A stretch of 63,496 nucleotides of DNA from Actinomycetota bacterium (GTDB lineage: Bacteria; Actinomycetota; Actinomycetes; S36-B12; CAIYMF01). Both the position numbers and the translations under genes were made by a program. A model generated the notes under the pieces. It had not been told where the DNA came from, ran no database searches, and saw only the letters and a program-made list of their open reading frames with translations. Position 1 is the first letter of the stretch. Each line of letters starts with the position of its first letter. Of this stretch, positions 1-63,496 are shown piece by piece. The stretch is from assembly GCA_026393115.1 (NCBI GenBank), contig JAPLAU010000002.1:1-63496 (forward strand). The letters are read 5' to 3'.

Positions 1-1
1 C

Positions 2-163
2 CCCCGCGTACGACGTGAACTGGGCTACCCAGGCCCAGTGCCCATGCGTCAACCAGCCCTACCCGACGAAGCCGACGCCTACCTCGAAGACGGCATCCTC
101 GACGTCGTCATCGCCCGCGGCCCCATCTACCGCCCCACCCCGGCTCCTGATACCGCGACTTAA
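2..163 (+). CDS. C-terminal end of an unidentified protein (5' end outside window)
   Basis: An open frame runs from the window edge to a TAA at 161-163 and gives the last 53 residues of a rightward gene. The piece is rich in proline and acidic residues and ends in PTPAPDTAT. It contains the segment DAYLEDGILDVVIARGP. The stop overlaps the end of the convergent phosphotriesterase-homologue gene by 4 bases, which supports a real gene end. I do not recognise the family. The yhf-type genes nearby make a YhfZ-like effector domain a possibility, but nothing in these residues proves it. Confidence 0.5.
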   Translation, partial: PRVRRELGYPGPVPMRQPALPDEADAYLEDGILDVVIARGPIYRPTPAPDTAT

Positions 164-1101
164 CCCGCGGGGCTGTGCCACGTGAGCAAGCGCGCGGGGT
201 TGTCCACGGTGATCCTTCGTACCGCTTCGTCGTCGAGACCTTCGCGCCGCAGCCACGGGACGAGTCGCCAAGGAATGTAGCTGTAGCCAGGTCCACCGCC
301 CCAGGAAACCAGTGAACTGCGCCGAGCAAGGTCGCCGGAGAGAGTGATCCGGTCGACCAAACCATCCTCGACCAAGCGAAGAATCATCTCGACCCGCGCG
401 GAGTCGGGCTCGTACCACTCCTTCGAAACGCAGTCGTAGCCCAGGGTGAACCCGTCCCGACCCAATGCTCGGTGCTCCTCGAAGTTCAGCTCGCGGTCTA
501 GGTGGCCCAGTGTCACGCGCCGGGGATCAGCGCCAGCCCCAGTCAGCAGTCGCGCCTGATCCAGAGCCATGGTCCCGGCCGTGGTGTGGGTGGTGATGGG
601 GGCCCCGGTGACCACCTGGGCGCCAGCCGCGGCGGTCAGAACACGCGCCTCCGCGGCGGTGACGACGTCGCGGGAGCTACCAGCCTTGATCACACCTGCC
701 CTAATACCCGTGGTGCCGATCCCAGTGGTCAGTTCTGCCGTCATCTCCTCGAGGAGCTGGTTGGCCCCGCGATGCTCGATGTCGAGGACACCAGCCCAGT
801 ATTCAGCCGACACGTGACCTGTAGCGGCTACGACATGGACCCCGGAGGCCTGCGAGATGCGCGCAAGCGCGGCGACGTCACGACCGAACTCGGCAACCGA
901 GACCTCGACGAGCGTCCCGCCACCCGCCGATCGGTAGATCGCCAGTTCGTCGATAGCCCGAGCCTCGTCGTCAAGCAGCAGATCATCGTTATCGCGCAGC
1001 CGAAGGGCAGGAGCGGTCACGAGATGCTCGTGGCAGAGGGTAAGCCCGAGGTTCCCGGGCGGAATATCACCGAGCACAGTCCGCGCGAACGCTTGACCCA
1101 T
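160..1101 (-). CDS. php: Phosphotriesterase-homology protein (amidohydrolase superfamily)
   Basis: A metal-dependent TIM-barrel hydrolase of the phosphotriesterase family, 313 residues, the usual length. Visible metal ligands are the HxH of CHEHL (about residues 24-26), TTHTT (about 171), GHLDR (about 199) and the strand-8 aspartate in LSGDLAR (about 255). The bridging lysine is probably the one in GVIKAGS. In E. coli php lies inside the yhf operon, and homologues of YhfU, YhfY, YhfW, YhfX and YhfS all lie within 11 kb here, so this is likely the same ensemble; the substrate is unknown. No clear ribosome site precedes either possible start (ATG 1101 or ATG 1116). I prefer 1101 because a TATGAT box at 1112-1117 would then give a leaderless message. 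Divergent from the AroE-like gene. Confidence 0.85.
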   Translation of the reverse strand: MGQAFARTVLGDIPPGNLGLTLCHEHLVTAPALRLRDNDDLLLDDEARAIDELAIYRSAGGGTLVEVSVAEFGRDVAALARISQASGVHVVAATGHVSAEYWAGVLDIEHRGANQLLEEMTAELTTGIGTTGIRAGVIKAGSSRDVVTAAEARVLTAAAGAQVVTGAPITTHTTAGTMALDQARLLTGAGADPRRVTLGHLDRELNFEEHRALGRDGFTLGYDCVSKEWYEPDSARVEMILRLVEDGLVDRITLSGDLARRSSLVSWGGGPGYSYIPWRLVPWLRREGLDDEAVRRITVDNPARLLTWHSPAG

Positions 1102-1117
1102 CACGGCACTTATCATA

Positions 1118-1138
1118 ACGTAGTGACAACATGATGAC
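1118..1138. promoter_or_regulatory. Candidate operator between php-like and aroE-like genes
   Basis: The sequence ACGTAGTGACAACATGATGA (1118-1137) lies in the short divergent gap. It matches 16 of 21 positions with 12940-12960, in the other divergent promoter of this region. It shares ACGTAG and TGATGACG, with a one-base spacing difference, with 2887-2907 in front of the GntR/yhfU pair. It overlaps the likely -10 box of the php-like gene (TATGAT on the minus strand). Binding by the GntR protein at 2088-2879 is an inference. Confidence 0.45.
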
Positions 1139-1159
1139 GACTCAAAGGAGTGAAACGAG

Positions 1160-2101
1160 GTGAAGCGGCTCTACTTCATCGGCGTCTCCACGGCTGACTC
1201 CGGCATCATGACCATTTTCCCGGCCTGGGCCGAGGCACTCGGCCTCACCGCCGAGATGCACGGCGTAGACCTACCCGTTCAGGCCCGCCCCGAAGACGTG
1301 CGCGCGGTTATCGACGAACTGGCCGCCGACCCGAGTGCGGCCGGAGCGCTAGTGACCACACACAAGGCGGCCGTCTGGGACTACAGCGCCGGCCGCTTTT
1401 CCGAACTCGATCCGTGGGCCCAACTGTGTCGCGAGATCTCGTGTATCGCGGTGCGTGAGCAAGGTTTGATCGGGTGGGCAAAGGACCCGATCACTGCGCG
1501 CCAGGCATATACGCACCTACTCGGAGACGACCCATGGCGTGGCGGCGAGCGCGACGTGGTCTGCCTCGGCGCGGGTGGCGCGGGACTGGCACTGGCGACC
1601 GCCATCCTGATCAACGAGGACCAACCCCGCAGGCTCGTCCTCGTTGATCGCAATCCGCAGCGGCTGGCCGTTTCGCGGGCGGCGCTCAACGAACTCCAGA
1701 TCCGGGCTGAGCTTGAACTCGTAGTGGTCAGCGACCCCGAGCAGGCAGGGGCTCTGGTATCGGCGTCGGCCGAAGGATCACTAATTGTGAACGCGACCGG
1801 CATGGGAAAAGACCTGCCCGGCTCGCCAATCAGGCCGGACGTGAAGTTCCCCCGCGGGGCCGTCGCCTGGGACCTCAACTACCGCGGCGGACTGGCCTTC
1901 CTCGACACGGCGAAGGCACAAGAGTCCGAGCGGGGACTAGTCGTCGCCGATGGGTGGCGCTACTTCCTCCACGGGTGGACTGAGGTCATCGCCGAGGTGT
2001 TCGGAATCGAGATGTCCCCCGGCGTGTTCGCATCGCTCGCCGCCATTGCCGGGCAGGTGTCGGGTCGGGAGGTGAGTCGTGAAGGCGTCAGCCGTGGGTA
2101 A
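1160..2101 (+). CDS. Shikimate dehydrogenase-like NAD(P) oxidoreductase
   Basis: 313 residues with the AroE two-domain layout. The substrate-domain lysine is in VTTHKAAVWD (about residues 64-73) and the paired aspartate in GWAKDP. The Rossmann dinucleotide loop is CLGAGGAGLAL (about 134-144), and VNATGMG (about 210) is the conserved turn after it. The start is GTG 1160, 9 bases after AAAGGAG at 1144-1150. The usual N-terminal shikimate-binding serine motif is not obvious, and no aro genes are nearby, so a catabolic relative (quinate/YdiB-like or a different hydroxy acid) is more likely than the biosynthetic enzyme. The end overlaps the convergent gntR by 14 bases. Confidence 0.75.
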   Translation: MKRLYFIGVSTADSGIMTIFPAWAEALGLTAEMHGVDLPVQARPEDVRAVIDELAADPSAAGALVTTHKAAVWDYSAGRFSELDPWAQLCREISCIAVREQGLIGWAKDPITARQAYTHLLGDDPWRGGERDVVCLGAGGAGLALATAILINEDQPRRLVLVDRNPQRLAVSRAALNELQIRAELELVVVSDPEQAGALVSASAEGSLIVNATGMGKDLPGSPIRPDVKFPRGAVAWDLNYRGGLAFLDTAKAQESERGLVVADGWRYFLHGWTEVIAEVFGIEMSPGVFASLAAIAGQVSGREVSREGVSRG

Positions 2102-2879
2102 TGGGGGCGGCGCCCGCCCAGTTACGACTGTCGCGGACGACGTCCATCTCGATGCGCATCCGGTCGGCCCGGTGCCAGGCGAGGAAGCACTCAACGACCT
2201 CGCCCGCAGAGTTGCGTGCAACCGACTCGATGTAGAGGAGCGGTTCGCCGGGACCGACCTCCAGAAGTTTGCTCAGCATGCCCGAGGCAGCGACGGCCTC
2301 GATGGAGCGGTGACCGGTGTCGATGCGCAGCCCGAACTGGTCAGACAGGATGCGGTACAGCGACGCTGTGGACAGATCAGTAGCGCGCAACTGCTCAAGC
2401 ATGGCCTGGTCGTCGCGAACGATGTACGACTTAGTGAACGCGACGACCTCGTCGTTAACCGCTCGGAGCCGGACAATCTCGATGCAGTGGGTACCGGGAT
2501 CGGCGCCGATCAGTTCCCGTGCCCGACCCACGACCTCCACGCGGTCGACCGAGAGGACGCTACTCAAGACAGAATGCCCGTGACTGGTCATGTCTTCAAA
2601 GAAGCCGACCGTGCTCTCCATGAACTGCTCGGAGAGCTTGGGCTTGGCCACGAAGGTACCTTTGCCACGCCGTCGCTGCAGCACACCCTCGTTGACCAGT
2701 TCGCCAACGGCTTGACGCACCACAGTGCGCGAGACTCCGTAGCGCTCACACATCTCTGCCTCGGAGGGCATGAGATGACCCGGCTCGAGGCTGTCGCGTG
2801 CGATCTCGCGAACGATCAACTGCTTGAGCTGCTCGTAGTAGGGCAACCGTGCGTCATGGTCTATCCCCAAGTCTGTCAC
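2088..2879 (-). CDS. GntR-family transcriptional regulator, HutC subfamily
   Basis: 263 residues: an N-terminal winged helix-turn-helix (about 13-76, with MPSEAEMCERYGVSRTVV and GVLQRRRGKGTFV) followed by a UTRA ligand-binding domain (about 95-245). Regulators of this type usually repress neighbouring catabolic operons and release DNA on binding a sugar phosphate or similar effector. The gene diverges from the yhfU-ptsI operon and converges with the aroE-like gene. It is the most natural regulator of the shared candidate sites at 1118, 2887 and 12940. ATG 2879 gives a standard N-terminus. Confidence 0.9.
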   Translation of the reverse strand: MTDLGIDHDARLPYYEQLKQLIVREIARDSLEPGHLMPSEAEMCERYGVSRTVVRQAVGELVNEGVLQRRRGKGTFVAKPKLSEQFMESTVGFFEDMTSHGHSVLSSVLSVDRVEVVGRARELIGADPGTHCIEIVRLRAVNDEVVAFTKSYIVRDDQAMLEQLRATDLSTASLYRILSDQFGLRIDTGHRSIEAVAASGMLSKLLEVGPGEPLLYIESVARNSAGEVVECFLAWHRADRMRIEMDVVRDSRNWAGAAPITHG

Positions 2880-2886
2880 GTGTAGA

Positions 2887-2907
2887 ACGTAGCATCAGGT
2901 GATGACG
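2887..2907. promoter_or_regulatory. Candidate GntR operator upstream of gntR and yhfU-like gene
   Basis: ACGTAG, seven bases, then TGATGACG. Inside is a short inverted repeat CATCA-GG-TGATG at 2893-2904. The site lies 8 bases upstream of the gntR start and about 70 bases before the yhfU-like start. The outer blocks recur at 1118-1139 with an eight-base spacer. Autoregulation is the likely role; no footprint can be inferred from sequence alone. Confidence 0.4.
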
Positions 2908-2978
2908 TCCTGTCCTCCTCCTGCTGCCAGCCACCAACCGGCGCCATTCACCGCACGGCCACAATGAAAGAAGGTCCG

Positions 2979-3383
2979 ATGACCAAGGAACGGCTCGTCC
3001 GCGTCGTCGTCGCAGGTGTCGATGCCCCCTCCATGGCGCAGCTCGCCATGAACGCAGGCGGTGGTCGCGTCGAGGCGGCCGCGCTCGGTGACATGCAGGG
3101 TGCTCGCCTGATCAAGAAAGGGCAGGCCGACTACTACCTCGGCACCTGCTGGTCCGGAGGTGGCGGAGCGCTGGCTGCCGCCACGGCAATCCTGGGCGCC
3201 AACCTCGTGGGGATTGTCGGGACACCGGGAATGTTCGTAACGGAGGAACGGGTGCGAACCGCCGTCGGCGAAGGCCGCATCGCTTTCGGGTTTGCCTACG
3301 AGCAAACTGCAGCCGCGATCCCCATCATCATCCGAGAGATCCTCGCCCACCGCGATGCGCTGAGCGGAGGAAAGGATGACTGA
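2979..3383 (+). CDS. yhfU: DUF2620 protein, YhfU-like
   Basis: 134 residues from ATG 2979, which follows GAAGG by about 6 bases; ATG 2964 in the same frame has no ribosome site. The block DMQGARLIKKGQADYYLG, then CWSGGGGAL, parallels what I recall of E. coli YhfU (a DM..A...K.GQ.DYY.G.C..G.GAAL pattern), and VGEGRIAFGF matches its C-terminal part. The function is unknown; the glycine-rich centre suggests a small ligand-binding fold. It is the first gene of a six-gene operon and overlaps the PRD gene by 8 bases. Confidence 0.8.
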   Translation: MTKERLVRVVVAGVDAPSMAQLAMNAGGGRVEAAALGDMQGARLIKKGQADYYLGTCWSGGGGALAAATAILGANLVGIVGTPGMFVTEERVRTAVGEGRIAFGFAYEQTAAAIPIIIREILAHRDALSGGKDD

Positions 3384-3792
3384 CTCGTCCCTGACGTCGG
3401 CCCATGCACAGTTGGCCGCCGAGTTCGTCGAGAGACTCGACTTGCTCGAGGAAAGCGGTCAGGTGACCAACCTGGCCCGCCGTCTGACAGAGCTGTGCCT
3501 TGCCGACCTGACAACTGCGCTCAACCTCACGCTGACCGAGGACAATGCTGCGCAGTTCGTCACTCATCTGGCCATCGCTCTGACCCGTATCAACCGCGGC
3601 GATCCCGAGATTGTCATGTCCGCTGTCGCCGCCGAGGAGATCGCCGACCGCAAGCGTGAGCACAACGCGGTCACAAGCGTGATGCGCGATGCCTCACGCC
3701 TACTCCAGCGGGAGGTACCGGATTCGGAGATCACCTACATGACCGTTCACCTCTGCGGCCTAGTTGACAACGAGGGAGGATCCAGCTCGTGA
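3376..3792 (+). CDS. yhfY: PRD-domain protein, YhfY-like
   Basis: 138 residues, all-helical, with the two histidines expected of a PTS regulation domain: FVTHLAIALTRI (about residues 54-65) and YMTVHLCGL near residue 124. PRDs are phosphorylated on such histidines by HPr or enzyme II and normally sit in antiterminators or activators. This one is free-standing, with no DNA- or RNA-binding domain. HPr and enzyme I are encoded 2.4 kb downstream in the same operon, so a local phosphorelay ending on this PRD is plausible. A ribosome site, GGAGGAAAGG, lies directly before ATG 3376. Confidence 0.75.
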   Translation: MTDSSLTSAHAQLAAEFVERLDLLEESGQVTNLARRLTELCLADLTTALNLTLTEDNAAQFVTHLAIALTRINRGDPEIVMSAVAAEEIADRKREHNAVTSVMRDASRLLQREVPDSEITYMTVHLCGLVDNEGGSSS

Positions 3793-4994
3793 TGAAGCGC
3801 GCAGTCATCGTGGTTCTCGACGGCCTCGGAGTCGGAGCCACCCCGGATGGCGACTCCACTGACCTCACGATGAACACGCTGGCGCACGTCGCTGACTCCG
3901 CAAATCTCCACCTACCCTTTCTCGCCTCGCTCGGTCTCGGACACCTCGTCCCCGACGCAGTCGACCCAGTGGCCGAACCGCGAGCGGCATACGGCCGGCT
4001 CACACCCGTTCACGTCGGCGCCGACACGTACATGGGTCATCAGGAACTCATGGGAGGAGGCGTGTCACGAGTCGAGTTCCGGCTGATGAACGAGCTCGTC
4101 GACGCCGTAACTGCGGCGTTGGAGTCTGCTGGGCACGCCGTAGAGCCACTCATCGTCGGGCAGTCAATGCTGCTCGTCGATGGCGTTGCGGTGGTGCACG
4201 ACAACATCGAGGCGCGCGCGCGGTTGAACGTGAACGTCACCGCATCTCTTGATGACATCAGTTTCGACGATCTCACCGAGATCGGAATTATCGTGCGCCG
4301 CGCGATCAACGTCTCGCGAGTGATCGTCGTCGGCAGTCGCGGTTACGACGTCGACGGCATCCGTGCCCACATCGTTCATCGTGGTGATGGGCACATCGGC
4401 GTTGACACCCCGAGTCTGGGCGTTTACAGCGAGCACTACCAAGTACGACACCTCGGCCTCGACCTCCCGATCGAGCGCCAGCTCCCGATGCGGGTCAAGC
4501 GCCAAGGCGGCGACGTCGTCCTGCTGGGTAAGGCAGCCGATGTGGTGCGGTGCGAGGGGGCGACCCTCGAGAACCTCGTACCGACCGACGAAGTGTTCGA
4601 CGCCGCGATGCGACACCTCGACGCGCTGCAACACGGACTCATCGTGGCGAACGTGCAGGAGACCGATCTTGCAGGGCACGAGCAGGATGCCGCGCGCTAT
4701 GCGAGGGTTCTGGGTACCGTCGACGCTCGGCTGCCCGAACTAGTCGACCGTCTGGGGCCCGATGACCTTCTCGTGATCACCGCTGACCACGGCAACGACC
4801 CCACATCGGGAAGTAGTCGGCACACTCGTGAATACGTGCCGGTCCTTGTCTTCGGTCAGCGGCTGCGGCCCGTGGATCTTGGAATTCGTTCGTCACTGGC
4901 AGACGTCGGCGCCACCGTCGCTGACCTGCTCGGTACCGAGTCGCTCGACTCAGGTACATCCTTCGCTCAGGAGCTCACGTGTTCATCGATGTAA
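3789..4994 (+). CDS. yhfW: YhfW-like phosphopentomutase-family metalloenzyme
   Basis: 401 residues of the alkaline phosphatase / phosphopentomutase superfamily. The first metal-binding aspartate is in VVLDGLGVG (about residue 9). A cap domain follows, then MGHQELMGG (about 80), LAGHEQD (about 297) and the late ADHGNDPT (about 337), which supplies the second metal cluster. E. coli YhfW (about 408 residues) is the recognised relative. True DeoB moves phosphate between C1 and C5 of pentoses; the substrate here is unknown. GTG 3789 overlaps the previous stop and is 8 bases from GAGGA; ATG 3792 is the alternative. Confidence 0.8.
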   Translation: MMKRAVIVVLDGLGVGATPDGDSTDLTMNTLAHVADSANLHLPFLASLGLGHLVPDAVDPVAEPRAAYGRLTPVHVGADTYMGHQELMGGGVSRVEFRLMNELVDAVTAALESAGHAVEPLIVGQSMLLVDGVAVVHDNIEARARLNVNVTASLDDISFDDLTEIGIIVRRAINVSRVIVVGSRGYDVDGIRAHIVHRGDGHIGVDTPSLGVYSEHYQVRHLGLDLPIERQLPMRVKRQGGDVVLLGKAADVVRCEGATLENLVPTDEVFDAAMRHLDALQHGLIVANVQETDLAGHEQDAARYARVLGTVDARLPELVDRLGPDDLLVITADHGNDPTSGSSRHTREYVPVLVFGQRLRPVDLGIRSSLADVGATVADLLGTESLDSGTSFAQELTCSSM

Positions 4995-6187
4995 CCCTTC
5001 GCCGCAACCCCGCGCTCATCGACGCTTCCGTCAACCTCCACCAGTCTGGTCGGATCCCGTCCAACTGCTACGTGGTTGACCTCGACACCGTGTCGGCCAA
5101 TGCCGCACTCGTCGCGCAAGCAGCTGCGTCGTACGGGCTCACGCCCTACCAGATGACCAAGCAGTTTGGCCGCAATCCGATTGTTGCCAGAGCCGTGGCA
5201 ACGGCAGGTATCGAGAAGGTGGTCGCGGTCGACTTCGAGGAAGCTCGACTGCTCGCCCACCATGGACTTCGAATCGGTCATCTGGGGCATCTCGTGCAGG
5301 TTCCACGCAACGAGGTCGAACTGGCCCTCGAGATGGAACCTGACTTCATCACGGTCTTCGGTTTCGACCAGGCTGCTCACCTAAGCCAAGCGGCTCGGCA
5401 ACGCGGAGTTGTCCAAGACGTCATGTTGCGCGTGGTTGGACCTCACGACAACTTCTACCCCGCGCAACGCGGCGGAGTGCCGATCGGCGAATCGATCGAG
5501 GTGGCCAGTCGCATGCACGCCCTTCCCGGCGTTCGCCTGCGTGGGGTCACCAGTTTTCCGGTGGTGCTGTGGGACGAGTCAGTCGGCGCATTCGCGCCCA
5601 CACACAACCTCTCCACGCTCAGTACGGTCTCGGATTCTCTGCGGGCCGCGGGCATCAACGTCGACGTCCTCAATGCACCGAGCGCCTGCTGCGCGGCAAC
5701 GTTCGCAATGAAGGCGGCAGCAGGCGCCACACATGTTGAGCCCGGAAGTTGTCTCACGGGTCAAACTCCGCTCCATGCACTGAGCGATGAACCCGAACTT
5801 CCGGCGATGGTGTACGTGTCCGAGGTGTCGCACACCACCGCCGATGCCGCCTACGCAATTGCCGGTGGTCTCTACCCTCGGTGTAAGTCGCGCACCGCCC
5901 TCGTCTACAGCGAGGCGGGGGCAGAACCACGTGTGTGCCAGGTCGAACTCGATCCGGCCGAAGCGATCGACTACTACGGAACTCTGCGCACGGACAATCC
6001 ACGATCTGTGCGAGTCGGAAGCACGGTTGTCTATGCTTTCCGGGCGCAGGCGTTCGTGAGCAGGTGCTTCGTCGCCGTCGTCAGCAACATCATGGGAACC
6101 CCGACCGTGGAGGGCGTCTTCACCAACAACGGTTTTCGTCTCGGACCCGACCTGCTTCCGGCAGCAAACGAAAGCGTCGCGTTGTGA
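4979..6187 (+). CDS. yhfX: YhfX-like PLP enzyme, alanine racemase fold
   Basis: 402 residues with the alanine-racemase N-terminal barrel. The likely PLP lysine is in YQMTKQFGRNP (about residue 60), and the C-terminal beta domain carries IAGGLYPR and the VFTNNGF end. Its closest remembered relative is E. coli YhfX, encoded beside yhfW as here. The reaction is unknown; racemisation or epimerisation of an amino acid or amino sugar conjugate would fit the fold. GTG 4979 follows AGGAG and the gene overlaps yhfW by 16 bases, so translation is probably coupled. It overlaps the HPr gene by 4 bases. Confidence 0.8.
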   Translation: MFIDVTLRRNPALIDASVNLHQSGRIPSNCYVVDLDTVSANAALVAQAAASYGLTPYQMTKQFGRNPIVARAVATAGIEKVVAVDFEEARLLAHHGLRIGHLGHLVQVPRNEVELALEMEPDFITVFGFDQAAHLSQAARQRGVVQDVMLRVVGPHDNFYPAQRGGVPIGESIEVASRMHALPGVRLRGVTSFPVVLWDESVGAFAPTHNLSTLSTVSDSLRAAGINVDVLNAPSACCAATFAMKAAAGATHVEPGSCLTGQTPLHALSDEPELPAMVYVSEVSHTTADAAYAIAGGLYPRCKSRTALVYSEAGAEPRVCQVELDPAEAIDYYGTLRTDNPRSVRVGSTVVYAFRAQAFVSRCFVAVVSNIMGTPTVEGVFTNNGFRLGPDLLPAANESVAL

Positions 6188-6459
6188 GTGCCATTCGCAC
6201 GGCCATCATCGCCGATCCGCTCGGCCTTCACGCACGCCCTGCAGCGGAGTTCGTAACGCGAGCCCGAACCTACGAGTCCGACCTCACCATCGCTTCCGGC
6301 GACAATTCCGGCAACTGCAAGAGCCTGATCTCGATCCTCAAGTTAGGCATCGTCGTTGGCACCGAGGTGACGATCACTGCCACTGGTCCCGATGAGGCGG
6401 CAGCCATCGCGGAACTCGGCTCATTCCTCGAAATCGTGCACGGGGACGACGCGCCGTGA
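6184..6459 (+). CDS. ptsH: HPr phosphocarrier protein
   Basis: 91 residues from GTG 6184, which overlaps the yhfX stop (GTGA). The active-site histidine is in GLHARPAAEFV (about residue 16), and the second conserved block, NCKSLISILKLGI (about 44-56), contains the serine position equivalent to Ser46. HPr takes phosphate from enzyme I and passes it on. The direct partner here is the enzyme I gene that overlaps its stop. There is no enzyme IIA, IIB or IIC in the window, so the acceptor may be the PRD protein of the same operon or a transporter elsewhere. Confidence 0.9.
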   Translation: MSAIRTAIIADPLGLHARPAAEFVTRARTYESDLTIASGDNSGNCKSLISILKLGIVVGTEVTITATGPDEAAAIAELGSFLEIVHGDDAP

Positions 6460-8132
6460 TCGTGAGCGGCATTCCCGTTTCTGGCGGGACGGCTGTCGGA
6501 CGCCTCGTCGTCATCGGCGTGCTGAAGCCCGTTGACGCCCTGTCGTCGCACATCATCGCAAGTGCCGACGAGCAGCTGACCCGACTGCTCGCGGCCGTTG
6601 CTGCCAGTCGCGACGAGATCGCGTCGATCGCCGCCGACACACGACAGCGCATGGGAAACGAACCGGCTGCGATTATCGAGGCCCAATTACTCGTGCTCGA
6701 CGATCCGGAGTGGTGGGATCAGATTCGAGACGATGTGCGCAATGGAGCCGAGCCCACGGCCGCGGTGTGGGAAGTCACCGAGGGAGTAGCCGAGGCTCTC
6801 TCGTCACTCGATGATCCCTACCTACGCGAACGATCGGCCGATGTGCTTGACGTCGGTCAGCGCGTCATCGGACATCTTGAGGGCCGGTCGCGAACCAGTG
6901 CCCTTCAGGGCCAGACCGGCAACGTGATCGTCGCAGCGCATGAGCTTACGCCGACTGACACCCTCGACCTTGACCTCGACGTTGTTCGGGGAATCGTGAC
7001 CGAGGCCGGAGCGCGAACGTCACACGCGGCCATCCTGGCGCGGCAGTTGGGAATCCCCGCTGTGGTCGGCGCGGTCGGCATTCTCAAGGCTGCTTCTCCA
7101 GGCGTCGTCGTCGTGCTAGACGGCGATGCGGGAACGTGCGAGATCGATCCGCAGCCGCGTGACCTCGATCGAGCGCGCGCTAAGTCGGTGGGGCAGACGA
7201 CGCGTACTGTGATTAGCCACGCAGTGACAACTCGCGACGGCGTTGCAGTGCAGGTGCTCGCCAATGCGTCGAGTGTCGCCGACGTCACGCGTGCTGTTGC
7301 TGAGGGTGCGGACGGCATCGGGCTGTACCGAACCGAATTTCTCTTCATGCGCTCCGAAACGCCACCGGATGAGCAGGCACAGACCGAGCACTACATGGCG
7401 GTGGCGGAGGCTGCCAGTGGGCGCCCGGTGACATTTCGAACCCTTGACGTCGGCGGCGACAAACCGGTTCCGGGATTGCAGATCGAGGCTGAGGAGAATC
7501 CTTTCCTCGGCGTGCGCGGCATCCGTCTGACCCTCGCGAACCGTCCGGTGTTCGACGGTCAGTTACGCGCCCTCGCGCGCACCGCAGCGGCTTTCCCAGG
7601 AGTGTCGGTCATGGTGCCGATGGTCTCGGGACTCGAAGAAATCGACGAGGTGCGCGGCATTCTGCGCGACGTAACCCCCCAAGGCGCATTCCGCTTTGGC
7701 GCCATGGTCGAGGTTCCTAGCGCCGCCCTTCTCATCGATGCTTTCGCCTCAGAAGTCGACTTCCTCTCCGTCGGCACCAACGACCTCACCGCCTACGTGC
7801 TCGCGGCCGATCGCGGTAATCGGCATCTGCACGAGCTCTACTCCGAGTTCCATCCGGCGGTCCTGCGCGCTCTGCAGCTGATCCGCGCCGGAGCCGGCGA
7901 CACTCCGCTCAGCGTGTGCGGTGAGTTGGCCGGTGACCCACGGGCGACGGGTCTTCTCGTCGGTCTGGGCTATCGACAGTTGTCGGTGTCTGGGCCACTT
8001 GTTCCGGCTGTCAAGGAACGGATCAGCAGACTCAATGCGGAGGAGGCTAAGCGCGCGAGCCTCGAATTAATGAGAGCGCGTCGCCATCGCGATGTTGACG
8101 CAGTCCTGAAATCTATGAGTTTCGAGGACTAA
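6456..8132 (+). CDS. ptsI: PTS enzyme I (PEP-protein phosphotransferase)
   Basis: 558 residues, close to the usual 570. Order: helical HPr-binding domain (about 30-130); phosphohistidine swivel domain with ARTSHAAILARQLG (catalytic His about 187); PEP-binding barrel with GIGLYRTEFLFM (about 288), the VEVPSAA and FLSVGTNDLTAY strands, and the catalytic cysteine in SVCGELAGDPRA (about 490). All active-site elements look intact. Start GTG 6456 overlaps the ptsH stop. It is the last gene of the yhf-pts operon; the downstream HAD gene converges with it 21 bases later, with no strong hairpin between. Confidence 0.93.
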   Translation: MIVSGIPVSGGTAVGRLVVIGVLKPVDALSSHIIASADEQLTRLLAAVAASRDEIASIAADTRQRMGNEPAAIIEAQLLVLDDPEWWDQIRDDVRNGAEPTAAVWEVTEGVAEALSSLDDPYLRERSADVLDVGQRVIGHLEGRSRTSALQGQTGNVIVAAHELTPTDTLDLDLDVVRGIVTEAGARTSHAAILARQLGIPAVVGAVGILKAASPGVVVVLDGDAGTCEIDPQPRDLDRARAKSVGQTTRTVISHAVTTRDGVAVQVLANASSVADVTRAVAEGADGIGLYRTEFLFMRSETPPDEQAQTEHYMAVAEAASGRPVTFRTLDVGGDKPVPGLQIEAEENPFLGVRGIRLTLANRPVFDGQLRALARTAAAFPGVSVMVPMVSGLEEIDEVRGILRDVTPQGAFRFGAMVEVPSAALLIDAFASEVDFLSVGTNDLTAYVLAADRGNRHLHELYSEFHPAVLRALQLIRAGAGDTPLSVCGELAGDPRATGLLVGLGYRQLSVSGPLVPAVKERISRLNAEEAKRASLELMRARRHRDVDAVLKSMSFED

Positions 8133-8153
8133 GTCGGCGTCGGCGTCCTGGCC

Positions 8154-8813
8154 TCAACCAGAGCGACTCCGGACTTCGAGGTCGGCGAGCGAGTCCGTGC
8201 TTAGAACACCGGGCGGGAACAGGTGGCGCCGCGTCCATTGGTTCGGCACCACCACGGTTGTCAGGCCCGCTGCCACCGATGCCACGGCGCCGGTGGCAGA
8301 GTCCTCCACGCCGACCGCGGCTTCCGGTGACACTCCGAGTTGGCGCAGCGCACTGACGTAGACATCCGGTGCAGGCTTGGGTGCGCCAACGAATGCACCA
8401 CCACGGCCGACCATGACTGCGATCTGCGAGTTCAGTCCGAGCGCGTCGATGGCAGACGTGACCACGGTGGCCGGGCTTGACGAGGCGACTGCCACAACCA
8501 CACCGTAATTCGCCGTGCGACGCACGAACTCGATTGCTCCGCGCATGGGGGTGGGAGCGAGGTAGAACCGGGCAAGCCGGTCCTCACGAAGTCGCAGTAG
8601 ATCCTCGACGGCGACACTCAACCCGAAATGGGACACGAGCGCGGTGTAGAGATGAGAGGTCGAGAGGCCGACATTTTCGGAGAACAGATCGGGGCTCACA
8701 GTCACCCCCTCGCCGGCGAAGATCTCGCTCGCGGCATCGAATGCCGCTGACTCGCTGTCGATGAGGAGGCCGTCAAGATCGAGCACGACGGCGTCCGCCA
8801 CCAGCGTCACCAC
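8154..8813 (-). CDS. HAD-superfamily phosphatase, beta-phosphoglucomutase-like
   Basis: 219 residues with HAD motif I LDLDGLLIDSE (about 12-22), a helical cap, motif II in AVASSSPA (about 110), lysine motif in GAPKPAPDVY (about 144) and motif IV GVEDSATG (about 167). Subfamily IA enzymes of this size dephosphorylate small sugar phosphates or act as phosphoglucomutases. GTG 8813 begins 5 bases after the hydroxyacid-dehydrogenase stop. It is the last gene of the leftward operon with the cupin isomerase, which also suggests a sugar phosphate substrate. Confidence 0.88.
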   Translation of the reverse strand: MVTLVADAVVLDLDGLLIDSESAAFDAASEIFAGEGVTVSPDLFSENVGLSTSHLYTALVSHFGLSVAVEDLLRLREDRLARFYLAPTPMRGAIEFVRRTANYGVVVAVASSSPATVVTSAIDALGLNSQIAVMVGRGGAFVGAPKPAPDVYVSALRQLGVSPEAAVGVEDSATGAVASVAAGLTTVVVPNQWTRRHLFPPGVLSTDSLADLEVRSRSG

Positions 8814-8818
8814 GTCAC

Positions 8819-9760
8819 TTACCTCGTGACGTCGTAGAGCATCGGCTCGTTCGCGAGGCCCCGCATCAACTCCTCAACAGCAAGAACTCCGGCGCGCACG
8901 ATGGCATCAACGGTGGCCGCCCCACAGTGCGGCGTGAGGATCACATTCGCCACGTCGCGCAAAGGACTGTTATCGGGAAGTGGCTCCTGCTCGAAGCTGT
9001 CGAGGGCGGCCGCGGCGAGAGGCCCACGCGCGAGCGCGTGCGCGAGGGCGACCTCGTCGACGATGCCACCTCGGGCCGAGTTCACGAGCAGACTGCCAGG
9101 TCGCATCGCCGCGAGGAAATCCGCATCGACGATGTGATGAGTGTCCGCCGTGTGCGGCGCATGGATCGAGATGACATCTGAGCGGGCGAGTAGATCCTCA
9201 AGGCTGACCAGGGGGATGTCGTCCGCGTGCGCCAGTGGGTCGTAGCCGATGACCGTCATGTCGAATGCGCGCGCTCGCGCGGCCACTTCGCGTCCGATGC
9301 GGCCGGTTCCAATGAGTCCAAGTGTGCGCCCGGCGAGTTCAATTCCATTAGAGCGCGACCAGGATCCTGCCCGGACTGCGCGATCCATCATCGGTATCGA
9401 GCGGGCCGCTGCAAGCATCAACCCGAAACTGAGTTCGGCAACCGAAGTGGTGGTGGCTCCCAGAGTGAGTGATACGCGGATGCCGAGTTCACGGGCCACC
9501 GCAAGATCGACATTGTCGGTACCAATTCCGAACCTCACGATCGTCGTAAGATCAGTGGCCGCTCGCAGCACAGATTCGCGCGCCTCATCCACTCCGAGAA
9601 TCACACCGGTACAGCCCTCAAGAAGTTCGGACAACTCGGCCGCAGCGAGGGGACGCTGCTCAGTCGCGTAGCGGATGTCAAGGCCGCTCGCCTCCAGCAA
9701 GTCTCGGTGAGGACCGGGCGTTTCGCGAAAGCCCCGGGGGGTGACGGCGACGGTTGTCAC
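8819..9760 (-). CDS. D-isomer-specific 2-hydroxyacid dehydrogenase
   Basis: 313 residues, D-3-phosphoglycerate dehydrogenase-like without a regulatory domain. NAD loop GLIGTGRIG (about 148-156); catalytic arginine in NSARGGIVDE (about 228), glutamate in DSFEQEPLP (about 258) and histidine in HCGAATVDA (about 278). It oxidises or reduces a 2-hydroxy/2-keto acid at NAD. GTG 9760 overlaps the end of the cupin isomerase gene (GTGA junction). The operon partners point to a sugar acid intermediate, but the substrate cannot be read from sequence. Confidence 0.9.
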   Translation of the reverse strand: MTTVAVTPRGFRETPGPHRDLLEASGLDIRYATEQRPLAAAELSELLEGCTGVILGVDEARESVLRAATDLTTIVRFGIGTDNVDLAVARELGIRVSLTLGATTTSVAELSFGLMLAAARSIPMMDRAVRAGSWSRSNGIELAGRTLGLIGTGRIGREVAARARAFDMTVIGYDPLAHADDIPLVSLEDLLARSDVISIHAPHTADTHHIVDADFLAAMRPGSLLVNSARGGIVDEVALAHALARGPLAAAALDSFEQEPLPDNSPLRDVANVILTPHCGAATVDAIVRAGVLAVEELMRGLANEPMLYDVTR

Positions 9761-10323
9761 GATGTCACGTAGCGCGGATTCGGTTGAACCTGCGGGCCAT
9801 CGTTCCCTTCGACCACGATGACCGGGAATCCTCGCTCGGCGATCGTCGCGTAGTCATAGCCTGCATCACCGATGTAGACGGCGTAGAACACGAGGGGTGT
9901 CGTGCCGGTGTTCACAGAGCGGTGTGCCCAGTGTCCGGGCACATAGTTGGCTACCCCCGGTCGCATCTCCTTCGTGACTGTTCTACCGTCGTCAAGCGCC
10001 ATCACGAGAACGCCTTCCCCCGACAGCGTCAAGTAGATTTCGGCACGATCACGGTTGGCATGGAAGTGTCCCTTGGTGAAGAAGTACTCGTCACCCACCT
10101 TGCCGGGCTCCAAGACCGTGGTAGACGAGAGCAGGTTGTTGCCCGTCTTGGGAACCCGAACTTCATGCACCGTGTACGCACCGACCTCTGGATCGGTGAT
10201 GTCGGCGAGGAAGTAGCCGTCGAGGTCGGCGAGCCGGCGGGCCAGAACGTCGGGGTCTGGAACCAGAGCACCGGTACCGAAGTCGATGGTCACTGAGAAG
10301 GGTTCAAGCAAGGCGTCACTCAT
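9757..10323 (-). CDS. Cupin-type glucose-6-phosphate isomerase
   Basis: 188 residues, single cupin. KGHFHANRDRAEIYLTL (about 86-102) supplies two histidines and the glutamate of the metal site, and HWAHRSVNTG (about 130) the third histidine. The DAGYDYATIAERGF block near the C-terminus closely parallels the archaeal (Pyrococcus/Thermococcus) cupin PGI that I remember. The family interconverts glucose-6- and fructose-6-phosphate using iron or another divalent metal; related substrates are possible. An archaeal-type enzyme inside a bacterial catabolic operon is unusual. ATG 10323 follows GGAGA. Confidence 0.88.
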   Translation of the reverse strand: MSDALLEPFSVTIDFGTGALVPDPDVLARRLADLDGYFLADITDPEVGAYTVHEVRVPKTGNNLLSSTTVLEPGKVGDEYFFTKGHFHANRDRAEIYLTLSGEGVLVMALDDGRTVTKEMRPGVANYVPGHWAHRSVNTGTTPLVFYAVYIGDAGYDYATIAERGFPVIVVEGNDGPQVQPNPRYVTS

Positions 10324-10350
10324 GGTGGGGTCTCCGGTTTCGGTGTGGGC

Positions 10351-11547
10351 TCAGGCGCGTACTGCGGCCTGGAAGTCTGAGTCGGCAAGGGTATCGCGCA
10401 ACACGCGCATCACGGTCTGGGTTCCGCCTCGCAAGGGATTAATGCGCACGGCGTATTTTTCGAGTCCGGGTGAGGCCTTCAGGAATGTGCTCGTCAGGTA
10501 GGTGAAGAGGGGGAGGAACTCGAACTGCGCTTCTTCACCCACGGATTGGCTGGGCGAGCCGTTGCGCCACGCCGATCTCAGGAACTCCTCGGCCACGGGG
10601 TGGTTGAACAGTAAGACAATGCAGCGGATGCCGGGCTGCGCCGAGTAGGCGCCGGCAAGGAACGGCAGGTCGCCGGCCGCGATTGCCGCGTTGATCTCGT
10701 CGACTGCACGCAGGATGGTCTGGTTTTGAATCGCTAACGCAACCGGAGCGTAGATCAGAGAGCGCAGCGCCGCCATGGCGTAGGGGCCCTGAACCTGTGC
10801 ACCAGCCGACGCGTTATCCCGCCGAATCTGGCCCGCGGAAGCAGCGTCAGCGAGGACGGCGCCGATAGCCTGCGGCGCCAACAACTTGAATAGCGACAGT
10901 GCCGAGGCGTCGGCACCCATCTCGATGCCGATGCGGTGCGATCGCATTACGGCGTAGTTATCATCAATCAGGACACGCGCGTTTCCCCCACCGACCGAGC
11001 GGGCAAGCTCCACTGTCTGCTCAATGCCGTAGCAGTCACCGAGCTGCTGAGGAACATGCTGGACGTAGACGGTGGAGGGGGACCGCTCCCGCAGCGCCCT
11101 TTCAACTTCGGAGCTGTCGTTGAAGTCGGCGTACTGAATGTCCAGACCCATGTGCTGCATTGCGGGCAGGGTGGTCTTGTACGGGTGTGCCTTGTGGAGC
11201 AGGATTCGCGAACCCGGTTCGACAAGTCCGTTGAGCATGGCGCGGATCGCCCCCGTGCCGGCGCCGTGCACCATGACCGCATCCTCGGCCCCGAAGAAGC
11301 GTGCCAACACCTCCTCGACCCGCGCGGTCGCTCGCGGCCTGCCCCCACCGCCGAAGCCGACTGTGGCAAGCTCACGGACCTGACCGTAATCTTCAACGAA
11401 GACTTCGTCCGACCCCATCACCTGCGCGGCCGTCTCGACCAGTCGGAACTGGTGCTCGGTGGCATCCTCAACCGACATGTGGTCGCGAACGGTCGTCCGC
11501 TCGAACTGGCTGGCGAAGTCGGCGACACGCTCGTGGTCAGAGTTCAC
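10351..11547 (-). CDS. yhfS: YhfS-like PLP-dependent transferase
   Basis: 398 residues from GTG 11547, which overlaps the upstream aminotransferase stop by 11 bases. Matches to remembered E. coli YhfS include VHGAGTGAIRAMLNGL (about 106), LIDDNYAVMRSHRIG (about 190), LSLFKLLAP with the PLP lysine (about 217), the QVQGPYA loop and the end YAVRINPLRGGTQTV. This is a fold-type I aminotransferase/C-S-lyase-like enzyme of unknown reaction. With the YhfU/Y/W/X and Php homologues at 0-6 kb it completes most of the E. coli yhf set, though in a different operon. ATG at the MSVEDA motif would make it 22 residues shorter. Confidence 0.82.
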   Translation of the reverse strand: MNSDHERVADFASQFERTTVRDHMSVEDATEHQFRLVETAAQVMGSDEVFVEDYGQVRELATVGFGGGGRPRATARVEEVLARFFGAEDAVMVHGAGTGAIRAMLNGLVEPGSRILLHKAHPYKTTLPAMQHMGLDIQYADFNDSSEVERALRERSPSTVYVQHVPQQLGDCYGIEQTVELARSVGGGNARVLIDDNYAVMRSHRIGIEMGADASALSLFKLLAPQAIGAVLADAASAGQIRRDNASAGAQVQGPYAMAALRSLIYAPVALAIQNQTILRAVDEINAAIAAGDLPFLAGAYSAQPGIRCIVLLFNHPVAEEFLRSAWRNGSPSQSVGEEAQFEFLPLFTYLTSTFLKASPGLEKYAVRINPLRGGTQTVMRVLRDTLADSDFQAAVRA

Positions 11548-12919
11548 CGAGCACCTCGTCGATTGCGCGACAGGTTGCGGAAACCATCTCTGCCGCGTCG
11601 GACATTGTGGTGACGAGCGCCGGGAACAGCGTGATGACATCGCCGGTCGCCCGAAGCATGAAGAAGTTCGCCATCGCTTGATCCATGATCCGGCGGCCGA
11701 GGGCGAGTTCTTTGGGGAAAGGCGCGCGGGTCGCTGTGTCCTGCACAAGTTCGATTCCGATGAGCAAGCCCTTCCCACGCACGTCACCCACGTTCGGGTG
11801 GTCGGCGTAGATTCGTGCGAACTCCTCAATCATCCACTCGCCCACGCGCTCGGCGTTGCCGACCAGGTCCTCTTTCTCGATTGCGTCGAGAACCGCAATT
11901 CCGGCCGCGCAGGCCGTGGGGTGCGCCGCGTAGGTGTGCCCAGAGACCTTCGCTTGACCAGACATCTGATCACCGTAGATCGTCTCCATGACACGCGAGG
12001 TGGCGATCGCAGCTCCCAGTGGTACGTAGCCGCCTGTGATTCCCTTGGAGGAGGTGACGATGTCCGGGCTCACACCGAAGTGTTGGAACCCAAACCATCG
12101 GCCGGTCCGCCCGACGCCGATGAAGACCTCGTCGTCGATCCAGAGAATGTCGTGCCGGTCGCAGATCTCGCGCAGCCGGTGCAGGTAGTTCGCGGGCGGA
12201 ACGAGGACGAGTGCTGCCGGGATAGCCTCGGCCAAGATGCCGGCGATTCGTTCAGGACCGACACTGACAATAGTGGCCTCCAGAGCGTCGGCGCAGGCAT
12301 CGCCATACTCTTCCTCGGTCATGTGCTCCGGGCGCCGGTACGGATAGCAGGCATCCACTTCCACAAACCCGGGCGCTAGTGGCGCAAACCAGGTGCGGAA
12401 CTCAGCGTTGTCGCTCGCACTGGCTCCAATCAGGGTTGTGCCGTGGTAACCCGTCTTCCGGTAAAGGAACATGTTCTTCTCGGGGTTACCTCGAGCACGA
12501 TGGAAACTCTTCGCCAATTGAATCGCGCTCTCGACGGCCTCCGAACCCGAGGAGACGAAGAAACTCGTCTGCAGGTCGGCGTCGGTCAGGCCCGCCAGAC
12601 GCCGGCCGAGCTCGATCGAGGGCTCGTTGATGAACGTCCGAAGCGACACCCAATGCAGGCGCGTCATCTGGGCATGCACCGCGTCGGCGACGTCGACTCG
12701 CCCGTGGCCGAGAGTCGCAGCGGCGGAGCCACCCGACAGTGCGTCGAGGTACTCGTTGCCGTTGACGTCGGTGACGTGAACCCCGCTTCCGGCCACAGCC
12801 AGCGGACCCTGATCCGCGCGTGTGGCCGCAGCCGAGACGCCGTGCCGCCAGACATAGCGGATCGAATCCTCAACTAGGGCTTCTATTTGTTCATCCGATG
12901 CCCTATTTTTGTCGAACAT
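11537..12919 (-). CDS. Class III pyridoxal-phosphate aminotransferase
   Basis: 460 residues. PLP phosphate contacts FVSSGSEAVESA (about 110-121) and KTGYHGTTL (about 144-152), the cofactor aspartate in LWIDDEVFIG (about 246), the Schiff-base lysine in TSSKGITGGYVPLG (about 276), and RGKGLLIGIEL near the C-terminus. Class III enzymes move amino groups from omega-amino acids, diamines or amino sugars. ATG 12919 is set by AAGGAGG at 12930-12936. It heads the leftward operon and is divergent from the SIS gene; a nitrogen-containing substrate for the region is suggested by this gene together with the SIS and TMADH-like proteins. Confidence 0.9.
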   Translation of the reverse strand: MFDKNRASDEQIEALVEDSIRYVWRHGVSAAATRADQGPLAVAGSGVHVTDVNGNEYLDALSGGSAAATLGHGRVDVADAVHAQMTRLHWVSLRTFINEPSIELGRRLAGLTDADLQTSFFVSSGSEAVESAIQLAKSFHRARGNPEKNMFLYRKTGYHGTTLIGASASDNAEFRTWFAPLAPGFVEVDACYPYRRPEHMTEEEYGDACADALEATIVSVGPERIAGILAEAIPAALVLVPPANYLHRLREICDRHDILWIDDEVFIGVGRTGRWFGFQHFGVSPDIVTSSKGITGGYVPLGAAIATSRVMETIYGDQMSGQAKVSGHTYAAHPTACAAGIAVLDAIEKEDLVGNAERVGEWMIEEFARIYADHPNVGDVRGKGLLIGIELVQDTATRAPFPKELALGRRIMDQAMANFFMLRATGDVITLFPALVTTMSDAAEMVSATCRAIDEVLGEL

Positions 12920-12939
12920 AGACACTTGGCCTCCTTGAA

Positions 12940-12960
12940 ACATAGTAACATCATTATCAC
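12940..12960. promoter_or_regulatory. Candidate shared operator in divergent promoter at 12.95 kb
   Basis: ACATAGTAACATCATTATCA (12940-12959) matches the site at 1118-1138 at 16 of 21 positions. The 86-base gap between the aminotransferase and SIS genes must hold promoters for both operons. A second copy of a near-identical sequence more than 11 kb away, again in a divergent promoter of the same gene set, is what a shared regulator would produce. Assignment to the GntR protein is an inference. Confidence 0.45.
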
Positions 12961-13005
12961 TCTAGCCTCGTTCACGATCACTCACAACGACTTGGAGCCC
13001 ACTGC

Positions 13006-14052
13006 ATGACGGTCACCACCTCGAACCCCGGACGCTTTATGGCAGCCGAGATTGCCGAGCAACCCGAGTGCGTTCGTGCCGCCTTGGCCGGGGTGCGCGA
13101 GCAGGCCGCTGTGCTTGGGCCCCTAGTGGGGGCGGCGCGCGACGTGCGCATCCTGGGCCGCGGGTCGAGCCGCTCTGCCGGCACGTACGCTGCTGAGGCC
13201 CTGCGATCGTTCGCGGGTGTCCCCGCATTCGGGCTGTCGCCTGCGCATCTTGCCTGGTCGCAGGTGCAGCGGATGGACGGCACCCTCGTCGTCGCGATCT
13301 CGCAGTCCGGCGAAAGCACCGAAATCGTCGCGGCGGCCCGTCGTTCCCTTGAACTCGGTGCGCGCCTCATCGCCGTCACCAACTCTCCGGCGTCCGAACT
13401 CGCGGTACTCGCGGGGCCACGCCAGACTGTCCACTTCCGGGCCGGGAGTGAGATAGCAGTTCCCGCTACCAAGAGTTTCACGTCGTCGCTCGCATGTTTG
13501 CTGGGGCTAGCGATCGCTCACATGCCAGCCAGTCTTAGCGACGCCGAGGCGCAGCTTCCGCATCTCATGGCCGAGGTGCTCGCCGATCCCGACGCCACCT
13601 TCAGTCTCGAAGGTACGACCGACATCGTGTGCGCGGGCGAAGGATTTGCCGAATCGGTCGGGGAAGAGGGTGCGATCAAACTACGCGAGACACTGCGGAT
13701 ACCGGTCGCATCCTTCGAGACCAGCGAATTCTTACACGGCAACATCAATTCCGTCGGGCCCCACACGACCCTGATCACGGTGGGCTCCGATCCCTCGGGG
13801 GCGAGCTTGGCAGAGCAGGCCTCCGTCGGCGCGGCCAGCAGAGGAGCCGCGACGGTGAGTATCGGCTCCTCGACGTCGAGCTCAGCTGGTCATCACATTC
13901 GGCTGCCAGAGGTCCCCGCTCACTGGGTGCCTTTCCTTGCGATCCTGCCCCTACAGCGCGCCGCACGCGCAGCGGCACTCGCGCGCGGCGAGGACCCCGA
14001 CTGTCCGCGGGGCCTGTCCAAGATCACCAGGATCGAGGCAGGTTCCGCGTGA
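13006..14052 (+). CDS. Double SIS-domain sugar isomerase/deglycase-like protein
   Basis: 348 residues with two SIS domains, like the isomerase half of GlmS or the FrlB/AgaS deglycases. First SIS: GRGSSRSAG (about 46-54) and ISQSGESTEI (about 97-106). Second SIS: VGEEGAIKLRE (about 220) and SEFLHGNINSV (about 238-248), the loop that carries the catalytic glutamate/histidine in relatives. The glutaminase domain of GlmS is absent, so catabolic removal or exchange of an amino group on a sugar phosphate is likely. ATG 13006 follows TTGGAG by 8 bases. In E. coli, frl genes for fructosamine use lie next to yhf. Confidence 0.87.
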   Translation: MTVTTSNPGRFMAAEIAEQPECVRAALAGVREQAAVLGPLVGAARDVRILGRGSSRSAGTYAAEALRSFAGVPAFGLSPAHLAWSQVQRMDGTLVVAISQSGESTEIVAAARRSLELGARLIAVTNSPASELAVLAGPRQTVHFRAGSEIAVPATKSFTSSLACLLGLAIAHMPASLSDAEAQLPHLMAEVLADPDATFSLEGTTDIVCAGEGFAESVGEEGAIKLRETLRIPVASFETSEFLHGNINSVGPHTTLITVGSDPSGASLAEQASVGAASRGAATVSIGSSTSSSAGHHIRLPEVPAHWVPFLAILPLQRAARAAALARGEDPDCPRGLSKITRIEAGSA

Positions 14053-14135
14053 TGCCCGACATGGCCACGTCGACCGGCCTCAGCCGCAAGAAGCACTTGC
14101 GATATGCCGCAGCCTCAACCGAAAGGAACTGTTGA
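14052..14135 (+). CDS. 27-residue ORF, possible remnant of a binding-protein gene
   Basis: A small frame starts at the TGATG junction with the SIS gene stop and ends at a second TGATG junction with the ABC ATPase start. The peptide begins MPDMATSTGLSRKKHLRYAAAS, which looks like the start of a secretion signal (SRKK followed by a short apolar run), then stops after six more residues ending in cysteine. An RbsB-type binding protein would be expected just here and is missing. This may be the scar of its deletion, or only a leader that couples translation. Confidence 0.35.
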   Translation: MPDMATSTGLSRKKHLRYAAASTERNC

Positions 14136-15685
14136 TGACCGAAGCGAAGCCACTCATCGACATGCGCGACATCACTGTGAGTTTCGGGGTCGTCAGGGCG
14201 CTCCGCGGTGTCAACTTCGAATTGCATCCGGGTGAGGTGCACGCACTTCTGGGTCAAAATGGCGCTGGGAAGTCAACGTTGATCAAGGTGCTGTCTGGCG
14301 TCTACCAGCGCGACAGCGGTGACGTGCTGATCCACGGTGAGCAGACCCAGTTCAAGTCGGCTCAAGACTCGCGCGAGAGCGGCATCGCGATGGTCTACCA
14401 AGACCTATCCCTAGTTCCGACCATGACCGTAGCCGCGAACTTGTTCCTAGGCCGCGAGCCGCACGGACCGCTGAACCTCATACGCAACCGCGGCCTCGTG
14501 TCGAAGGCGCAGGCGTACCTCGACGAGCAGGGCTTCCCAGTGAAGGCGAATGCAAGCGTCGACAGCCTGCCGTTCGCCTACCGGCAGCTGACGGAGATTG
14601 CCAAGGCGCTCATGGGCGAGATCAAGATTCTGGTGCTGGACGAACCTACCTCAGCTCTGTCCGCCGGCGAGGAAGAAATCCTCTTCGAAGCGGTGGAAGA
14701 GGTGACCAAGCGCGGGGTTGGCGTTGTGTACGTAACCCACCGCCTCCACGAGGTCTTCAGGATCAGCGACCGCGTCACTGTTCTGCGAGACGGACTGAAT
14801 GCAGGAACGTTCGAGACCGCCGACATCACCATGGAGACCCTCGTCCAGGCGATCGTCGGTCCAGGACACGAGAAGATGACACAGTCGACGTTGAGTTTCG
14901 AGGAGGGCCAGCGGCGCAGTGCGCTTCTTGACGCTTCCAGCGAACAGGTGGATGTGCCGCCGGTCATCGAACTGCGTGACGTCACCAACGACCGACTCAA
15001 TCGGGTGCGCCTCAAGGTGCGCCCTGGGGAGATCTTCGGGCTCGCCGGCATGGTCGGCAGCGGCCGAACCGAGATCCTCGAGACCATGTTCGGACTTCGA
15101 CGAACAGTCGAGGGCGAACTCCTTTACCAGGGCGAGGCCGTAGCGTGGCGAAGCCCAGCGCCCGCGATCAGGTCGGGCGTTGCGCTCATTCCCGAGGACC
15201 GGCACTTGCAAGGGCTCGTACTCAGCGACACCATCTCCGCAAACGTCGCCCTGCCCCAACTGCGCGGACTCACGAAATTCGGCATGTTCGCAAGGCGTGA
15301 ATCGAATCGTCGCGCCAAGTCGGCCGTATCCGAACTCAACGTGAAGGCACCGGGGATCGTCACCAAACTCGAGGACCTCTCCGGAGGCAACCAGCAAAAG
15401 GTCGTTTTCGGGAAGTGGCTCACTCCCGAGCCCAAACTCCTGCTACTCGACGAGCCGACTGTCGGCGTCGACGTTGGCGCCCGTGACGAGATTTACGGCA
15501 TCATCCGTCGCTTTGCTCAGGCGGGCTGCGCGGTTGTCGTCATCTCGTCCGACCTCGTAGAGCTCGAAATGCTCTGCGACAACATTGCGGTCGTCCACGA
15601 CGGGCGCATCATCACCACCGTCCATACCTCTGAGATCGAAGGCGAAGAGGGCCTCCACCAACTCGTACAGGAGTCAGCGCGATGA
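14135..15685 (+). CDS. Sugar ABC transporter ATPase, RbsA-like (two NBDs)
   Basis: 516 residues with two nucleotide-binding domains, as in RbsA/XylG/MglA. First domain: Walker A GQNGAGKST (about 43-51), Walker B ILVLDEPTSAL (about 167). Second domain: the usual degenerate Walker A GMVGSGRTE (about 304), signature LSGGNQQKV (about 414), Walker B LLLLDEPTVGVD (about 435). It energises uptake of a monosaccharide or related compound through the permease that overlaps its 3' end. ATG 14135 follows AAAGGA by 7 bases; the upstream in-frame extension has no start support. Confidence 0.93.
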   Translation: MTEAKPLIDMRDITVSFGVVRALRGVNFELHPGEVHALLGQNGAGKSTLIKVLSGVYQRDSGDVLIHGEQTQFKSAQDSRESGIAMVYQDLSLVPTMTVAANLFLGREPHGPLNLIRNRGLVSKAQAYLDEQGFPVKANASVDSLPFAYRQLTEIAKALMGEIKILVLDEPTSALSAGEEEILFEAVEEVTKRGVGVVYVTHRLHEVFRISDRVTVLRDGLNAGTFETADITMETLVQAIVGPGHEKMTQSTLSFEEGQRRSALLDASSEQVDVPPVIELRDVTNDRLNRVRLKVRPGEIFGLAGMVGSGRTEILETMFGLRRTVEGELLYQGEAVAWRSPAPAIRSGVALIPEDRHLQGLVLSDTISANVALPQLRGLTKFGMFARRESNRRAKSAVSELNVKAPGIVTKLEDLSGGNQQKVVFGKWLTPEPKLLLLDEPTVGVDVGARDEIYGIIRRFAQAGCAVVVISSDLVELEMLCDNIAVVHDGRIITTVHTSEIEGEEGLHQLVQESAR

Positions 15686-16671
15686 GTACAACTACCCCCG
15701 AGGCCCCAGCAACGGTGGGCGATTCTCGGGTCAATCCCGTCAAGGCGATGCTCAAGAGCGACAGGCCGTACACCGTGTTCGCGGCGTTGATCGTGCTCGT
15801 CGTGTTCTTCTCGGTCTTATCGCCCGTATTCTTCTCAGCGGCCAACTTCGCCAACATTGGTCGCCAGACCACCCTCGTGACGATCATGGCAGTTGGCATG
15901 ACGTTCGTAATCATCTCCGCGGAAATTGATCTGTCTGTCGCATCGATCCTCAAATTGTCGGGGGTCTGCGCAGCGCTGTTCATGCAGAACTTTGGTGAAA
16001 ACTGGGTTCTGGGTGCGGTCGTCGGCCTCGCGGTGGGCACATTCATCGGTCTAATCAATGGCCTGCTCACAACGAGGCTAGGTATCCCCAGCTTCTTGGT
16101 AACGCTGGGCATGCTCGGGGTAGCAAAAGGCCTCGCATTCGTCATCACCGATACGGCACCCGTGTTGATCGACAACACCGCCTTCTTCAAAGTGTTCTAC
16201 GAGGGAACCATTCTTGGCCTGCCCATCCCGATCATCTGGACGGCAGCGGTCCTCACCATCGGTGGAGTGCTGCTTCACTTCACGACCTTTGGTCGGAAGG
16301 TGTATGCCACCGGCGGCAACGCAGTGGCCGCCCGCTACTCCGGAATCAACACTTCTCGAGTGAAGATCTACTGCTTCATGCTCTCTGGTCTGCTGGCCGG
16401 CGTCGCCTCCCTGATCTTCGCTGCCCAAGCGCACGCCGCCAGACCGGACTTCGCGGACGGTCTTGAACTCGATGTGATCGCAGCGGTGATCTTGGGCGGG
16501 ACCAGCCTCTTCGGCGGACGCGGCACCATCATCGGCACCTTCATCGGCTCCCTGATCATCGGAGTCCTCAACAACGGGCTTGTGATCATCGGGGTGAGTT
16601 CGTCGTGGCAGATCGCAGTGAAGGGTCTGATCATCATCCTCGCCGTCGCCTTCTCCGCCCGCAAACGGTGA
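15682..16671 (+). CDS. Sugar ABC transporter permease, RbsC-like
   Basis: 329 residues with about 8-10 membrane segments. Family features: AVGMTFVIISAEIDLSV (about 70-86), TRLGIPSFLVTLGML (about 131), VYATGGNAVAARYSGI (about 208-223, the ATPase-contact loop) and AVILGGTSLFGGRG (about 269-282). It forms the channel with the ATPase just upstream (ATGA overlap). No periplasmic or lipoprotein binding protein is encoded before, after or between; the partner must be elsewhere or lost. Confidence 0.92.
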   Translation: MSTTTPEAPATVGDSRVNPVKAMLKSDRPYTVFAALIVLVVFFSVLSPVFFSAANFANIGRQTTLVTIMAVGMTFVIISAEIDLSVASILKLSGVCAALFMQNFGENWVLGAVVGLAVGTFIGLINGLLTTRLGIPSFLVTLGMLGVAKGLAFVITDTAPVLIDNTAFFKVFYEGTILGLPIPIIWTAAVLTIGGVLLHFTTFGRKVYATGGNAVAARYSGINTSRVKIYCFMLSGLLAGVASLIFAAQAHAARPDFADGLELDVIAAVILGGTSLFGGRGTIIGTFIGSLIIGVLNNGLVIIGVSSSWQIAVKGLIIILAVAFSARKR

Positions 16672-16711
16672 TCCGCGCTTTCCGCATTCGAACGAGCAGG
16701 AGGATTTGACC

Positions 16712-17497
16712 ATGAGCGGTCGACTTGAGGGCAGGGTGGCGATCGTCACCGGAGGGTCCCGACAGATCGGCTTCGCCATCGCGCGGCGATTCGCGGTGGA
16801 AGGAGCATCCGTCGTACTTGCCGCTCGCGGCCGAGACGACGGGCTCGAAGCCGAGCAAACCATCCGTGCCGCCGGAGGTGAGGCGACGGCCCTCGTGTGC
16901 GACGTGGCAGACGAAGCCAGTGTTGCGGCCACGGTTGATCGAACGCTCGAACTGTACGGGCGCCTCGATGTCATGGTGAACAACGCGGGCACTGGAACAG
17001 CAGAGGACATCACTGACCTCTCGTGGGATGAGTACCGGCGTGTCATCGACATCAACGTGGGCGGTGTGCTGCTCGGAACGAAATACGCTGCACGCGCGAT
17101 GCAACTCGGTGGTCGCGGCGGAAGCATCATCAATATCTCGTCCATACAGGGAGTCCTGCCACTCAAGCAGTCGGCCGTCTACGCCGGCAGCAAGGGTGCC
17201 GTGAACCTAATCACGCAACAAACGGCAACTGACCTCGGGCCGTTTGGTATCCGGGTGAACGCCATCGCGCCGGGCTACATCGACAGCCCGATGATGCACG
17301 GATACCACGACCTCGTGAGCTCGTCGCCTGGCGAGGCCATCGGCGCAGCCAAGCGCTCGATCGTCTTGGGGCGGCTGGCAACGACCGACGACGTCGCCGG
17401 CCCGGCACTCTTCTTCGCCTCAGACGACTCGGTGTATGTCACAGGGACGTTGATGCTCGTCGACGGCGGGTCCCAATGTCATGGGGCCATCGCATGA
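16712..17497 (+). CDS. SDR-family NAD(P)-dependent oxidoreductase
   Basis: 261 residues, classical short-chain dehydrogenase. Cofactor loop TGGSRQIGFA (about 13-22), NNAGTGTA (about 92), catalytic serine in NISSIQG (about 144) and YAGSK (about 159-163) with the active tyrosine and lysine, then the APGYIDSPM loop. ATG 16712 is 8 bases after AGGAGG; an in-frame TTG at 16706 is less likely. It lies in the rightward operon between the ABC importer and the TMADH-like gene, so it probably oxidises an alcohol group of the imported compound. Confidence 0.9.
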   Translation: MSGRLEGRVAIVTGGSRQIGFAIARRFAVEGASVVLAARGRDDGLEAEQTIRAAGGEATALVCDVADEASVAATVDRTLELYGRLDVMVNNAGTGTAEDITDLSWDEYRRVIDINVGGVLLGTKYAARAMQLGGRGGSIINISSIQGVLPLKQSAVYAGSKGAVNLITQQTATDLGPFGIRVNAIAPGYIDSPMMHGYHDLVSSSPGEAIGAAKRSIVLGRLATTDDVAGPALFFASDDSVYVTGTLMLVDGGSQCHGAIA

Positions 17498-19566
17498 GCA
17501 TGGCCACGCCGCCCGCAATCTCCGGTTCAACCGAGTTCCCCCACCTGTTCTCCCCCCTTCGCGTGCGCGGAGTCGAGCTGCGCAACCGGCTAGTCTTCCA
17601 GCCGCACTTCAACGGCCTTGCCGACGTTCACGGGATGCCGACGGCGGACTCGACCGCCTACCTCGAGGAACGCGCGTGGGGCGGCGCAGGGCTGCTCGTG
17701 GACGGCTCGATGGCGACCATGTACGAAGGCCAGATGTCGCGCAAGTACGTCGCTGCGTGGGACGAACGGTCGGTGGAGCAGAACCGACGAACGACTGACG
17801 CAGTGCACTCGCACGGAGCCTCGATTTTCGCGCAGCTCAATCATGGCGGGCATACGTCCCTCGAGACCCCGCCGCCGGTGCTGTGGGCTCCGACACAGAT
17901 GCCGGAGCCCTCAAGTGTGCATACGACGAAGGCCATGGACGCCACCGACTTACGCAGAGCTGTGGAAGGGTTCGCGGCGTCCGCACGTAATCTCGCGAAC
18001 GCCGGGTACGACGGGGTCGAGCTGAAGATCGCGCACGACGGGCTGCTACGCAGCTTCGCGTCACCATTCTTCAACCGTCGCAGGGACGCCTACGGAGGTT
18101 CGTTCGAGAACCGAATGCGCTTACCGCTCGAGTGTGTCGCTGCGGTCCGCGAGAACATGCCCGATGAGATGGCGCTGGGCATTCGGATCTGCTTGCACGA
18201 GTACACACCCTTCGGCTACGAACTCGACTATGGCCTGCGGATAGCCGAACATCTTGAAGCCAGTGGTCTGGTCGACTACTTCAACTGCGACGCGGGTTCC
18301 TTCTCAAGCTTCTGGATGGAGATTCCGCCTGCTGCGGTGGCGCAAGGGTTCTTCCGTCCGCTCAACCAGGCGCTGAAGGCACAGTCGGATCTTCCCGTCG
18401 TCGCCTTCGGAAGAATCAAGGACGCCGGCCTCGCCGAGCACATGCTGGCGAACGCCGAGGCCGACCTCATCGGCATGGCGCGGCAACTCATCGCTGACCC
18501 CGAGACTCCGCGGAAACTGCTGGAGGGTCGGGCGAACGAGGTGCGCGCCTGTATCGCCTGCAACGACGGCTGCCTGCACGCGGTCGCTCAGGAGAAGCCG
18601 ATCCGCTGCGTGCAAAACCCCGCGGCCGGGCAGGAACTCCTGTACAGCGAACGGCTGCTCGTGCGAGCGTCGGATCCGCGGTCAGTTGTCGTTGTGGGCG
18701 GGGGTCCAGCCGGGCTGAAGGTGGCCGAGATCGCCGCCCGACGAGGGCACCGCGTCTCCCTGTTCGAGCGGGACACGCACCTAGGCGGGCAGGTCAAGCT
18801 CGGTTCGCGCCAACCACACCACGAGGAGTTCGCCGAGGTCGTGCACTACCTCGAAGCCGCCGTCCGCAGGCTTGGCGTTGAGGTGTGGACCGGTTCGGAG
18901 GTTGATGCCGAAGGAGTCCTAGATCTGGAGCCGGATGTCGTCGTCATCGCGACGGGCTCTCAGCCCAACCTGCCTGTTTCGCACCGTCAGTCGTCCACCG
19001 ACCCGGACGCGGGAGCAATCGCTCGCGAGCGCGGTCTGGCCATCGGCCCCGAGACTCCGGGGCTGGAGTTGCCATGCGTCTACTCGACTGACGAAGTCCT
19101 TGCCGGTGTCGCCCTGCCCGGAACAGACGTACTGCTGGTGGATGAGCAGGGGCACTGGGAGGCCGCGGGAACGGCGGAGTTTTTGGCCGCAGCAGGACAC
19201 CGGGTTACCGTCGTGACGACGCGGGCGACGATCGCCAGTGAGCTCGAGGGGACGAACCATGCGATGTTCATGCAGCGCGTTGGGAAGTCACAGATCACTC
19301 TTCGTCCGCACACGGGACTGCGCGCTGTTGAGCCTGGGCGGGCGCTCCTGGTCGACGCTGTCACCGGGGAGGAATCTTGGCTCGTCGTCGACGCCGTAGT
19401 TCCGGTGTCGTGGCGGCGCTCCCGTGACGACCTGTACTACCGGCTCCACGACTTGCTTCTGGAGTCCGGCTCGCCAATCCAGCTCGAGCGCGTGGGCGAC
19501 GCGGCCGCTGCTCGGCTGGTCCAGACGGTTCTCCTCGAGGCGCATCAGATGGCGACGGCCCTGTAG
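17494..19566 (+). CDS. TMADH/dienoyl-CoA reductase-type Fe-S flavoprotein
   Basis: 690 residues: an Old Yellow Enzyme-like FMN barrel (about 15-360), a four-cysteine iron-sulfur site CIACNDGC with the fourth Cys in IRCVQNP (about 352-377), then an FAD/NAD-type domain with VVVVGGGPAGL (about 396). The gene is followed directly by both ETF subunits, as expected for trimethylamine/N-methyl dehydrogenases that pass electrons to ETF. The active-site segment reads VELKIAHDGLLRSF, so the tyrosine usual after the histidine in OYE relatives is replaced, and the cysteine that binds FMN in TMADH is Phe. Reductive (dienoyl-CoA-like) action is possible; oxidative N-demethylation fits the context better. 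ATG 17494 overlaps the SDR stop. Confidence 0.85.
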   Translation: MSMATPPAISGSTEFPHLFSPLRVRGVELRNRLVFQPHFNGLADVHGMPTADSTAYLEERAWGGAGLLVDGSMATMYEGQMSRKYVAAWDERSVEQNRRTTDAVHSHGASIFAQLNHGGHTSLETPPPVLWAPTQMPEPSSVHTTKAMDATDLRRAVEGFAASARNLANAGYDGVELKIAHDGLLRSFASPFFNRRRDAYGGSFENRMRLPLECVAAVRENMPDEMALGIRICLHEYTPFGYELDYGLRIAEHLEASGLVDYFNCDAGSFSSFWMEIPPAAVAQGFFRPLNQALKAQSDLPVVAFGRIKDAGLAEHMLANAEADLIGMARQLIADPETPRKLLEGRANEVRACIACNDGCLHAVAQEKPIRCVQNPAAGQELLYSERLLVRASDPRSVVVVGGGPAGLKVAEIAARRGHRVSLFERDTHLGGQVKLGSRQPHHEEFAEVVHYLEAAVRRLGVEVWTGSEVDAEGVLDLEPDVVVIATGSQPNLPVSHRQSSTDPDAGAIARERGLAIGPETPGLELPCVYSTDEVLAGVALPGTDVLLVDEQGHWEAAGTAEFLAAAGHRVTVVTTRATIASELEGTNHAMFMQRVGKSQITLRPHTGLRAVEPGRALLVDAVTGEESWLVVDAVVPVSWRRSRDDLYYRLHDLLLESGSPIQLERVGDAAAARLVQTVLLEAHQMATAL

Positions 19567-20319
19567 ATGGGACTCACCATTGCGGTCTGCATCAAGCCGG
19601 TGCCGGTGACAACCCGCCTCGATCCCCACACGGGACGGCTTGACCGTTCGGTCGCGCACCGAATGAATTCGGTGGACGAAAACGCAGTCGAGGCTGCCCT
19701 CACCTTGCGCGAATCGGTTCCCGACAGCGAGGTCGTCGCCGTGTCCGTGGCACCAGCAGAGTTCTCCGAATCACTGCGCCCAGCCTTAGCAATGGGTGCC
19801 GACCGAGCGATCAACGTGTCAGCACCGGAGCTTGAGGGAGCCGACCTGCTCGGCGTCAGCGCGGCTCTCGCAACCGCCCTCTCGGGGATTCACCCTGATC
19901 TGGTGGTTTTCGGAGCCTGGAGCAGCGACGGTTACGGGGCCATGCTCTGGGCGGCGGTCGGAGAGCGGCTCGGGTTTGCGGTCGCCTCGCGCGCCGTCGA
20001 CTTCATGCTCGAGGCCGACCGTCTAACGGTCACCCGACAGATTGAGGAAGGCACGCAAGTTGTCGAGGTCGTGTTGCCCGCTGTTCTCGCCCTTTCCGGT
20101 GAGGTCAACACACCTCGCTACCCGTCGTTCAAAGACGTCATCGCTGGGAAGAGGAAGCCGATCGAGAACCTCACGATGACCGAATGCCCGGTGACGGCGG
20201 GAACAACGGTCCTATCGATCGATCCCGCGCCCCTGCGAACAAGAGGCATCGTCATCCAGGATGACGGGCGGGCGCATGAGCAACTGATTGACTTTCTGGC
20301 ACTGCGGGGGATTGTGTGA
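19567..20319 (+). CDS. etfB: Electron transfer flavoprotein beta subunit
   Basis: 250 residues, EtfB/FixA family. The start ICIKPVPVTTRLD (about 8-20), NSVDENAVEAAL (about 35-46) and the AMP-binding-site region around RQIEEGTQVVEV (about 158) are in the expected order. ATG 19567 directly follows the flavoprotein stop. With EtfA it carries electrons one or two at a time from dehydrogenases to the ETF:quinone oxidoreductase. Placement in the catabolic operon points to a dedicated pair for the TMADH-like enzyme. Confidence 0.9.
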   Translation: MGLTIAVCIKPVPVTTRLDPHTGRLDRSVAHRMNSVDENAVEAALTLRESVPDSEVVAVSVAPAEFSESLRPALAMGADRAINVSAPELEGADLLGVSAALATALSGIHPDLVVFGAWSSDGYGAMLWAAVGERLGFAVASRAVDFMLEADRLTVTRQIEEGTQVVEVVLPAVLALSGEVNTPRYPSFKDVIAGKRKPIENLTMTECPVTAGTTVLSIDPAPLRTRGIVIQDDGRAHEQLIDFLALRGIV

Positions 20320-21284
20320 CCTCTCGCGCCCTCGTACTCGCGGAACTGCGCGGAGGCAGCGTTCCTCCAGGAAACCTGGGCGCGATCGCTGCGGCCTCCT
20401 CCTGCGTGGACGAGGTTGACGTGCTTGTGGTGTGCAAGGAGGGGGACGTTCTTGACCATGCCCTTCTGGGCCTCCTCGGTGGGCAAGGCGCGAGAACAGT
20501 CCACCTGGCCCATCTCGCGCCTGCACTGGCCGCAGTGTGCACCGATGTATTGGACTTGCTTGTGTGTGAGTTGAACCCTGACATCGTCATCCTCGAGAGC
20601 TCGTCGCTGGCGTCGGACGCTGCGGCTGCGTTAGCAGCACGTCGCTCCGCCGGTGTGAATTGGGATCTTGTCGGACTTGAGCAGGACGGCAACGGGTCCT
20701 GGATCGGAACTCGGCTCGCCCTCCAGGACAGTCTGGTCGTCAGAGTCGGGTGGACCACCCAGTTGGCGGTGGCCGTTCTGCGCCCGGGGAGCTTCGAACC
20801 AAGGCAGCGCATGTCACAGCCGCGCCTCGTGCGGGCCCCACAGCCTGAGGAACGCGTCCACTGCGCCGGCAGGGTAGTGTCCTCAGGCGCCGGCGAAGGA
20901 GAGTCGTCCGGTTTGGAGTCGGCTGACATTGTGGTAGCCGGCGGCCGAGGCGTGACAACCCTGCAGGATTTCTCACTCTTGCAGGAATTGGCGAACGTAC
21001 TCGGCGGCGCACTCGGGGTCAGCATGCCGGTGGTCGATAAGGGCTGGTTCCCACACTCCTACCAGGTCGGACAGACCGGTCGCACCGTGCGACCTCGCCT
21101 CTACATCGCCTGCGGGATCTCAGGAGCGATCCAGCACCGGGTTGGAATGGGTCGCTCGGGCACGATTGTCGTCATCAACACCGACCCGCAAGCCCCACTT
21201 TTTGGGGTGTGCGACTTCGGAATCGTCGGCGATCTCGCGCAGGTGATTCCTCGACTGACAGAAGCCCTTCAGCACCGAATCTAG
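20316..21284 (+). CDS. etfA: Electron transfer flavoprotein alpha subunit
   Basis: 322 residues from GTG 20316 (GTGA overlap with etfB). The C-terminal FAD domain is clear: VAGGRGV (about 208), VVDKGWFPHSYQVGQTG (about 238-254) and the EtfA signature YIACGISGAIQHRVGM followed by INTDPQAPLF (about 263-293). The N-terminal half is divergent, as is common for catabolic ETFs. It is the last gene of the rightward operon; the Gfo/Idh/MocA gene converges 40 bases later, with a small inverted repeat at 21321-21334 at the junction. Confidence 0.92.
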   Translation: MTSRALVLAELRGGSVPPGNLGAIAAASSCVDEVDVLVVCKEGDVLDHALLGLLGGQGARTVHLAHLAPALAAVCTDVLDLLVCELNPDIVILESSSLASDAAAALAARRSAGVNWDLVGLEQDGNGSWIGTRLALQDSLVVRVGWTTQLAVAVLRPGSFEPRQRMSQPRLVRAPQPEERVHCAGRVVSSGAGEGESSGLESADIVVAGGRGVTTLQDFSLLQELANVLGGALGVSMPVVDKGWFPHSYQVGQTGRTVRPRLYIACGISGAIQHRVGMGRSGTIVVINTDPQAPLFGVCDFGIVGDLAQVIPRLTEALQHRI

Positions 21285-21320
21285 AGGGCACCGACCGCGA
21301 CTCTGGTACACCCTGCGTGT

Positions 21321-21334
21321 CTGGTCAGGACCAG
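21321..21334. terminator. Short inverted repeat between etfA and the convergent Gfo gene
   Basis: CTGGTC-AG-GACCAG, a perfect 6-base inverted repeat, overlaps the stop codon of the leftward dehydrogenase gene and lies 37 bases beyond the etfA stop. There is no T-tract. Its place between convergent genes suggests a transcription end, but the stem is short. Confidence 0.25.
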
Positions 21335-22419
21335 TCCTCAGGGACGTCGACCCACTGGCCCTGTTCCGCCGAGTCCAGAACGGCCCGGGTAATTCGCGCG
21401 GCACGAAGCCCATCCGCGAAGGCCGGAAGCCCATCGACAGCCTCGCCTTGTACTGCAGCATATACATCGCCGACGAACGCGTTGAAACAATCTTGGTACC
21501 CCTGTGGATGCCCCGGCGGCAGCGGTGTCAACAGTGGAGAGGCCGAGGGCATCGGCGTGATTCCACGCGGCACGACCGTCGCGCCGGCACGCGAACCCAC
21601 CCACAGGGTCTCCGGCTGTTCCTGATCGAAAGCAATTGACTGCTCAGCGCCGTCGATTGAAAACCACAACCGGTTCTTTCGGCCAGGAGACACTTGGCTC
21701 ACAACCAGGGACCCGATAGCGCCCTCACTCGTCTGAAACTGCACCGTTGCTAGGTCCTCGGTGGTGACTTGTGTCGATGCTTGCCTGGACGCAATTGCGG
21801 TCTTGATCTGAGCCGAAAGTCGAGCGATGCGGTGGCCACTCACGAACTCAACGACATCACACCAGTGAACCCCGATGTCACCAAACGCCCGCGAAGAACC
21901 CCCCAAAGTCGCGTCGACACGCCAGTTGATATCGGCAGAGCTCGAAAGCCAGTCCTGCAGATAGGACCCGTGCATCACCCACAACTGCCCAACGTCTCCA
22001 CGCTGCACGCGCATCCGTGCCTCACGCACATTTTGGTAATAGCGATAGACGAACGGGACACCGGTTACAACGCCCTTCTGCCTTGCGAGAGCGAGGACAT
22101 CCTCCGCGTCGGCCACCGTCGTTGCCAACGGCTTCTCACAGATGACAGCCTTACCCGCACTAATCGCCTTGAACGCCAACACCGCATGCAGGTGGTTAGG
22201 CGTGCATATATGCACAACGTCGACGTCGGCCGACTCGATGAGCTCATCGGCTGACGCAGCGGCAGCAAGGGCACCCATCCGCACCGCCGCAGCCGCTGCG
22301 GCCTCGGGGGTTACATCGGCGACAGCGGCGACGACTCCGCCGGCGGCACGCACTGCCTGGGCGTGCACGCTTCCGATGAATCCGGCTCCGATAATGCCTG
22401 ATCGAAGCGGGTCACCCAT
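21325..22419 (-). CDS. Gfo/Idh/MocA-family oxidoreductase
   Basis: 364 residues from ATG 22419, which overlaps the previous gene's stop; the longer upstream frame lies inside that gene. Rossmann loop GIIGAGFIGSVHA (about 7-19), the family lysine in VICEKPLATT (about 94-103), and the DIGVHWCDVVEF helix (about 180) with the catalytic-site aspartate and histidine. These enzymes oxidise sugars or inositols at NAD(P). It is paired in one operon with a second paralogue and two sugar-phosphate-isomerase-like genes, a layout typical of inositol or rare-sugar use. Confidence 0.88.
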   Translation of the reverse strand: MGDPLRSGIIGAGFIGSVHAQAVRAAGGVVAAVADVTPEAAAAAAVRMGALAAAASADELIESADVDVVHICTPNHLHAVLAFKAISAGKAVICEKPLATTVADAEDVLALARQKGVVTGVPFVYRYYQNVREARMRVQRGDVGQLWVMHGSYLQDWLSSSADINWRVDATLGGSSRAFGDIGVHWCDVVEFVSGHRIARLSAQIKTAIASRQASTQVTTEDLATVQFQTSEGAIGSLVVSQVSPGRKNRLWFSIDGAEQSIAFDQEQPETLWVGSRAGATVVPRGITPMPSASPLLTPLPPGHPQGYQDCFNAFVGDVYAAVQGEAVDGLPAFADGLRAARITRAVLDSAEQGQWVDVPEDWS

Positions 22420-23572
22420 CGACGTCGACCCACTGATTGGTCCGCGACGACTCCAGGATGGCATCCGCGATGAGCGAGATTCGATAGCCGTCCTCGAAGT
22501 TCGGGGACACAGTGGTGCCATTAACGATCGCACTCACGAAGTCGTGCGCCTCGATGATCTTCGTTTCCCCGTATCCGATACCCAAGGCGGGGATCGGCCA
22601 CAGGCCCTCGCCGTACGGGTGCGCAGGTCCGGTGTAGACGGTTCGGAAACCGCGCCGGTCGCTGGGATCGTCGGCGAAACACACCTGGAGTTCGTCACGG
22701 CGCTCGTAGTTGAAAGCCAGCGAACCCTGAGTTCCGTGGATCTCAAAGGTGATGAAGTTATTGCGACCGTATCCGTTTCGGGTGGCCTCGAGCGAGCCCA
22801 CCGCTCCGTTGGCGAATCGAATCATCGTAACCATCTCGTCGTCGACGTCTACCGGACCGAGCTCGCCACCCGAGCGCGATGTTCCGAGCGCATCTCGTCC
22901 CCCCGACTGCTGCGGACGCTCGGGGATGATGTTGCGTGCTATCCCGATCACCGAAGTAATCTCGCCTGCTAGATAGCGCGCCATGTCGATGATGTGCGTT
23001 CCGATGTCTCCCACAGCTCCCGAGCCGGCGATCGCGCTCTGAAAACGCCACGACAGCGGCGACGCAGGGTCGGCGCTCCAGTCTTGGAGGTACGTGCCGC
23101 GGAAGTTGAGGATGTCACCGATGGCGCCTTCCTCGATGTACTTCTTGGCCAGGGCAACGGCGGGGGTGCGGCGGTAGTTGAAGGCAACCATGTGGACCAC
23201 GTCTGCGGCCGACACTGCGTCCAGCATCGTCTTCGCCTCAGCGGCAGTTCGGGCAAGCGGCTTCTCGCAGATGATGTGCTTGCCCGCCGCGGCGGCAGCG
23301 ATGGCCATCTCTGGGTGGAGATTATTGGGCGTCGCGATATCGACAATGTCGATCGAAGGGTCATCAATGATGCGGCGCCAGTCGCCGGTGCTCGACTCGA
23401 AGCCAAACCGAGCAGCACCTTCCGCGGCAAGTTCCTCGGTGGCTTCTGCGATCACCGCTCGCACGGGAATGGCAGGAGCGGGCCAGAAGAACATGGGCAT
23501 CGCGGCATACGCCAATGAGTGGGCCTTGCCCATGAAGCCGGCCCCGATGAGGCCTACACGCAGTTCTCGCAT
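22412..23572 (-). CDS. Gfo/Idh/MocA-family oxidoreductase
   Basis: 386 residues. Rossmann loop GLIGAGFMGKAHS (about 7-19), ATPNNLHPEM, the lysine in IICEKPLART (about 99-108), FNYRRTPAV, and DIGTHIIDMARYL (about 190-202). The segment FRGTYLQDW recurs in the downstream paralogue (GSYLQDW), consistent with a gene duplication. It likely oxidises the same class of polyol or sugar. The ATG at 23572 has no strong ribosome site (GGAGAACGAAAA region). Confidence 0.88.
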   Translation of the reverse strand: MRELRVGLIGAGFMGKAHSLAYAAMPMFFWPAPAIPVRAVIAEATEELAAEGAARFGFESSTGDWRRIIDDPSIDIVDIATPNNLHPEMAIAAAAAGKHIICEKPLARTAAEAKTMLDAVSAADVVHMVAFNYRRTPAVALAKKYIEEGAIGDILNFRGTYLQDWSADPASPLSWRFQSAIAGSGAVGDIGTHIIDMARYLAGEITSVIGIARNIIPERPQQSGGRDALGTSRSGGELGPVDVDDEMVTMIRFANGAVGSLEATRNGYGRNNFITFEIHGTQGSLAFNYERRDELQVCFADDPSDRRGFRTVYTGPAHPYGEGLWPIPALGIGYGETKIIEAHDFVSAIVNGTTVSPNFEDGYRISLIADAILESSRTNQWVDVDG

Positions 23573-23647
23573 TTTTCGTTCTCCGTCCTAAGGTATGGCT
23601 GCGCGACCGGGATCGCTCACACGCCGTCCCGTTTGCGATGGATGGGT

Positions 23648-24487
23648 TCAGTCGATCGTGATACCGAGTTCGGTGACGATCCGGTCGAGGTGTGCCTTCG
23701 AAGTCTTTGCCGCTTCAAGGTTGGAACCTGCGTACTCGTCGAGTTCGACCATGAGCCAACTGTCGTAGCCGGTCTCGGTGACCGCCCGCACGATGTCGGT
23801 GAAATCGAGCGTGCCCTCGCCTAGCGGCATCCACGTGAATGGTTCGGGCTTCCAGTCCTTGAGGTGAACGTGTTTGATTCGCCCGGGATAGGCGCGGATG
23901 AGAGCTGCGGGATCGCCACCCGCGGCCGCGAGGTGCCCGGTGTCGGGACAGAACCCGATGTGAGTCAAGCCCATGATGCGCTCGAGTTCGGACGGGTTCT
24001 CGACGATGGTGGTCAGGTGGGGGTGGTAGGTGGCGACTAGCCCCTTCTCGGCAGCCATGTCGCTGACCCGATCGAGCCCTCTGCCCAGCGCGATGTAGTC
24101 GTCGTCGGTAGTCCCCGCAGCACGGCGGGCACCACCACCCACCACCAGTCGCTCGGCGCCGAACTTCACCGCAAGGCCGATCGCCCGTGAGATCTTGTCC
24201 ATCTCGTCAGGAAGGATGTCGGCGTAGACGAAGTTCGCGCCGGTGTACACGCTCACGAGCTCGAGGCTGTTGGCTTCTAGCAGCGCGAACAGGTCGCCGG
24301 GCCGATCGGCGTACTTGGCGACATCGCCGTCGAACATCTCTGTCCCTGTAAAGCCGGCCTCAGCGATTTCTCGTGCCGCCTCTGACATGTCGCCGACCCC
24401 GCAGTAAAAGAGATCCTTGATGCTCGTTACACCGACAGGATGGCCAAGGACGCCTCCCCAGGTGATCGAGTGGTATCCGAGCTTCAC
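23648..24487 (-). CDS. Sugar phosphate isomerase/epimerase (IolE-like TIM barrel)
   Basis: 279 residues, xylose-isomerase-like AP endonuclease 2 family. Metal ligands expected on the barrel strands are seen as EMFDGD (about 50), YHPHL (about 156), CPDTGHL (about 181-187), HVHLKDW (about 208-214) and MVELDEY (about 251-257). The start GYHSITWGG is typical of IolE/IolI relatives, which dehydrate or isomerise keto-inositols. It lies in the same leftward run as the two Gfo/Idh/MocA genes. Start ATG 24487 follows AAGGAG. Confidence 0.88.
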   Translation of the reverse strand: MKLGYHSITWGGVLGHPVGVTSIKDLFYCGVGDMSEAAREIAEAGFTGTEMFDGDVAKYADRPGDLFALLEANSLELVSVYTGANFVYADILPDEMDKISRAIGLAVKFGAERLVVGGGARRAAGTTDDDYIALGRGLDRVSDMAAEKGLVATYHPHLTTIVENPSELERIMGLTHIGFCPDTGHLAAAGGDPAALIRAYPGRIKHVHLKDWKPEPFTWMPLGEGTLDFTDIVRAVTETGYDSWLMVELDEYAGSNLEAAKTSKAHLDRIVTELGITID

Positions 24488-24534
24488 GAGTTCTCCTTTT
24501 CAGGGCGTTGGTGTGTGGTCTGAGCGGCAAATGG

Positions 24535-25455
24535 TCAGCCGACGATGTGAGGCGAGAGGGTGCGGTGTGCCACCTCAAGGCCGGTCTTGACTTTCGCCTC
24601 GGTACCACCCCAGATGGGGTCTTCATGTTCCACGGAGAGCACTCCGTCGAAGCCGCCTTCATACAGCGCATCGATGAGGGCACTCCAGTTGACCTGCCCG
24701 AGACCGGGCACGCGGTAGCGCCACCAACCGACGTCCCAGGGATTCGGGCGATTGATCGCTTTACCTGGCCACCCATAGCGGTTACGCAACTCCGGAAAGA
24801 GCTGGATGTCCTTTGCCTGTGCGTGCGGAATCTTGTCGACATAGGGCTTGAGTGCAGCGACGGGATCGATCCCCATCCACACCAGATGTGATGGGTCGTA
24901 GTTCAAATAGAGACCGATCGAGAACATCCACTCCCACAGTTCAGGGGAATACGCGAGGTTACCTGGGTAGCCATCAGGGTGCCACCCCTCCATGACGCAG
25001 TTTTCGATGATGAGCTTCACGCCCTTCTGCCCCGCCGCATCAACGAGAGGCTTGAAGACTTCCTCCGCCTGCGCCAAGTTCTCCGACACGGACTTCGAGG
25101 GATCGCGACCGACAAAGGTGCCGACGGTGGGACAACCGAGGAGCGCCGCCGCATCGATGCACGCAAGGACGTGATCGTTAATTGCCGCGCGCTCTGTTGG
25201 GTCGGGGTGCAGGTTGTTGTCGTAGAAGGCGAGCGAGGACAGGGTCAGGCCAGCCGTGTCAAAGCGTTCTTTGATCTCATCAGCGGCCGCACCGTCAAGC
25301 GTCTCGGCGGTGATGTGCGTCGCGGTGAAAGGACGATCGCCGAGTGCCGGCCAGGCTGCAACCTCCAGCGCCTGATAGCCCGCCGACGATGCCCACTCAA
25401 TGATGTGGTCCAGACTCCTGTCAGGCAGGCAGGCTGTGAGGAAGCCCAATTTCAT
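24535..25455 (-). CDS. Sugar phosphate isomerase/epimerase (xylose-isomerase-like TIM barrel)
   Basis: 306 residues, same superfamily as the downstream gene but distantly related. Ligand-bearing segments: IIENCVMEGWHPDG (about 155-168), LNYDPSHLVWMG (about 189-200), AQAKDIQLFP (about 217) and LSVEHEDPIWGG (about 276-287). It heads the leftward operon after a 112-base intergenic region carrying inverted repeats that may bind a ROK regulator. The exact reaction is unknown; epimerisation of a keto-sugar or hydrolysis of a sugar lactone are options seen in the family. Confidence 0.88.
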   Translation of the reverse strand: MKLGFLTACLPDRSLDHIIEWASSAGYQALEVAAWPALGDRPFTATHITAETLDGAAADEIKERFDTAGLTLSSLAFYDNNLHPDPTERAAINDHVLACIDAAALLGCPTVGTFVGRDPSKSVSENLAQAEEVFKPLVDAAGQKGVKLIIENCVMEGWHPDGYPGNLAYSPELWEWMFSIGLYLNYDPSHLVWMGIDPVAALKPYVDKIPHAQAKDIQLFPELRNRYGWPGKAINRPNPWDVGWWRYRVPGLGQVNWSALIDALYEGGFDGVLSVEHEDPIWGGTEAKVKTGLEVAHRTLSPHIVG

Positions 25456-25499
25456 AGACCGTCTCTCCTTCGCTCGAATGGGGGTTACCGTTACTCTAA

Positions 25500-25530
25500 T
25501 GTCTCTTCAAGACAAAAAGACAGTGTTTTT
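25500..25530. promoter_or_regulatory. Inverted repeats upstream of ROK gene (candidate operator)
   Basis: TGTCT-CTTCA-AGACA (25500-25514) is followed directly by AAAAA-GACAGTG-TTTTT (25514-25530). This A/T-rich pair stands out in high-G+C surroundings and lies between the leftward isomerase operon and the rightward ROK gene. ROK repressors (NagC, XylR, Mlc types) bind such A/T-flanked sites. A TAATAT box about 7-12 bases before the ROK ATG (25568) suggests a leaderless transcript. Confidence 0.45.
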
Positions 25531-25567
25531 CGGAGAAAAGTAAGTCAATCCCATCTAATATGTATTC

Positions 25568-26827
25568 ATGCTGGTCGACCGTACTCCCATGGGCGACGTG
25601 CTTGCCGTGTTGCAGCGAATCCGCGAGGCCGGACCGACAACACGGGCCGACTTGGGGTGGGATCTGGGTCTGCGCCGAGGCGTGGTCACGCAGAGGGTGG
25701 GAGTCCTGCTTGAATTGGGCTTGGTCGACGAAGCCGTAATGCGCCCTTCATCCGGCGGGCGCGCTCCTCGGGAACTGGCCTTCCGCCGCCACGCCGGCTA
25801 CGTATTGGTGGCCGAACTCGGTGCCACTACTTTGGCCACTGGCATTGCGGACCTCTCCGGAGCCCTAATCGCCACCCGAGAGGAACAAGCTGATGTCGGG
25901 CAAGGCCCGGAGCCAATCCTTGACCGACTTGAGGCGACCTGGTCTGGCCTAGTCCACGAGTCCGGAATCAAGCGGGAACAACTGTGGGGGGCAGGGATCG
26001 GAGTTCCCGGACCGGTCGAGTTCGCGACCGGCAGGCCCATCTCTCCGCCGATCATGCCTGGATGGGACGACTTCCCGGTGCGCGAGCGGCTCGCCACCGC
26101 GTTTGATGTCCCCGTATGGATCGATAACGAGGTGAACCTCGAAGCACTCGGTGAATCTCGGATCGGTATGGGGCGGGGCGTGGCCGAAATGATCTTCGTG
26201 AAGATGAGTGTGGGCATCGGTTCGGGGGTGATATCCCGCTCGGTGCTTCATCGTGGAGCGAACGGAGCGGCCGGAGACATCGGCCACATCGCAGTCGTGC
26301 ACGACGGTGCTGCCATCTGCCGGTGTGGGAACACTGGGTGTCTGGAAGCAGTCGTCGGTGGGGCTGCACTCGTTCGATTGGCCCGAGAACGAGCCACCGT
26401 TGAGAACTCCACCATCCTTGGGCGCCTCATGGCCGACGGTGGGTCCATCGGAGTCGATGACCTCAGTGCGGCTGCACAGGGCGGTGACGCAGTTGCCGTC
26501 GACCTGCTGATGCAATGCGGACGCATGGTCGGCGAAACCCTCGCAACGTTGGTCAACTTCTACAACCCCGGCCTGCTGGTACTCGGAGGTCGGCTTGCCC
26601 AAGGCAACGACGTGGTCCTCTCGGCGGTGCGCGAGACCGTGTACGGCCGCTCGTTGCCCCTCGCCACGCGAAACTTGGTGATTGCTCGCCGCGAGTTGGG
26701 GTCTGCCGGTGGGTTGGTCGGTGCGGCCGTGATGGTCGTCGACGAACTCTTCTCGCGCACGCGGTTCCCCCTGTGGTCTCCTCGAAGTTCTCCTCATGGC
26801 CAACCCGGGATTGCGAGCACTGTATGA
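25568..26827 (+). CDS. ROK-family transcriptional regulator
   Basis: 419 residues: N-terminal winged helix (about 5-65), then a ROK sugar-kinase-like fold. GIGVPGPVEFATG (about 141-153), DNEVNLEALGE (about 185), GAAGDIGHI (about 236) and the zinc-binding ICRCGNTGCLEA (about 253-264, CxCxxxxC) are present. The acidic residue of the ATP-binding DxGxT loop is Glu (VAELGATT), so it is a sensor rather than a kinase. It likely represses the divergent isomerase/dehydrogenase operon. It shares long identical stretches with the second ROK gene at 27134-28369. Confidence 0.9.
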   Translation: MLVDRTPMGDVLAVLQRIREAGPTTRADLGWDLGLRRGVVTQRVGVLLELGLVDEAVMRPSSGGRAPRELAFRRHAGYVLVAELGATTLATGIADLSGALIATREEQADVGQGPEPILDRLEATWSGLVHESGIKREQLWGAGIGVPGPVEFATGRPISPPIMPGWDDFPVRERLATAFDVPVWIDNEVNLEALGESRIGMGRGVAEMIFVKMSVGIGSGVISRSVLHRGANGAAGDIGHIAVVHDGAAICRCGNTGCLEAVVGGAALVRLARERATVENSTILGRLMADGGSIGVDDLSAAAQGGDAVAVDLLMQCGRMVGETLATLVNFYNPGLLVLGGRLAQGNDVVLSAVRETVYGRSLPLATRNLVIARRELGSAGGLVGAAVMVVDELFSRTRFPLWSPRSSPHGQPGIASTV

Positions 26828-27111
26828 GCCTCTTTACCGTCGCACACTTCCACTGCCTACCCGGTCGAGGTGCCGAAGTTGAAGCGCACCTCGCTCCGCT
26901 AATAGAACCGACCGCGACCGAAAACGGTTGCGCCTTCTATCGGTACTTCCGTGACAGCACGGATGACGATCACTTCGTGTTCTGGGAAGAGTGGCGCGAC
27001 GACGCCAGCCTCGACGTCCACATCGCGGGGCCTAGAGTCCAGTCGATGCTTGAGGCAGTGCTGCCACTCTTGGCTGAGCCAATCGCTGCGTATCGCTTGA
27101 GCCTGCGTTGA
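26824..27111 (+). CDS. Antibiotic biosynthesis monooxygenase (ABM)-fold small protein
   Basis: 95 residues from ATG 26824 (ATGA overlap with the ROK gene). The ferredoxin-like ABM pattern is visible: FTVAHFHCLPGRGAEVEAHL at the start, NGCAFYRYFRD in the middle and FVFWEEWRDDASLDVHIAG (about 57-75). YgiN-like relatives act on quinols or guard against reactive aldehydes; many have no known role. Coupling to the regulator suggests it is co-expressed with the sugar genes. Confidence 0.82.
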   Translation: MSLFTVAHFHCLPGRGAEVEAHLAPLIEPTATENGCAFYRYFRDSTDDDHFVFWEEWRDDASLDVHIAGPRVQSMLEAVLPLLAEPIAAYRLSLR

Positions 27112-27133
27112 GTCGCGACGGTCGGCTGCGCGA

Positions 27134-28369
27134 CTAAATCACCGCAGGGACGCGATTACCCTCAGCCCAGGTAGCAAAGTAGGACGGCCGGAAGATCTCA
27201 TCGATGGCGAGCGCCGCCGCTCCGTGCAAGGCAGCGCGCTCGCCGAGGGCCACTTTGGCGATGACCAACTCGCGGGTGGCGAGAGGCAAGGACCTCGAGT
27301 AGACAATGTTGCGAACCGTCGCAAGATACGCGTCTCCAGCAATCATGAGGCGACCACCGAGCAGGATGAGCGACGGGTTGTAGAAGTTCACGATGCGAGC
27401 CAATGTGTCACCGACGAGACGTGCTGACTCTCGCATCAGCACGACGCTGACCCGATCGCCGCTTGCGGCCCCGGCGACGATGTCAGCGGTCGCGAGCCGA
27501 TGATGCTCCGCACGCTCGGCGAGGAAGGGGCTCTCGCCACCGGCGGCCAACTCTGCGCCACGTTGGGAAAGAGCCCAGCCGCCGGCGAGGGCTTCGAGGC
27601 AACCGGTGTTACCACATCGGCAAAGGGTCGTTGGATCGTCGCCGACGGTGACATGGCCGATATCGCCCGCAGCTCCCTGAGCACCACGGTGCAGGACTCC
27701 GTTGGAGATAAGCCCCGCGCCAATACCGGTGCTCAGCTTGACGACGACGACATCGCGATGACCCACGGCGGCACCCACTCGCAACTCGCCTAGGGCCATG
27801 ACGTTCACATCGTTATCGATCCAGACGGGAACGCCATAGCGCTCCTGCAGCACACCTCGGATATCGAACTCACTCCATCCTGGCATGATGGGAGGGCTGA
27901 CGGCCCGACCCGTCGCGAACTCGACAGGGCCAGGGATGCCGACACCAATCCCCCACAGTTGGACGTTGAAGTCCTCGCGCTTCTGAAGGATCGTGTCGAA
28001 CTCCGCGGTGACCACCTTGAGTGTCTCGTCCGGGCCCGAACCCACATCATGCGGCAGGTAGACGCGTTCGACGATCCCGCCGGCAAGGTCGGAGAGGCCA
28101 ACGAACATGCCCTGTGCCCCGATGTCCGCAGCGAGAACGTACCCGCGCGTCTTGTTGAATTGAAGCCCCCGGGGCGATCTCCCCCGTGGAACCGCGAGTA
28201 CGTCACCCTCGACAACGAGGTCGAGGGCGATCAACTGCTCGAGTCGCTGGGCGATGACGGCTCGTCCTAGCTCGCTGGTTCGAACAAGGTCCGGTCGGGT
28301 CACTGCTGATCCCGTGCGCACGAGATCGAGAATCTGCAGCAGTGTCTGCGCCTGCTCCTCCGTGACCAC
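27134..28369 (-). CDS. ROK-family transcriptional regulator
   Basis: 411 residues from GTG 28369; the longer frame upstream overlaps the MMPL promoter and has no protein-like sequence. Winged helix (about 1-65), then the ROK fold with AADIGAQGMF (DxG retained), GIGVGIPGPVEFATG, DNDVNVMALGE, GAAGDIGHVTV and zinc motif LCRCGNTGCLEA. The C-terminal NFYNPSLILLGGRL block is nearly the same as in the ROK protein at 25568. The pair, one at each end of the ABM gene, looks like a duplication. Targets are not visible next to it apart from the divergent MMPL gene. Confidence 0.88.
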   Translation of the reverse strand: MVTEEQAQTLLQILDLVRTGSAVTRPDLVRTSELGRAVIAQRLEQLIALDLVVEGDVLAVPRGRSPRGLQFNKTRGYVLAADIGAQGMFVGLSDLAGGIVERVYLPHDVGSGPDETLKVVTAEFDTILQKREDFNVQLWGIGVGIPGPVEFATGRAVSPPIMPGWSEFDIRGVLQERYGVPVWIDNDVNVMALGELRVGAAVGHRDVVVVKLSTGIGAGLISNGVLHRGAQGAAGDIGHVTVGDDPTTLCRCGNTGCLEALAGGWALSQRGAELAAGGESPFLAERAEHHRLATADIVAGAASGDRVSVVLMRESARLVGDTLARIVNFYNPSLILLGGRLMIAGDAYLATVRNIVYSRSLPLATRELVIAKVALGERAALHGAAALAIDEIFRPSYFATWAEGNRVPAVI

Positions 28370-28464
28370 GACTTGAGGATAGCCCGAACCGAGGAATCGG
28401 CTAGTGACCCGCCCCGGCCATGATCGAGATGTGTCATGGGCCCGACTCTGGGACACTCGTGACC

Positions 28465-30687
28465 ATGACTGCGCAGAACGACCTTGAGCCCACTCCCGCA
28501 CCCGATGCACCCGCGAAGCGCCACGGCCGAGGCCCGCTCTGGCTGGCAATCGCCGTTGCCATCGTGTGGCTCATCATCGGCGGCATCGCCGGTCCAATCT
28601 CCGGCAAGCTCAACGAAGTGCAGAAGAACGACAACGCGTCCTTCCTGCCTGCGTCCGCCGAGTCGACGATCGTCGCCGATGAACAGGCGAAGTTCAACGA
28701 GGTGAAGTCGCTGCCGGCACTCGTGGTGGTGAGCAACCCCGCTGGTGGCGCGCTCACGGCCGGGCAGAAGGCCGACGCAGCCAAGCTCGCAGCGGAAATC
28801 CCGGGACTGCCGATTCCTGGCGGCACGACCATTGCCGACTACCTCGAGCCCGGACCGATCGTGCCGATTCCGTCTGAAGATGGCAACGCGATTCTCATCA
28901 ACGTTCCTGTCAACGCCGACAAGGCCACGCAGCGACTCCCTAATGGCGAACTCGCACTCGCTGCCATCACGGCATCAATTCGCGAGGCTGCGGCCGCCTA
29001 CCCCGATGCACAAATCAACGTCACCGGACCCGGCGGAATCCTGTCTGACCTGTTCAAGGTGTTCGGTGCGATCGATACCCAACTTCTTGGCATCACTGCA
29101 CTCGTCGTCGCGGTGATTCTGATTTTCGTGTACCGCAGTCCGTTCCTCTGGTTGATCCCGCTGCTGTCGGCCGCGTGGGCTCTCACTGCTGCCAGCGTCA
29201 TTGTGTACTTCCTCGCCAAAAACGACATTCTCGTGCTCAGTGGTCAGAGCCAAGGAATTCTGACCGTGCTGGTATTCGGTGCCGGAACTGACTATGCGCT
29301 ACTTCTCGTCGCCCGCTATCGAGAGGAGTTGCACCACTACGAGTGGCACGTTGATGCCATGAAGGCGACTCTCAAGGGAGTGTCCGAGCCGATCATCGCC
29401 AGTGCCGCGACAGTGTGCATCGGCCTGATGTGTCTGCTGCTCAGCGAGTTGAACTCCAACCGTTCCATCGGTCCGGTCGGGGCAGCAGGAATCCTGGCCG
29501 CCCTGCTCGTGATGCTCACTCTGCTGCCGGCGCTGCTGGTCATTGTCGGGCGCCGCGTCTTCTGGCCGCGCATTCCTCGCTTCGGTGAAGCCGACGAGAA
29601 GCTCAGTGGCTTCTGGTCGAAGTTGGCCGCCAGCATCGGCCGTCGTCCTCGGCTTACGTGGATCGCCACCGGCCTGGTTCTGTTGATCCTCGCCGGATTC
29701 ACCAGCACTCTCAAGGCCGACGGAATCACCACCACGCAGGCCTTCGTCAATCGCACTGACTCAGTAATCGGTCAGGAAGTACTCGCCGACCACTTCGCTG
29801 GTGGTTTGGGCACGCCCACGATCATCATGGCCAACGAAGCCCAACTCGCCGAAGTGCTCAAGGTGGCGCAAGAGACTCCCGGAGTTGCCTCCGTGTTCCC
29901 GTACACAGGGGGCCAGCCTGGTGACACCACCGCCAAGCCGGTCATTGTCGACGGTCGGGGTCAGTTGCTGGTCACTCTCGATGTTGCCGCTGATAGTTCG
30001 GCCGCCGGCGACACGGTGGTGGCATTGCGTGATCGGGTACATGCCGTTTCAGGCGCCGCCGCGTTAGTGGGCGGACAGACAGCAGCCCAAGTCGATGTGA
30101 ACGAAGCCTCGCGTCACGACCGCAATCTGATTATTCCGATTGTGCTTGCCGTGATCTTCCTGATCCTGGTGCTGCTCTTGCGAGCGATCGTGGCACCGGT
30201 GCTCCTCATCGTCACCGTGGTGCTCTCGTACTTCGCAACCTTGGGAGTGTGTGCCCTGCTGTTCAACCACGTGTTCGGTTTCGCTGGCGCTGATACGTCG
30301 TTCCCGCTGTTCGCGTTCGTCTTCTTGGTGGCACTGGGCGTTGACTACAACATCTTCTTGATGACACGCGTTCGAGAAGAGTCGAAGAAGATCGGAACAC
30401 GCCCAGGCATTCTCAAAGGACTCACGGTCACCGGTGGCGTCATCACGTCGGCCGGAATCGTGCTGGCCGCGACCTTCCTTGTGTTGGGTGTCCTGCCCTT
30501 GGTGTTCCTGCGTGAACTCGGAATCGCGGTGGCAATCGGTGTTCTACTCGACACCTTCATCGTGCGGTCGACGCTGGTACCTGCTCTTGCATACGACATT
30601 GGCGGCAAGATCTGGTGGCCGAGTTCACTCGCGAAGGCACCCGAACCCGAGGCGCCAGACGAGGAACCGGAACTCCTCACGGTGTAG
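28465..30687 (+). CDS. MMPL/RND-family transporter
   Basis: 740 residues with the duplicated RND layout: one membrane helix (about 24-44), a large extracytoplasmic domain, six helices, then the same again. Conserved motifs of MMPL proteins are FGAGTDYALLLVARYREE (about 271-288) and GVDYNIFLMTRVREE (about 624-638). Actinobacterial relatives export lipids or drugs using the proton gradient. ATG 28465 is chosen because the sequence from there is protein-like; no strong ribosome site is visible. Divergent from the second ROK gene. Confidence 0.88.
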   Translation: MTAQNDLEPTPAPDAPAKRHGRGPLWLAIAVAIVWLIIGGIAGPISGKLNEVQKNDNASFLPASAESTIVADEQAKFNEVKSLPALVVVSNPAGGALTAGQKADAAKLAAEIPGLPIPGGTTIADYLEPGPIVPIPSEDGNAILINVPVNADKATQRLPNGELALAAITASIREAAAAYPDAQINVTGPGGILSDLFKVFGAIDTQLLGITALVVAVILIFVYRSPFLWLIPLLSAAWALTAASVIVYFLAKNDILVLSGQSQGILTVLVFGAGTDYALLLVARYREELHHYEWHVDAMKATLKGVSEPIIASAATVCIGLMCLLLSELNSNRSIGPVGAAGILAALLVMLTLLPALLVIVGRRVFWPRIPRFGEADEKLSGFWSKLAASIGRRPRLTWIATGLVLLILAGFTSTLKADGITTTQAFVNRTDSVIGQEVLADHFAGGLGTPTIIMANEAQLAEVLKVAQETPGVASVFPYTGGQPGDTTAKPVIVDGRGQLLVTLDVAADSSAAGDTVVALRDRVHAVSGAAALVGGQTAAQVDVNEASRHDRNLIIPIVLAVIFLILVLLLRAIVAPVLLIVTVVLSYFATLGVCALLFNHVFGFAGADTSFPLFAFVFLVALGVDYNIFLMTRVREESKKIGTRPGILKGLTVTGGVITSAGIVLAATFLVLGVLPLVFLRELGIAVAIGVLLDTFIVRSTLVPALAYDIGGKIWWPSSLAKAPEPEAPDEEPELLTV

Positions 30688-30729
30688 CAATACACATGTG
30701 ATGTCTTCGGGTTGACGTAGCCTATTTCC

Positions 30730-30849
30730 ATGGACCCCAACGAGAACGCGAACGTCGTGGAACTAATTGAGGCTGTCGCTGGCACTGGCTGGATCGGCGA
30801 CCTCGAAGAGTTGCGTTCCGGCACCACGGAGAAGCTTCCGAACGACTAG
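30730..30849 (+). CDS. Possible small acidic protein (39 aa)
   Basis: ATG 30730 opens a 39-residue frame with a protein-like, acidic sequence (for example VVELIEAVAGTGWIGDL, then EELRSG). It fills the gap between the MMPL and convergent purU genes and its stop overlaps the purU stop by 4 bases. No ribosome site is evident and I do not know the family. It may be a chance frame. Confidence 0.3.
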   Translation: MDPNENANVVELIEAVAGTGWIGDLEELRSGTTEKLPND

Positions 30850-31691
30850 CCAAACACCACGGTGCGGTGGCCCACGAGAATCGCGCGGTCCTCGGCATGC
30901 AGTTTCACCGCGCGAGAAAGAACAACCCGCTCGACGTCGCGTCCCATGGTGGCAAGTTCCTCGGCCGTCTGCGCATGTGTCACGCGCACCACGTCCTGCT
31001 CGATGATGGGACCCTCATCGAGGTCAGCGGTGACGTAGTGAGCGGTCGCACCAATGAGCTTGACCCCACGCTCGTAAGCCTGGTGGTAGGGCTTGGCGCC
31101 CTTGAACCCTGGCAGGAACGAGTGGTGGATATTGATCACGCGTCCCGAGAGGGTGCGGCACAGATCGTCCGACAACACCTGCATGTAGCGCGCGAGAACC
31201 ACAAAGTCGATCTGGTTCGCATCGACGAGCTCGAGTAACTGCGCCTCAGCGACAGCCTTGGTTCCGGCCGTCACCGGTAGGTGCGCGAAAGAAATGCCAG
31301 CTCGCTCAACGATTTCACGCAGATCGTTGTGATTCGACACGACCAGCGGAATTTCGATCGGCAGTTCACCCCGCTGCCAGCGATAGAGCAAATCAACCAG
31401 ACAGTGATCGAACTTCGAGACCATGATCAGCGCGCGCGGACGCTGCGAGATCGGACGAAGCGTCAAGACACAGTCGAAGCCCGAAACGCGTTCGGCGATA
31501 GCCGCCCGCGCAGCGTCGCCCGAACCCTCCGGCGCTTCAAAGCGAATACGAATCGTGAACAGCCCCGTGACGCCATCGGCGTACTGCGCACTCTCAAGAA
31601 TGTTGCCTTCCGCCGCGACGATTCCGTCGGCGAGGGCACGGACAATTCCGGGTCTGTCGGCGCACCGCAGTGTCAGGATGAACTGTTCCAT
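30846..31691 (-). CDS. purU: Formyltetrahydrofolate deformylase
   Basis: 281 residues: N-terminal ACT domain (about 3-80, TLRCADRPGIV), then the formyl transferase fold with VSNHNDLREI (about 118), the catalytic block INIHHSFLPGFKGAKPY (about 187) and the aspartate in ADLDEGPII (about 227). It hydrolyses 10-formyl-tetrahydrofolate to formate and tetrahydrofolate, balancing one-carbon units. ATG 31691 follows GAGAGG by 8 bases; GTG 31697 is the in-frame alternative. If the TMADH-like enzyme demethylates, its formaldehyde would enter the same one-carbon pool, but the genes are not linked. Confidence 0.93.
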   Translation of the reverse strand: MEQFILTLRCADRPGIVRALADGIVAAEGNILESAQYADGVTGLFTIRIRFEAPEGSGDAARAAIAERVSGFDCVLTLRPISQRPRALIMVSKFDHCLVDLLYRWQRGELPIEIPLVVSNHNDLREIVERAGISFAHLPVTAGTKAVAEAQLLELVDANQIDFVVLARYMQVLSDDLCRTLSGRVINIHHSFLPGFKGAKPYHQAYERGVKLIGATAHYVTADLDEGPIIEQDVVRVTHAQTAEELATMGRDVERVVLSRAVKLHAEDRAILVGHRTVVFG

Positions 31692-31737
31692 CCGCACACC
31701 CTCTCAGTCGCCACCCGATGCAGAACTGTGGGGTGAC

Positions 31738-32370
31738 CTACTCGGGCACAGGCGGTGGGGCGTTCTTCACCGGCGACCACCACGGGTACGGAAGTCCGGC
31801 CAGTCGGTTGATGATCATGGCCTCAGCCAACAAGACGACGACCGCCACCATCAGGATCAAACCTTGCCGCGGCGTATTCATGACTCCGCACGCAACGATC
31901 AAGGTCGTGGCACCAGCCGGTGCGTGAGGTACCCCCAGCCAAATCATCACCGGAAACGTCAGACACATCGCCACCAGAATGGCTCCGACTCTGCTCCAGG
32001 TGAGGGAATCGATATCCGGAGGAAGGGTCAACAGGCCGAACATCGCCAGAGCGAGGATGCCGGCCACGACGGCGATGAGTTGCCCGCAAAACACGTTGCG
32101 AGGACAGGCCTGCGCGCTGAGCGCCGAGAAGAAGAGGATGAACGCGGTCGGACCGAGAGACGGGAAGAGGAACGGCTCTTGAGTCAGAACCGCCACCACG
32201 GCGAGTAATCCGATGGTGAGCGCCGAGTTGAGCATGACGTAGAGGCCGATGATCAGTCGGCTGTTGTGGCGACTCTCAAGTCTTCCTAAGCGCAGTCTTC
32301 TGGCGAGGCCCTCCACAACGTCAGGAAGCGAACCCAAGTTCGGGTGAGACGCCTGCACCGGCGAACTCAT
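31738..32370 (-). CDS. HPP-family integral membrane protein
   Basis: 210 residues with about five membrane helices. The family motif usually HPP appears as HAPAGATTLIVACG (about 157-170), and FPSLGPTAFILF (about 67-78) is the second conserved element. HPP proteins include nitrite and possibly other anion transporters of chloroplasts and bacteria. ATG 32370 overlaps the upstream gene stop (ATGAG), so it is the last gene of the oxidase/CopD operon. Role here unknown. Confidence 0.82.
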   Translation of the reverse strand: MSSPVQASHPNLGSLPDVVEGLARRLRLGRLESRHNSRLIIGLYVMLNSALTIGLLAVVAVLTQEPFLFPSLGPTAFILFFSALSAQACPRNVFCGQLIAVVAGILALAMFGLLTLPPDIDSLTWSRVGAILVAMCLTFPVMIWLGVPHAPAGATTLIVACGVMNTPRQGLILMVAVVVLLAEAMIINRLAGLPYPWWSPVKNAPPPVPE

Positions 32371-32756
32371 GCGCCCCCTCCCGAGGGGCCGCCTGGCGGC
32401 TGTCTTCGGTTGAGGTCCTGCACGTAGTCCTCCCACGCCTGCAACTGCGGGTCAGGCGGTGCGGCTTCGCTCACCGGCTCGTCGCTTGCAGCAGCCGAAT
32501 ACTCCTCGACGCGTGCCTTCCAGCGCTCAACAAGTCCTTTGGTGATGCTGCCCTCGGTGCGGTAGCGATGCCAAATCCAAATCGACACCACCGCGATCAG
32601 CGGCCACTCAACCATGTAGATCCAGGCGCGCCAGACGCCCTCGCCGGCTCGCCGCACCTCAACGACGGTGAGAACAGTGCAGAGCAGCAGCACAAGAACC
32701 AATGGAACGTGCAACTGCCAGAAGTCTCGGCGTCGACCGCGCGACGGCTCAGCCAT
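32367..32756 (-). CDS. Hypothetical two-helix membrane protein
   Basis: 129 residues. Two membrane helices (about 15-34 and 44-63, the second ending WIWHRYR), then a charged cytoplasmic tail with an alanine/proline-rich end. Small proteins of this type are often found with actinobacterial cytochrome oxidase genes, but I cannot name the family. It overlaps the CopD-type gene by 8 bases and the HPP gene by 4, so it is cotranscribed. Confidence 0.7.
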   Translation of the reverse strand: MAEPSRGRRRDFWQLHVPLVLVLLLCTVLTVVEVRRAGEGVWRAWIYMVEWPLIAVVSIWIWHRYRTEGSITKGLVERWKARVEEYSAAASDEPVSEAAPPDPQLQAWEDYVQDLNRRQPPGGPSGGGA

Positions 32757-34242
32757 GTGCCGGCTCCAACGGCTGCGTTACTGCGACCTCACGCACAGGC
32801 CCCACACCGACAAGCATCACCGACACCACCGCTACCGCCAACGCAAGCACACTCAACCGTACGTCGAACATCTGCGGAAATTGCGCCCGTTCGAAGCCAA
32901 GGGTGACACCCAGCGCGACAACCCATGCTGCGGTGAAAGCACCGCGCGCCAGTTTCGATCGCTCCCCCTGCAGCGCCACCACGCCCAACCACCCACAAGC
33001 GACGAGTACCACTGCGCCAACGACCGCGCCGACGTCGGGGCCGAGCAGCGAACTCAGGACTGCAACTCCGGCCACCTCAACCACGATAATGGCGAGCAGA
33101 ATCGCCACGATCTCGGGGAATTGTTGGGCCCACCGAACCAGCGCTCGATCCGAGGATGGCCGAAGGATCTGAGCGAATGCGGCGGGAAGTGCAGCTGCCA
33201 GCAATGCCAGCATCAAGGGGTTGACCGGAAGCGCCGACGCCGCAGCCGAATCCGGCCCGACGCGTGCCATGGTGACTCCGACCGCCACGGCCGCTCCCAT
33301 GGCGAGGAACTCCCAGCCTGCAATGCGCGCGAGGATGACAACAGACAGCGAGTCAGTTGAGTCAGCTGATTCAGCTGACTCAGCCAATTCCAGCTGCGGC
33401 ATCACTCGCTTGCGCTGCTGCCACCCCAGTGTCACCAGCCACACGATGAGTGTGGCTTTTGCCACGAGCAGTGCTCCGTAGTCCGAGGCAAGGAACTGGG
33501 CCGGTGTCGATGAACGCAGTGACGAGTTGAGCAAACCACTCTCAGCCACAACGACGACACACACGAGGGCCAGGGTACTGAATCGCGGCAGAACGGTTCG
33601 AGCACGCGCGGGGTCAACGCGCAGCCACGCCACCACCACGACGAGTCCGCCTACCCACAGCGACACTGCCGCCAAATGCAGGGCGAGGCTGATCGTCGCG
33701 GCCGCGTGCCCGCCAGAGAGACCACCGTGGCCGAGGAATGCTGGCGCCATCGCGCCACCGAGCGCGCAGGCCAACACCACCCACGCCGTGGGTCGCGAAA
33801 GCACGGCGCGCGACATTGCCAGCACCACCAGCACCGCGATTCCCTGCCACAAAAAGACGCGGCCAACAGAAACGTCAGTGAGGAACGAACCCAGCGCCGC
33901 ACCATCCAGACTCGGGATGACGGCCAGGATGTCAGAGAACGTCAGCACGACTTCCGCTACGAGCGACACCAGCCACACCAGCGCCCACCAGGTAGCCCAG
34001 CCGATCACTCGAGATGACTGGCGCTTCACCAGCAACCCGCCGACGGCGAGTGCGCCCACCGTGATCGCCGCTGCAATATCCCGAATGAAGCGAACGATCG
34101 GCAGCGCAACAGTGGTAAACGCAGGCGGTTGCGGCAACTCCGAACCCCACTGCGGAAGCAGAGCTCCCAGACACGCGAGCAGAACTAACAGCAGGGGGAT
34201 GCCCCACCACAGCCGTCGACTAGCGGCAAACGTCAGCTTCAA
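32749..34242 (-). CDS. CopD-domain copper-handling membrane protein
   Basis: 497 residues with about 12 membrane helices. The first half matches the CopD pattern, with the histidines in FLGHGGLSGGHAAATI and ALHLAAVSLWVGGLVVVV (about 184-222). In many actinobacteria CopD is fused to the CtaG oxidase-assembly domain; here CtaG is separate, at 38556. TTG 34242, at a TTGA overlap with the coxIII stop, gives the natural start KLTFAASRRLWWG. It probably supplies copper for the oxidase encoded in the same operon. Confidence 0.8.
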   Translation of the reverse strand: MKLTFAASRRLWWGIPLLLVLLACLGALLPQWGSELPQPPAFTTVALPIVRFIRDIAAAITVGALAVGGLLVKRQSSRVIGWATWWALVWLVSLVAEVVLTFSDILAVIPSLDGAALGSFLTDVSVGRVFLWQGIAVLVVLAMSRAVLSRPTAWVVLACALGGAMAPAFLGHGGLSGGHAAATISLALHLAAVSLWVGGLVVVVAWLRVDPARARTVLPRFSTLALVCVVVVAESGLLNSSLRSSTPAQFLASDYGALLVAKATLIVWLVTLGWQQRKRVMPQLELAESAESADSTDSLSVVILARIAGWEFLAMGAAVAVGVTMARVGPDSAAASALPVNPLMLALLAAALPAAFAQILRPSSDRALVRWAQQFPEIVAILLAIIVVEVAGVAVLSSLLGPDVGAVVGAVVLVACGWLGVVALQGERSKLARGAFTAAWVVALGVTLGFERAQFPQMFDVRLSVLALAVAVVSVMLVGVGPVREVAVTQPLEPAHG

Positions 34243-34910
34243 TTCTGGAAGGTGCCGAAAGGTGGCGAACTCTGGTTGGGGCTGGCCTTCATCGTGAGAG
34301 TGAACACCGCACCCAGGAGAGCGGCGACACACAGGTAGGTAGCGAACATCGCAATGAACTGGATTTGCGAGGCATTGTCAGGCGCGATGCGTCCAAGGCG
34401 TGCTCGGTTCATCACAGCCGTTGCCAAGAACATCGCCAGACTCAGCCAAATGCAGTTCGCCAGCGCCAGCCATAGCGTGGCCGAGGCATAGGCGCCGTCC
34501 TGAGGGCCGAACGGAAAAGTGGCGATCTGCAGGATCTGCCCGATGAAGCACACCAGGAAGATGAGGGAGGCAAGACCAGCCAGGGCCACACTCGCACCCG
34601 ACTTACCTGCCTGCATCACACGCCAACTACGCCACAACAGCACTGTCGCCAGCACCATGCCCAAGGCGATTGCCCAGAACGGCCAATCATCAGCCCAGTT
34701 AGCTTGGCCTGCTGTCGGTGCCCATCCGCTGCTCACATTGAGCGACCACAGGTAGGAGTACGCGACGAGCAACGCCACTGTTCCAGTTGAGCACGACACG
34801 ATGATGAGCCAGATGCCGAGACGGTTGCGGCGGGCAACCTCAGCGACGGTCTCACCTGTTGTCGGCGAGAGGGGCTCTGGTGCTGCCGTGCCAGTCGTTG
34901 TCGCACTCAT
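34239..34910 (-). CDS. ctaE: Cytochrome c oxidase subunit III-like protein
   Basis: 223 residues with five membrane helices. It follows subunit I with a 4-base overlap. The helix pattern and the WADDWPFWAIALGMVLAT and WLALANCIWLSLAMF segments fit a divergent subunit III, but the well-known EGG and HxxHV-type lipid motifs are not obvious, so the call leans on context. It lacks the two N-terminal helices of a seven-helix subunit III, as in many short bacterial forms. Confidence 0.7.
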   Translation of the reverse strand: MSATTTGTAAPEPLSPTTGETVAEVARRNRLGIWLIIVSCSTGTVALLVAYSYLWSLNVSSGWAPTAGQANWADDWPFWAIALGMVLATVLLWRSWRVMQAGKSGASVALAGLASLIFLVCFIGQILQIATFPFGPQDGAYASATLWLALANCIWLSLAMFLATAVMNRARLGRIAPDNASQIQFIAMFATYLCVAALLGAVFTLTMKASPNQSSPPFGTFQN

Positions 34911-36877
34911 GACGCACCCACCTTCGATACTCCTTCTTTGGCCTGAAGTTCGGCGCTATCCAGCAATTCGTACGGATCGGGAACACCGAAGCCGTAGGGG
35001 TCGGACGTGACCACGGGCAACACGGGGAAGTTCTCGTGCGGAACGGGAGTTTCAGTTTGCGCTTCGAGCGTGTGAGCACCCCACGGGTTTCCTGGTGCCA
35101 ACTTTCCGCTACGCCATGACGTGATCATCGCGTAGAGGAAGATCAGCATGCCGATTCCGATGACGTACGCGCCGATCGTCGAGATCCAGTTCGCAATGTT
35201 GAAGGCCTGGTCGAACTGAAGAACCCGTCGAGGCATTCCCTGAAGGCCTGCAACAAACATGGCGAAGAAGGTCACCTGGAATCCGACGAAGGCGGTCCAG
35301 AAGCCGATGGCACCGATGAGTTCGTCGAGGTAGCGGTTCGTCATCTTCGGGAACCAGTAGGCGATGGCGCCCATGGCTCCGAAGAGTCCGGCACCCATCA
35401 GCATGAAGTGGAAGTGCGCCACAACAAACATGCTGCCGTGCATGTACTGGTCAACGGGAGTGTCCGAGAGGTACACGCCCGTGATTCCGCCAATGACCTT
35501 GTTCCAGATCACCGCGTACACGGCCATCATCGGAAGTTTCATCCACGGCTTGCCGCGCCACATCGTTCCGAGCATCACCAGCAGCAGGAAACTGAAGGGA
35601 ATCGAGATCATCTCAGTCGACATCATGAACGGGTAGTTCGACGACGGCGCCCAACCGGTCATGTACATGTGGTGCACCCACACGACCGCGCTGAGGCCAA
35701 CAATTCCGAAGATGCCCGCGATAGCCAACTTGTAGGAGAACAGCGGCTTACGCAGGAAGACGGGCATGATTTCGAGCAGGGCCGCCGTCGCCGGAATCAC
35801 GATGACGTAGACCTCAGGGTGACCGAGTAGCCAGAAGAGGTTCTCGTACAGCCACACACTTCCGCCGCTTGCGGGCGTATAGAAGGAGGTCTGTAGCATT
35901 CGATCGCTCAGCGCAAGAATCTGCGAGTACTGGAACATGGGGAACCAGATGAGTCCCATGATCGACGAACCGACCACGCCATAGACGAAGATCGGAACAC
36001 GACTCCAGGTCATACCGCGAGCCCTCATCGTGACAACCGTGGTGATGAGGTTGACGCTCGCGATTCCGGTGGAGAACGCGAACACGATGATGCAGATCTG
36101 GTAACCGATCATGCCTACGGGTGCTTGATCAGCCAGCGGTTGGTACACCGTCCAGCCGTCACGGATACCGCCCATGAGCAGGTTGCTCACCAGAGGCGGA
36201 ATGGCCGCGACCAGCAGCCACAGACTCAGTGCGTTCAAGCGCGGGAACGCCATGTCGCGCGCACCACACATGATCGGCACGATGAAGTTACCGAGCGGGC
36301 CGGTCACCGCGATGATCATCGCGATGATCATCACGATGCCGTGCGTACCGATGAGTGAGTTGTAGAAGTTGGGGTTGAACACCTCGGCCCACGTGACGCC
36401 CAGCTCGGTGCGAATGAGCATGGCCAAGAGGCCACCGAGTCCAAAAAGAATCAGCGCCACGATCAGGTACTGAATACCGACGACCTTGTGGTCGGTCGTG
36501 TACTTCCAGAACTTCTTGCGCCCCATGTCCTTACCCGACATGTACTCGGCATCAGCGTGCGTGAGGTCGTGGCCGAGCATCCAGCGGATCGGCCCCGCGA
36601 AGGCACCGATGCCAGCCATGAATCCGATGATCCAGCCGATGTACATCATGGTGATCTGCTGCTGAAGGCCGTCGGGAAGCGAGAGGTTGTTCTGCTGCCC
36701 ACCGCCGGTGACCTTTTGAACAATCGCGCCGGTGATGAAGTAGAAGATCGCGGCCAACACAATTCCGCTGACCACTGCGGTTACGAAGTTTGTGCGGTGC
36801 AGGAAGCCGCCAGGCTTGCCGACCTGCCGAGGCTGCGGCACATGCTTCTGCTCATAAATCACTGCAGTGTCACTCAT
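34907..36877 (-). CDS. ctaD: Cytochrome c oxidase subunit I
   Basis: 656 residues. The catalytic core begins at KYTTDHKVVGIQYL (about residue 147). Low-spin haem histidine in GTHGIVMI (about 203), CuB and the cross-linked tyrosine in LLGHPEVYVIVIP (about 372), HH in VWVHHMYMTGW (about 421), and haem ligands in VVAHFHFMLMG (about 508). About 145 residues with two extra helices precede the core, which is not usual for classical CtaD. ATG 36877 overlaps the subunit II stop; the longer frame lies inside that gene. Confidence 0.93.
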   Translation of the reverse strand: MSDTAVIYEQKHVPQPRQVGKPGGFLHRTNFVTAVVSGIVLAAIFYFITGAIVQKVTGGGQQNNLSLPDGLQQQITMMYIGWIIGFMAGIGAFAGPIRWMLGHDLTHADAEYMSGKDMGRKKFWKYTTDHKVVGIQYLIVALILFGLGGLLAMLIRTELGVTWAEVFNPNFYNSLIGTHGIVMIIAMIIAVTGPLGNFIVPIMCGARDMAFPRLNALSLWLLVAAIPPLVSNLLMGGIRDGWTVYQPLADQAPVGMIGYQICIIVFAFSTGIASVNLITTVVTMRARGMTWSRVPIFVYGVVGSSIMGLIWFPMFQYSQILALSDRMLQTSFYTPASGGSVWLYENLFWLLGHPEVYVIVIPATAALLEIMPVFLRKPLFSYKLAIAGIFGIVGLSAVVWVHHMYMTGWAPSSNYPFMMSTEMISIPFSFLLLVMLGTMWRGKPWMKLPMMAVYAVIWNKVIGGITGVYLSDTPVDQYMHGSMFVVAHFHFMLMGAGLFGAMGAIAYWFPKMTNRYLDELIGAIGFWTAFVGFQVTFFAMFVAGLQGMPRRVLQFDQAFNIANWISTIGAYVIGIGMLIFLYAMITSWRSGKLAPGNPWGAHTLEAQTETPVPHENFPVLPVVTSDPYGFGVPDPYELLDSAELQAKEGVSKVGAS

Positions 36878-37743
36878 GATGTCCTCGCCCCTCCCTGCTC
36901 GCGAACCCACGACTCGAACTGCTCTTGGGTCACCACCCGAAGGTTGGTTTCCATATACGCGTGATGCAGACCGCACAGTTCAGCGCAACGAATGTTGAAT
37001 GTTCCGAGCTTGTTAGGCGTAAATCCGGTGTTGGTGATGGCGCCGGGGTTAACGTCGATTTTCACGCCGGCTTCAACAACCCAGAAGCTATGTATGACGT
37101 CGAGTGACGTGACATTGAAGTAGAGCGGGACATTAACCGGCACCACGAGTTCGGACGATGTGATCTTGCCTTGATCGGGATACTCGAAACTCCACAACCA
37201 CTGCTGACCCGTGACGTTGATATCGATTGCCTTGGCCGAATTGGGCTGCTGATTTGCAGCCACCGACCCGTACGACGACGCGGTGATGGTCGCCAGCTCA
37301 ACCAAGCCCCAAATCACGAGGAAGGCCGCCAGCAAACTGCACACCGTGATCCACGCAACCACCGCCACACCATTGGTTCGAATGGCGGGGCCCTCTTCAG
37401 TCGGCTCTTCTTCGCTCTTCACCTTGCCCCAGCCGCCCCACCAGCTGTAGGTGATGATCGCAAGGGTGAAGCCCATGAGCGGTGCACACGTGAACGTGAG
37501 CACGTACATGGTCTTTTCGATCTCGCCTTGAATATCGGAGGCGGGACCGCCACTGAGATTCATGAAAGCGACCATCACGAAGGTCAGCGCGATGATGACC
37601 GCGGAGATGATGACGGTCAGCAAGATGATGCGGCGTGCGTAGGGACGGTTCATCCACCGACTAACAAGGTGCATGCCCGCAGGACGGTTAGTGGGGTTTT
37701 CGGGCTCTTCGGCTTCTGGTGTTCGCTCGTCCACTGTCGACAT
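36874..37743 (-). CDS. ctaC: Cytochrome c oxidase subunit II
   Basis: 289 residues. Three membrane helices are predicted (about 38-64, 79-103 and 126-151) where the family normally has two. The CuA domain is intact: DVIHSFWV (about 220) and RCAELCGLHHAYM (about 255-267) give the two Cys, two His, Glu and Met ligands. It takes electrons from a cytochrome c or cupredoxin donor. No signal lipobox is visible. It lies between the cupredoxin gene (1-base gap) and subunit I. Confidence 0.93.
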   Translation of the reverse strand: MSTVDERTPEAEEPENPTNRPAGMHLVSRWMNRPYARRIILLTVIISAVIIALTFVMVAFMNLSGGPASDIQGEIEKTMYVLTFTCAPLMGFTLAIITYSWWGGWGKVKSEEEPTEEGPAIRTNGVAVVAWITVCSLLAAFLVIWGLVELATITASSYGSVAANQQPNSAKAIDINVTGQQWLWSFEYPDQGKITSSELVVPVNVPLYFNVTSLDVIHSFWVVEAGVKIDVNPGAITNTGFTPNKLGTFNIRCAELCGLHHAYMETNLRVVTQEQFESWVREQGGARTS

Positions 37744-37744
37744 G

Positions 37745-38449
37745 TCAGACCACCGTGACCGTTCCGCTCATGAACCCACGCTGACTCATGGGTCCTCCGA
37801 ATTCGACGTAGCCATTGCCGCAGGGGAATTCGCAGTTCCAGACGTAAGTTCCAGGTGCCCCGGTGATGAACGAGAACGTGACGTCAATCGGCTTGGGGTA
37901 CCCGTTCGCCTCATTGGGTGCCTTGTCACTTTGCGCCGGCACGGGGACGTTCACGAAGAAGTACGGCTGGGTGCTTTGGGGGTACTGGTGGATGGTGAAG
38001 GTGTGGGCAACGTTAGCGGGATCGATTCCCGGCAACTCCTTGCCCGCGTAACTCGCCTTGTTACCCACGGTGCCCGATACCTTGGCAAGCCACGGGTTGT
38101 AGATCTGTCCGCCGGTGTCGTACTGGTGGATCGTCATCGTGACCAGAGAGTGCGCGGGAAGTTGCAGCGTGGTCGACGGCGAGTAGAACGGCCAACCCTG
38201 ACTCGCGGCCACAACTGTCGTCTCGCCGGCAGGAATGTCGGGGCCTGACTGGCTCGCCGAGGGGTTCGGGAAAATCGACAACTCCAGGGTGGCGTGATTC
38301 AACTCGCCCTGATCGGTGGTCGCCTTACCGGCAGGCGTTGCAGTGATTGATGGCGGCTCACTTCCGCGCGCGTGCACGGTAACGGCCGTGCCCGCGACAA
38401 CGACGATGCCGATGAGCACTGTCAGCACAGCCCAGAGGGCACGCTTCAC
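37745..38449 (-). CDS. Membrane-anchored cupredoxin
   Basis: 234 residues: N-terminal membrane anchor (about 4-26), a linker, then a beta-sandwich. C-terminal WNCEFPCGNGYVEFGG and SQRGFMSGTVTVV resemble the copper loop of subunit II/plastocyanin-like proteins, with earlier histidines in TIHQYD and AHTFTIHQYP. As the first gene of the oxidase operon it may act as an electron donor to CuA or in copper delivery. GTG 38449 follows GAGGAC. It diverges from ctaG. Confidence 0.78.
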   Translation of the reverse strand: MKRALWAVLTVLIGIVVVAGTAVTVHARGSEPPSITATPAGKATTDQGELNHATLELSIFPNPSASQSGPDIPAGETTVVAASQGWPFYSPSTTLQLPAHSLVTMTIHQYDTGGQIYNPWLAKVSGTVGNKASYAGKELPGIDPANVAHTFTIHQYPQSTQPYFFVNVPVPAQSDKAPNEANGYPKPIDVTFSFITGAPGTYVWNCEFPCGNGYVEFGGPMSQRGFMSGTVTVV

Positions 38450-38555
38450 TGCGTCCTCATTCCTGCTAGGTGGAACCCTGCGGATCCTAGATAGGGAGAG
38501 TATCGGGTTCGGGCAGATTTGGGGAGATTCTCCACGCGCAAACTACGATGGTTCG

Positions 38556-39437
38556 ATGCCGGGTCCCTTCGTCGAGTTCCTTTCGCGATGGACCGTTGAT
38601 CCCTTCATTGCGGTTAACCTCGCGTTGGCTGTGGTTGCCTACCTGTGGGCCGCTCAGCGGGTGAACCTTCGAGACCCCGACCTACCCTGGCCGCGCGTGG
38701 CCACCGGGTGCTTCATCGGGGCTATTGCGCTCTTGGGACTGGTGTACCTCGGACCCATGGCCGCGTGGGCGCACACCTTCCTCTGGGTGCACATGGCACA
38801 GCATCTCGTCGCGATGATGGTCGTTGCGCCGCTGCTGGTGTTAAGCGCGCCGGTGACGCTCATCTTTCGAGCGAGCAGTGCTGCGGCACGACGGCGCTGG
38901 GTTGTACCCGTACTGCGAAGCACCGTGGTTCGCTGGCTGACCAACCCGCTATTCATTTGGTTGTTCTTCGCCGCCGTGTTGTTCGGTGTTCACTTCACCC
39001 CCTTCTACGACTGGGCTTTGCGCAACCACGACGCCGACACGTTTCTGAAGCAGCCGCTCTTCCTGATCGCAGGCTTCCTGTTCTACTTCCCCCTGATCGG
39101 CTCAAATCTTCAACCGCGTCGCCCGACCCACGCCGTGCGACTGTTGCTGATGGCCTCGATCATGGTTCCCGAAGCCATCATCGGCGCATCCCTGTTTTTC
39201 GCATCCGTTCCGCTCTACGCAACCTTCGTCAGCGTTGACCGACCGTTCGGCCCCGACGCGCTGTCTGACCAGCACCTCGCAGGCGCATGTATGTGGGCGT
39301 TCATCATGGTGATGGACACCTTCTGGATGATGGACATGGTGCGCGGCTGGATCACTAGTGAAGAGGCCCGCGGTCGACGCATCGATGCCGAGATCGCGGC
39401 CGAACAGGCGCTCGCGGCGAAGGGGGAAACGTCATGA
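38556..39437 (+). CDS. ctaG: Cytochrome c oxidase assembly protein (CtaG-type)
   Basis: 293 residues with about seven membrane helices. Typical caa3_CtaG elements: FLWVHMAQHLVAMMVVAPLL (about 75-94), LFGVHFTPFYDW (about 144) and late DQHLAGACMWAFI (about 244). The family inserts copper into the oxidase. The frame extends upstream into the antisense of the cupredoxin gene, but ATG 38556 matches the family start (FVEFLSRWTVDP). It overlaps the downstream thioredoxin-like gene by 4 bases. Confidence 0.87.
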   Translation: MPGPFVEFLSRWTVDPFIAVNLALAVVAYLWAAQRVNLRDPDLPWPRVATGCFIGAIALLGLVYLGPMAAWAHTFLWVHMAQHLVAMMVVAPLLVLSAPVTLIFRASSAAARRRWVVPVLRSTVVRWLTNPLFIWLFFAAVLFGVHFTPFYDWALRNHDADTFLKQPLFLIAGFLFYFPLIGSNLQPRRPTHAVRLLLMASIMVPEAIIGASLFFASVPLYATFVSVDRPFGPDALSDQHLAGACMWAFIMVMDTFWMMDMVRGWITSEEARGRRIDAEIAAEQALAAKGETS

Positions 39438-40018
39438 GGCGCCTGGTGGGGCTGGGTGTGCTGATTGCGGCGAGCGCCACGGTGGCCGCCTGCTCACTCC
39501 TACCGGTTCTTCCGGCGCCCACTCCGTCGGCCATTGCCACCGCCTCGTCTACTGACGACATCTCGCTGGGCCTGACTCGGTATCCCATCGGCGAACGTAA
39601 GGCCGTCGATGGAGTCACCGGAGCCACGCTCGATGGAAAGCAACTCGATATCACGTCGTTACGCGGCCGCATTGTCGTAATCAATGCTTGGGCCTCATGG
39701 TGCGATCCCTGTCAAGAGGAATTGCCCGTACTGGTCGGTGTTGCCAACTCGTCCGATCCGAAGTCGGTGTCGTTTGTCGGGCTCGATGTGAATGACACTG
39801 TCGATGCCGCAAACGCGATGGTGAAGAAGTTCGCAATTCCGTACGCGAGCATCATCGACAAGGGCGCCCACCTGCTCGCACACATACCGGGAGTTCCTCC
39901 CGAGGCGATTCCCAGCACCGTGGTGCTTGACCGCCAGGGTCGCGTCGCCGCACGGGTGATTGGCACGGTCAAACCCGGAATGCTCGAACCCGTGATTGCC
40001 GAGCTTCAAGCGGAGTAG
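39434..40018 (+). CDS. TlpA/ResA-type thioredoxin-like lipoprotein
   Basis: 194 residues. Lipoprotein signal with lipobox TVAAC (Cys about 20), a disordered proline/alanine linker, then the thioredoxin fold with WASWCDPCQEELP (about 90-102; WCxxC active site) and the cis-proline loop PEAIPSTVV (about 156). It reduces disulfides outside the membrane; next to ctaG, maturation of CuA or of cytochrome c is likely. ATG 39434 overlaps ctaG. Confidence 0.9.
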   Translation: MRRLVGLGVLIAASATVAACSLLPVLPAPTPSAIATASSTDDISLGLTRYPIGERKAVDGVTGATLDGKQLDITSLRGRIVVINAWASWCDPCQEELPVLVGVANSSDPKSVSFVGLDVNDTVDAANAMVKKFAIPYASIIDKGAHLLAHIPGVPPEAIPSTVVLDRQGRVAARVIGTVKPGMLEPVIAELQAE

Positions 40019-40043
40019 CCGGTCACCCCCTACGCTGGCCCAC

Positions 40044-41099
40044 ATGTCTCCTTCACGTGCATCAATCTCGTCGGCCGCTCAGTACCGCGTGGCGCGCCTG
40101 ATGGATGCTCTTTCTGATCGGGCCGCCACTCGCTTCAGTGGAGGTACACGGACCGTCGACGGGCAGGTGCTCGAACCGCACCTTGCCATGGTGCTCGCAC
40201 TCAACGACCGCATCCGGCCCGAGCGCAACATCGCACCGGTTGATGAGCAGCGCGCTGCCATGCGTGCGAGCGCGGCCATCGCCGCCGGAGTTCCCATTCC
40301 AGTCGGACCGGTGCGTGAACTCACCGTCGATGGCGCGGAAGGACCGCTCGCTGCGCGGCATTACGCACCGCCCTCCGGTTCACCCAATCGCCCACTGCTC
40401 GTGTTCTTCCACGGTGGCGGTTGGGTAGTCGGCGATCTTGAAACCCACGATCAGCCCTGCCGGCTTCTCGCCAAGTTCGCCGACGTTCACGTACTGTCGG
40501 TCGATTACCGATTGGCGCCCGAGCACCCCTACCCCGCGGCCGTGAACGATTCAGTCGCAGCGTTCGCCTGGGCGGTCGCACACGCGGCCGAACTCGGCGC
40601 TGACCCCACCAAGGTCGCCGTCGGTGGCGACAGCGCGGGGGGCAACCTCGCAGCGGTCGTCAGTCAGGTGACCCGCGATACCGGAACCCCAATGCCGGTG
40701 GCGCAATTGCTGCTGTACCCCGGAACGGACGCAAGCGTCGACCGACCTTCCAAGAACCTCTTCGCCGACGGCTTCTTCCTCACTCGCACGGCCATGGACT
40801 GGTACTGGGACACCTACTCGGCGGGTGGCGACCGCACCGACCCGAAGATGTCACCGCTCTGCGCTTCAAATCTCGAGGGGCTGCCTCCGGCCATCCTTAC
40901 CACGGCCGCATTCGATCCGCTGCGTGATGAAGGTGAGGCGTACGCAGACGCACTGCGCGCCGCAGGTGTGACGGTTGTACTGCGCCGCGCACCCGGACTC
41001 GTTCACGGCTACTTCAGCATGACCGGTATCCACCGAGCCTCACTCGAAGAATCACTCGCCGTCGCCGGAGCCTTCGGGGCACTGCTCGACACCGTGTGA
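40044..41099 (+). CDS. Alpha/beta hydrolase (HSL-type esterase)
   Basis: 351 residues, hormone-sensitive-lipase family. Oxyanion motif FFHGGGWVVGD (about 116-126), nucleophile in GGDSAGGNLA (about 194-203), acid in FDPLRDEG (about 291) and histidine in LVHGYFSM (about 322). It cleaves short-chain esters. ATG 40044 chosen from the start of protein-like sequence; no clear ribosome site. Followed by the strong hairpin at 41114-41158. Confidence 0.9.
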   Translation: MSPSRASISSAAQYRVARLMDALSDRAATRFSGGTRTVDGQVLEPHLAMVLALNDRIRPERNIAPVDEQRAAMRASAAIAAGVPIPVGPVRELTVDGAEGPLAARHYAPPSGSPNRPLLVFFHGGGWVVGDLETHDQPCRLLAKFADVHVLSVDYRLAPEHPYPAAVNDSVAAFAWAVAHAAELGADPTKVAVGGDSAGGNLAAVVSQVTRDTGTPMPVAQLLLYPGTDASVDRPSKNLFADGFFLTRTAMDWYWDTYSAGGDRTDPKMSPLCASNLEGLPPAILTTAAFDPLRDEGEAYADALRAAGVTVVLRRAPGLVHGYFSMTGIHRASLEESLAVAGAFGALLDTV

Positions 41100-41113
41100 C
41101 GCGCACAGCCCGA

Positions 41114-41158
41114 TCTCTGGGCAATACGGTGCACTTTCCGCACCGATTTGCCCAGAGA
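41114..41158. terminator. Long hairpin between convergent genes (bidirectional terminator)
   Basis: TCTCTGGGCAA at 41114-41124 pairs perfectly with TTGCCCAGAGA at 41148-41158. After a two-base internal mismatch, CGGTGC (41127-41132) pairs with GCACCG (41140-41145) around a 7-base loop. The 17-pair stem lies 15 bases after the esterase stop and 6 bases from the stop of the leftward serine hydrolase gene. There is no T-tract, as is common for actinobacterial terminators. Confidence 0.75.
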
Positions 41159-41163
41159 ATGAG

Positions 41164-42600
41164 CTAACTGGCGCTTTCGAGCACCACGGTGAGCGCTTGA
41201 ATCTTGGGCGGACTTTCCGGGCTCAGTCGCACCTCAAGTTTGGCGGTGCCACTGTCGCTCTCAACCCACCAACGAGCATGAGCGGGTGAGTCGGACTCAA
41301 TCGCGCGATCACCGCGGTGCCACTGGCCCAAAGCCTCAGCAGCGCGCTGCCAGTCGGCTCGCCGATCGATGCGGGGAAAGTCGCGGTCGATGTTGACGGC
41401 GAATTGCGCATCGGCTACGTCGCTATTCCATTCGGTGAGCAGCGACTCAACGATCACCATCGCCGAGATGGTGTGCGGCCACAACTCACTCTCTACGGCA
41501 CGCGTCTGAGTTCCAGCGACGATTTCTTCAATCGCCGCAGTCAACGTCGCGCTCATATTGGCGTAGGTGCGGTTTCCGAGGCCGACGACGGCCCACCCCG
41601 TTCCGACATGCCAACGCATATGTGAACCGAATCCCGGATAGCCACCGCTATGACTTAGGAAGCGGCCGAGTGGAATGTCATCGGAGACGCGCAGACCGAA
41701 GCAATACGACGATGTACTCACGTACACAGTGTCATCGCCGTCGTCACTAGGCGTTCGCGTGAGCGTCGTGCCGATGAACTTCTGTGCAGTTTGCATCTCG
41801 AGTCGACTGGCCCGCGACAGCGGGTGGGAGTCGTTCACTCCTGAGAGCGCGTTCTGAAACCCTGCAACCCAATGGGCCAAGTCCTCGACGGTGCTGAGCA
41901 ACCCACCCATCGGACTAAATGCACCGGGGCCCGTGAAGGGCTCAGGAACTAGGCCAGCCGCGGTCGGGGCATAGCCCTGAGCAAGGTGTGCGGCGTCGAC
42001 ATCGGCGGCCACGAATCGCGTCGATGAAAGGCCTAGCGGCTCAAGCAGTTCAGCATGAACGACATCGCGGTAATCGATACCCGTTGCCGACGAGATCACA
42101 CGACCGAGCAATGCGTACGCGAGATTGGAGTACTCGAAAACCAACCGAGGCGATCGTGCAAATGACACACCTGAAGCCACCATCGCATCGAATGCGTCGA
42201 TGGCGAGATCTTCCTGCCGATCACCCCACGGGTCGTCGGTAGGAAAGCCCGCCTGCATCGTCAGCAGATCACGCACCGTCAGAGCGTGAAAACCCTCGGG
42301 GATGCCGATACCAGACATCCACGGACAGTGTTCGGCAATGTCGTCGTCGAGGCGCAGCACGCCGCGATCACGCAACAACAACACTGCCGCGGCGGTGAAG
42401 CTCTTCGTCATGGAGGCGATGCGGAACACCGTGTTGGCGCCGGGCACCTCACTCTCGCCGAGTACTCGCTGTCCCACTCCCCCGGTGTGCAGCAGTTCTC
42501 CATCGCGCAGGAGCCCGAACGCAATGCCTGGCACGTCGAGGTCACGCTGCGCGGCATCGACGTGCCGCGTGACAACTTCAACCGCCTGCGATGTCTGCAT
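41164..42600 (-). CDS. Serine hydrolase, class C beta-lactamase family
   Basis: 478 residues. Nucleophile SxxK in IASMTKSFTA (about 63), tyrosine motif EYSNLAYALLG (about 155) and the HSGGYPG loop (about 317) replacing the KTG box. No signal peptide, so it is probably a cytoplasmic esterase or peptidase rather than a resistance enzyme. A C-terminal domain of about 110 residues follows the catalytic fold. The gene starts 13 bases after the small metallopeptidase stop. Confidence 0.88.
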   Translation of the reverse strand: MQTSQAVEVVTRHVDAAQRDLDVPGIAFGLLRDGELLHTGGVGQRVLGESEVPGANTVFRIASMTKSFTAAAVLLLRDRGVLRLDDDIAEHCPWMSGIGIPEGFHALTVRDLLTMQAGFPTDDPWGDRQEDLAIDAFDAMVASGVSFARSPRLVFEYSNLAYALLGRVISSATGIDYRDVVHAELLEPLGLSSTRFVAADVDAAHLAQGYAPTAAGLVPEPFTGPGAFSPMGGLLSTVEDLAHWVAGFQNALSGVNDSHPLSRASRLEMQTAQKFIGTTLTRTPSDDGDDTVYVSTSSYCFGLRVSDDIPLGRFLSHSGGYPGFGSHMRWHVGTGWAVVGLGNRTYANMSATLTAAIEEIVAGTQTRAVESELWPHTISAMVIVESLLTEWNSDVADAQFAVNIDRDFPRIDRRADWQRAAEALGQWHRGDRAIESDSPAHARWWVESDSGTAKLEVRLSPESPPKIQALTVVLESAS

Positions 42601-42612
42601 GTGACGATCCTG

Positions 42613-42960
42613 TCAGCCCCAGCCCAACTCATGCAGCCGGTGGTCGTCGATACCGAAGTGATGCGCAATTTCATGAACCACAGTGACCACCACCTGCGTG
42701 ACCACCTCCTCGCGCGTGCGGCACGCGCGCAGAATTGGCCTGCGATAAATCGAAATGCGGTCTGGCATCGCCGCTACGTAGGTCGAGCCACGAGACGTAA
42801 GCGGAACTCCCTCGTAGAGGCCGAAGAGTTCATCGCCCGGCGGCGAGTGCTCCTCCACCACGATCACGACGTTGTCGACCATGCGTGCCAGTTCAACGGG
42901 TACCCGCTCGAGAGCCTGCGCCACGAGGTCTTCGAATTCCTCGAACGACATGTCGATCAT
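42613..42960 (-). CDS. Small zincin-like metallopeptidase (DUF1025-type)
   Basis: 115 residues with HEIAHHFGI near the C-terminus (about 97-105), an HExxH zinc site followed by an aspartate typical of the minimal zincin family. The N-terminal FEEFEDLVAQALERVP also fits. Physiological substrate unknown. ATG 42960 has GGAG 5 bases before it; the internal ATG 42951 is possible. Confidence 0.87.
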   Translation of the reverse strand: MIDMSFEEFEDLVAQALERVPVELARMVDNVVIVVEEHSPPGDELFGLYEGVPLTSRGSTYVAAMPDRISIYRRPILRACRTREEVVTQVVVTVVHEIAHHFGIDDHRLHELGWG

Positions 42961-42991
42961 GGCTCCAGCGTGCCACGTGGCAGGTCGCTCG

Positions 42992-44167
42992 CTACTCCCG
43001 TCGCAGAATTCGCCGCCCGATGAGGTGCCGACCCTCCGCGATGACTCCAGTCGCAACCTCAGCGATTCCCGAATCCTCGGACAGCCGCTCGGGTGGCAGC
43101 ACCAACTCAGCAGTGTGTCTCATCACGCCGCGCAGCGCCGGTGCATAACGCAGTTGATGTCGATACATCTGGCTCAGCTCACGGGTGGGAACGGCATCGG
43201 CCGACCACAGCGGAAGTAGCGACCACTCATTCCAGAGACGCTGCTGCGCAGCGATATCGGGAGTGCGGGGGCCCGTGAGTTCGGCTAAGCGATTAGCGGG
43301 CACATTCCCGATCAGGCCGTGGGCAAACCCCACCACATCGCCCACCATCCGTCGACAGGCTCGGTTGTGATCGGCGCCGAGTCGCGCGCCCGGCACGCGG
43401 GTGAGTCGCACGACGTCAACCAGTCCACGCAGACGCCCATGTCGATCGAGATAGGTGTGATAGCAGGCGGCGCCGAGTGCGTCACCAGCCGCAAGAGTTG
43501 TCACCGAACCCCCCGCCATGGGCACCTCAACCGAGCGATCGAGTAAGTCTTCGGCAGTGGGCGACAGACGAGGTTCGATGCTGACGCGCCAATGCAGATC
43601 GACATCAACCGGACCGCCGCCATAGTCATGCTCCCGTCGCAGCCAGGATGTCCATGCCCAGCGGACACCGGCGCCGGGAATCCAGCCATCCAGCGCACTC
43701 CATCCTTCGCCCGCAAGGGCTTCGTGAGCGCGCGCTACATCCGACGGAGCGACGAGCAGATCGATATCGCCTGGGCCGCGCGCGCCCACACTTCCCGTGC
43801 TCAACGTGCTCAGTGCGGCACCCTTCAACACCGCCACATGAATACCGGCTGACGACACGGCTTGCCAGGCGCGCAGTGTCTCGTGTGCCAAGCGCATCGC
43901 ACCGACCGAATCACGCATCGCGAGTTGTCGCACCGACCCCGCAAGTGCAGGTGACAAGCCGACCGCTTCGGAATGCAGCGACAGCAATCCCGCAACGCGG
44001 TGGGTTACCACTGCCCTGAGGAATTCGTCGGGTTCAACGTCGCTCAGGGTCGGTGAGGACGCAGGCGGCTCACCGAACTCATCAGCGAGGGCGCACCTCA
44101 CCGCGGTCACCAACTGGTCGACTGCTGCAGGGGTGAGCGGGCGGGCGCGCGAGACGGGTACGACCAT
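42992..44167 (-). CDS. Nucleotidyltransferase family protein (NTP_transf_5-like)
   Basis: 391 residues. The central catalytic pattern VLKGAALSTL, then RGPGDIDLLVAP (about 131-142; GxxDxD), then PVDVDLHWRVS (about 187) matches the uncharacterised nucleotidyltransferase family often encoded with PqqD and HprK-like proteins in peptide-modification loci. It is divergent from the glycosyltransferase that opens the 44.2-49.6 kb cassette, with 51 bases between. ATG 44167 follows GGGGGA; upstream ATG/GTG codons to 44218 have weaker sites. It might nucleotidylate a peptide, a sugar or a protein. Confidence 0.78.
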   Translation of the reverse strand: MVVPVSRARPLTPAAVDQLVTAVRCALADEFGEPPASSPTLSDVEPDEFLRAVVTHRVAGLLSLHSEAVGLSPALAGSVRQLAMRDSVGAMRLAHETLRAWQAVSSAGIHVAVLKGAALSTLSTGSVGARGPGDIDLLVAPSDVARAHEALAGEGWSALDGWIPGAGVRWAWTSWLRREHDYGGGPVDVDLHWRVSIEPRLSPTAEDLLDRSVEVPMAGGSVTTLAAGDALGAACYHTYLDRHGRLRGLVDVVRLTRVPGARLGADHNRACRRMVGDVVGFAHGLIGNVPANRLAELTGPRTPDIAAQQRLWNEWSLLPLWSADAVPTRELSQMYRHQLRYAPALRGVMRHTAELVLPPERLSEDSGIAEVATGVIAEGRHLIGRRILRRE

Positions 44168-44218
44168 TGAGTCCCCCGCACCATCCATGGCCACATCGTA
44201 GGCGGGCATGATAGGCAC

Positions 44219-44971
44219 GTGACTGGCGCGAACTCACCGACGTCCTCACGCGGTCTGTCGGTCATCATCCCGGTCTATGGCAACGTGCTCACTCTTCAGC
44301 GCACCCTTGAGTCCGTCGACTCCGCAGCCCGCGAGGACGCTGGCGACTTTCCGATTGAAATTGTCGTTGTCTTCGACGGACTCATTGACGCCAGTGACGA
44401 ACTGGTCGCCGCGTGGAAACCAAAGTCACCGCGTGCCACACTCTCGGCCCATCACATTGAGCACGGCGGCATTGGCCACGCCCGAAACGCCGGTATCAAG
44501 AACGCACAATTCGAACTGCTCACCTTCCTTGACGCTGACGATGAACTGACGCCTGCGCGTCTAGCGCTCGTGCGACTCGACGATCAGGCACCTGACGAGG
44601 TGGTGATCGGCGTGCAGAGCATTCGCGTTGAGAACAACGCCAGCATTCCAGGGCCCTACGTTCCGACATCGGTCGATGCACCCAGACGCCCGCAGTATTA
44701 CGCCACGTCCATGCTCGTTCGACGAGCGACCATGCTGTCGATCAACGGTTTCGATGAGACTTACGCGGTAGGAGACGACATCGATCTGGTGATGCGACTG
44801 ACCGAATCGGGTGTTCCCGTGCGCATGGTCGACGACATCGTGGTCATTCGATACTTCCACGGTGCCAACGCCTCGTATGATGAGCAGGTCTCAGAGGGGG
44901 ACTTCTTCAAAGCAATTCGCGGCCACATGCGTCGGATTCGGGAGCAGGACGATGGCATACAAGGTCACTGA
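44219..44971 (+). CDS. Family 2 glycosyltransferase (GT-A fold)
   Basis: 250 residues from GTG 44219. The nucleotide-sugar domain starts VIIPVYGNVLTLQRTLESV (about 15-33); the metal motif is FLDADDELT (about 102-110), and the acceptor-side ED-like element is VGDDIDLVMRL (about 184). No membrane anchor. The gene opens a run of six overlapping genes (GT, PqqD-like, HprK-like, GT, degenerate NTase, ABC exporter), so it probably glycosylates a product of this cassette. It overlaps the PqqD gene by 20 bases. Confidence 0.87.
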   Translation: MTGANSPTSSRGLSVIIPVYGNVLTLQRTLESVDSAAREDAGDFPIEIVVVFDGLIDASDELVAAWKPKSPRATLSAHHIEHGGIGHARNAGIKNAQFELLTFLDADDELTPARLALVRLDDQAPDEVVIGVQSIRVENNASIPGPYVPTSVDAPRRPQYYATSMLVRRATMLSINGFDETYAVGDDIDLVMRLTESGVPVRMVDDIVVIRYFHGANASYDEQVSEGDFFKAIRGHMRRIREQDDGIQGH

Positions 44972-45374
44972 CACACACATCAGCCACGACACTCAGGGCA
45001 ACGAGACCGTCGTCATCGATTTCAGCGGTGGCACCTACTACTCGCTGGTCGGCACCGCATCAACGGTCTGGATGCTCGCGGCGTCAGGCATTGGTGATCG
45101 TGCGATCGTCGACATGCTTACCTCCCGCTACGACGGTGATGCCGCGGTCATTGATGAGCAGACCGCTCTCTTCCTGTCAGATCTGGTCGCCCGCGGGCTA
45201 CTGATCGTCAGCACCGCGTCACCCGATGACGCCACCACGACGAGTGCGGCTCGCACCCCGTGGAGCGAGCCGAAACTTGAGGCGTTCAACGACCTGAACG
45301 ACCTCATCTTGATGGACCCCATCCACGACGTTGACGACGCGGGTTGGCCGCACCCCAAGGGTGACGTTGATTGA
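44952..45374 (+). CDS. PqqD-family protein with conserved-looking C-terminal tail
   Basis: 140 residues. The first about 90 are a PqqD/RRE winged-helix fold (VIDFSGGTYYSLVGTAS, then VWMLAASG; later LFLSDLVARGLL), the domain that binds leader peptides in RiPP pathways. A spacer of Ala/Thr follows, then a tail with LEAFNDLNDLILMDPIHD and AGWPHP (about 110-134). The tail is acidic and aromatic and unlike a plain PqqD end. ATG 44952 has GGAGCAGG before it. The gene overlaps its neighbours on both sides. NCBI uses the name 'HPr-rel-A system PqqD family peptide chaperone' for what I take to be relatives. Confidence 0.82.
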   Translation: MAYKVTDTHISHDTQGNETVVIDFSGGTYYSLVGTASTVWMLAASGIGDRAIVDMLTSRYDGDAAVIDEQTALFLSDLVARGLLIVSTASPDDATTTSAARTPWSEPKLEAFNDLNDLILMDPIHDVDDAGWPHPKGDVD

Positions 45375-46384
45375 ATCCGCACGTGCGCGAGTTCCTCGAT
45401 CGAATGCTCGCCCTCACCGCTGAGGCAATGTCGGCTCACCCCGGCTCGCCTGACGTGCGTCGCTTCGGTAGCGCCACGGTCAGCATGCGCTGCACCAATA
45501 CGGCCTTTCGGGGAATCCTGAGCGATGAAATCACCCTGCCGAGGTCGCTGCCATCGGATAGCGATCTGCGCATTGAGGTGTGGGACTGCGCCTCCACCGG
45601 AATTGAGCCACCCGCACTGCCACACTTCGTCGATCCTGCCGCTCCGTATGAATTCGCGGCTGACGGATTCATCATTGATCCCAACGCGGGTAGCGCACTG
45701 ATCTGGGACGAAGCCACCAGGCACGCGGTGCTGTGGGCACGCGACCTCACCCATCCGCCCGAGTGGTACCGAGCTGCACCACTTCGACTGCTTCTCACCA
45801 TTCTCGGACCCCTGGGTGATGCGGTGCTCGTGCACGGCAGCGCCGTGGAATACGAGGGACGCGCCGCTGTGCTGATTGGCGCAAGCGGCTCTGGGAAGTC
45901 GACGACTGCACGCCTCGCCGAACTTGCTGGCGCCACACACTTTGCTGACGATCAAGTAGTTGCCTATCGCCTTGATGGCCGCTTCGTTGCCGATCCGCTG
46001 TACCGCGCGCGCAAGATGCAACTCGACAATGCGCAACTGCCCAACCTCACACCCCACCATGATCTCACCGTCGTTCATACGAGCAGTACCAAAAGTGTGC
46101 TTCGTCCGGTGACACGCACTGAGTTCCCAGCGGCAGTACCCGTTGCAGCACTGATCACCCCCGATCTGAGCAGCGGCGAACCGCTTACCCCTGTGAGTAG
46201 CCCAGCGATGTTCCAGCGACTTCTTCATGCCTGCATGCAAGACGGTGTAGTGAGTGACGCGCGTGTGGCGAGGTCACTGCTGTCACTCGCCCAAGGCGTC
46301 GCGTGCCTGTCACTCGGACTCGCTCGGCCGACCGACGACATCGCCTCGGATGTGCTCACTTTCCTTGGTGGCCACCATGGGTGA
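45371..46384 (+). CDS. HprK-related P-loop kinase
   Basis: 337 residues from TTG 45371 (TTGA overlap with the PqqD gene). After a N-terminal domain of about 150 residues comes VLVHGSAVEYEGRAAVL, then GASGSGKSTTARLA (Walker A, about 170-178) and HFADDQVVAY (about 193-202), the acidic motif that follows the P-loop in HPr kinase. True HprK phosphorylates HPr Ser46; relatives in peptide clusters phosphorylate a peptide. The HPr in this window is 39 kb away, so it is not an obvious substrate. It overlaps the second GT gene by 8 bases. Confidence 0.82.
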   Translation: MNPHVREFLDRMLALTAEAMSAHPGSPDVRRFGSATVSMRCTNTAFRGILSDEITLPRSLPSDSDLRIEVWDCASTGIEPPALPHFVDPAAPYEFAADGFIIDPNAGSALIWDEATRHAVLWARDLTHPPEWYRAAPLRLLLTILGPLGDAVLVHGSAVEYEGRAAVLIGASGSGKSTTARLAELAGATHFADDQVVAYRLDGRFVADPLYRARKMQLDNAQLPNLTPHHDLTVVHTSSTKSVLRPVTRTEFPAAVPVAALITPDLSSGEPLTPVSSPAMFQRLLHACMQDGVVSDARVARSLLSLAQGVACLSLGLARPTDDIASDVLTFLGGHHG

Positions 46385-47060
46385 CATCTCGGTGGTGATG
46401 GCGGCTTTCAACGCGGCGTCAACGATCGCGCGCAGTCTCACCTCAGTACTCGATCAAACCCTGCCGCCTTTCCGAGTGATCGTGATCGATGACGGATCGA
46501 CCGACCACACCGTCGATATCGCACGAGGCTTCGGCGATGTTGAGGTTGTCTCGATTGATCACGCGGGACCCGGCGCGGCACTCAATGCAGGTTTCGCCCT
46601 CGTCGATTCCGAGTTCGTCGCGGTGCTCGACAGTGACGACCTATGGCCGCGCGACCGTTTGGCCGTGCACCGTGAGGCGTTCGGCGATGCGCCGTCGGCC
46701 GACATCGCGCTAGGAACCACCCTCAACGTCACCGATACTTCCGGCTTTGAATCAGTTGACGACGTCGAACAAGCCGTTTCTACTACGGGCTCCGAGCCCG
46801 TGATGAGTCGCCTCCCCGGTGCGATGACTGTGCGCAGTCGAGCGCTGCCGCTACTCGGGCCCATTCGCACCGACGTCGCTCACGCTGCAACTACGGCCTG
46901 GATCTCAAGCCCCGCGGCCCAAGCTTTGAATACCGTCGAAATCGATTCCATTGCGCTCTACCGCATGATCCACGGCAACAACATGGGTGTCACCGACGCA
47001 GCGCAGGCACGCCAAGACTGGCTCCTTCTGGTGCGCCAACGCATTCAGGAACAGCGGTGA
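46377..47060 (+). CDS. Family 2 glycosyltransferase (GT-A fold)
   Basis: 227 residues. SVVMAAFNAASTIARSL (about 5-21), VIVIDDGSTDHT (about 34-45) and the metal motif AVLDSDDLWPRDRL (about 81-94) are standard GT2 elements. The last third is short and lacks a membrane anchor. This second glycosyltransferase differs from the 44.2 kb one, so two different sugars or two sites may be involved. It overlaps the downstream gene by 4 bases. Confidence 0.87.
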   Translation: MGDISVVMAAFNAASTIARSLTSVLDQTLPPFRVIVIDDGSTDHTVDIARGFGDVEVVSIDHAGPGAALNAGFALVDSEFVAVLDSDDLWPRDRLAVHREAFGDAPSADIALGTTLNVTDTSGFESVDDVEQAVSTTGSEPVMSRLPGAMTVRSRALPLLGPIRTDVAHAATTAWISSPAAQALNTVEIDSIALYRMIHGNNMGVTDAAQARQDWLLLVRQRIQEQR

Positions 47061-47905
47061 ACCCGACTCCCATTCTCGGCATCTCCGACGGCGATCTTCC
47101 GGTGCTGGCGGCGTGCGTTTGCGAAAGTGCCGCGGCGTGGAGCAGTTGGCAATCGTGGCGAGCGAGGCCCAACTTCGAAGAGTCATCCGCTCGTTCACTG
47201 GCACTACTTCCCGCGATTCGGCACCACCTACTGCCCACCCACCCCGAAGCAGTCGAAGACACCTACCTGCGCAGTTCGCAGCGTTCCTGCTGGGCAACCA
47301 CCACGCTGCTCGCCCACGAGGCAGCTCCCGTGCTGCGCACGCTCGATACCCCTGCACCGGTCGTGAGGGGATTCGCCGCCATGCTGCGCAACGGTGATTT
47401 CGGAAGTCGCACCTGCGCAGCACTCGACATCGCTGCCTCACCGGCTTCCTATGCCGCCACCGTCGCGCACTTCACCGATCACGAGTGGGTTGTTGAAGGC
47501 CGCACCGCACTTCCACACTCACTTCGCCGGCGACGCGCCCTCACTCGCGGTGAGACGCTGTTTCGCCGATCAACCGGGGCTGCGGTGCGGGTACATTGGG
47601 TCGACCTCATCGATACCGATTCCGACCTGAGGGAACTCGACGGCGCCGACGTTCTCCTTCCGAGCCCCGTCACCAGCGCTGTTTTCGCACTCGACTACGC
47701 AACGCGACAGCCCGCCGCTGACGGACTGGTGGGAATCGTGGATGTCGTCGAGCATCTCTTTGCCGCCACACCCGACGCCCTCGCAGAGGCCGCACGGCGA
47801 GATGGGCTCTGGCCCACGCTGGCCGAAGTTGCCTCCGTGCTGCGTCGGGTCGACGCCCTCGCCCCACTGACACCGGCGGCCCACTACCTCGCGCGTAGCC
47901 TGTGA
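47057..47905 (+). CDS. Degenerate nucleotidyltransferase-like protein
   Basis: 282 residues from GTG 47057. Its layout follows the nucleotidyltransferase at 42992-44167: a helical start, LLAHEAAPVLRTLDTPAPVV where the active relative has the VLKG strand, then CAALDIAASPASY at the position of the GDIDLLV motif, and AAVRVHWVDLID in place of VDVDLHWRVS. The paired catalytic aspartates are therefore lost. It is best read as a non-catalytic paralogue or a scaffold. The similarity was judged by eye and is weak overall. Confidence 0.5.
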   Translation: MNPTPILGISDGDLPVLAACVCESAAAWSSWQSWRARPNFEESSARSLALLPAIRHHLLPTHPEAVEDTYLRSSQRSCWATTTLLAHEAAPVLRTLDTPAPVVRGFAAMLRNGDFGSRTCAALDIAASPASYAATVAHFTDHEWVVEGRTALPHSLRRRRALTRGETLFRRSTGAAVRVHWVDLIDTDSDLRELDGADVLLPSPVTSAVFALDYATRQPAADGLVGIVDVVEHLFAATPDALAEAARRDGLWPTLAEVASVLRRVDALAPLTPAAHYLARSL

Positions 47906-49644
47906 CCGTGGACGAGCGCGAGGAGCCGACGTTTCGCGAGCTCATGGGCGATGTCGGCACACTCATCGGGGAGGCGTGGCGCCTCGATCCTGGCCGCCTG
48001 ATTCTGCAAGTGTTTCTGCTCGGAATGAGTGGCATCATCGGTGGAATCGGGCTGCTACTGCTCATTCCGATCGTCAACTCAGTTGCCGATCCTTCGGCCA
48101 GCATCACCGTGCCGTTCTTCGGTGCGATGTCACTGGGCAGCATTCCGCTCTCCGCACTTCTTGGCGCCTTCGTCGTGCTCACGGTGATTCAGGCGCTCAT
48201 CATGCGTAGTTCGCAGGTGAACACCACTCGCATGCAGCAGGAGATCGTCGACCGAATGCGAGGCGATGCATTCGACGCAGTACTCGCGGCGCGATGGGAC
48301 TTCATTCTGCAACGACGACGCAGTGATGTGATCGAGATCGTCACCACCGGCGCAGCACGTTCGGGCATGGCGTTTCAACAGCTACTTCAAGGTGCCGTTA
48401 CCGCGATGCTCGCTGCCGTCACCGCACTCGTCGCACTGGCCGTGTCACCAGCGGTTGTTGGCGTCGCATTGCTCGGAGTCGTGTTAGTGGCGGGCCTGCG
48501 ACTTCTCGGTGTGCGCCCTTCGTATCGCCTTGGCATCATGTTCGGCGAACGCAACCGTCATCTGCAATCGGTCATGGCCGACTCGATGGATTCACTGCGC
48601 CTCATTCGTGCCCACGATGCGTCTCCCGTATGGAACCGCCGCCTCACCGACGCGTTCACCGACGCGCGCGAAGTGCAGCTGGCCAGCACCCGCCGCCAAT
48701 CAACGGTCGCCGCGGTGTCGTCGGTTGCCCTTGCTGCGGCCGCAGCGATCCTCGTGTTGCTCGCGGTCAGACTCAACGTTCCGGCAACGTCGATTGTCGT
48801 GATCTTGCTGCTCGTCGCCCGCCTCACTGGGCAGGTGCAGCAACTCGCCACCACCGTGAACCTGCTCGCGACCTTCCTCCCCAGCGTCACCGACCTGACG
48901 TCACTCGCCGAACAGGCACGCCTCGCCGCCGAAGTTCCCGAAGGTTCGGAATCATTGCGTCCGATTGATCCGCCCAACCCCAGCACGGCGCTGCTCGACT
49001 TCCGCAATGTCGGATTCCGCTATCCCAACAGCGACAACGGAGTTGAGGGTCTGACCTTCATCGTGCCGCGCGGTGCAGTCACTGCCCTCATGGGTCACTC
49101 AGGTGCGGGTAAATCGACCACCGCCGACCTCGCGCTCGGACTGCTCGCACCGAGCACCGGCGAGCTACTTGTTGACGGAATCGCGTTGGCGCCAGCCGAT
49201 CTTCGCTGGTGGCGTCACCACGTGGCCTATGTGCCACAGGAAACGGTGCTACTTCCCGGAACACTGCGCGACAACCTCGTGTGGTCGACACCGCGCGCGA
49301 TTTCCGATGAGCAGTGCTGGTCGGCACTCGACCGATCAGCGGCCACCTTCGCCCGCGATCTTCCTGCTGGTCTCGACACTCGACTCGGTGACCGCGGACT
49401 ACGACTTTCCGGCGGTGAACGTCAGCGAGTGGCCATCGCTCGCGCATTGCTGCGCGAGCCGAGCCTGCTCGTACTCGATGAAGCCACGTCGTCACTCGAT
49501 GATGAGACCGAATCGGCCGTGCTTGATCTCATCGTGCATCTCGTGCCGGCGGTGACTGTTCTGGTCATCGCACACCGACAATCGACTCTCGAAGCAGCCG
49601 ATCATGTGGTGCGACTTGCACGCGGTTCTGTGTCGCTCGACTGA
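47902..49644 (+). CDS. ABC exporter (fused permease and ATPase)
   Basis: 580 residues. Six membrane helices in the first about 330, then the ATPase: Walker A GHSGAGKSTTADLALG (about 396-411), Q-loop YVPQETVLLPG (about 441), signature LSGGERQRVAIA (about 505), Walker B LLVLDEATSSLDD (about 525-537), and the switch histidine in IAHRQST. Type IV exporters of this form move lipids, peptides or drugs outward. GTG 47902 overlaps the previous stop. As last gene of the cassette it likely exports the modified product. There is no N-terminal C39 peptidase domain. Confidence 0.9.
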   Translation: MTVDEREEPTFRELMGDVGTLIGEAWRLDPGRLILQVFLLGMSGIIGGIGLLLLIPIVNSVADPSASITVPFFGAMSLGSIPLSALLGAFVVLTVIQALIMRSSQVNTTRMQQEIVDRMRGDAFDAVLAARWDFILQRRRSDVIEIVTTGAARSGMAFQQLLQGAVTAMLAAVTALVALAVSPAVVGVALLGVVLVAGLRLLGVRPSYRLGIMFGERNRHLQSVMADSMDSLRLIRAHDASPVWNRRLTDAFTDAREVQLASTRRQSTVAAVSSVALAAAAAILVLLAVRLNVPATSIVVILLLVARLTGQVQQLATTVNLLATFLPSVTDLTSLAEQARLAAEVPEGSESLRPIDPPNPSTALLDFRNVGFRYPNSDNGVEGLTFIVPRGAVTALMGHSGAGKSTTADLALGLLAPSTGELLVDGIALAPADLRWWRHHVAYVPQETVLLPGTLRDNLVWSTPRAISDEQCWSALDRSAATFARDLPAGLDTRLGDRGLRLSGGERQRVAIARALLREPSLLVLDEATSSLDDETESAVLDLIVHLVPAVTVLVIAHRQSTLEAADHVVRLARGSVSLD

Positions 49645-49742
49645 CCCGTCACCATCGCTCAAAGCCCTCCCGGCGGTGACCCCACGCACCTCACTAGGTA
49701 TTCTCACTTTGGTGCCAGACCGATTTGGGGCTCCCCAGAGTC

Positions 49743-49780
49743 GTCCCCTATGCTGAGGGGACTCTCGACGGGTCCGTCGA
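49743..49780. terminator. Two adjacent hairpins before tRNA-Glu
   Basis: GTCCCCT-ATGCTG-AGGGGAC (49743-49762) and TCGACG-GGTC-CGTCGA (49765-49780) are perfect inverted repeats lying between the exporter stop (49644) and tRNA-Glu (49795). They may end the cassette transcript, or structure the tRNA leader. The rest of 49645-49794 shows no gene. Confidence 0.4.
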
Positions 49781-49794
49781 AGGGTCTCGACCAG

Positions 49795-49867
49795 GCCCCC
49801 ATCGTCTAGTGGCCTAGGACGCCGCCCTTTCACGGCGGTAGCACGGGTTCGAATCCCGTTGGGGGTA
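49795..49867 (+). tRNA. tRNA-Glu (anticodon TTC)
   Basis: 73 bases folding into a full cloverleaf: acceptor GCCCCCA with TGGGGGT, anticodon stem CCGCC/GGCGG with loop CTTTCAC (anticodon TTC at 49829-49831), T arm ACGGG-TTCGAAT-CCCGT. CCA is not encoded. Confidence 0.96.
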
Positions 49868-49905
49868 CGTACGACAGCTAGGCCGAGGAAGTCGTTCCTC
49901 ATCCT

Positions 49906-49979
49906 GGCCCCGTAGCGCAGTTGGTTAGCGCGCCGCCCTGTCACGGCGGAGGTCGCCGGTTCGAGTCCGGTCGGGGTCG
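49906..49979 (+). tRNA. tRNA-Asp (anticodon GTC)
   Basis: 74 bases: acceptor GGCCCCG with CGGGGTC and discriminator G, anticodon stem CCGCC/GGCGG with loop CTGTCAC (GTC), T arm GCCGG-TTCGAGT-CCGGT. It lies 38 bases after tRNA-Glu and is probably cotranscribed with it. Confidence 0.96.
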
Positions 49980-50045
49980 CTCAGTTCGACTCCAGTGTGT
50001 GTCCAGCGGTGCTCTCCATCATTGTGGGGGCACCTCTTTCATTCT

Positions 50046-50064
50046 GACCTTCACGACCAAGGTC
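50046..50064. terminator. Hairpin downstream of tRNA-Asp
   Basis: GACCTT-CACGACC-AAGGTC, a 6-pair stem 66 bases after tRNA-Asp and 42 before the decarboxylase start. It may end the tRNA transcript; no T-tract. Confidence 0.35.
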
Positions 50065-50106
50065 ACTTCCACCCCGCGGCGCGGCCGCACCGGACATCAT
50101 GAGGTC

Positions 50107-51540
50107 ATGGCATCGGATTCGCTCGGCGGGACGTCGTCACCCCTGAGCCACGACCGTGAGGACTCGCTCGAGCACGGTCTGAAGTTGCTCGGCGACACGT
50201 GGCAAGGCCTCGACAGTGCTCGGCCTGATCAGCCACCGGTTTCGGTCATCACCCGCGAGCTACTCGAAGAGCCGCTGCCCGCAAGAGGTGTAGGCGTGAG
50301 TCAGGCCCTCGACGAAGCCAACCACGTGCTCAACGAAAGCATCGCGCAGTCGCGGCCGCGCTACTTCGGTTACGTCGGCTCGTCCGGTCTGGAATCAGCG
50401 GTACTCGCCGACGCACTCGCCAGTTCACATGACGTCAATCTCGCCGCCGAGTCTGAAGCCGCACTCCTCGCTGAGCGCCAAACTCTGCGTTGGATGGGCG
50501 AGTTCATCAGCTTCCCCGCCACCGATGGCGCTTTCACAAGCGGCGGCATGCTCTCGAACCTCACGGCGCTGATGGCGGCGCGCACGCGCGCACTTCCTGA
50601 AGCACGCATTAGCGGACTCGAGGGCATGCGGCCCACGGTGTACGCCAGCGCAGAGGCTCACGCAAGTGTCGAGCGCGCAGCAGAGGTTCTTGGAATTGGG
50701 CGTGGCAACGTGCGCGCTGTTCCAATTGATTCCGATCGCCGAATGCGCGTTGACGCACTACGCGATCTCATCGAGGCAGACGTGGACGACGGCATGCATC
50801 CCGTTGCTGTTGTTGCCACGGCCGGCACCACGCTCACCGGCGCAGTCGATCCCATCGGACGGGTCGCGGGTGTGTGCTCGGACTTCGGAGTGTGGTTGCA
50901 CGTTGACGGCGCCTACGGGCTTCCCGCCGCCTCAACGCAGCGAGCGCGGCATCTGTTTGTCGGGCTTGAACTTGCCGACTCAGTGTCACTGGATGCGCAC
51001 AAGTGGATGTTCATTCCGAAGGCGTGCGGGGTACTGCTGGTTCGGCATCCCGGGTCGTTGCTCGCAGCGTTTCGGCACGATTCGACGTACATGATTGAGG
51101 AGGACGGATACTCGCACCCGGTCGAGACGACGCTGGAGTACTCACGCCCATTCCGTTCGCTCAAACTGTGGACGGCCCTGCGCAGCCACGGCGCCGACGC
51201 CTTCCGCGACGCCATCACGTACAACTTGGAACTCGCCGCAGTTCTGGCTGATCGGGTGCGTGCACATCCGCGACTGGAATTGCTAGTTCCACAACCCCAA
51301 CTGTCGACCGTTCCGTTTCGATACGTTCCAGTCGACACCTCGATCGACGTCAACGCTCTCAACATGAAACTCGCTCGACGCATGCAGGCTGACGGGCGCG
51401 TATATGTCACCAGCGCCACGGTCGACGGTCGCGCCTGCCTGCGCCCGTGCATCGTCAACTTCCGCACGACCGAGTCAGACATTGACGTGCTCGTCGACAC
51501 GGCCGTTGAGTGGGGCACCCGCCTCGAATCGGGCGGCTGA
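50107..51540 (+). CDS. Pyridoxal-dependent decarboxylase (group II)
   Basis: 477 residues. PLP-binding elements in order: GAFTSGGMLSNLTALMAAR (about 139-157), the stacking histidine in SAEAHASVERA (about 181), the aspartate in LHVDGAYGLPA (about 264-274), and the Schiff-base lysine in LDAHKWMFIPK (about 297-307). Relatives decarboxylate aromatic amino acids, glutamate or 2,4-diaminobutyrate; the substrate cannot be read here. ATG 50107 is the first start after the tRNA hairpin. It sits between tRNA-Asp and tRNA-Phe. Confidence 0.9.
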   Translation: MASDSLGGTSSPLSHDREDSLEHGLKLLGDTWQGLDSARPDQPPVSVITRELLEEPLPARGVGVSQALDEANHVLNESIAQSRPRYFGYVGSSGLESAVLADALASSHDVNLAAESEAALLAERQTLRWMGEFISFPATDGAFTSGGMLSNLTALMAARTRALPEARISGLEGMRPTVYASAEAHASVERAAEVLGIGRGNVRAVPIDSDRRMRVDALRDLIEADVDDGMHPVAVVATAGTTLTGAVDPIGRVAGVCSDFGVWLHVDGAYGLPAASTQRARHLFVGLELADSVSLDAHKWMFIPKACGVLLVRHPGSLLAAFRHDSTYMIEEDGYSHPVETTLEYSRPFRSLKLWTALRSHGADAFRDAITYNLELAAVLADRVRAHPRLELLVPQPQLSTVPFRYVPVDTSIDVNALNMKLARRMQADGRVYVTSATVDGRACLRPCIVNFRTTESDIDVLVDTAVEWGTRLESGG

Positions 51541-51593
51541 ACCCAGACCCACGGCCCGACGCGAGGTTCGGTATCCTTCTGGAGCACCACTAC

Positions 51594-51670
51594 GGCCAGG
51601 TAGCTCAGTTGGTACGAGCGTCCGACTGAAAATCGGAAGGTCGACGGTTCGACCCCGTCCCTGGCCACCA
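51594..51670 (+). tRNA. tRNA-Phe (anticodon GAA), CCA encoded
   Basis: Acceptor GGCCAGG pairs with CCTGGCC, discriminator A, then CCA at 51668-51670. Anticodon stem CCGA/TCGG with the loop carrying GAA; T arm GACGG-TTCGACC-CCGTC. The gene ends just before the MFS gene and repeat-rich segment that may be acquired DNA. Confidence 0.95.
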
Positions 51671-51799
51671 ACCAAAGAGAGCCCTTGCAAGCCAACCAAA
51701 ACCTTGGGTTCACCAGGGCGATGACGCGGTGCACCCCAACTCGTACCTCGCCTCCGGCTTCCACGAGTGTTTCGCGTGCGAACTACTCGGCCGCTCTGG

Positions 51800-53068
51800 C
51801 TAGTGCGCGACAGGGTGCTTCGCAAGCGGCTGCTGCCGAGCGGCGACGATCGCCCCGATGGCGAGCACGACCGCGGCGAAGAGGAACCCCCCGGCCAGTG
51901 AGCCCATGCGGTCGGAGATAAAGCCGGCCATAGAGGGCCCGACGAGTTGGCCGACGGCGAAGAGGCTAGTGAATGCGCTGATGCCGGACACCCACTCGCG
52001 CGCCGGCAAATTGTGCTTCACGAAGGCGGTGGTGGAGGCGACCGTCGACATGAAGCACGCGCCGAACACCATGCCGGAGGCGAACACGGCGAGGATGACC
52101 GCAATTCCCGCCGAGCCGGGCGAGGGATCGCGGGTGAGGGCGACCACGGCGGGGACCGCGCAGGCGACGGCGAGCAGCGAGTTCAGCAGGCACAGGACGC
52201 CGCCGCCCCGCGTGTGCGTGAGGGTGCGGGCCCAGAGGAAGGGCGAGACCAGAAGCATCAGGCCGAGGAACGAGTAGAAGGCGATGATCTGTCCGGCATC
52301 GAGTCCCAGCGTCGTCAGCAGCGCAATGACGAAGGTCATGTACCCGATGTACCCGAGACCGAAGCAGAAGTAGCCCAGAAGCATCGGCAGGTAGCGGCGC
52401 ACGCTGGTGCGATCACCGAGGGATCGCTCCTCGATGGGTGGTGCCACGAGGGCCGGGCGCCACATCAGTACGAGCGTAATGACCGCCAACGCCGCGATGG
52501 CGAACCATGCCCACTGCCACGGATGCGGCCGGCCGAGCCCCTCGGCCAGGTGGATGAGCGGGGGCACGACCAGGCTCGCCGCAATGATGCCGACACCCAC
52601 CCCGGCGTAGTAAATGCCCACGAGCCATCCCGAGCGGCGCGGGTGGACTGCCGCAACCTGCGCCACGAGCAAGCCGCCCGCGGAGAAGATATAGCCACAC
52701 GTGATGCCGGCGAGAACACGGAGGGCGAAGAACCCGCCGGAGTTCGCTCCGACACCGCTGAGCCCGAGGAGGGCGACGGTGAGGAGGCCGCTGCCGATGA
52801 AGGTAAAGGGAGCGCCGACGCGGTGGACCACTGCGGGGACGCTGACCGCGCCAATGAGGTAGCCCAGCGCCATGCCGGAGTTCATGAATCCGGCGACGAA
52901 GTAAGTCCAACCGAGGTCCTGGCTCATCGACGGGATGAACAGTGCGAAGGCGAAACGACCGAAGCCAAGGCTCAGGGCAGTGCCCATCGCGAGCCCGACG
53001 GCGATGAGGGTCGGGTGACGAAGGCCGGCGGTCACGTCAGCGGCGAGGGGCACTACTCCACGCGCCAC
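51800..53068 (-). CDS. MFS transporter, YbfB/YjiJ-type
   Basis: 422 residues with 12 membrane helices. The first helix carries GTALSLGFGRFAFALFIPSM and the second ALGYLIGAV, typical of the YbfB family; the central loop around residue 210-225 is short. The substrate is unknown. It lies alone on the minus strand, 130 bases from tRNA-Phe, and is followed (on the other side) by a 585-base gap. Start 53068; upstream sequence lacks a clear ribosome site. Confidence 0.85.
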   Translation of the reverse strand: MARGVVPLAADVTAGLRHPTLIAVGLAMGTALSLGFGRFAFALFIPSMSQDLGWTYFVAGFMNSGMALGYLIGAVSVPAVVHRVGAPFTFIGSGLLTVALLGLSGVGANSGGFFALRVLAGITCGYIFSAGGLLVAQVAAVHPRRSGWLVGIYYAGVGVGIIAASLVVPPLIHLAEGLGRPHPWQWAWFAIAALAVITLVLMWRPALVAPPIEERSLGDRTSVRRYLPMLLGYFCFGLGYIGYMTFVIALLTTLGLDAGQIIAFYSFLGLMLLVSPFLWARTLTHTRGGGVLCLLNSLLAVACAVPAVVALTRDPSPGSAGIAVILAVFASGMVFGACFMSTVASTTAFVKHNLPAREWVSGISAFTSLFAVGQLVGPSMAGFISDRMGSLAGGFLFAAVVLAIGAIVAARQQPLAKHPVAH

Positions 53069-53265
53069 GAGCGGAAGGACCCACAGTCGTCAACGGGCAG
53101 AGGGGCTAGAGGGTGAAGGACGAGGGGGGAGCCCATGGATACCGACGATAGCCGGTGACCTTGCGCGGCAGGCTCCTTCGGCGACCGAGGCCGAGGCTGG
53201 TGCGCGTCACAACACCGTTGATACGCGGCAGGGACCCCCACCAACGTCGACTACTCCCGGCTCTC

Positions 53266-53315
53266 GGTCATCTCTTGACCAAAGAACCCCGAGACGGTCA
53301 CCTCTTGACCAAAGA
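53266..53315. repeat. Tandem pair of 20-base repeats (transposon-end-like)
   Basis: GGTCATCTCTTGACCAAAGA at 53266-53285 recurs as GGTCACCTCTTGACCAAAGA at 53296-53315; 19 of 20 bases agree and the copies start exactly 30 bases apart. Each contains the inverted repeat GGTCA/TGACC. Phased repeats of this type occur at the ends of some insertion sequences (IS21 and others) as transposase sites. No transposase frame is adjacent. Confidence 0.6.
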
Positions 53316-53425
53316 TGCATACCCATGGAAAGGCTCCCCCTCCCTGCGTCCGCATCGACGCTTCACCCGCGCATTCAGGACCGGTGGCACAAGACTGTTG
53401 ACGCCCCCTGTCACCTGTTGTATAC

Positions 53426-53504
53426 ATTGTGTACGCAGAGCGACGGCCTCATTGCCTCCAAGCAAGGCAGTCTGACGTATGCAGCAGTTATTGTGTATGC
53501 AAAG
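53426..53504. promoter_or_regulatory. Direct repeats upstream of isochorismatase-like gene
   Basis: ATTGTGTACGCAGAG (53426-53440) and ATTGTGTATGCAAAG (53490-53504) agree at 13 of 15 bases, 64 bases apart. The first directly follows TTGTATACA. Sequences of the TTGTATACAA kind are known targets of FCD-type GntR regulators; none is encoded nearby. They lie 150-230 bases before the start of the gene at 53654. Confidence 0.4.
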
Positions 53505-53653
53505 TCCCTGAGTCGTCCGGCCTACTGATGGCTGGCCGGCGAGCGAAGTGGAAGTCGGGTGCAACGTTCACTCCCACGGCAATGAGAGCGCACGCGTTGA
53601 CGACCGAGATGTGGAATCCGTGAGTTAATTCGTTTATCGAAGGAGCCCAAGAC

Positions 53654-54346
53654 ATGGTTAACGACGCGAGCACTCCAGGCGCAACCGACTACGTAGCCGC
53701 TTTCACGCCCACTTTCGACATCGATTCGGAGAAAGCGTGCTTAGTGCTCGTCGACCTCCAATATGCAACCGGAAGTCCTGACCACGGTCTAGGCGCGAAA
53801 CTCGCGCGCGAGAGCCGGTCGGATGAATGCGTGTATCGATACGAGAGAATCGCCAGCACGGTGCTTCCCAATGTTCAGAGACTGTTGGCGGCGTTCAGGG
53901 AAAAGAACCTCCGGGTGCTGTATTTCACTTACGGAGCAGAGACTCAAGATTATTCAGACCTCGGACCGATGATGAAGGAACTCTGCCGGGGCACCCTCAA
54001 TCGAGTGGGTACGCGCGAGCACGAGATCATCGACGAGATCAAGCCAGTGGGTGACGAGCGCGTAGTCAACAAACTCACGCCGAGCGGATTCACCGCCTCC
54101 CCTGCCGACCTAATCCTGCGTGCCTACAACACCGACACACTGATCTTCGCTGGAGTATCGACCAACATGTGCGTCGAGCACACACTGCGAGATGCCGCTG
54201 ACCGGGGATACAAGTGCATTCTCGTAGAAGATGCGTGCGGCGCTGACTCTCAGGAGATGCACGATGCCACGTTGCGGGTTATTCCGCGCCTCTACGGGCA
54301 AGTGTTGAGCACTGATAACGTGCTCGCGTCCATTGCAGGGGGCTAG
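53654..54346 (+). CDS. Isochorismatase-like cysteine hydrolase
   Basis: 230 residues. Catalytic aspartate in VLVDLQYATGS (about 32-42), lysine in VVNKLTPSGF (about 138), and nucleophile cysteine in GVSTNMCVEHTLRDA (about 171-185). The family includes isochorismatase, nicotinamidase, N-carbamoylsarcosine amidase and biuret hydrolase. ATG 53654 follows AAGGAG by 8 bases. With the downstream HMG-CoA-lyase-like gene it may form a small operon for a nitrogen- or carboxyl-containing compound. Confidence 0.88.
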   Translation: MVNDASTPGATDYVAAFTPTFDIDSEKACLVLVDLQYATGSPDHGLGAKLARESRSDECVYRYERIASTVLPNVQRLLAAFREKNLRVLYFTYGAETQDYSDLGPMMKELCRGTLNRVGTREHEIIDEIKPVGDERVVNKLTPSGFTASPADLILRAYNTDTLIFAGVSTNMCVEHTLRDAADRGYKCILVEDACGADSQEMHDATLRVIPRLYGQVLSTDNVLASIAGG

Positions 54347-54406
54347 TCAGCAAACCCAAGGTTGGGCAAGTCAATTCTTGCTCCGAACCAACACAAGGAG
54401 AGTGTT

Positions 54407-55369
54407 TTGTTTTTTCCTGAGTCCGTAGAAATCGTGGAAGTGTCACCCCGAGATGGCCTTCAGAGCCTGAGCAAGGTGTACACCACGGAACAGAAGGTGG
54501 GCCTCGTCGAGCACCTGCTGGCAGCGGGGTTGCAACGCATTGAAGTCACCAGCTTCGTACGGCCGGACGTCATCCCTGCCCTCGCCGATGCCGAGGAACT
54601 CTTCCGCCGGCTCCCCGACCCCGGATCGTGCACTTACCGGGCTCTAGTACCCAATCGCCGGGGCGCAGAGCGCGCGATTGACGTTGGCCTACGTGAGGTT
54701 GTCGGTCTCATTTGCGTCAGCGAGGCCTACAACTTGAAGAACCAGAACATGAGCGTCGACAGAAACGTCGAAGTGATCGGCGAGATCGTTGACGCGGCCT
54801 CCACATCCGACGCGCACGTGGTGGTGGCAGTTGCCATGACAATGTTCTGCGCCTACGAAGGTGACATCCCCCTCGAGCGGAGCATGGCGCTCATCGGACG
54901 CATCGTTGACCTCGGAGTTGACGAAATCTACGTGGCGACCAGTGCCGGGGCTGACGGTCCCAGGAAGGTCTTCGAGTTGTGCAGCAGCGTGCGCGACACC
55001 TTCCCTGACCTCAAGGTGGGCATTCACCTGCACAACACCAACGGAATGGCGTTGGCGAATGCGTTGGCAGCGATGCAAGCGGGTGTTCGCACCTTGGAAG
55101 GTGCACTCTGCGGAATCGGTGGGGGCATCCGCTTCCCGCACCTCACCGGCAACCACGGCAACCTCTGCACCGAAGACCTAGTCAACATGCTCAATGAATG
55201 CGGTATCGCTACCGGAGTTTCGTGGGAGAAATTGCTCGACGCCAGCAAGTACCTCTCCGAATCATTCGGGGTGGAATCAGGAAGTCACGCTGCTGCGGGA
55301 GCCACCAAGGAACACATGCTCGAGATGGCCCGGCTGAATCCGTGGGCTGGCGGGCTAGTCGGCGGATAG
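54407..55369 (+). CDS. HMG-CoA lyase-like DRE-TIM metallolyase
   Basis: 320 residues from TTG 54407, 6 bases after AAGGAG; the earlier in-frame ATG 54362 lacks a ribosome site and the family start is VEIVEVSPRDGLQ (about 8-20). Metal ligands: aspartate in PRDGLQ, and HLHN (about 206-209) with the following asparagines. In HMG-CoA lyase the active cysteine lies in a GGCPYA-type loop; here the loop reads GIGGGIRFPHLTGNHGN (about 240), with no cysteine. A related lyase or carboligase activity is more likely than HMG-CoA cleavage. Confidence 0.8.
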   Translation: MFFPESVEIVEVSPRDGLQSLSKVYTTEQKVGLVEHLLAAGLQRIEVTSFVRPDVIPALADAEELFRRLPDPGSCTYRALVPNRRGAERAIDVGLREVVGLICVSEAYNLKNQNMSVDRNVEVIGEIVDAASTSDAHVVVAVAMTMFCAYEGDIPLERSMALIGRIVDLGVDEIYVATSAGADGPRKVFELCSSVRDTFPDLKVGIHLHNTNGMALANALAAMQAGVRTLEGALCGIGGGIRFPHLTGNHGNLCTEDLVNMLNECGIATGVSWEKLLDASKYLSESFGVESGSHAAAGATKEHMLEMARLNPWAGGLVGG

Positions 55370-55373
55370 CCTG

Positions 55374-56840
55374 ATGTCGGACCAGCTGCTTGAATTTGCT
55401 GTGTCCGAGCCAATGGAACTCGTCATCGTCGCCCACCGGCTTCCGTTCGAACTGGTGGAAGGCGATGACGGGATTCTGGCATGTCGGCGCTCGCCCGGGG
55501 GCTTGGTGAGCGCGCTGCAGTCAACGCTGCGCAATCGTCGGGCGCTCTGGATCGGGTCGGCCGGCCGCTCCTCAGATCATGCGGCGGCCGATGTAGCCGA
55601 CACTCCCCTGGCTGACGAGTGCGAGCTCGACGAGATCGTGCTCGATCGCGAGGACTCCGGCCCTCACCATTTCGGCTTCTGCACCGGCGCCATCTGGCCG
55701 CTCTACCACAACTCAGTAGTAGCGCCCGAGTACCTCGAAACTGACTTCACCGCCTACTGCCGGGTCAATGAGATCTTCGCCGCACGCGCTGCAGAACGCG
55801 CGGCCAAAGGTGGCACGGTGTGGGTTCACGACTATCAACTGCAACTCGTGCCCGCGATGCTTCGACGCCTTCGGCCAGACGTGCGAATCGGCTTCTTCCT
55901 TCACATACCTTTTCCACCCGACGAACTGTTCGAGCAGATGCCTTGGCACAAGCAACTGCTCGACGGAATCCTCGGTGCTGATCTCATCGGGTTTCAAACC
56001 GAAAGAGACGCCGCGCACTTCCTCGCGGCGACCCAGCGATTCGTTGAGCTGAGGGTCGACGCGGGCCGCGTGCAGATCGACGATTCCGTCTCGCGCAGGG
56101 ACGTGGTCGTGGGGTGCTTCCCAGTGGGAATAGATGCCGAGCGCTACGCGACTGCGGCCGCCATGCCCGAGGTGATCGAGCGAGCGTCACAGATTCGACG
56201 CGAACTAGGAAATCCGCACAAGCTGATCGTGGCCATCGACCGCCTTGACTACACCAAGGGCATCGACCTTCGCATCCACGCATTCGCCGAACTGATCGCC
56301 GACTGCACCGCCCACGACAGTGGCGCAGTCATGGTGCAAGTCGCATTACTGACGAGAGAGGCCGTGCCTGAGTACAGGCATCATCGCCGTGACATCGAAC
56401 GACTCGTGACTCGAACGAACGATTCGAACGGCGAAACGGACCGTTTACACGTCGACTATGTGCAGCAACCGCTCGACCTACTGGAGTTGGTCGCGATGTA
56501 CGTGGCAGCCGACGTCATGATGGTGACCCCGCGCAGCGACGGCATGAACCTTGTAGCCAAGGAGTATGTGGCGACGCGATTGCATGACGACGGAGCACTG
56601 ATACTGAGCGAATTCGCGGGTGCCGCGCTGCAGTTGGATGCGGCCTGGCTGGTCGATCCGCACGATATCGCCGAACTCAAAACCGCCATGGCAGCTGCTC
56701 TCGAAGCCGACCAGCCCGAACTGCAACAGCGGATGTCAGCCCTGCGTACTCACGTACATGAGTACGACGTCGACCGGTGGTTTCAACTCTTCCTCGACTT
56801 GCTTACAGCGATGCCGTCGAAGGTGGATCGACGTCGTTGA
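55374..56840 (+). CDS. otsA: Trehalose-6-phosphate synthase
   Basis: 488 residues, GT20 family. WIGSAG (about 60), WPLYHN (about 104), [15 protein letters not shown] (about 143-157), [15 protein letters not shown] (about 167-181), [12 protein letters not shown] (about 284-295) and the late [12 protein letters not shown] (about 390) are all present. It makes trehalose-6-phosphate from UDP- or GDP-glucose and glucose-6-phosphate. Start 55374 lies 4 bases after the lyase stop; a later ATG ([11 protein letters not shown]) is also possible. An OtsB-type phosphatase gene does not follow. Confidence 0.93.
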
Positions 56841-58248
56841 ATGTCATGGGTTCAGGGTTGTCGGGCAAGGCCAATGTCTGGCGGGGTGTGGCACGGTGCC
56901 CGAGGAAGACAGGTCGATTGGCGTGCCCGAACAGCAGCGGTAGCAATTGGCGCGCAGCAACGTTTCCGTACCAGCCGTCGCGGTAGGGCGCTTCGCCGAA
57001 CTTGGTGACACGGTCGGGCCTCACCGTGGGGCCAATGATCAACAGCGGGGTTGGATCTGCGGTATGAATCACTCCATGAGTCGACGGAGTCGCATGGTCT
57101 CCGGTGATAGCGATGATGGCTCGACGGGCAAGATCGTCAAGGCCCACGAGGCCTGAGTCGATGCTCTCGATAACGTCGGCCTTGAATCGAGGGCGCTTGG
57201 TGTGGCCCGCTTCATCGGTCGCCTTGGTGTGAACGTGCACAAAGGGTGCCCCAGCATCGATCAGCCCCTCCGCCAAACGTAACCGGGCGGCAATATCGGT
57301 GCCCGCGTTGGCCACAAGATCGCCTTCAAATCCGTGGTGAACTGACGTCATGCCCAAGAGTGTGGCCAGACCTTGGTAGAGCCGCGAGCTGGTGATTGCA
57401 GCGCCCGCAACGCCGGTGAGTTCCTCGAAGGAAGGTAGCTCCTCGCGCGAGCCCGACCATTTGGTGGTGACCACGTCGAACGCCGGCTTACCAGCCGCGC
57501 GACGGCTGACGTTGATCTGCGACCGCAGGAGAAGTTGTCTGGCGCTGATCAACATCGCATTCAATTCGGCGGCGAGGTGCTCACCGTCAGGTGAGGTCGG
57601 TCGAACCCGGAGCCACGGATGGAAGTCCTCAAAGAATGGATCGGAGTCGGTGATATCGCCGCGCGCATGCTCGGTGAAAGTCAGGATGGCTTCGCCGCGA
57701 CCGAGGTGGTGCACGCCCACCGCGTGCTGGGCGAAGACAGGCTCCAGCTCACTCCAGAGGGCCGCTGCGTCGTTGCTGTCAGCATCGTCGCTACGTGCGA
57801 CCCGCCCGGTGATCCACACTGTCTGTCCGTTAGGAGCAACCTGGGTGCGGCTGGTGCGCAGCGCTGCGAACGTGACCGCCTGATGGGCCGCGACGTCAAT
57901 GCCGGCACCGAGTGCTTCCAAGACTGCGCGACCTGGAAAAGCGATGTCTTCGTACCCGAACATCGACCAATGCGCCACTTCCGACGATGGCGCCACGCCC
58001 CACCCGAACGGGAGGTGCCACCCGCAGGCCCCGCGCTCGGTGAGCCCGTCGAGAACAGGCGTCGAGGCTGCCTCCGACGGAGTGAGTCCGGCCGCCAGCA
58101 TCGGCCCGGGGGCCATGCCGATATTCGCCGAGGCACCGCTGAGCTCGGGCGCTGGGCGGTCACCGAGCCCATCGAGGGTGATCAGGATGACCGGCAGTCG
58201 ATCGTCGCTGAAGCGCGGTTGATCCTCGCCGTAGCCGGGAGGTTTCAT
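56803..58248 (-). CDS. ApgM-like (archaeal-type) phosphoglycerate mutase family protein
   Basis: 481 residues of the alkaline phosphatase superfamily. First metal aspartate in LITLDGLGDRP (about 23-33), serine nucleophile region TPSEAASTPVLDGL (about 56), late metal sites VHTKATDEAGHTKRP (about 340) and ITGDHATPSTHG (about 375). It resembles the archaeal cofactor-independent mutase, but the function in bacteria is often unclear. It overlaps the nucleotidylyltransferase gene by 4 bases, which suggests a joint role, and converges with otsA (38-base overlap). Confidence 0.82.
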   Translation of the reverse strand: MKPPGYGEDQPRFSDDRLPVILITLDGLGDRPAPELSGASANIGMAPGPMLAAGLTPSEAASTPVLDGLTERGACGWHLPFGWGVAPSSEVAHWSMFGYEDIAFPGRAVLEALGAGIDVAAHQAVTFAALRTSRTQVAPNGQTVWITGRVARSDDADSNDAAALWSELEPVFAQHAVGVHHLGRGEAILTFTEHARGDITDSDPFFEDFHPWLRVRPTSPDGEHLAAELNAMLISARQLLLRSQINVSRRAAGKPAFDVVTTKWSGSREELPSFEELTGVAGAAITSSRLYQGLATLLGMTSVHHGFEGDLVANAGTDIAARLRLAEGLIDAGAPFVHVHTKATDEAGHTKRPRFKADVIESIDSGLVGLDDLARRAIIAITGDHATPSTHGVIHTADPTPLLIIGPTVRPDRVTKFGEAPYRDGWYGNVAARQLLPLLFGHANRPVFLGHRATPRQTLALPDNPEPMTFNDVDPPSTASL

Positions 58249-58838
58249 AGATCACGCTCGCCGAGAGCACCTGCAGCGCGGAGTTCCTCAAGCAGTGCGA
58301 TGGTCGAGGTCGGCACGAGCTCGTGCCAGTCCTGCATTGAACTTGTTGATCCTGACGCTGTTTCCATAGCGAGGGAACTACGAATAACGGTGGATGAGAT
58401 TCGTCCTTGCGCACTGCCCTCGAGCAGGGTGACGGGATAGCCGGCCTCGCGAAACCAGTCGGCCTTCTGCCTCTCCCAGTCCGAGTAGGCCCGCACGAAA
58501 TGACGAGTGCCTCGGGGCACATAGTCGGTCCATACCTCGGGCCGGGTCAGGTCGAACGGCACGATGGTCGTGCGCCTGAGGTGACCGGCCCTATCGAGGG
58601 CGCTGGTGAGGAGTTGCACTCGTTCGAAGTAGGTGAACGGATTGGCCGCAATGGAGTGCCGGTGCAGCGAAGTGGCCACCTCCTGTCGGGCCTGGATGTC
58701 AGGGTTGGTGACTGCGACGATTAGGTGCTCGGCCTGAGCTAATGCCAGCTCGAAGAGCTCCATGTGTTGCCGATGGACCGGTTGGAACCGGCCGGTCACA
58801 CACGCCAACTGTGACGTCTGGGCCGAAGGTGACGTCAT
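58245..58838 (-). CDS. Nucleotidylyltransferase, NMN adenylyltransferase-like
   Basis: 197 residues from ATG 58838. GRFQPVHRQHMELF (about 17-30) is the HxxH nucleotide-binding motif of the NadM-type cytidylyltransferase family, and GRISSTVIRSSL (about 146-157) is the ISSTxIR motif near the C-terminus. It likely joins a nucleotide to nicotinamide mononucleotide or another phosphate. ATG 58865 upstream would overlap selD by 17 bases. It sits between selD and the ApgM-like gene in one operon. Confidence 0.82.
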   Translation of the reverse strand: MTSPSAQTSQLACVTGRFQPVHRQHMELFELALAQAEHLIVAVTNPDIQARQEVATSLHRHSIAANPFTYFERVQLLTSALDRAGHLRRTTIVPFDLTRPEVWTDYVPRGTRHFVRAYSDWERQKADWFREAGYPVTLLEGSAQGRISSTVIRSSLAMETASGSTSSMQDWHELVPTSTIALLEELRAAGALGERDL

Positions 58839-58848
58839 GTCAGGCCGC

Positions 58849-60000
58849 TCAGATGATGGTGGCACTGGCGGTCACGGTTCCCGGTTCGTACTCAGGTGTG
58901 GGCGCGGTGAAGTGGCCGATGACGGCTGCCGCGTGGTCACCGCCGTCATGCAACCAGGTCACGACCGCTTCGACGATCGCTGGAGGAACGGCAAGCAACA
59001 GACCTCCCGAGGTTTGAGCGTCGGCCAGCAACAGTTGAGTGTCGTCGGGTAGGCCGCCCGGGTCGAACCACCTTTTCGACAGTGCATTGGCGAGCGTCCG
59101 GCGCGAACCGTCGGGTGCACATCCGTCAAGGATCAGTTGAGTCACCGTGTCGGTTCCGGCTGTCAGTACCGGAACCGAGTTGGCATCAATGTGTGCAACG
59201 AGACCCGCGGCCTTCGCCATCTCGTGGAGATGACCCACCAGCCCATAGCCGGTCACGTCGGTGCCGCCTCGGAGGTTGGCGCGTCGGGCGACGTCGGCGG
59301 CGTTCGCGTTGAGCCGGATCATCGATTCCACAGCGGCCTCCACCAACCCGGCAGGCGCCTGACCACGCTTGATCGCGGTACTCACGATTCCGACTCCGAG
59401 TGGTTTGGTGAGAACGAGCAGGTCACCCTCGCACGCGCCGCCCTTGGTTAGGAGGTGATCTCGTTCGACTTCCCCAATGCCCACCAGACCGAACTTCGGT
59501 GTCGGGTCATCAATGCTGTGCCCGCCCACGATGAGAGCACCCGCGTCGACCACGGCGCGCCGCCCTCCTTCGAGGACCTCAGCAAGCATGGTGCGATCAA
59601 GGTCGATGGGCCAGGCGAGCAAGTTCAGCGCGAGCAACGGCCGCCCACCCATGGCGTACACGTCCGACAGTGCATTCGTGGCAGCAATGCGGCCCCAGAG
59701 GTACGGGTCATCGACCACGGGCGTGCCGAAGTCAGCAGTGACGATCCAGGCTCGATGTTCATCGATCGCGTAGACGGCTGCATCATCTGGCGACTGAAGG
59801 CCCACCAAGAGATTCGCCGATTCGGTGCCCCACACAGTGCTCGGTGAACCAGCGGGAGTGCCGATCATGGCGAGTACGTCGTCGAGCATTGCTTGCGGCA
59901 GTTTGCAGGCACATCCCCCACCATGGGACAACTGCGTCAACCGCGGCCGAGCCGTTCTCGCATCGACCGGATGCAGGCTCGCCTCTTGCGGGCTGCTCAT
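58849..60000 (-). CDS. selD: Selenide, water dikinase (selenophosphate synthetase)
   Basis: 383 residues. Active-site region LSHGGGCACKLP (about 24-35) with two cysteines and the lysine; SPDDAAVYAID (about 70), VVDDPYLWGRIAATNALSD (about 96-114), LVGGHSIDDP (about 156-165) and TGYGLVGHLHEM (about 253). It makes selenophosphate for selenocysteine or 2-selenouridine. The first active residue is Cys, not Sec. No selA, selB or tRNA-Sec is in the window. Overlaps the acyl-CoA dehydrogenase gene by 4 bases. Confidence 0.93.
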   Translation of the reverse strand: MSSPQEASLHPVDARTARPRLTQLSHGGGCACKLPQAMLDDVLAMIGTPAGSPSTVWGTESANLLVGLQSPDDAAVYAIDEHRAWIVTADFGTPVVDDPYLWGRIAATNALSDVYAMGGRPLLALNLLAWPIDLDRTMLAEVLEGGRRAVVDAGALIVGGHSIDDPTPKFGLVGIGEVERDHLLTKGGACEGDLLVLTKPLGVGIVSTAIKRGQAPAGLVEAAVESMIRLNANAADVARRANLRGGTDVTGYGLVGHLHEMAKAAGLVAHIDANSVPVLTAGTDTVTQLILDGCAPDGSRRTLANALSKRWFDPGGLPDDTQLLLADAQTSGGLLLAVPPAIVEAVVTWLHDGGDHAAAVIGHFTAPTPEYEPGTVTASATII

Positions 60001-61253
60001 CCGCTCAACTTATTCCGCAACCGCCCTCGGGAAATCGCGTTGTACTGGATCTCAGTGGTTCCGGCCGGAATGCGTAGGTTACGTGCGACGCGGAACAACT
60101 TCTCCTCGGGTGAGCCGAGCGACAGTCCCTCTGCCCCGTGTACCTGAACTGCTCGATCAGCCACTCGGTAGAAGGCCTCGTCGTTGATTACCTTCACCAG
60201 GCTAATCAGCCGTGGGGCCTCCCGCTCCAACGGAATACTGAAGGGGCCGAGTTGATCGAGTTCGGCCTGGGCGACCAATGACGTGGCGCGTGCCTGATAG
60301 GTATCGAGGTCCATCTGGGCGATGAGGTGCTGCACCGCCTGCAGTTCGCCGATCGGCTTGCCACCGGAAGTTCGTTGCTGCGCGTGTTCGATCGCGCGGT
60401 CGACAAGCCAACTTCCCCAACCGGCGCACATGCCACCGCGACAGAGACGACGCCAGTTGATCCACGACATCGCGAGAGCGAAACCACTTCCAATCTCGCC
60501 CACGCAGCGTTCTGCGGGCAGGCGAATATTGTCGAAGTGCAGTTCGCCGGTGAGGCCATCGTTCATCATTGAGGGGTTGTCGACTCCGCGTCTGAACCCG
60601 GGGTCGTTGGCGTCGACGAGGAACATCGACAACGACTTGGTGCCGGCTCCTGGTTCAGTCACGCACGTGACGAGGAACGTGTCAGAGAAGGCGGCGCTGG
60701 TGATCCATTTCTTGGTGCCGTTGAGAATCCAGTCACTGCCATCCTTGACCGCGTGAGTTCCCATGGCCAGGAAGTCAGAACCAACGCTGGGTTCGGTATT
60801 CGCGAAGCCGGTCGACATCTGGCCACTGACGATGGGGTCGAGGTACTGCTGTCGAATAGCCGGTGACAAATACTCGTGCGCGGGGCTGGGGCCCTCGGTC
60901 CAGGCGAGCGCCGCGAGGCCCAGGCCAAGGCCGGAGTTTCGATAGACGAACTCCTCTACGTGATGCATTTCGACCCGGCTGAACCCGCCGCCGCCGAACT
61001 TGGCACTGATGTTCGGGGCGTAGAACCCTAGGGCCCCGGCTTCACGGCGTACCTGCTCACGCGCCTCCTGCACCGCCGGGTGCATGCGCCCATCGTGATC
61101 GAGTGTAGGCACTGCCGACGATCCGGCGCCCTTGGTTGCCAACTCGGCCTCGATAGGGGCCACTCGATCTTCGAGGAACCGCTCGAATCTGGTGGTGTAG
61201 TCGAGCACGCGGCCCGTTGGCTCGATGCTGCGCGGGCCTTCGGTGGATGCCAT
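59997..61253 (-). CDS. Acyl-CoA dehydrogenase
   Basis: 418 residues from ATG 61253, preceded by GAAGGAC. Helical N-terminal domain, then FANTEPSVGSDFLAM (about 154) and WILNGTKKWITSA (about 177-189) of the beta domain, and the C-terminal helices with VHGAEGLSL (about 373) and RIPAGTTEIQ (about 397). In short- and medium-chain enzymes the last motif is YEGTxxxQ with the catalytic Glu; here it is Ala, so the base must come from elsewhere, as in isovaleryl-CoA dehydrogenase-like enzymes. Substrate unknown. It heads the selD operon. Confidence 0.88.
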   Translation of the reverse strand: MASTEGPRSIEPTGRVLDYTTRFERFLEDRVAPIEAELATKGAGSSAVPTLDHDGRMHPAVQEAREQVRREAGALGFYAPNISAKFGGGGFSRVEMHHVEEFVYRNSGLGLGLAALAWTEGPSPAHEYLSPAIRQQYLDPIVSGQMSTGFANTEPSVGSDFLAMGTHAVKDGSDWILNGTKKWITSAAFSDTFLVTCVTEPGAGTKSLSMFLVDANDPGFRRGVDNPSMMNDGLTGELHFDNIRLPAERCVGEIGSGFALAMSWINWRRLCRGGMCAGWGSWLVDRAIEHAQQRTSGGKPIGELQAVQHLIAQMDLDTYQARATSLVAQAELDQLGPFSIPLEREAPRLISLVKVINDEAFYRVADRAVQVHGAEGLSLGSPEEKLFRVARNLRIPAGTTEIQYNAISRGRLRNKLSG

Positions 61254-61506
61254 CGGATGTCCTTCGCCTGTTTGGTCGAGGTCACAAGGCCACAACTGAC
61301 CCGCGATAAGAGGCTATCGAAAAAGCAAACAATGTTCACGACCGGCAAGTAGGTCACGATTCCCCGTCACTCCAGCGGCACGTTGAATCCCCCAAATCTT
61401 GATGTTGCTAGCAAGCGCGACCTCGATGGCCCAATTACTACTTAAAGCACGCACTTCACTACTTAGGGTAGTATTCGGTGGATTGTTGTGAGTCCAAGGA
61501 GGTTCA
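61254..61506. promoter_or_regulatory. Divergent promoter region, A/T-rich
   Basis: 253 bases between the leftward acyl-CoA dehydrogenase gene and the rightward PAS-GGDEF gene, with runs such as CGAAAAAGCAAACAA that are A/T-rich for this genome. TAGTAT at about 61470 is a plausible -10 box for the GGDEF gene, and CTAC-TTAGG-GTAG is a small inverted repeat just before it. AAGGAGG at 61496-61502 is the ribosome site. No gene is evident. Confidence 0.45.
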
Positions 61507-63441
61507 ATGCACTTCGACTCGCACCGCACCTATGACATCGTGGGTCGCCCCACCGCAGAGCTCGCGCAAACGCTCGTGGCAAATTCCGTTGATGTGCTCT
61601 TCCACACCGTCGATGGAGTGCTTGTGTGGATTTCGCCCTCAGTATCCGAACTGCTCGGCTGGGATGCCGACGAACTCGTGGGGAGCACGACCACCCATCT
61701 GTGGCACCCTGACGACCTGCCACTCGCCATCACCTTGCGCGACGCCACCTACGGCGGTGAGCCGGGGCGAGCCACCCTGCGTTTCAAGCGCAAGGACGGC
61801 GTCTACATCTGGATTGAGACTTCGCTGCGGCCGTACCTCGAACCCGACGGTCGCACCGGTGCTGTCGGTTCATTGCGCGATGTCGGCGCCCGAGTCGATG
61901 CGCTGCGCCAACTGACCCAGTCAGAGGCCAATTTGCGCCTGATCTCCGAAAACTCACACAGCATCGCATTTCGTGCCACCCCCGAGGGCATCATCGAATG
62001 GGTCTCAACCTCGGCGGACGAAATCTTGGAGATCCCGCGCGAGCACATCATCGGTGCACGCGTGCTCGACTTCGTCGACCCCGGCGATGCAGACTCGCTC
62101 ACTTCTGACTATTCAGCTCTGCTCAACGATGGCGCCGGTGTCTCACGCGCCCGATTCATGACCGGATCCGGTGCTTCCCTCTGGATGGAGGCTCGGGTTC
62201 GTGTGGTGTCGAACGATGCCAAGGAAGTGATCGCTCTGGTCGGCACGCTGCACGACGTCACCGCTCAAGTCATCGCAGAGCAGCAGCTTCGCGCTTCTGA
62301 ACTCCACTACCGCCTGCTGGCCGACAATGCGTCAGACATCGTATATTTTGCCGGCGCAGACCGGCTCATCCAGTGGGTGTCCGCAGCCGTAACAGAGACG
62401 TTGGGCTGGACTCCCGAGGAGCTTGTCGGCACGCGAATGTCAACAATCCTGCACCCCGTCGACCGCGAAACCCAACGAGAAACCCGCGACGATCTGTACG
62501 CGGGCGCCACTATCGAGAGCCCGCCCGAGGGGCATGTCGTACGAATGCGCACCAAAGAGGGCGACTACCACTGGCTCTCAGGTCGCAGCCACATCGTCAC
62601 CAACGAGAGCGGCGCATTCATCGGCGTCGTTACCGGCATGCGCAATGTCGACGCTCTGATTCAGGCGCGGGCCGAGGCATTGGAATCAGCTGAGCGCTTC
62701 CGCTTACTTGCCGAAAACATCTCTGAGGTGGTGCTGCGCACTCGTGATGGAGTCGTCACGTGGGTCTCGCAATCCATCACTCAGGTTCTGGGCTGGAACC
62801 CCGACGCCTTCATCGGTTCAAGTTTTCTCGAATTAATCCACCCGGAAGACCACATCCAGTTTGAATCCGTACTGGTCGCTCAAGCGACCGAGCAGGCGCA
62901 ACTCACCGACAAGGTGTGGATCACCAGAGTTCGTCTGCGCCACGCCAATGGGCAGCACAGGTGGGCGGAGATTCGAACAAGTCACTTCGTGGATTCACAG
63001 GGAAAGTACGACGGTGGAATCGCGACCTTCCACCTCATCGACGATCAGATCAATTTTGAACAGGAGCTGGAGCGGCGAGCCACGCATGACCACCTCACCG
63101 GAATGTTGAACCGCGATGAATTGATGGTACGGCTGCGCATGGCTGATGAGGCACCGCGCACACCGGGCGACATCAGGGCAGTTATCTTCTGCGACATCGA
63201 CAACTTCAAGACGATCAACGACGCTGATGGTCATCAGGTGGGCGACGAAGTCTTGGTCCGATTGGCAGAACGAATTCGATCGGCCCTTCGCTCCTCCGAC
63301 CTGGTAGCCCGCATGGGCGGCGATGAATTCGTCATCGTTCTTGAAGGTATTCACGGGGCGGTCTCAACTGGTAGTTGCACGTCACTATGTGGGGTGACCA
63401 GTGGAGGTTGGGATGTCGGGTGCGAGGTTGACGGTTCATGA
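61507..63441 (+). CDS. Four-PAS diguanylate cyclase, 3' end replaced by IS sequence
   Basis: 644 codons as read. Four PAS domains (about 17-135, 140-260, 265-385 and 395-520; for example NSVDVLFHTVDGVLVWISP) are followed by a GGDEF domain with HDHLTGMLNRDE (about 526), DIDNFKTINDADGH (about 563) and the active motif ARMGGDEFVIVLEG (about 600-613). RSSD five residues before it is an intact inhibitory I-site. After GIHG (about residue 617) the frame runs into insertion-sequence DNA (AVSTGS and on) and ends by chance at 63441. The true product lost the last third of the GGDEF domain and anything beyond, such as an EAL domain. Confidence 0.9.
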   Translation: MHFDSHRTYDIVGRPTAELAQTLVANSVDVLFHTVDGVLVWISPSVSELLGWDADELVGSTTTHLWHPDDLPLAITLRDATYGGEPGRATLRFKRKDGVYIWIETSLRPYLEPDGRTGAVGSLRDVGARVDALRQLTQSEANLRLISENSHSIAFRATPEGIIEWVSTSADEILEIPREHIIGARVLDFVDPGDADSLTSDYSALLNDGAGVSRARFMTGSGASLWMEARVRVVSNDAKEVIALVGTLHDVTAQVIAEQQLRASELHYRLLADNASDIVYFAGADRLIQWVSAAVTETLGWTPEELVGTRMSTILHPVDRETQRETRDDLYAGATIESPPEGHVVRMRTKEGDYHWLSGRSHIVTNESGAFIGVVTGMRNVDALIQARAEALESAERFRLLAENISEVVLRTRDGVVTWVSQSITQVLGWNPDAFIGSSFLELIHPEDHIQFESVLVAQATEQAQLTDKVWITRVRLRHANGQHRWAEIRTSHFVDSQGKYDGGIATFHLIDDQINFEQELERRATHDHLTGMLNRDELMVRLRMADEAPRTPGDIRAVIFCDIDNFKTINDADGHQVGDEVLVRLAERIRSALRSSDLVARMGGDEFVIVLEGIHGAVSTGSCTSLCGVTSGGWDVGCEVDGS

Positions 63442-63496
63442 CCGTGAGGTGATTGAGCGGGGTGTGTTGGCGGGGCGATCGGTTACGGCGATTGCG
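63355..63496 (+). mobile_element. Left end of an IS30-family insertion sequence
   Basis: The GGDEF reading sense is lost at about 63355-63360. From there TCTCAACTGGTAGTTGCAC (63362-63380) resembles the terminal repeat I recall for IS30 (a CAATTGG..AACGCAAC pattern), and a transposase start follows 33 bases later. The element continues beyond the window. The exact junction and target duplication cannot be fixed without the other end. Confidence 0.75.
63413..63496 (+). CDS. IS30-family transposase, N-terminal 28 residues
   Basis: ATG 63413 lies 5 bases after GGAGG. The frame LTVHDREVIERGVLAGRSV, then TAIA, is the helix-turn-helix start of IS30 transposases (LTxxERxxIexxLxxGxSxxxIA pattern). 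It runs off the window edge. Confidence 0.82.
   Translation, partial: MSGARLTVHDREVIERGVLAGRSVTAIA

Follow-up and report, generated by a model that had tools for sequence, protein, structure and literature searches.

RiPP-like loci that encode a kinase and an NTP transferase without a precursor gene leave these enzymes with no obvious substrate. The question of what is modified is raised by a cassette at positions 42992–49644 of a 63,496-nucleotide stretch of DNA from an Actinomycetota bacterium (the window), originally predicted to encode a RiPP-like peptide-modification and export system of the 'HPr-rel-A' type. The conserved C-terminal tail of its PqqD-family protein, fused to an RRE, provides a definite candidate, and therefore substrate, site and chemistry are testable with a few purified proteins.

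Gene content of the cassette

All seven ORFs predicted for the cassette were present at their coordinates. It consists of an NTP_transf_5 (PF14907) nucleotidyltransferase-like gene on the minus strand, divergent from the operon (42992–44218; Pfam E 1.7e-30), followed on the plus strand by genes for a GT2 glycosyltransferase with the motif DADD (44219–44971; E 2e-18), a 140-aa PqqD/RRE protein with a conserved C-terminal tail (44952–45374; PF05402, E 2.9e-10), an HprK-like kinase (45371–46384), a second GT2 glycosyltransferase with the motif DSDD (46377–47060; E 5.6e-29), a divergent, degenerate NTP_transf_5 paralogue with a weak Pfam match below the cutoff (47057–47905; E 0.022), and an MsbA/HepA-like ABC exporter, a permease-ATPase fusion (47902–49644; ABC_tran E 1.4e-30). 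As predicted, the rightward six genes all overlap, by 20, 4, 8, 4 and 4 bp according to their coordinates. Two promoter-like sites were counted against 1.1 expected, and no terminator-like sites against 3.0 expected. The insertion site of the cassette was empty in 8 of the 11 relatives examined, and the seven genes form one discrete insertion.

The predicted lack of a radical SAM enzyme or lasso cyclase held for the seven cassette proteins in Pfam; no peptidase family was matched by any of them, and the ABC exporter gave no match to the C39 peptidase domain. A separate precursor was likewise absent, as predicted, from the seven proteins and from the small ORFs lying outside larger genes, none of which carried [YW]xxPx[LVIFA] between 36 and 56 kb of the window. 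An anti-phage defence system found no support: PADLOC at E ≤ 1e-5 returned only mad3, partial, for the ABC protein and nothing for the other six.

The PqqD protein carries a leader-like and core-like tail

The N-terminal part of the PqqD protein (residues 1–87; 44952–45212) is, by sequence match and predicted fold, an RRE of the PqqD/lasso-B1 type. The AlphaFold model places strands within residues 2–33 and helices within residues 35–80, and its nearest folds were TbiB1-leader complexes (Z 12.9, rmsd 1.4–2.5, 84–88 aligned). The C-terminal tail, WxxPxL…DLxDLILxDPIHDVDxxGWP, reads like a leader plus core: a leader-like segment, W104-S-E-P-K-L-E-A-F112 (45261–45287), matches [YWF]xxPx[LVI] and is followed by the conserved core NDLNDLILMDPIHDVDDAGWP (residues 113–133; 45288–45350).

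Residues 101–110 had a mean pLDDT of 97 and a strand was predicted at 109–112, whereas pLDDT fell to 57–65 for residues 121–140, the DPIH…GWP region. Core residues 113–133 are probably exposed, because model confidence is lower there (73, 57 and 65 by 10-residue block). The modelling thus supports a leader-like segment that folds onto the RRE of the same protein, in the way that lasso leaders dock in trans. This cis arrangement was predicted for a monomer only, and domain swapping is possible.

RREs with a fused tail occur in about 13 phyla

A scan with a DNA pattern recovered at least 119 stretches, at least 116 of them in frame; 12 of the in-frame stretches lay in DNA polymerase I and at least 104 formed the C-terminal end of PqqD-like proteins. 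By the titles listed, the tail-bearing proteins span about 13 phyla; many of the source genomes are metagenome bins, and single phylum labels may be wrong. After removal of truncated L043, 104 tail proteins were aligned (alignment A4), 91 of which matched PF05402. The PqqD protein comprises a lasso-B1-type RRE, a linker, a leader-like [WFY]xxPxL segment and then the strongly conserved D-[LM]-x-D-L-L-x-x-D-P-I-H-[DE]-V-...-G-W-P. The pattern fixes DPIH[DE] and GWP, so that their invariance in the alignment is by construction; among positions not fixed by it, D114 was conserved in 94, L118 in 89 and V127 in 92 of the 104. The leader-like motif was present in 61 tails, against 6.5 expected after shuffling, and absent in 43. 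No Ser or Thr was conserved in the 104 aligned tails: 36 lack S/T/Y after DPIH, and 15 lack any from residue 112 on. The tail is near-invariant and occurs in one copy per locus. When its profile was aligned with separate lasso-type leaders in hhalign, the register was right (E 0.01), and because the probability was 4% this match was not used as proof.

A protein query that included the tail gave 12 PqqD matches in 60 related genomes, of which the eight best have DPIH...GWP and the four weakest are tail-less. Profile searches in Actinomycetota also revealed the tail variants GWA, DPVH, EGF and DGL. In 396 Actinomycetota genomes a 41-position tail profile drew a sharp line between members (E ≤ 1.7e-9) and all other matches (E ≥ 0.0056), and a less sharp one in a second class; with matches at E ≥ 0.0056 set aside, no stand-alone tail outside a PqqD protein was recognised in the 396 genomes. 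One Mesorhizobium member gave no match in a plasmid collection at E ≤ 1e-5. In the available text of a 2025 RRE survey, 21% of PF05402 proteins exceed discrete-RRE size without other Pfam annotation (PMC12710340), and the tailed family could account for part of this oversized set. Literature searches, which covered subscription journals and preprints thinly, found nothing on HPr-rel-A, a DPIHDV/DPIHEV-type motif or PF14907/NTP_transf_5, and for RRE-precursor fusions and PqqD/HprK/glycosyltransferase/lasso combinations they gave no title or abstract opening on the tail.

Genes that accompany the tail

The tail and the kinase subfamily occurred in the identical 6 of 396 Actinomycetota genomes and were adjacent in all six; the six kinases scored E ≤ 3.1e-72 and the next genome 1.7e-36. 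Co-occurrence was looser in 240 genomes of the second class. In genome G467 and at a second G642 locus the tail stands with GT2s and no kinase was found; in G455 a second kinase lacks a nearby tail, and the tail of G627 is divergent. These scans scored the best few first-look candidates of each genome. Of 110 tail loci (L091, whose contig is shared with L017, was dropped), 98 had a kinase within 4 kb and 12 did not, while GT2 was this close at 86, NTP_transf_5 at 65 and ABC at 23, counted with profiles that started from the window proteins and were iterated over the very loci being counted; none of 15 control loci had a kinase or GT2 within 4 kb. Where at least 2.5 kb was available on each side, a kinase or GT2 was present at 39 of 39 loci. 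Over 58 pairs, kinase distances correlated with those of the RRE (r = 0.81) and of the tail (r = 0.72), with 0 of 2000 permutations as high. The discrete insertion together with these correlated distances indicates that the genes travel together, answering the doubt on this point that accompanied the original prediction.

The regular presence of GT2s, even where no kinase was found, would also be expected if the cassette served to make or decorate a surface glycan, the GT2s and the ABC protein building and flipping a short oligosaccharide, the NTP_transf_5 proteins activating sugars and the PqqD protein and kinase regulating or carrying it. GT1/GT4-type enzymes and sulfotransferases were seen among neighbouring ORFs, and the clusters that led to LPP lay within capsular polysaccharide loci, according to the available text of that report (PMC13381572). 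However, an ABC gene lay within 4 kb at only 23 of 110 loci, no polysaccharide polymerase or Wzx-type flippase was among the 25 of 81 families listed for 84 neighbouring ORFs (taken from a listing of 126 that was drawn from 252 candidates), and an RRE with a leader-like tail would be left unexplained. Such a surface-glycan role, akin to the cell-wall polymer function that the original prediction named as a possible refutation, is improbable rather than refuted.

Kinase and nucleotidyltransferases

The HprK-like kinase matched Pfam Hpr_kinase_C weakly, below the cutoff (E 0.006), whereas a 31-sequence profile of its family reached PDB HPr kinases with a best E of 8.6e-9. Its AlphaFold model resembled the PEP carboxykinase fold (Z 18.1, rmsd 4.4, 304 aligned); 49 of the 50 listed fold matches bore the title PEP carboxykinase or named a complex of that enzyme, and no HPr kinase entry was among the 50. 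HPr kinase and PEP carboxykinase have a common fold. By profile and model, the protein is thus an HprK/PEPCK-fold kinase. In its family H155 was conserved in 73 of 73 aligned letters, the P-loop K176 in 72 of 72 and D194, of the pair D193-D194, in 71 of 72; these may correspond to the His-Lys-Asp-Asp residues named for the lasso kinases PadeK/ThcoK in the available text of PMC9266682. In the first NTP_transf_5 protein, K132-G133, R147, D151-x-D153 and H209 match the family majority in the alignment. The second is probably a pseudo-enzyme or partner subunit, because Ala122 is aligned at the first Asp of DxD.

This loss of an active-site Asp, together with the lasso-B1-like RRE, might be read as decay of a former lasso or LPP cluster, now without peptidase or precursor and left with an inert tail. 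Such a remnant would not be expected to recur with the same architecture, tail and conserved kinase motifs in about 13 phyla, and we consider it very improbable.

Relation to known systems

An HprK-related kinase next to a PqqD-family protein is also a feature of HPr-rel-A (TIGR04352/TIGR04353), the name given in the original prediction, and HprK_rel_A was the sole NCBIfam match of the window kinase at E ≤ 1e-3 (E 8.7e-5). A profile search with the HPr-rel-A models contradicted the name at curated cutoffs: the kinase scored 21.7 bits against a TIGR04352 cutoff of 200, and the window PqqD protein had no TIGR04353 match at E ≤ 0.1, while 9 of 104 family PqqDs matched it at E ≤ 1e-3. At E ≤ 1e-3 the 31 family kinases matched HprK_rel_A (30; best 5.5e-12), HprK_rel_B (24) and hpr-ser (16). 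Membership was therefore rejected, the cassette family being marked by the tail, and an HPr-rel-A system with a separate peptide of its own is the least probable reading weighed here.

The RiPP-like part of the prediction remained the best frame, since the enzyme set is shared with the core of the LPP family (Paenibacillus alginolyticus lpp cluster), which in the available text of PMC13381572 includes an RRE, an HprK-like kinase, an NTP transferase and an MsbA-like exporter. As far as that text describes them, both systems have a discrete RRE, the kinase, an NTP transferase (LppN being likened by description), the exporter, glycosyltransferase-rich surroundings, no cyclase and a leader motif like [Y/W]xxPx[L/V/I/F/A]. 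The LPP clusters described there have an SpI peptidase and one to three separate precursors with the motif YxxPxVLxHQxIxFETxxS and an acceptor Ser, which is phosphorylated in the one studied; the cassette has neither, and its near-invariant tail is fused to the RRE and has no conserved Ser. An SpI-like leader peptidase was not found among the seven cassette proteins (Pfam), nor an LPP-type precursor with an acceptor Ser among small ORFs at 36–56 kb of the window.

The paeninodin-like lasso peptides and pseudomycoidin (PadeK/ThcoK, PsmK, PsmN), in the sources available, have in common with the cassette a lasso-B1-type RRE, a kinase and a nucleotidyltransferase, and differ in a B2 protease, a lasso cyclase and a precursor ending in Ser. 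Neither the paeninodin-type B2 protease nor the Asn-synthetase-like cyclase family was matched by the seven cassette proteins. PsmN is reported to put hexoses on phosphorylated Ser, the review leaving room for a host enzyme (PMC9266682).

No separate conserved precursor recognised near the tail loci

When cassettes were compared for a co-occurring small peptide, as the original prediction had proposed, no conserved separate small ORF was recognised among 1708 small ORFs clustered from near 110 loci. [YW]xxPx[LVIFA] occurred in 39 of them against 53 expected, in a survey that took [YW]xxP, not F, and ORFs of which at most 40% overlapped a larger gene. Among the 15 largest groups, one consisted of GT2 fragments (8 loci) and the other 14 were confined to five loci (L041, L065, L085, L106 and L113); the three of these for which a title was listed are Mesorhizobium. 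In a sister kinase tier, precursor-like peptides were found at 7 of 15 loci, and in 6 of the 7 such genomes a tail-less PqqD sits at another kinase locus; split systems therefore seem to exist.

Split systems, like a near-invariant, single-copy tail without conserved Ser/Thr, fit a tail that serves only as a docking or scaffold element. DPIH...GWP would then recruit the kinase and GT2s, the leader-like segment would be a displaceable plug of the RRE groove, and the true precursor would lie elsewhere in the genome. Against this stand the absence of a conserved small ORF or of a leader-motif excess near the 110 loci, the insertion of a cassette without a precursor gene, and the competition that a groove filled in cis would offer a leader in trans. 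We regard docking alone as unlikely, though not negligibly so.

A proposed role for the tail

The reading that we prefer, with close to an even chance of being right, is that the cassette is an RRE-dependent peptide phosphorylation and glycosylation system that unites acceptor peptide and RRE in a single protein, the tail probably standing in for the separate precursor gene usual in such systems. As modelled, the leader-like segment would occupy its own RRE and leave the DPIH...GWP segment free, possibly as a platform for the kinase and GT2s. By analogy with LppK/PadeK the kinase would phosphorylate; NTP_transf_5 and its degenerate paralogue, by analogy with PsmN, would attach a sugar to the phosphate or activate it; the GT2s might lengthen the glycan and the ABC protein export the product or glycoconjugate. 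Since the tail lacks any conserved Ser/Thr, modification would need another acceptor: an Asp, His or Trp of the tail, a Ser/Thr of the linker that is itself not conserved, or a group that the tail binds. Chemistry and product are thus proposals from related systems.

The lack of a peptidase to free a core counts against a built-in core, as do the absence of a conserved Ser/Thr such as LPP and paeninodin cores have, the 12 loci with no kinase nearby, the four tail-less PqqD matches in related genomes, the 43 tails without the leader-like motif and the weak profile match with separate lasso-type leaders. RiPP cores are typically variable, and a near-invariant tail in single copy would be just as fitting for a docking element. 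PQQ and mycofactocin pathways depend on an RRE and have an invariant core that gives a fixed product; they use a separate precursor and radical SAM enzymes, none of which is in the cassette. More tentatively, the family may be a RiPP-like class of some 13 phyla with recognition domain and precursor in one protein, the RRE holding the leader in cis and presenting a near-invariant DPIH[DE]V...GWP core to a kinase and glycosyltransferases, which would give a fixed cofactor-like or carrier-bound conjugate of phospho- or glyco-type, with Asp, His or Trp taking the place of Ser. Radical SAM families matched 4 of the 84 neighbouring ORFs scanned, suggesting that some relatives may use other chemistry.

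Gene content and insertion site of the cassette

The seven ORFs predicted at 42992-49644 were present as claimed. Their products generated Pfam hits, in order, on NTP_transf_5, GT2, PqqD, HprK/P-loop (weak), GT2, NTP_transf_5 (very weak) and ABC exporter, and no peptidase family was hit by any of the seven. The leftward NTP_transf_5 gene abuts the first rightward gene head to head, and the coordinates of the rightward six give successive overlaps of 20, 4, 8, 4 and 4 bp. Judging from the sequence, the PqqD gene likely starts at the ATG at 44952 (140 aa product), and the second GT2 gene likely at the ATG at 46377.

The cassette is flanked by a zincin-like metallopeptidase gene on the minus strand (42613 to at most 43056, start uncertain) and, on the other side, by tRNA-Glu (49795). 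Of 30 genomes, 22 (the window's own included) had the zincin protein. Among 11 relatives from which the corresponding stretch was fetched, the distance from the zincin start to tRNA-Glu was 67-159 bp (aligned) in eight and approximately 1.1 kb, in a different arrangement, in two; one had no tRNA within the stretch. Apart from a distant ABC match in one, none of the 11 stretches contained cassette genes (tblastn, E ≤ 1e-8). In a genome of the same genus (G001), kinase, PqqD, GT2 and NTP_transf_5 genes lie beside the same zincin gene, on a contig that stops at the kinase. These comparisons therefore indicate that the seven genes arrived, or stayed, as a single unit. Elsewhere in the window, 32001-36000 showed unusual AT skew (0.28 and 0.18).

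Predicted functions of the cassette enzymes

The structural model of the kinase matched PEP carboxykinases over its full length (Z 18.1), and its sequence profile matched HPr kinase. Its conserved residues comprise H155, the P-loop Lys and an Asp pair; a His-Lys-Asp-Asp set is described as required by lasso kinases in the review PMC9266682. The first NTP_transf_5 protein retains the K-G, R and D-x-D motifs. In the second (47057-47905) the first Asp of DxD is replaced with Ala; this protein is probably non-catalytic, and the two may associate, with the second as the partner subunit. Both GT2 sequences retain a DxD-type motif. According to PMC9266682, PsmN, annotated as a nucleotidyltransferase, adds hexoses onto phosphorylated Ser, with a host enzyme also possible.

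A conserved C-terminal tail on the PqqD protein

Sixty related genomes, the window's own among them, were searched at the protein level and yielded 12 PqqD matches, from seven genomes. The C-terminal tail, which in the window protein is a leader-like segment followed by a DPIH...GWP core, was present in the eight top-scoring matches (E ≤ 1.4e-9, from six genomes) and absent from the other four (E 2.4e-8 to 5.7e-5), in a search biased toward tail-bearing matches because the query included the tail. D-x4-DPIH and GWP were present in all eight aligned tail proteins despite low identity to the window protein (27-31%, one 81%).

A degenerate DNA pattern for DPIH[DE]x4-5GWP, with 0 matches expected in window shuffles, was tried first on the loci and the window and then scanned through species genomes, where it hit at least 119 stretches, 116 of them with the motif in frame. 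Among these in-frame matches listed, 104 formed the C-terminus of proteins of about 140-150 aa, with DPIH 14-33 residues before the protein end. The other 12, including L027, L067, L088 and L090, were by eye internal to DNA polymerase I, in hosts including Variovorax; their DPIHEV...GWP stretch resembles the tail motif by chance. Judged from record titles, many of them of metagenome bins, loci L024-L103 include Pseudomonadota, Bacillota, Planctomycetota, Gemmatimonadota, Cyanobacteriota, Actinomycetota, Bacteroidota, Chloroflexota, Chlamydiota, Verrucomicrobiota, Acidobacteriota, Nitrospirota and Thermodesulfobacteriota.

An alignment combined the window protein with 103 proteins from the pattern scan (104 rows, one truncated row having been dropped), and among the matches listed 91 of the 104 hit PF05402 at E ≤ 1e-3. 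Beyond DPIH and GWP, which were imposed by the search pattern and are not independent conservation here, D114 (94/104), L118 (89/104) and V127 (92/104) were conserved. Ahead of the core, [FYWH]xxPx[LVIFAM] occurred in 61 tails, vs 6.5 expected from shuffled 22-residue stretches, with F, Y or W at the first position in all 61; it is missing from 43, including Mesorhizobium and several Bacillota. The motif is similar to the leader motif bound by discrete lasso RREs, as described in PMC13381572.

AlphaFold modelling of the window protein with the 104-row alignment gave a mean pLDDT of 87.3. Residues 2-80 formed strands and three helices, residues 101-110 reached a mean pLDDT of 97, and a strand (109-112) and short helix (115-119) preceded residues 121-140 (mean pLDDT 57 and 65). 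Since an assigned strand needs a partner, strand 109-112 would pair with the RRE sheet; the leader-like segment is modelled as docking in cis on its own RRE. The nearest folds to the RRE were the TbiB1-leader complex (Z 12.9) and TfuB1 (6jx3, Z 11.2).

Relationship to the HPr-rel-A families

The original prediction linked the kinase and PqqD families, by their NCBI names, to an HPr-rel-A system. The kinase scored 21.7 bits on NCBIfam TIGR04352 vs a cutoff of 200, and the window PqqD protein had no match to TIGR04353 at E ≤ 0.1, its best NCBIfam matches being lasso PqqD models, below cutoff. On these scores membership was rejected. Among the matches listed for the aligned PqqD proteins (E ≤ 1e-3), lasso_PqqD_Bac hit 79/104 and TIGR04353 9/104. 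HprK_rel_A matched 30 of 31 family kinases (best E 5.5e-12) and HprK_rel_B 24. The cassette is therefore related to those families but lies outside HPr-rel-A.

Genes accompanying the tail

Of 110 tail loci, 98 had a kinase within 4 kb, 86 a GT2, 65 an NTP_transf_5 and 23 an ABC exporter, and no locus lacked all four. Where each flank extended for 2.5 kb or more (39 loci), a kinase was present at 36, GT2 at 34 and either at all 39. With the same profiles, none of 15 control loci (12 polA, three out of frame) had any of the four. At 82/110 tail loci a kinase-bearing frame lay no more than 150 bp away, in the same orientation.

When 396 Actinomycetota genomes were scanned, the kinase profile separated six of them (E ≤ 3.1e-72; next 1.7e-36), and the tail profile the same six (E ≤ 1.7e-9; next 0.0056). 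In the five other than the window's, the tail-PqqD gene adjoins the kinase, with GT2s, and four have NTP_transf_5. The match was looser in 240 genomes from the class of a Bauldia locus, where the tail (E ≤ 0.01) occurred in five and the kinase (E ≤ 1e-49) in four, all within those five. G627 has a divergent tail, and in G455 NTP_transf_5 accompanies a second kinase, the tail being absent from the 10 kb fetched. Pairwise distances (58 pairs) correlated for kinase-RRE (r = 0.81) and kinase-tail (r = 0.72), partly reflecting species relatedness, and none of 2000 permutations reached these values; when the kinases compared were distant, r fell to 0.39 (RRE) and 0.43 (tail).

On a 3.7-kb contig of G467 the tail accompanies two GT2s and NTP_transf_5, with no kinase found, and the second tail of G642 accompanies two GT2s without a kinase. 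The tail is thus not tied to the kinase alone, and GT2s are nearly as regular partners. GT2s lie directly beside the tail-PqqD gene at L248, L249 and L029, with no kinase found nearby; L029 has an asparagine-synthase-like ORF by eye.

Candidate acceptor residues and comparison with LPP

No acceptor Ser is conserved in the 104 aligned tails. S/T/Y are absent from residue 112 onward in 15 and after DPIH in 36, and some S/T occurs from residue 90 onward in all 104. With no conserved S/T/Y, any conserved site, if the tail is modified, would be Asp, His or Trp. Chemistry on Ser is described for linear polyphosphorylated peptides (LPP) in PMC13381572 and for paeninodin in PMC9266682; it does not carry over directly to this tail.

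The architecture, distribution and partnership of the tail cassette are observed directly. It is best read as a modification cassette of the LPP/paeninodin kind whose RRE bears a leader-like segment of its own, together with a near-invariant peptide acting as acceptor or for docking; that the tail is a substrate, with its site, sugar and product, we infer. In the chief rival reading, the tail serves only to dock the enzymes. The enzyme content is like that of LPP. However, a SpI peptidase and a separate Ser-bearing precursor, both defining for LPP, were not found here, and the cassette was therefore classed as a variant of LPP and not as a member.

Separate precursors and the sister tier

The predicted lack of a separate precursor was supported by a small-ORF survey and a tail-profile scan. 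Among 1708 small ORFs outside larger genes around 110 loci (counting the window and omitting two redundant loci), no precursor family was recognizable in the 15 largest groups, and [YW]xxPx[LVIFA] occurred in 39 vs 53 expected. In the 396 genomes, no hit of the tail profile to a free-standing tail had a convincing E-value.

Kinases scoring below the tail-linked subfamily (sister tier, E 1.7e-36 to 6.8e-25) were represented by 15 fetched loci. Seven of these carry one to three copies of small peptides (…PYAKPELVKHENLKEITFECxxWQCSVVVP…) near the kinase, namely L178, L179, L180, L181, L182, L183 and L185, all Actinomycetota. In six of the seven peptide-bearing genomes, a tail-less PqqD protein is encoded at another kinase locus; at the one such locus examined (L188) it adjoins a transglutaminase-like B2-type protein. 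These loci apparently form a split phospho-peptide or lasso-type system. Their separate leaders share their register with the tail, at an hhalign probability of only 4%.

The window's own genome also encodes a second PqqD-like protein (L020:7866-10008, contig C27; 417 aa as called), divergent from an HprK-like kinase gene, in an arrangement repeated at L021 in the same genus. Its C-terminal part presumably resembles a TylF-type methyltransferase.
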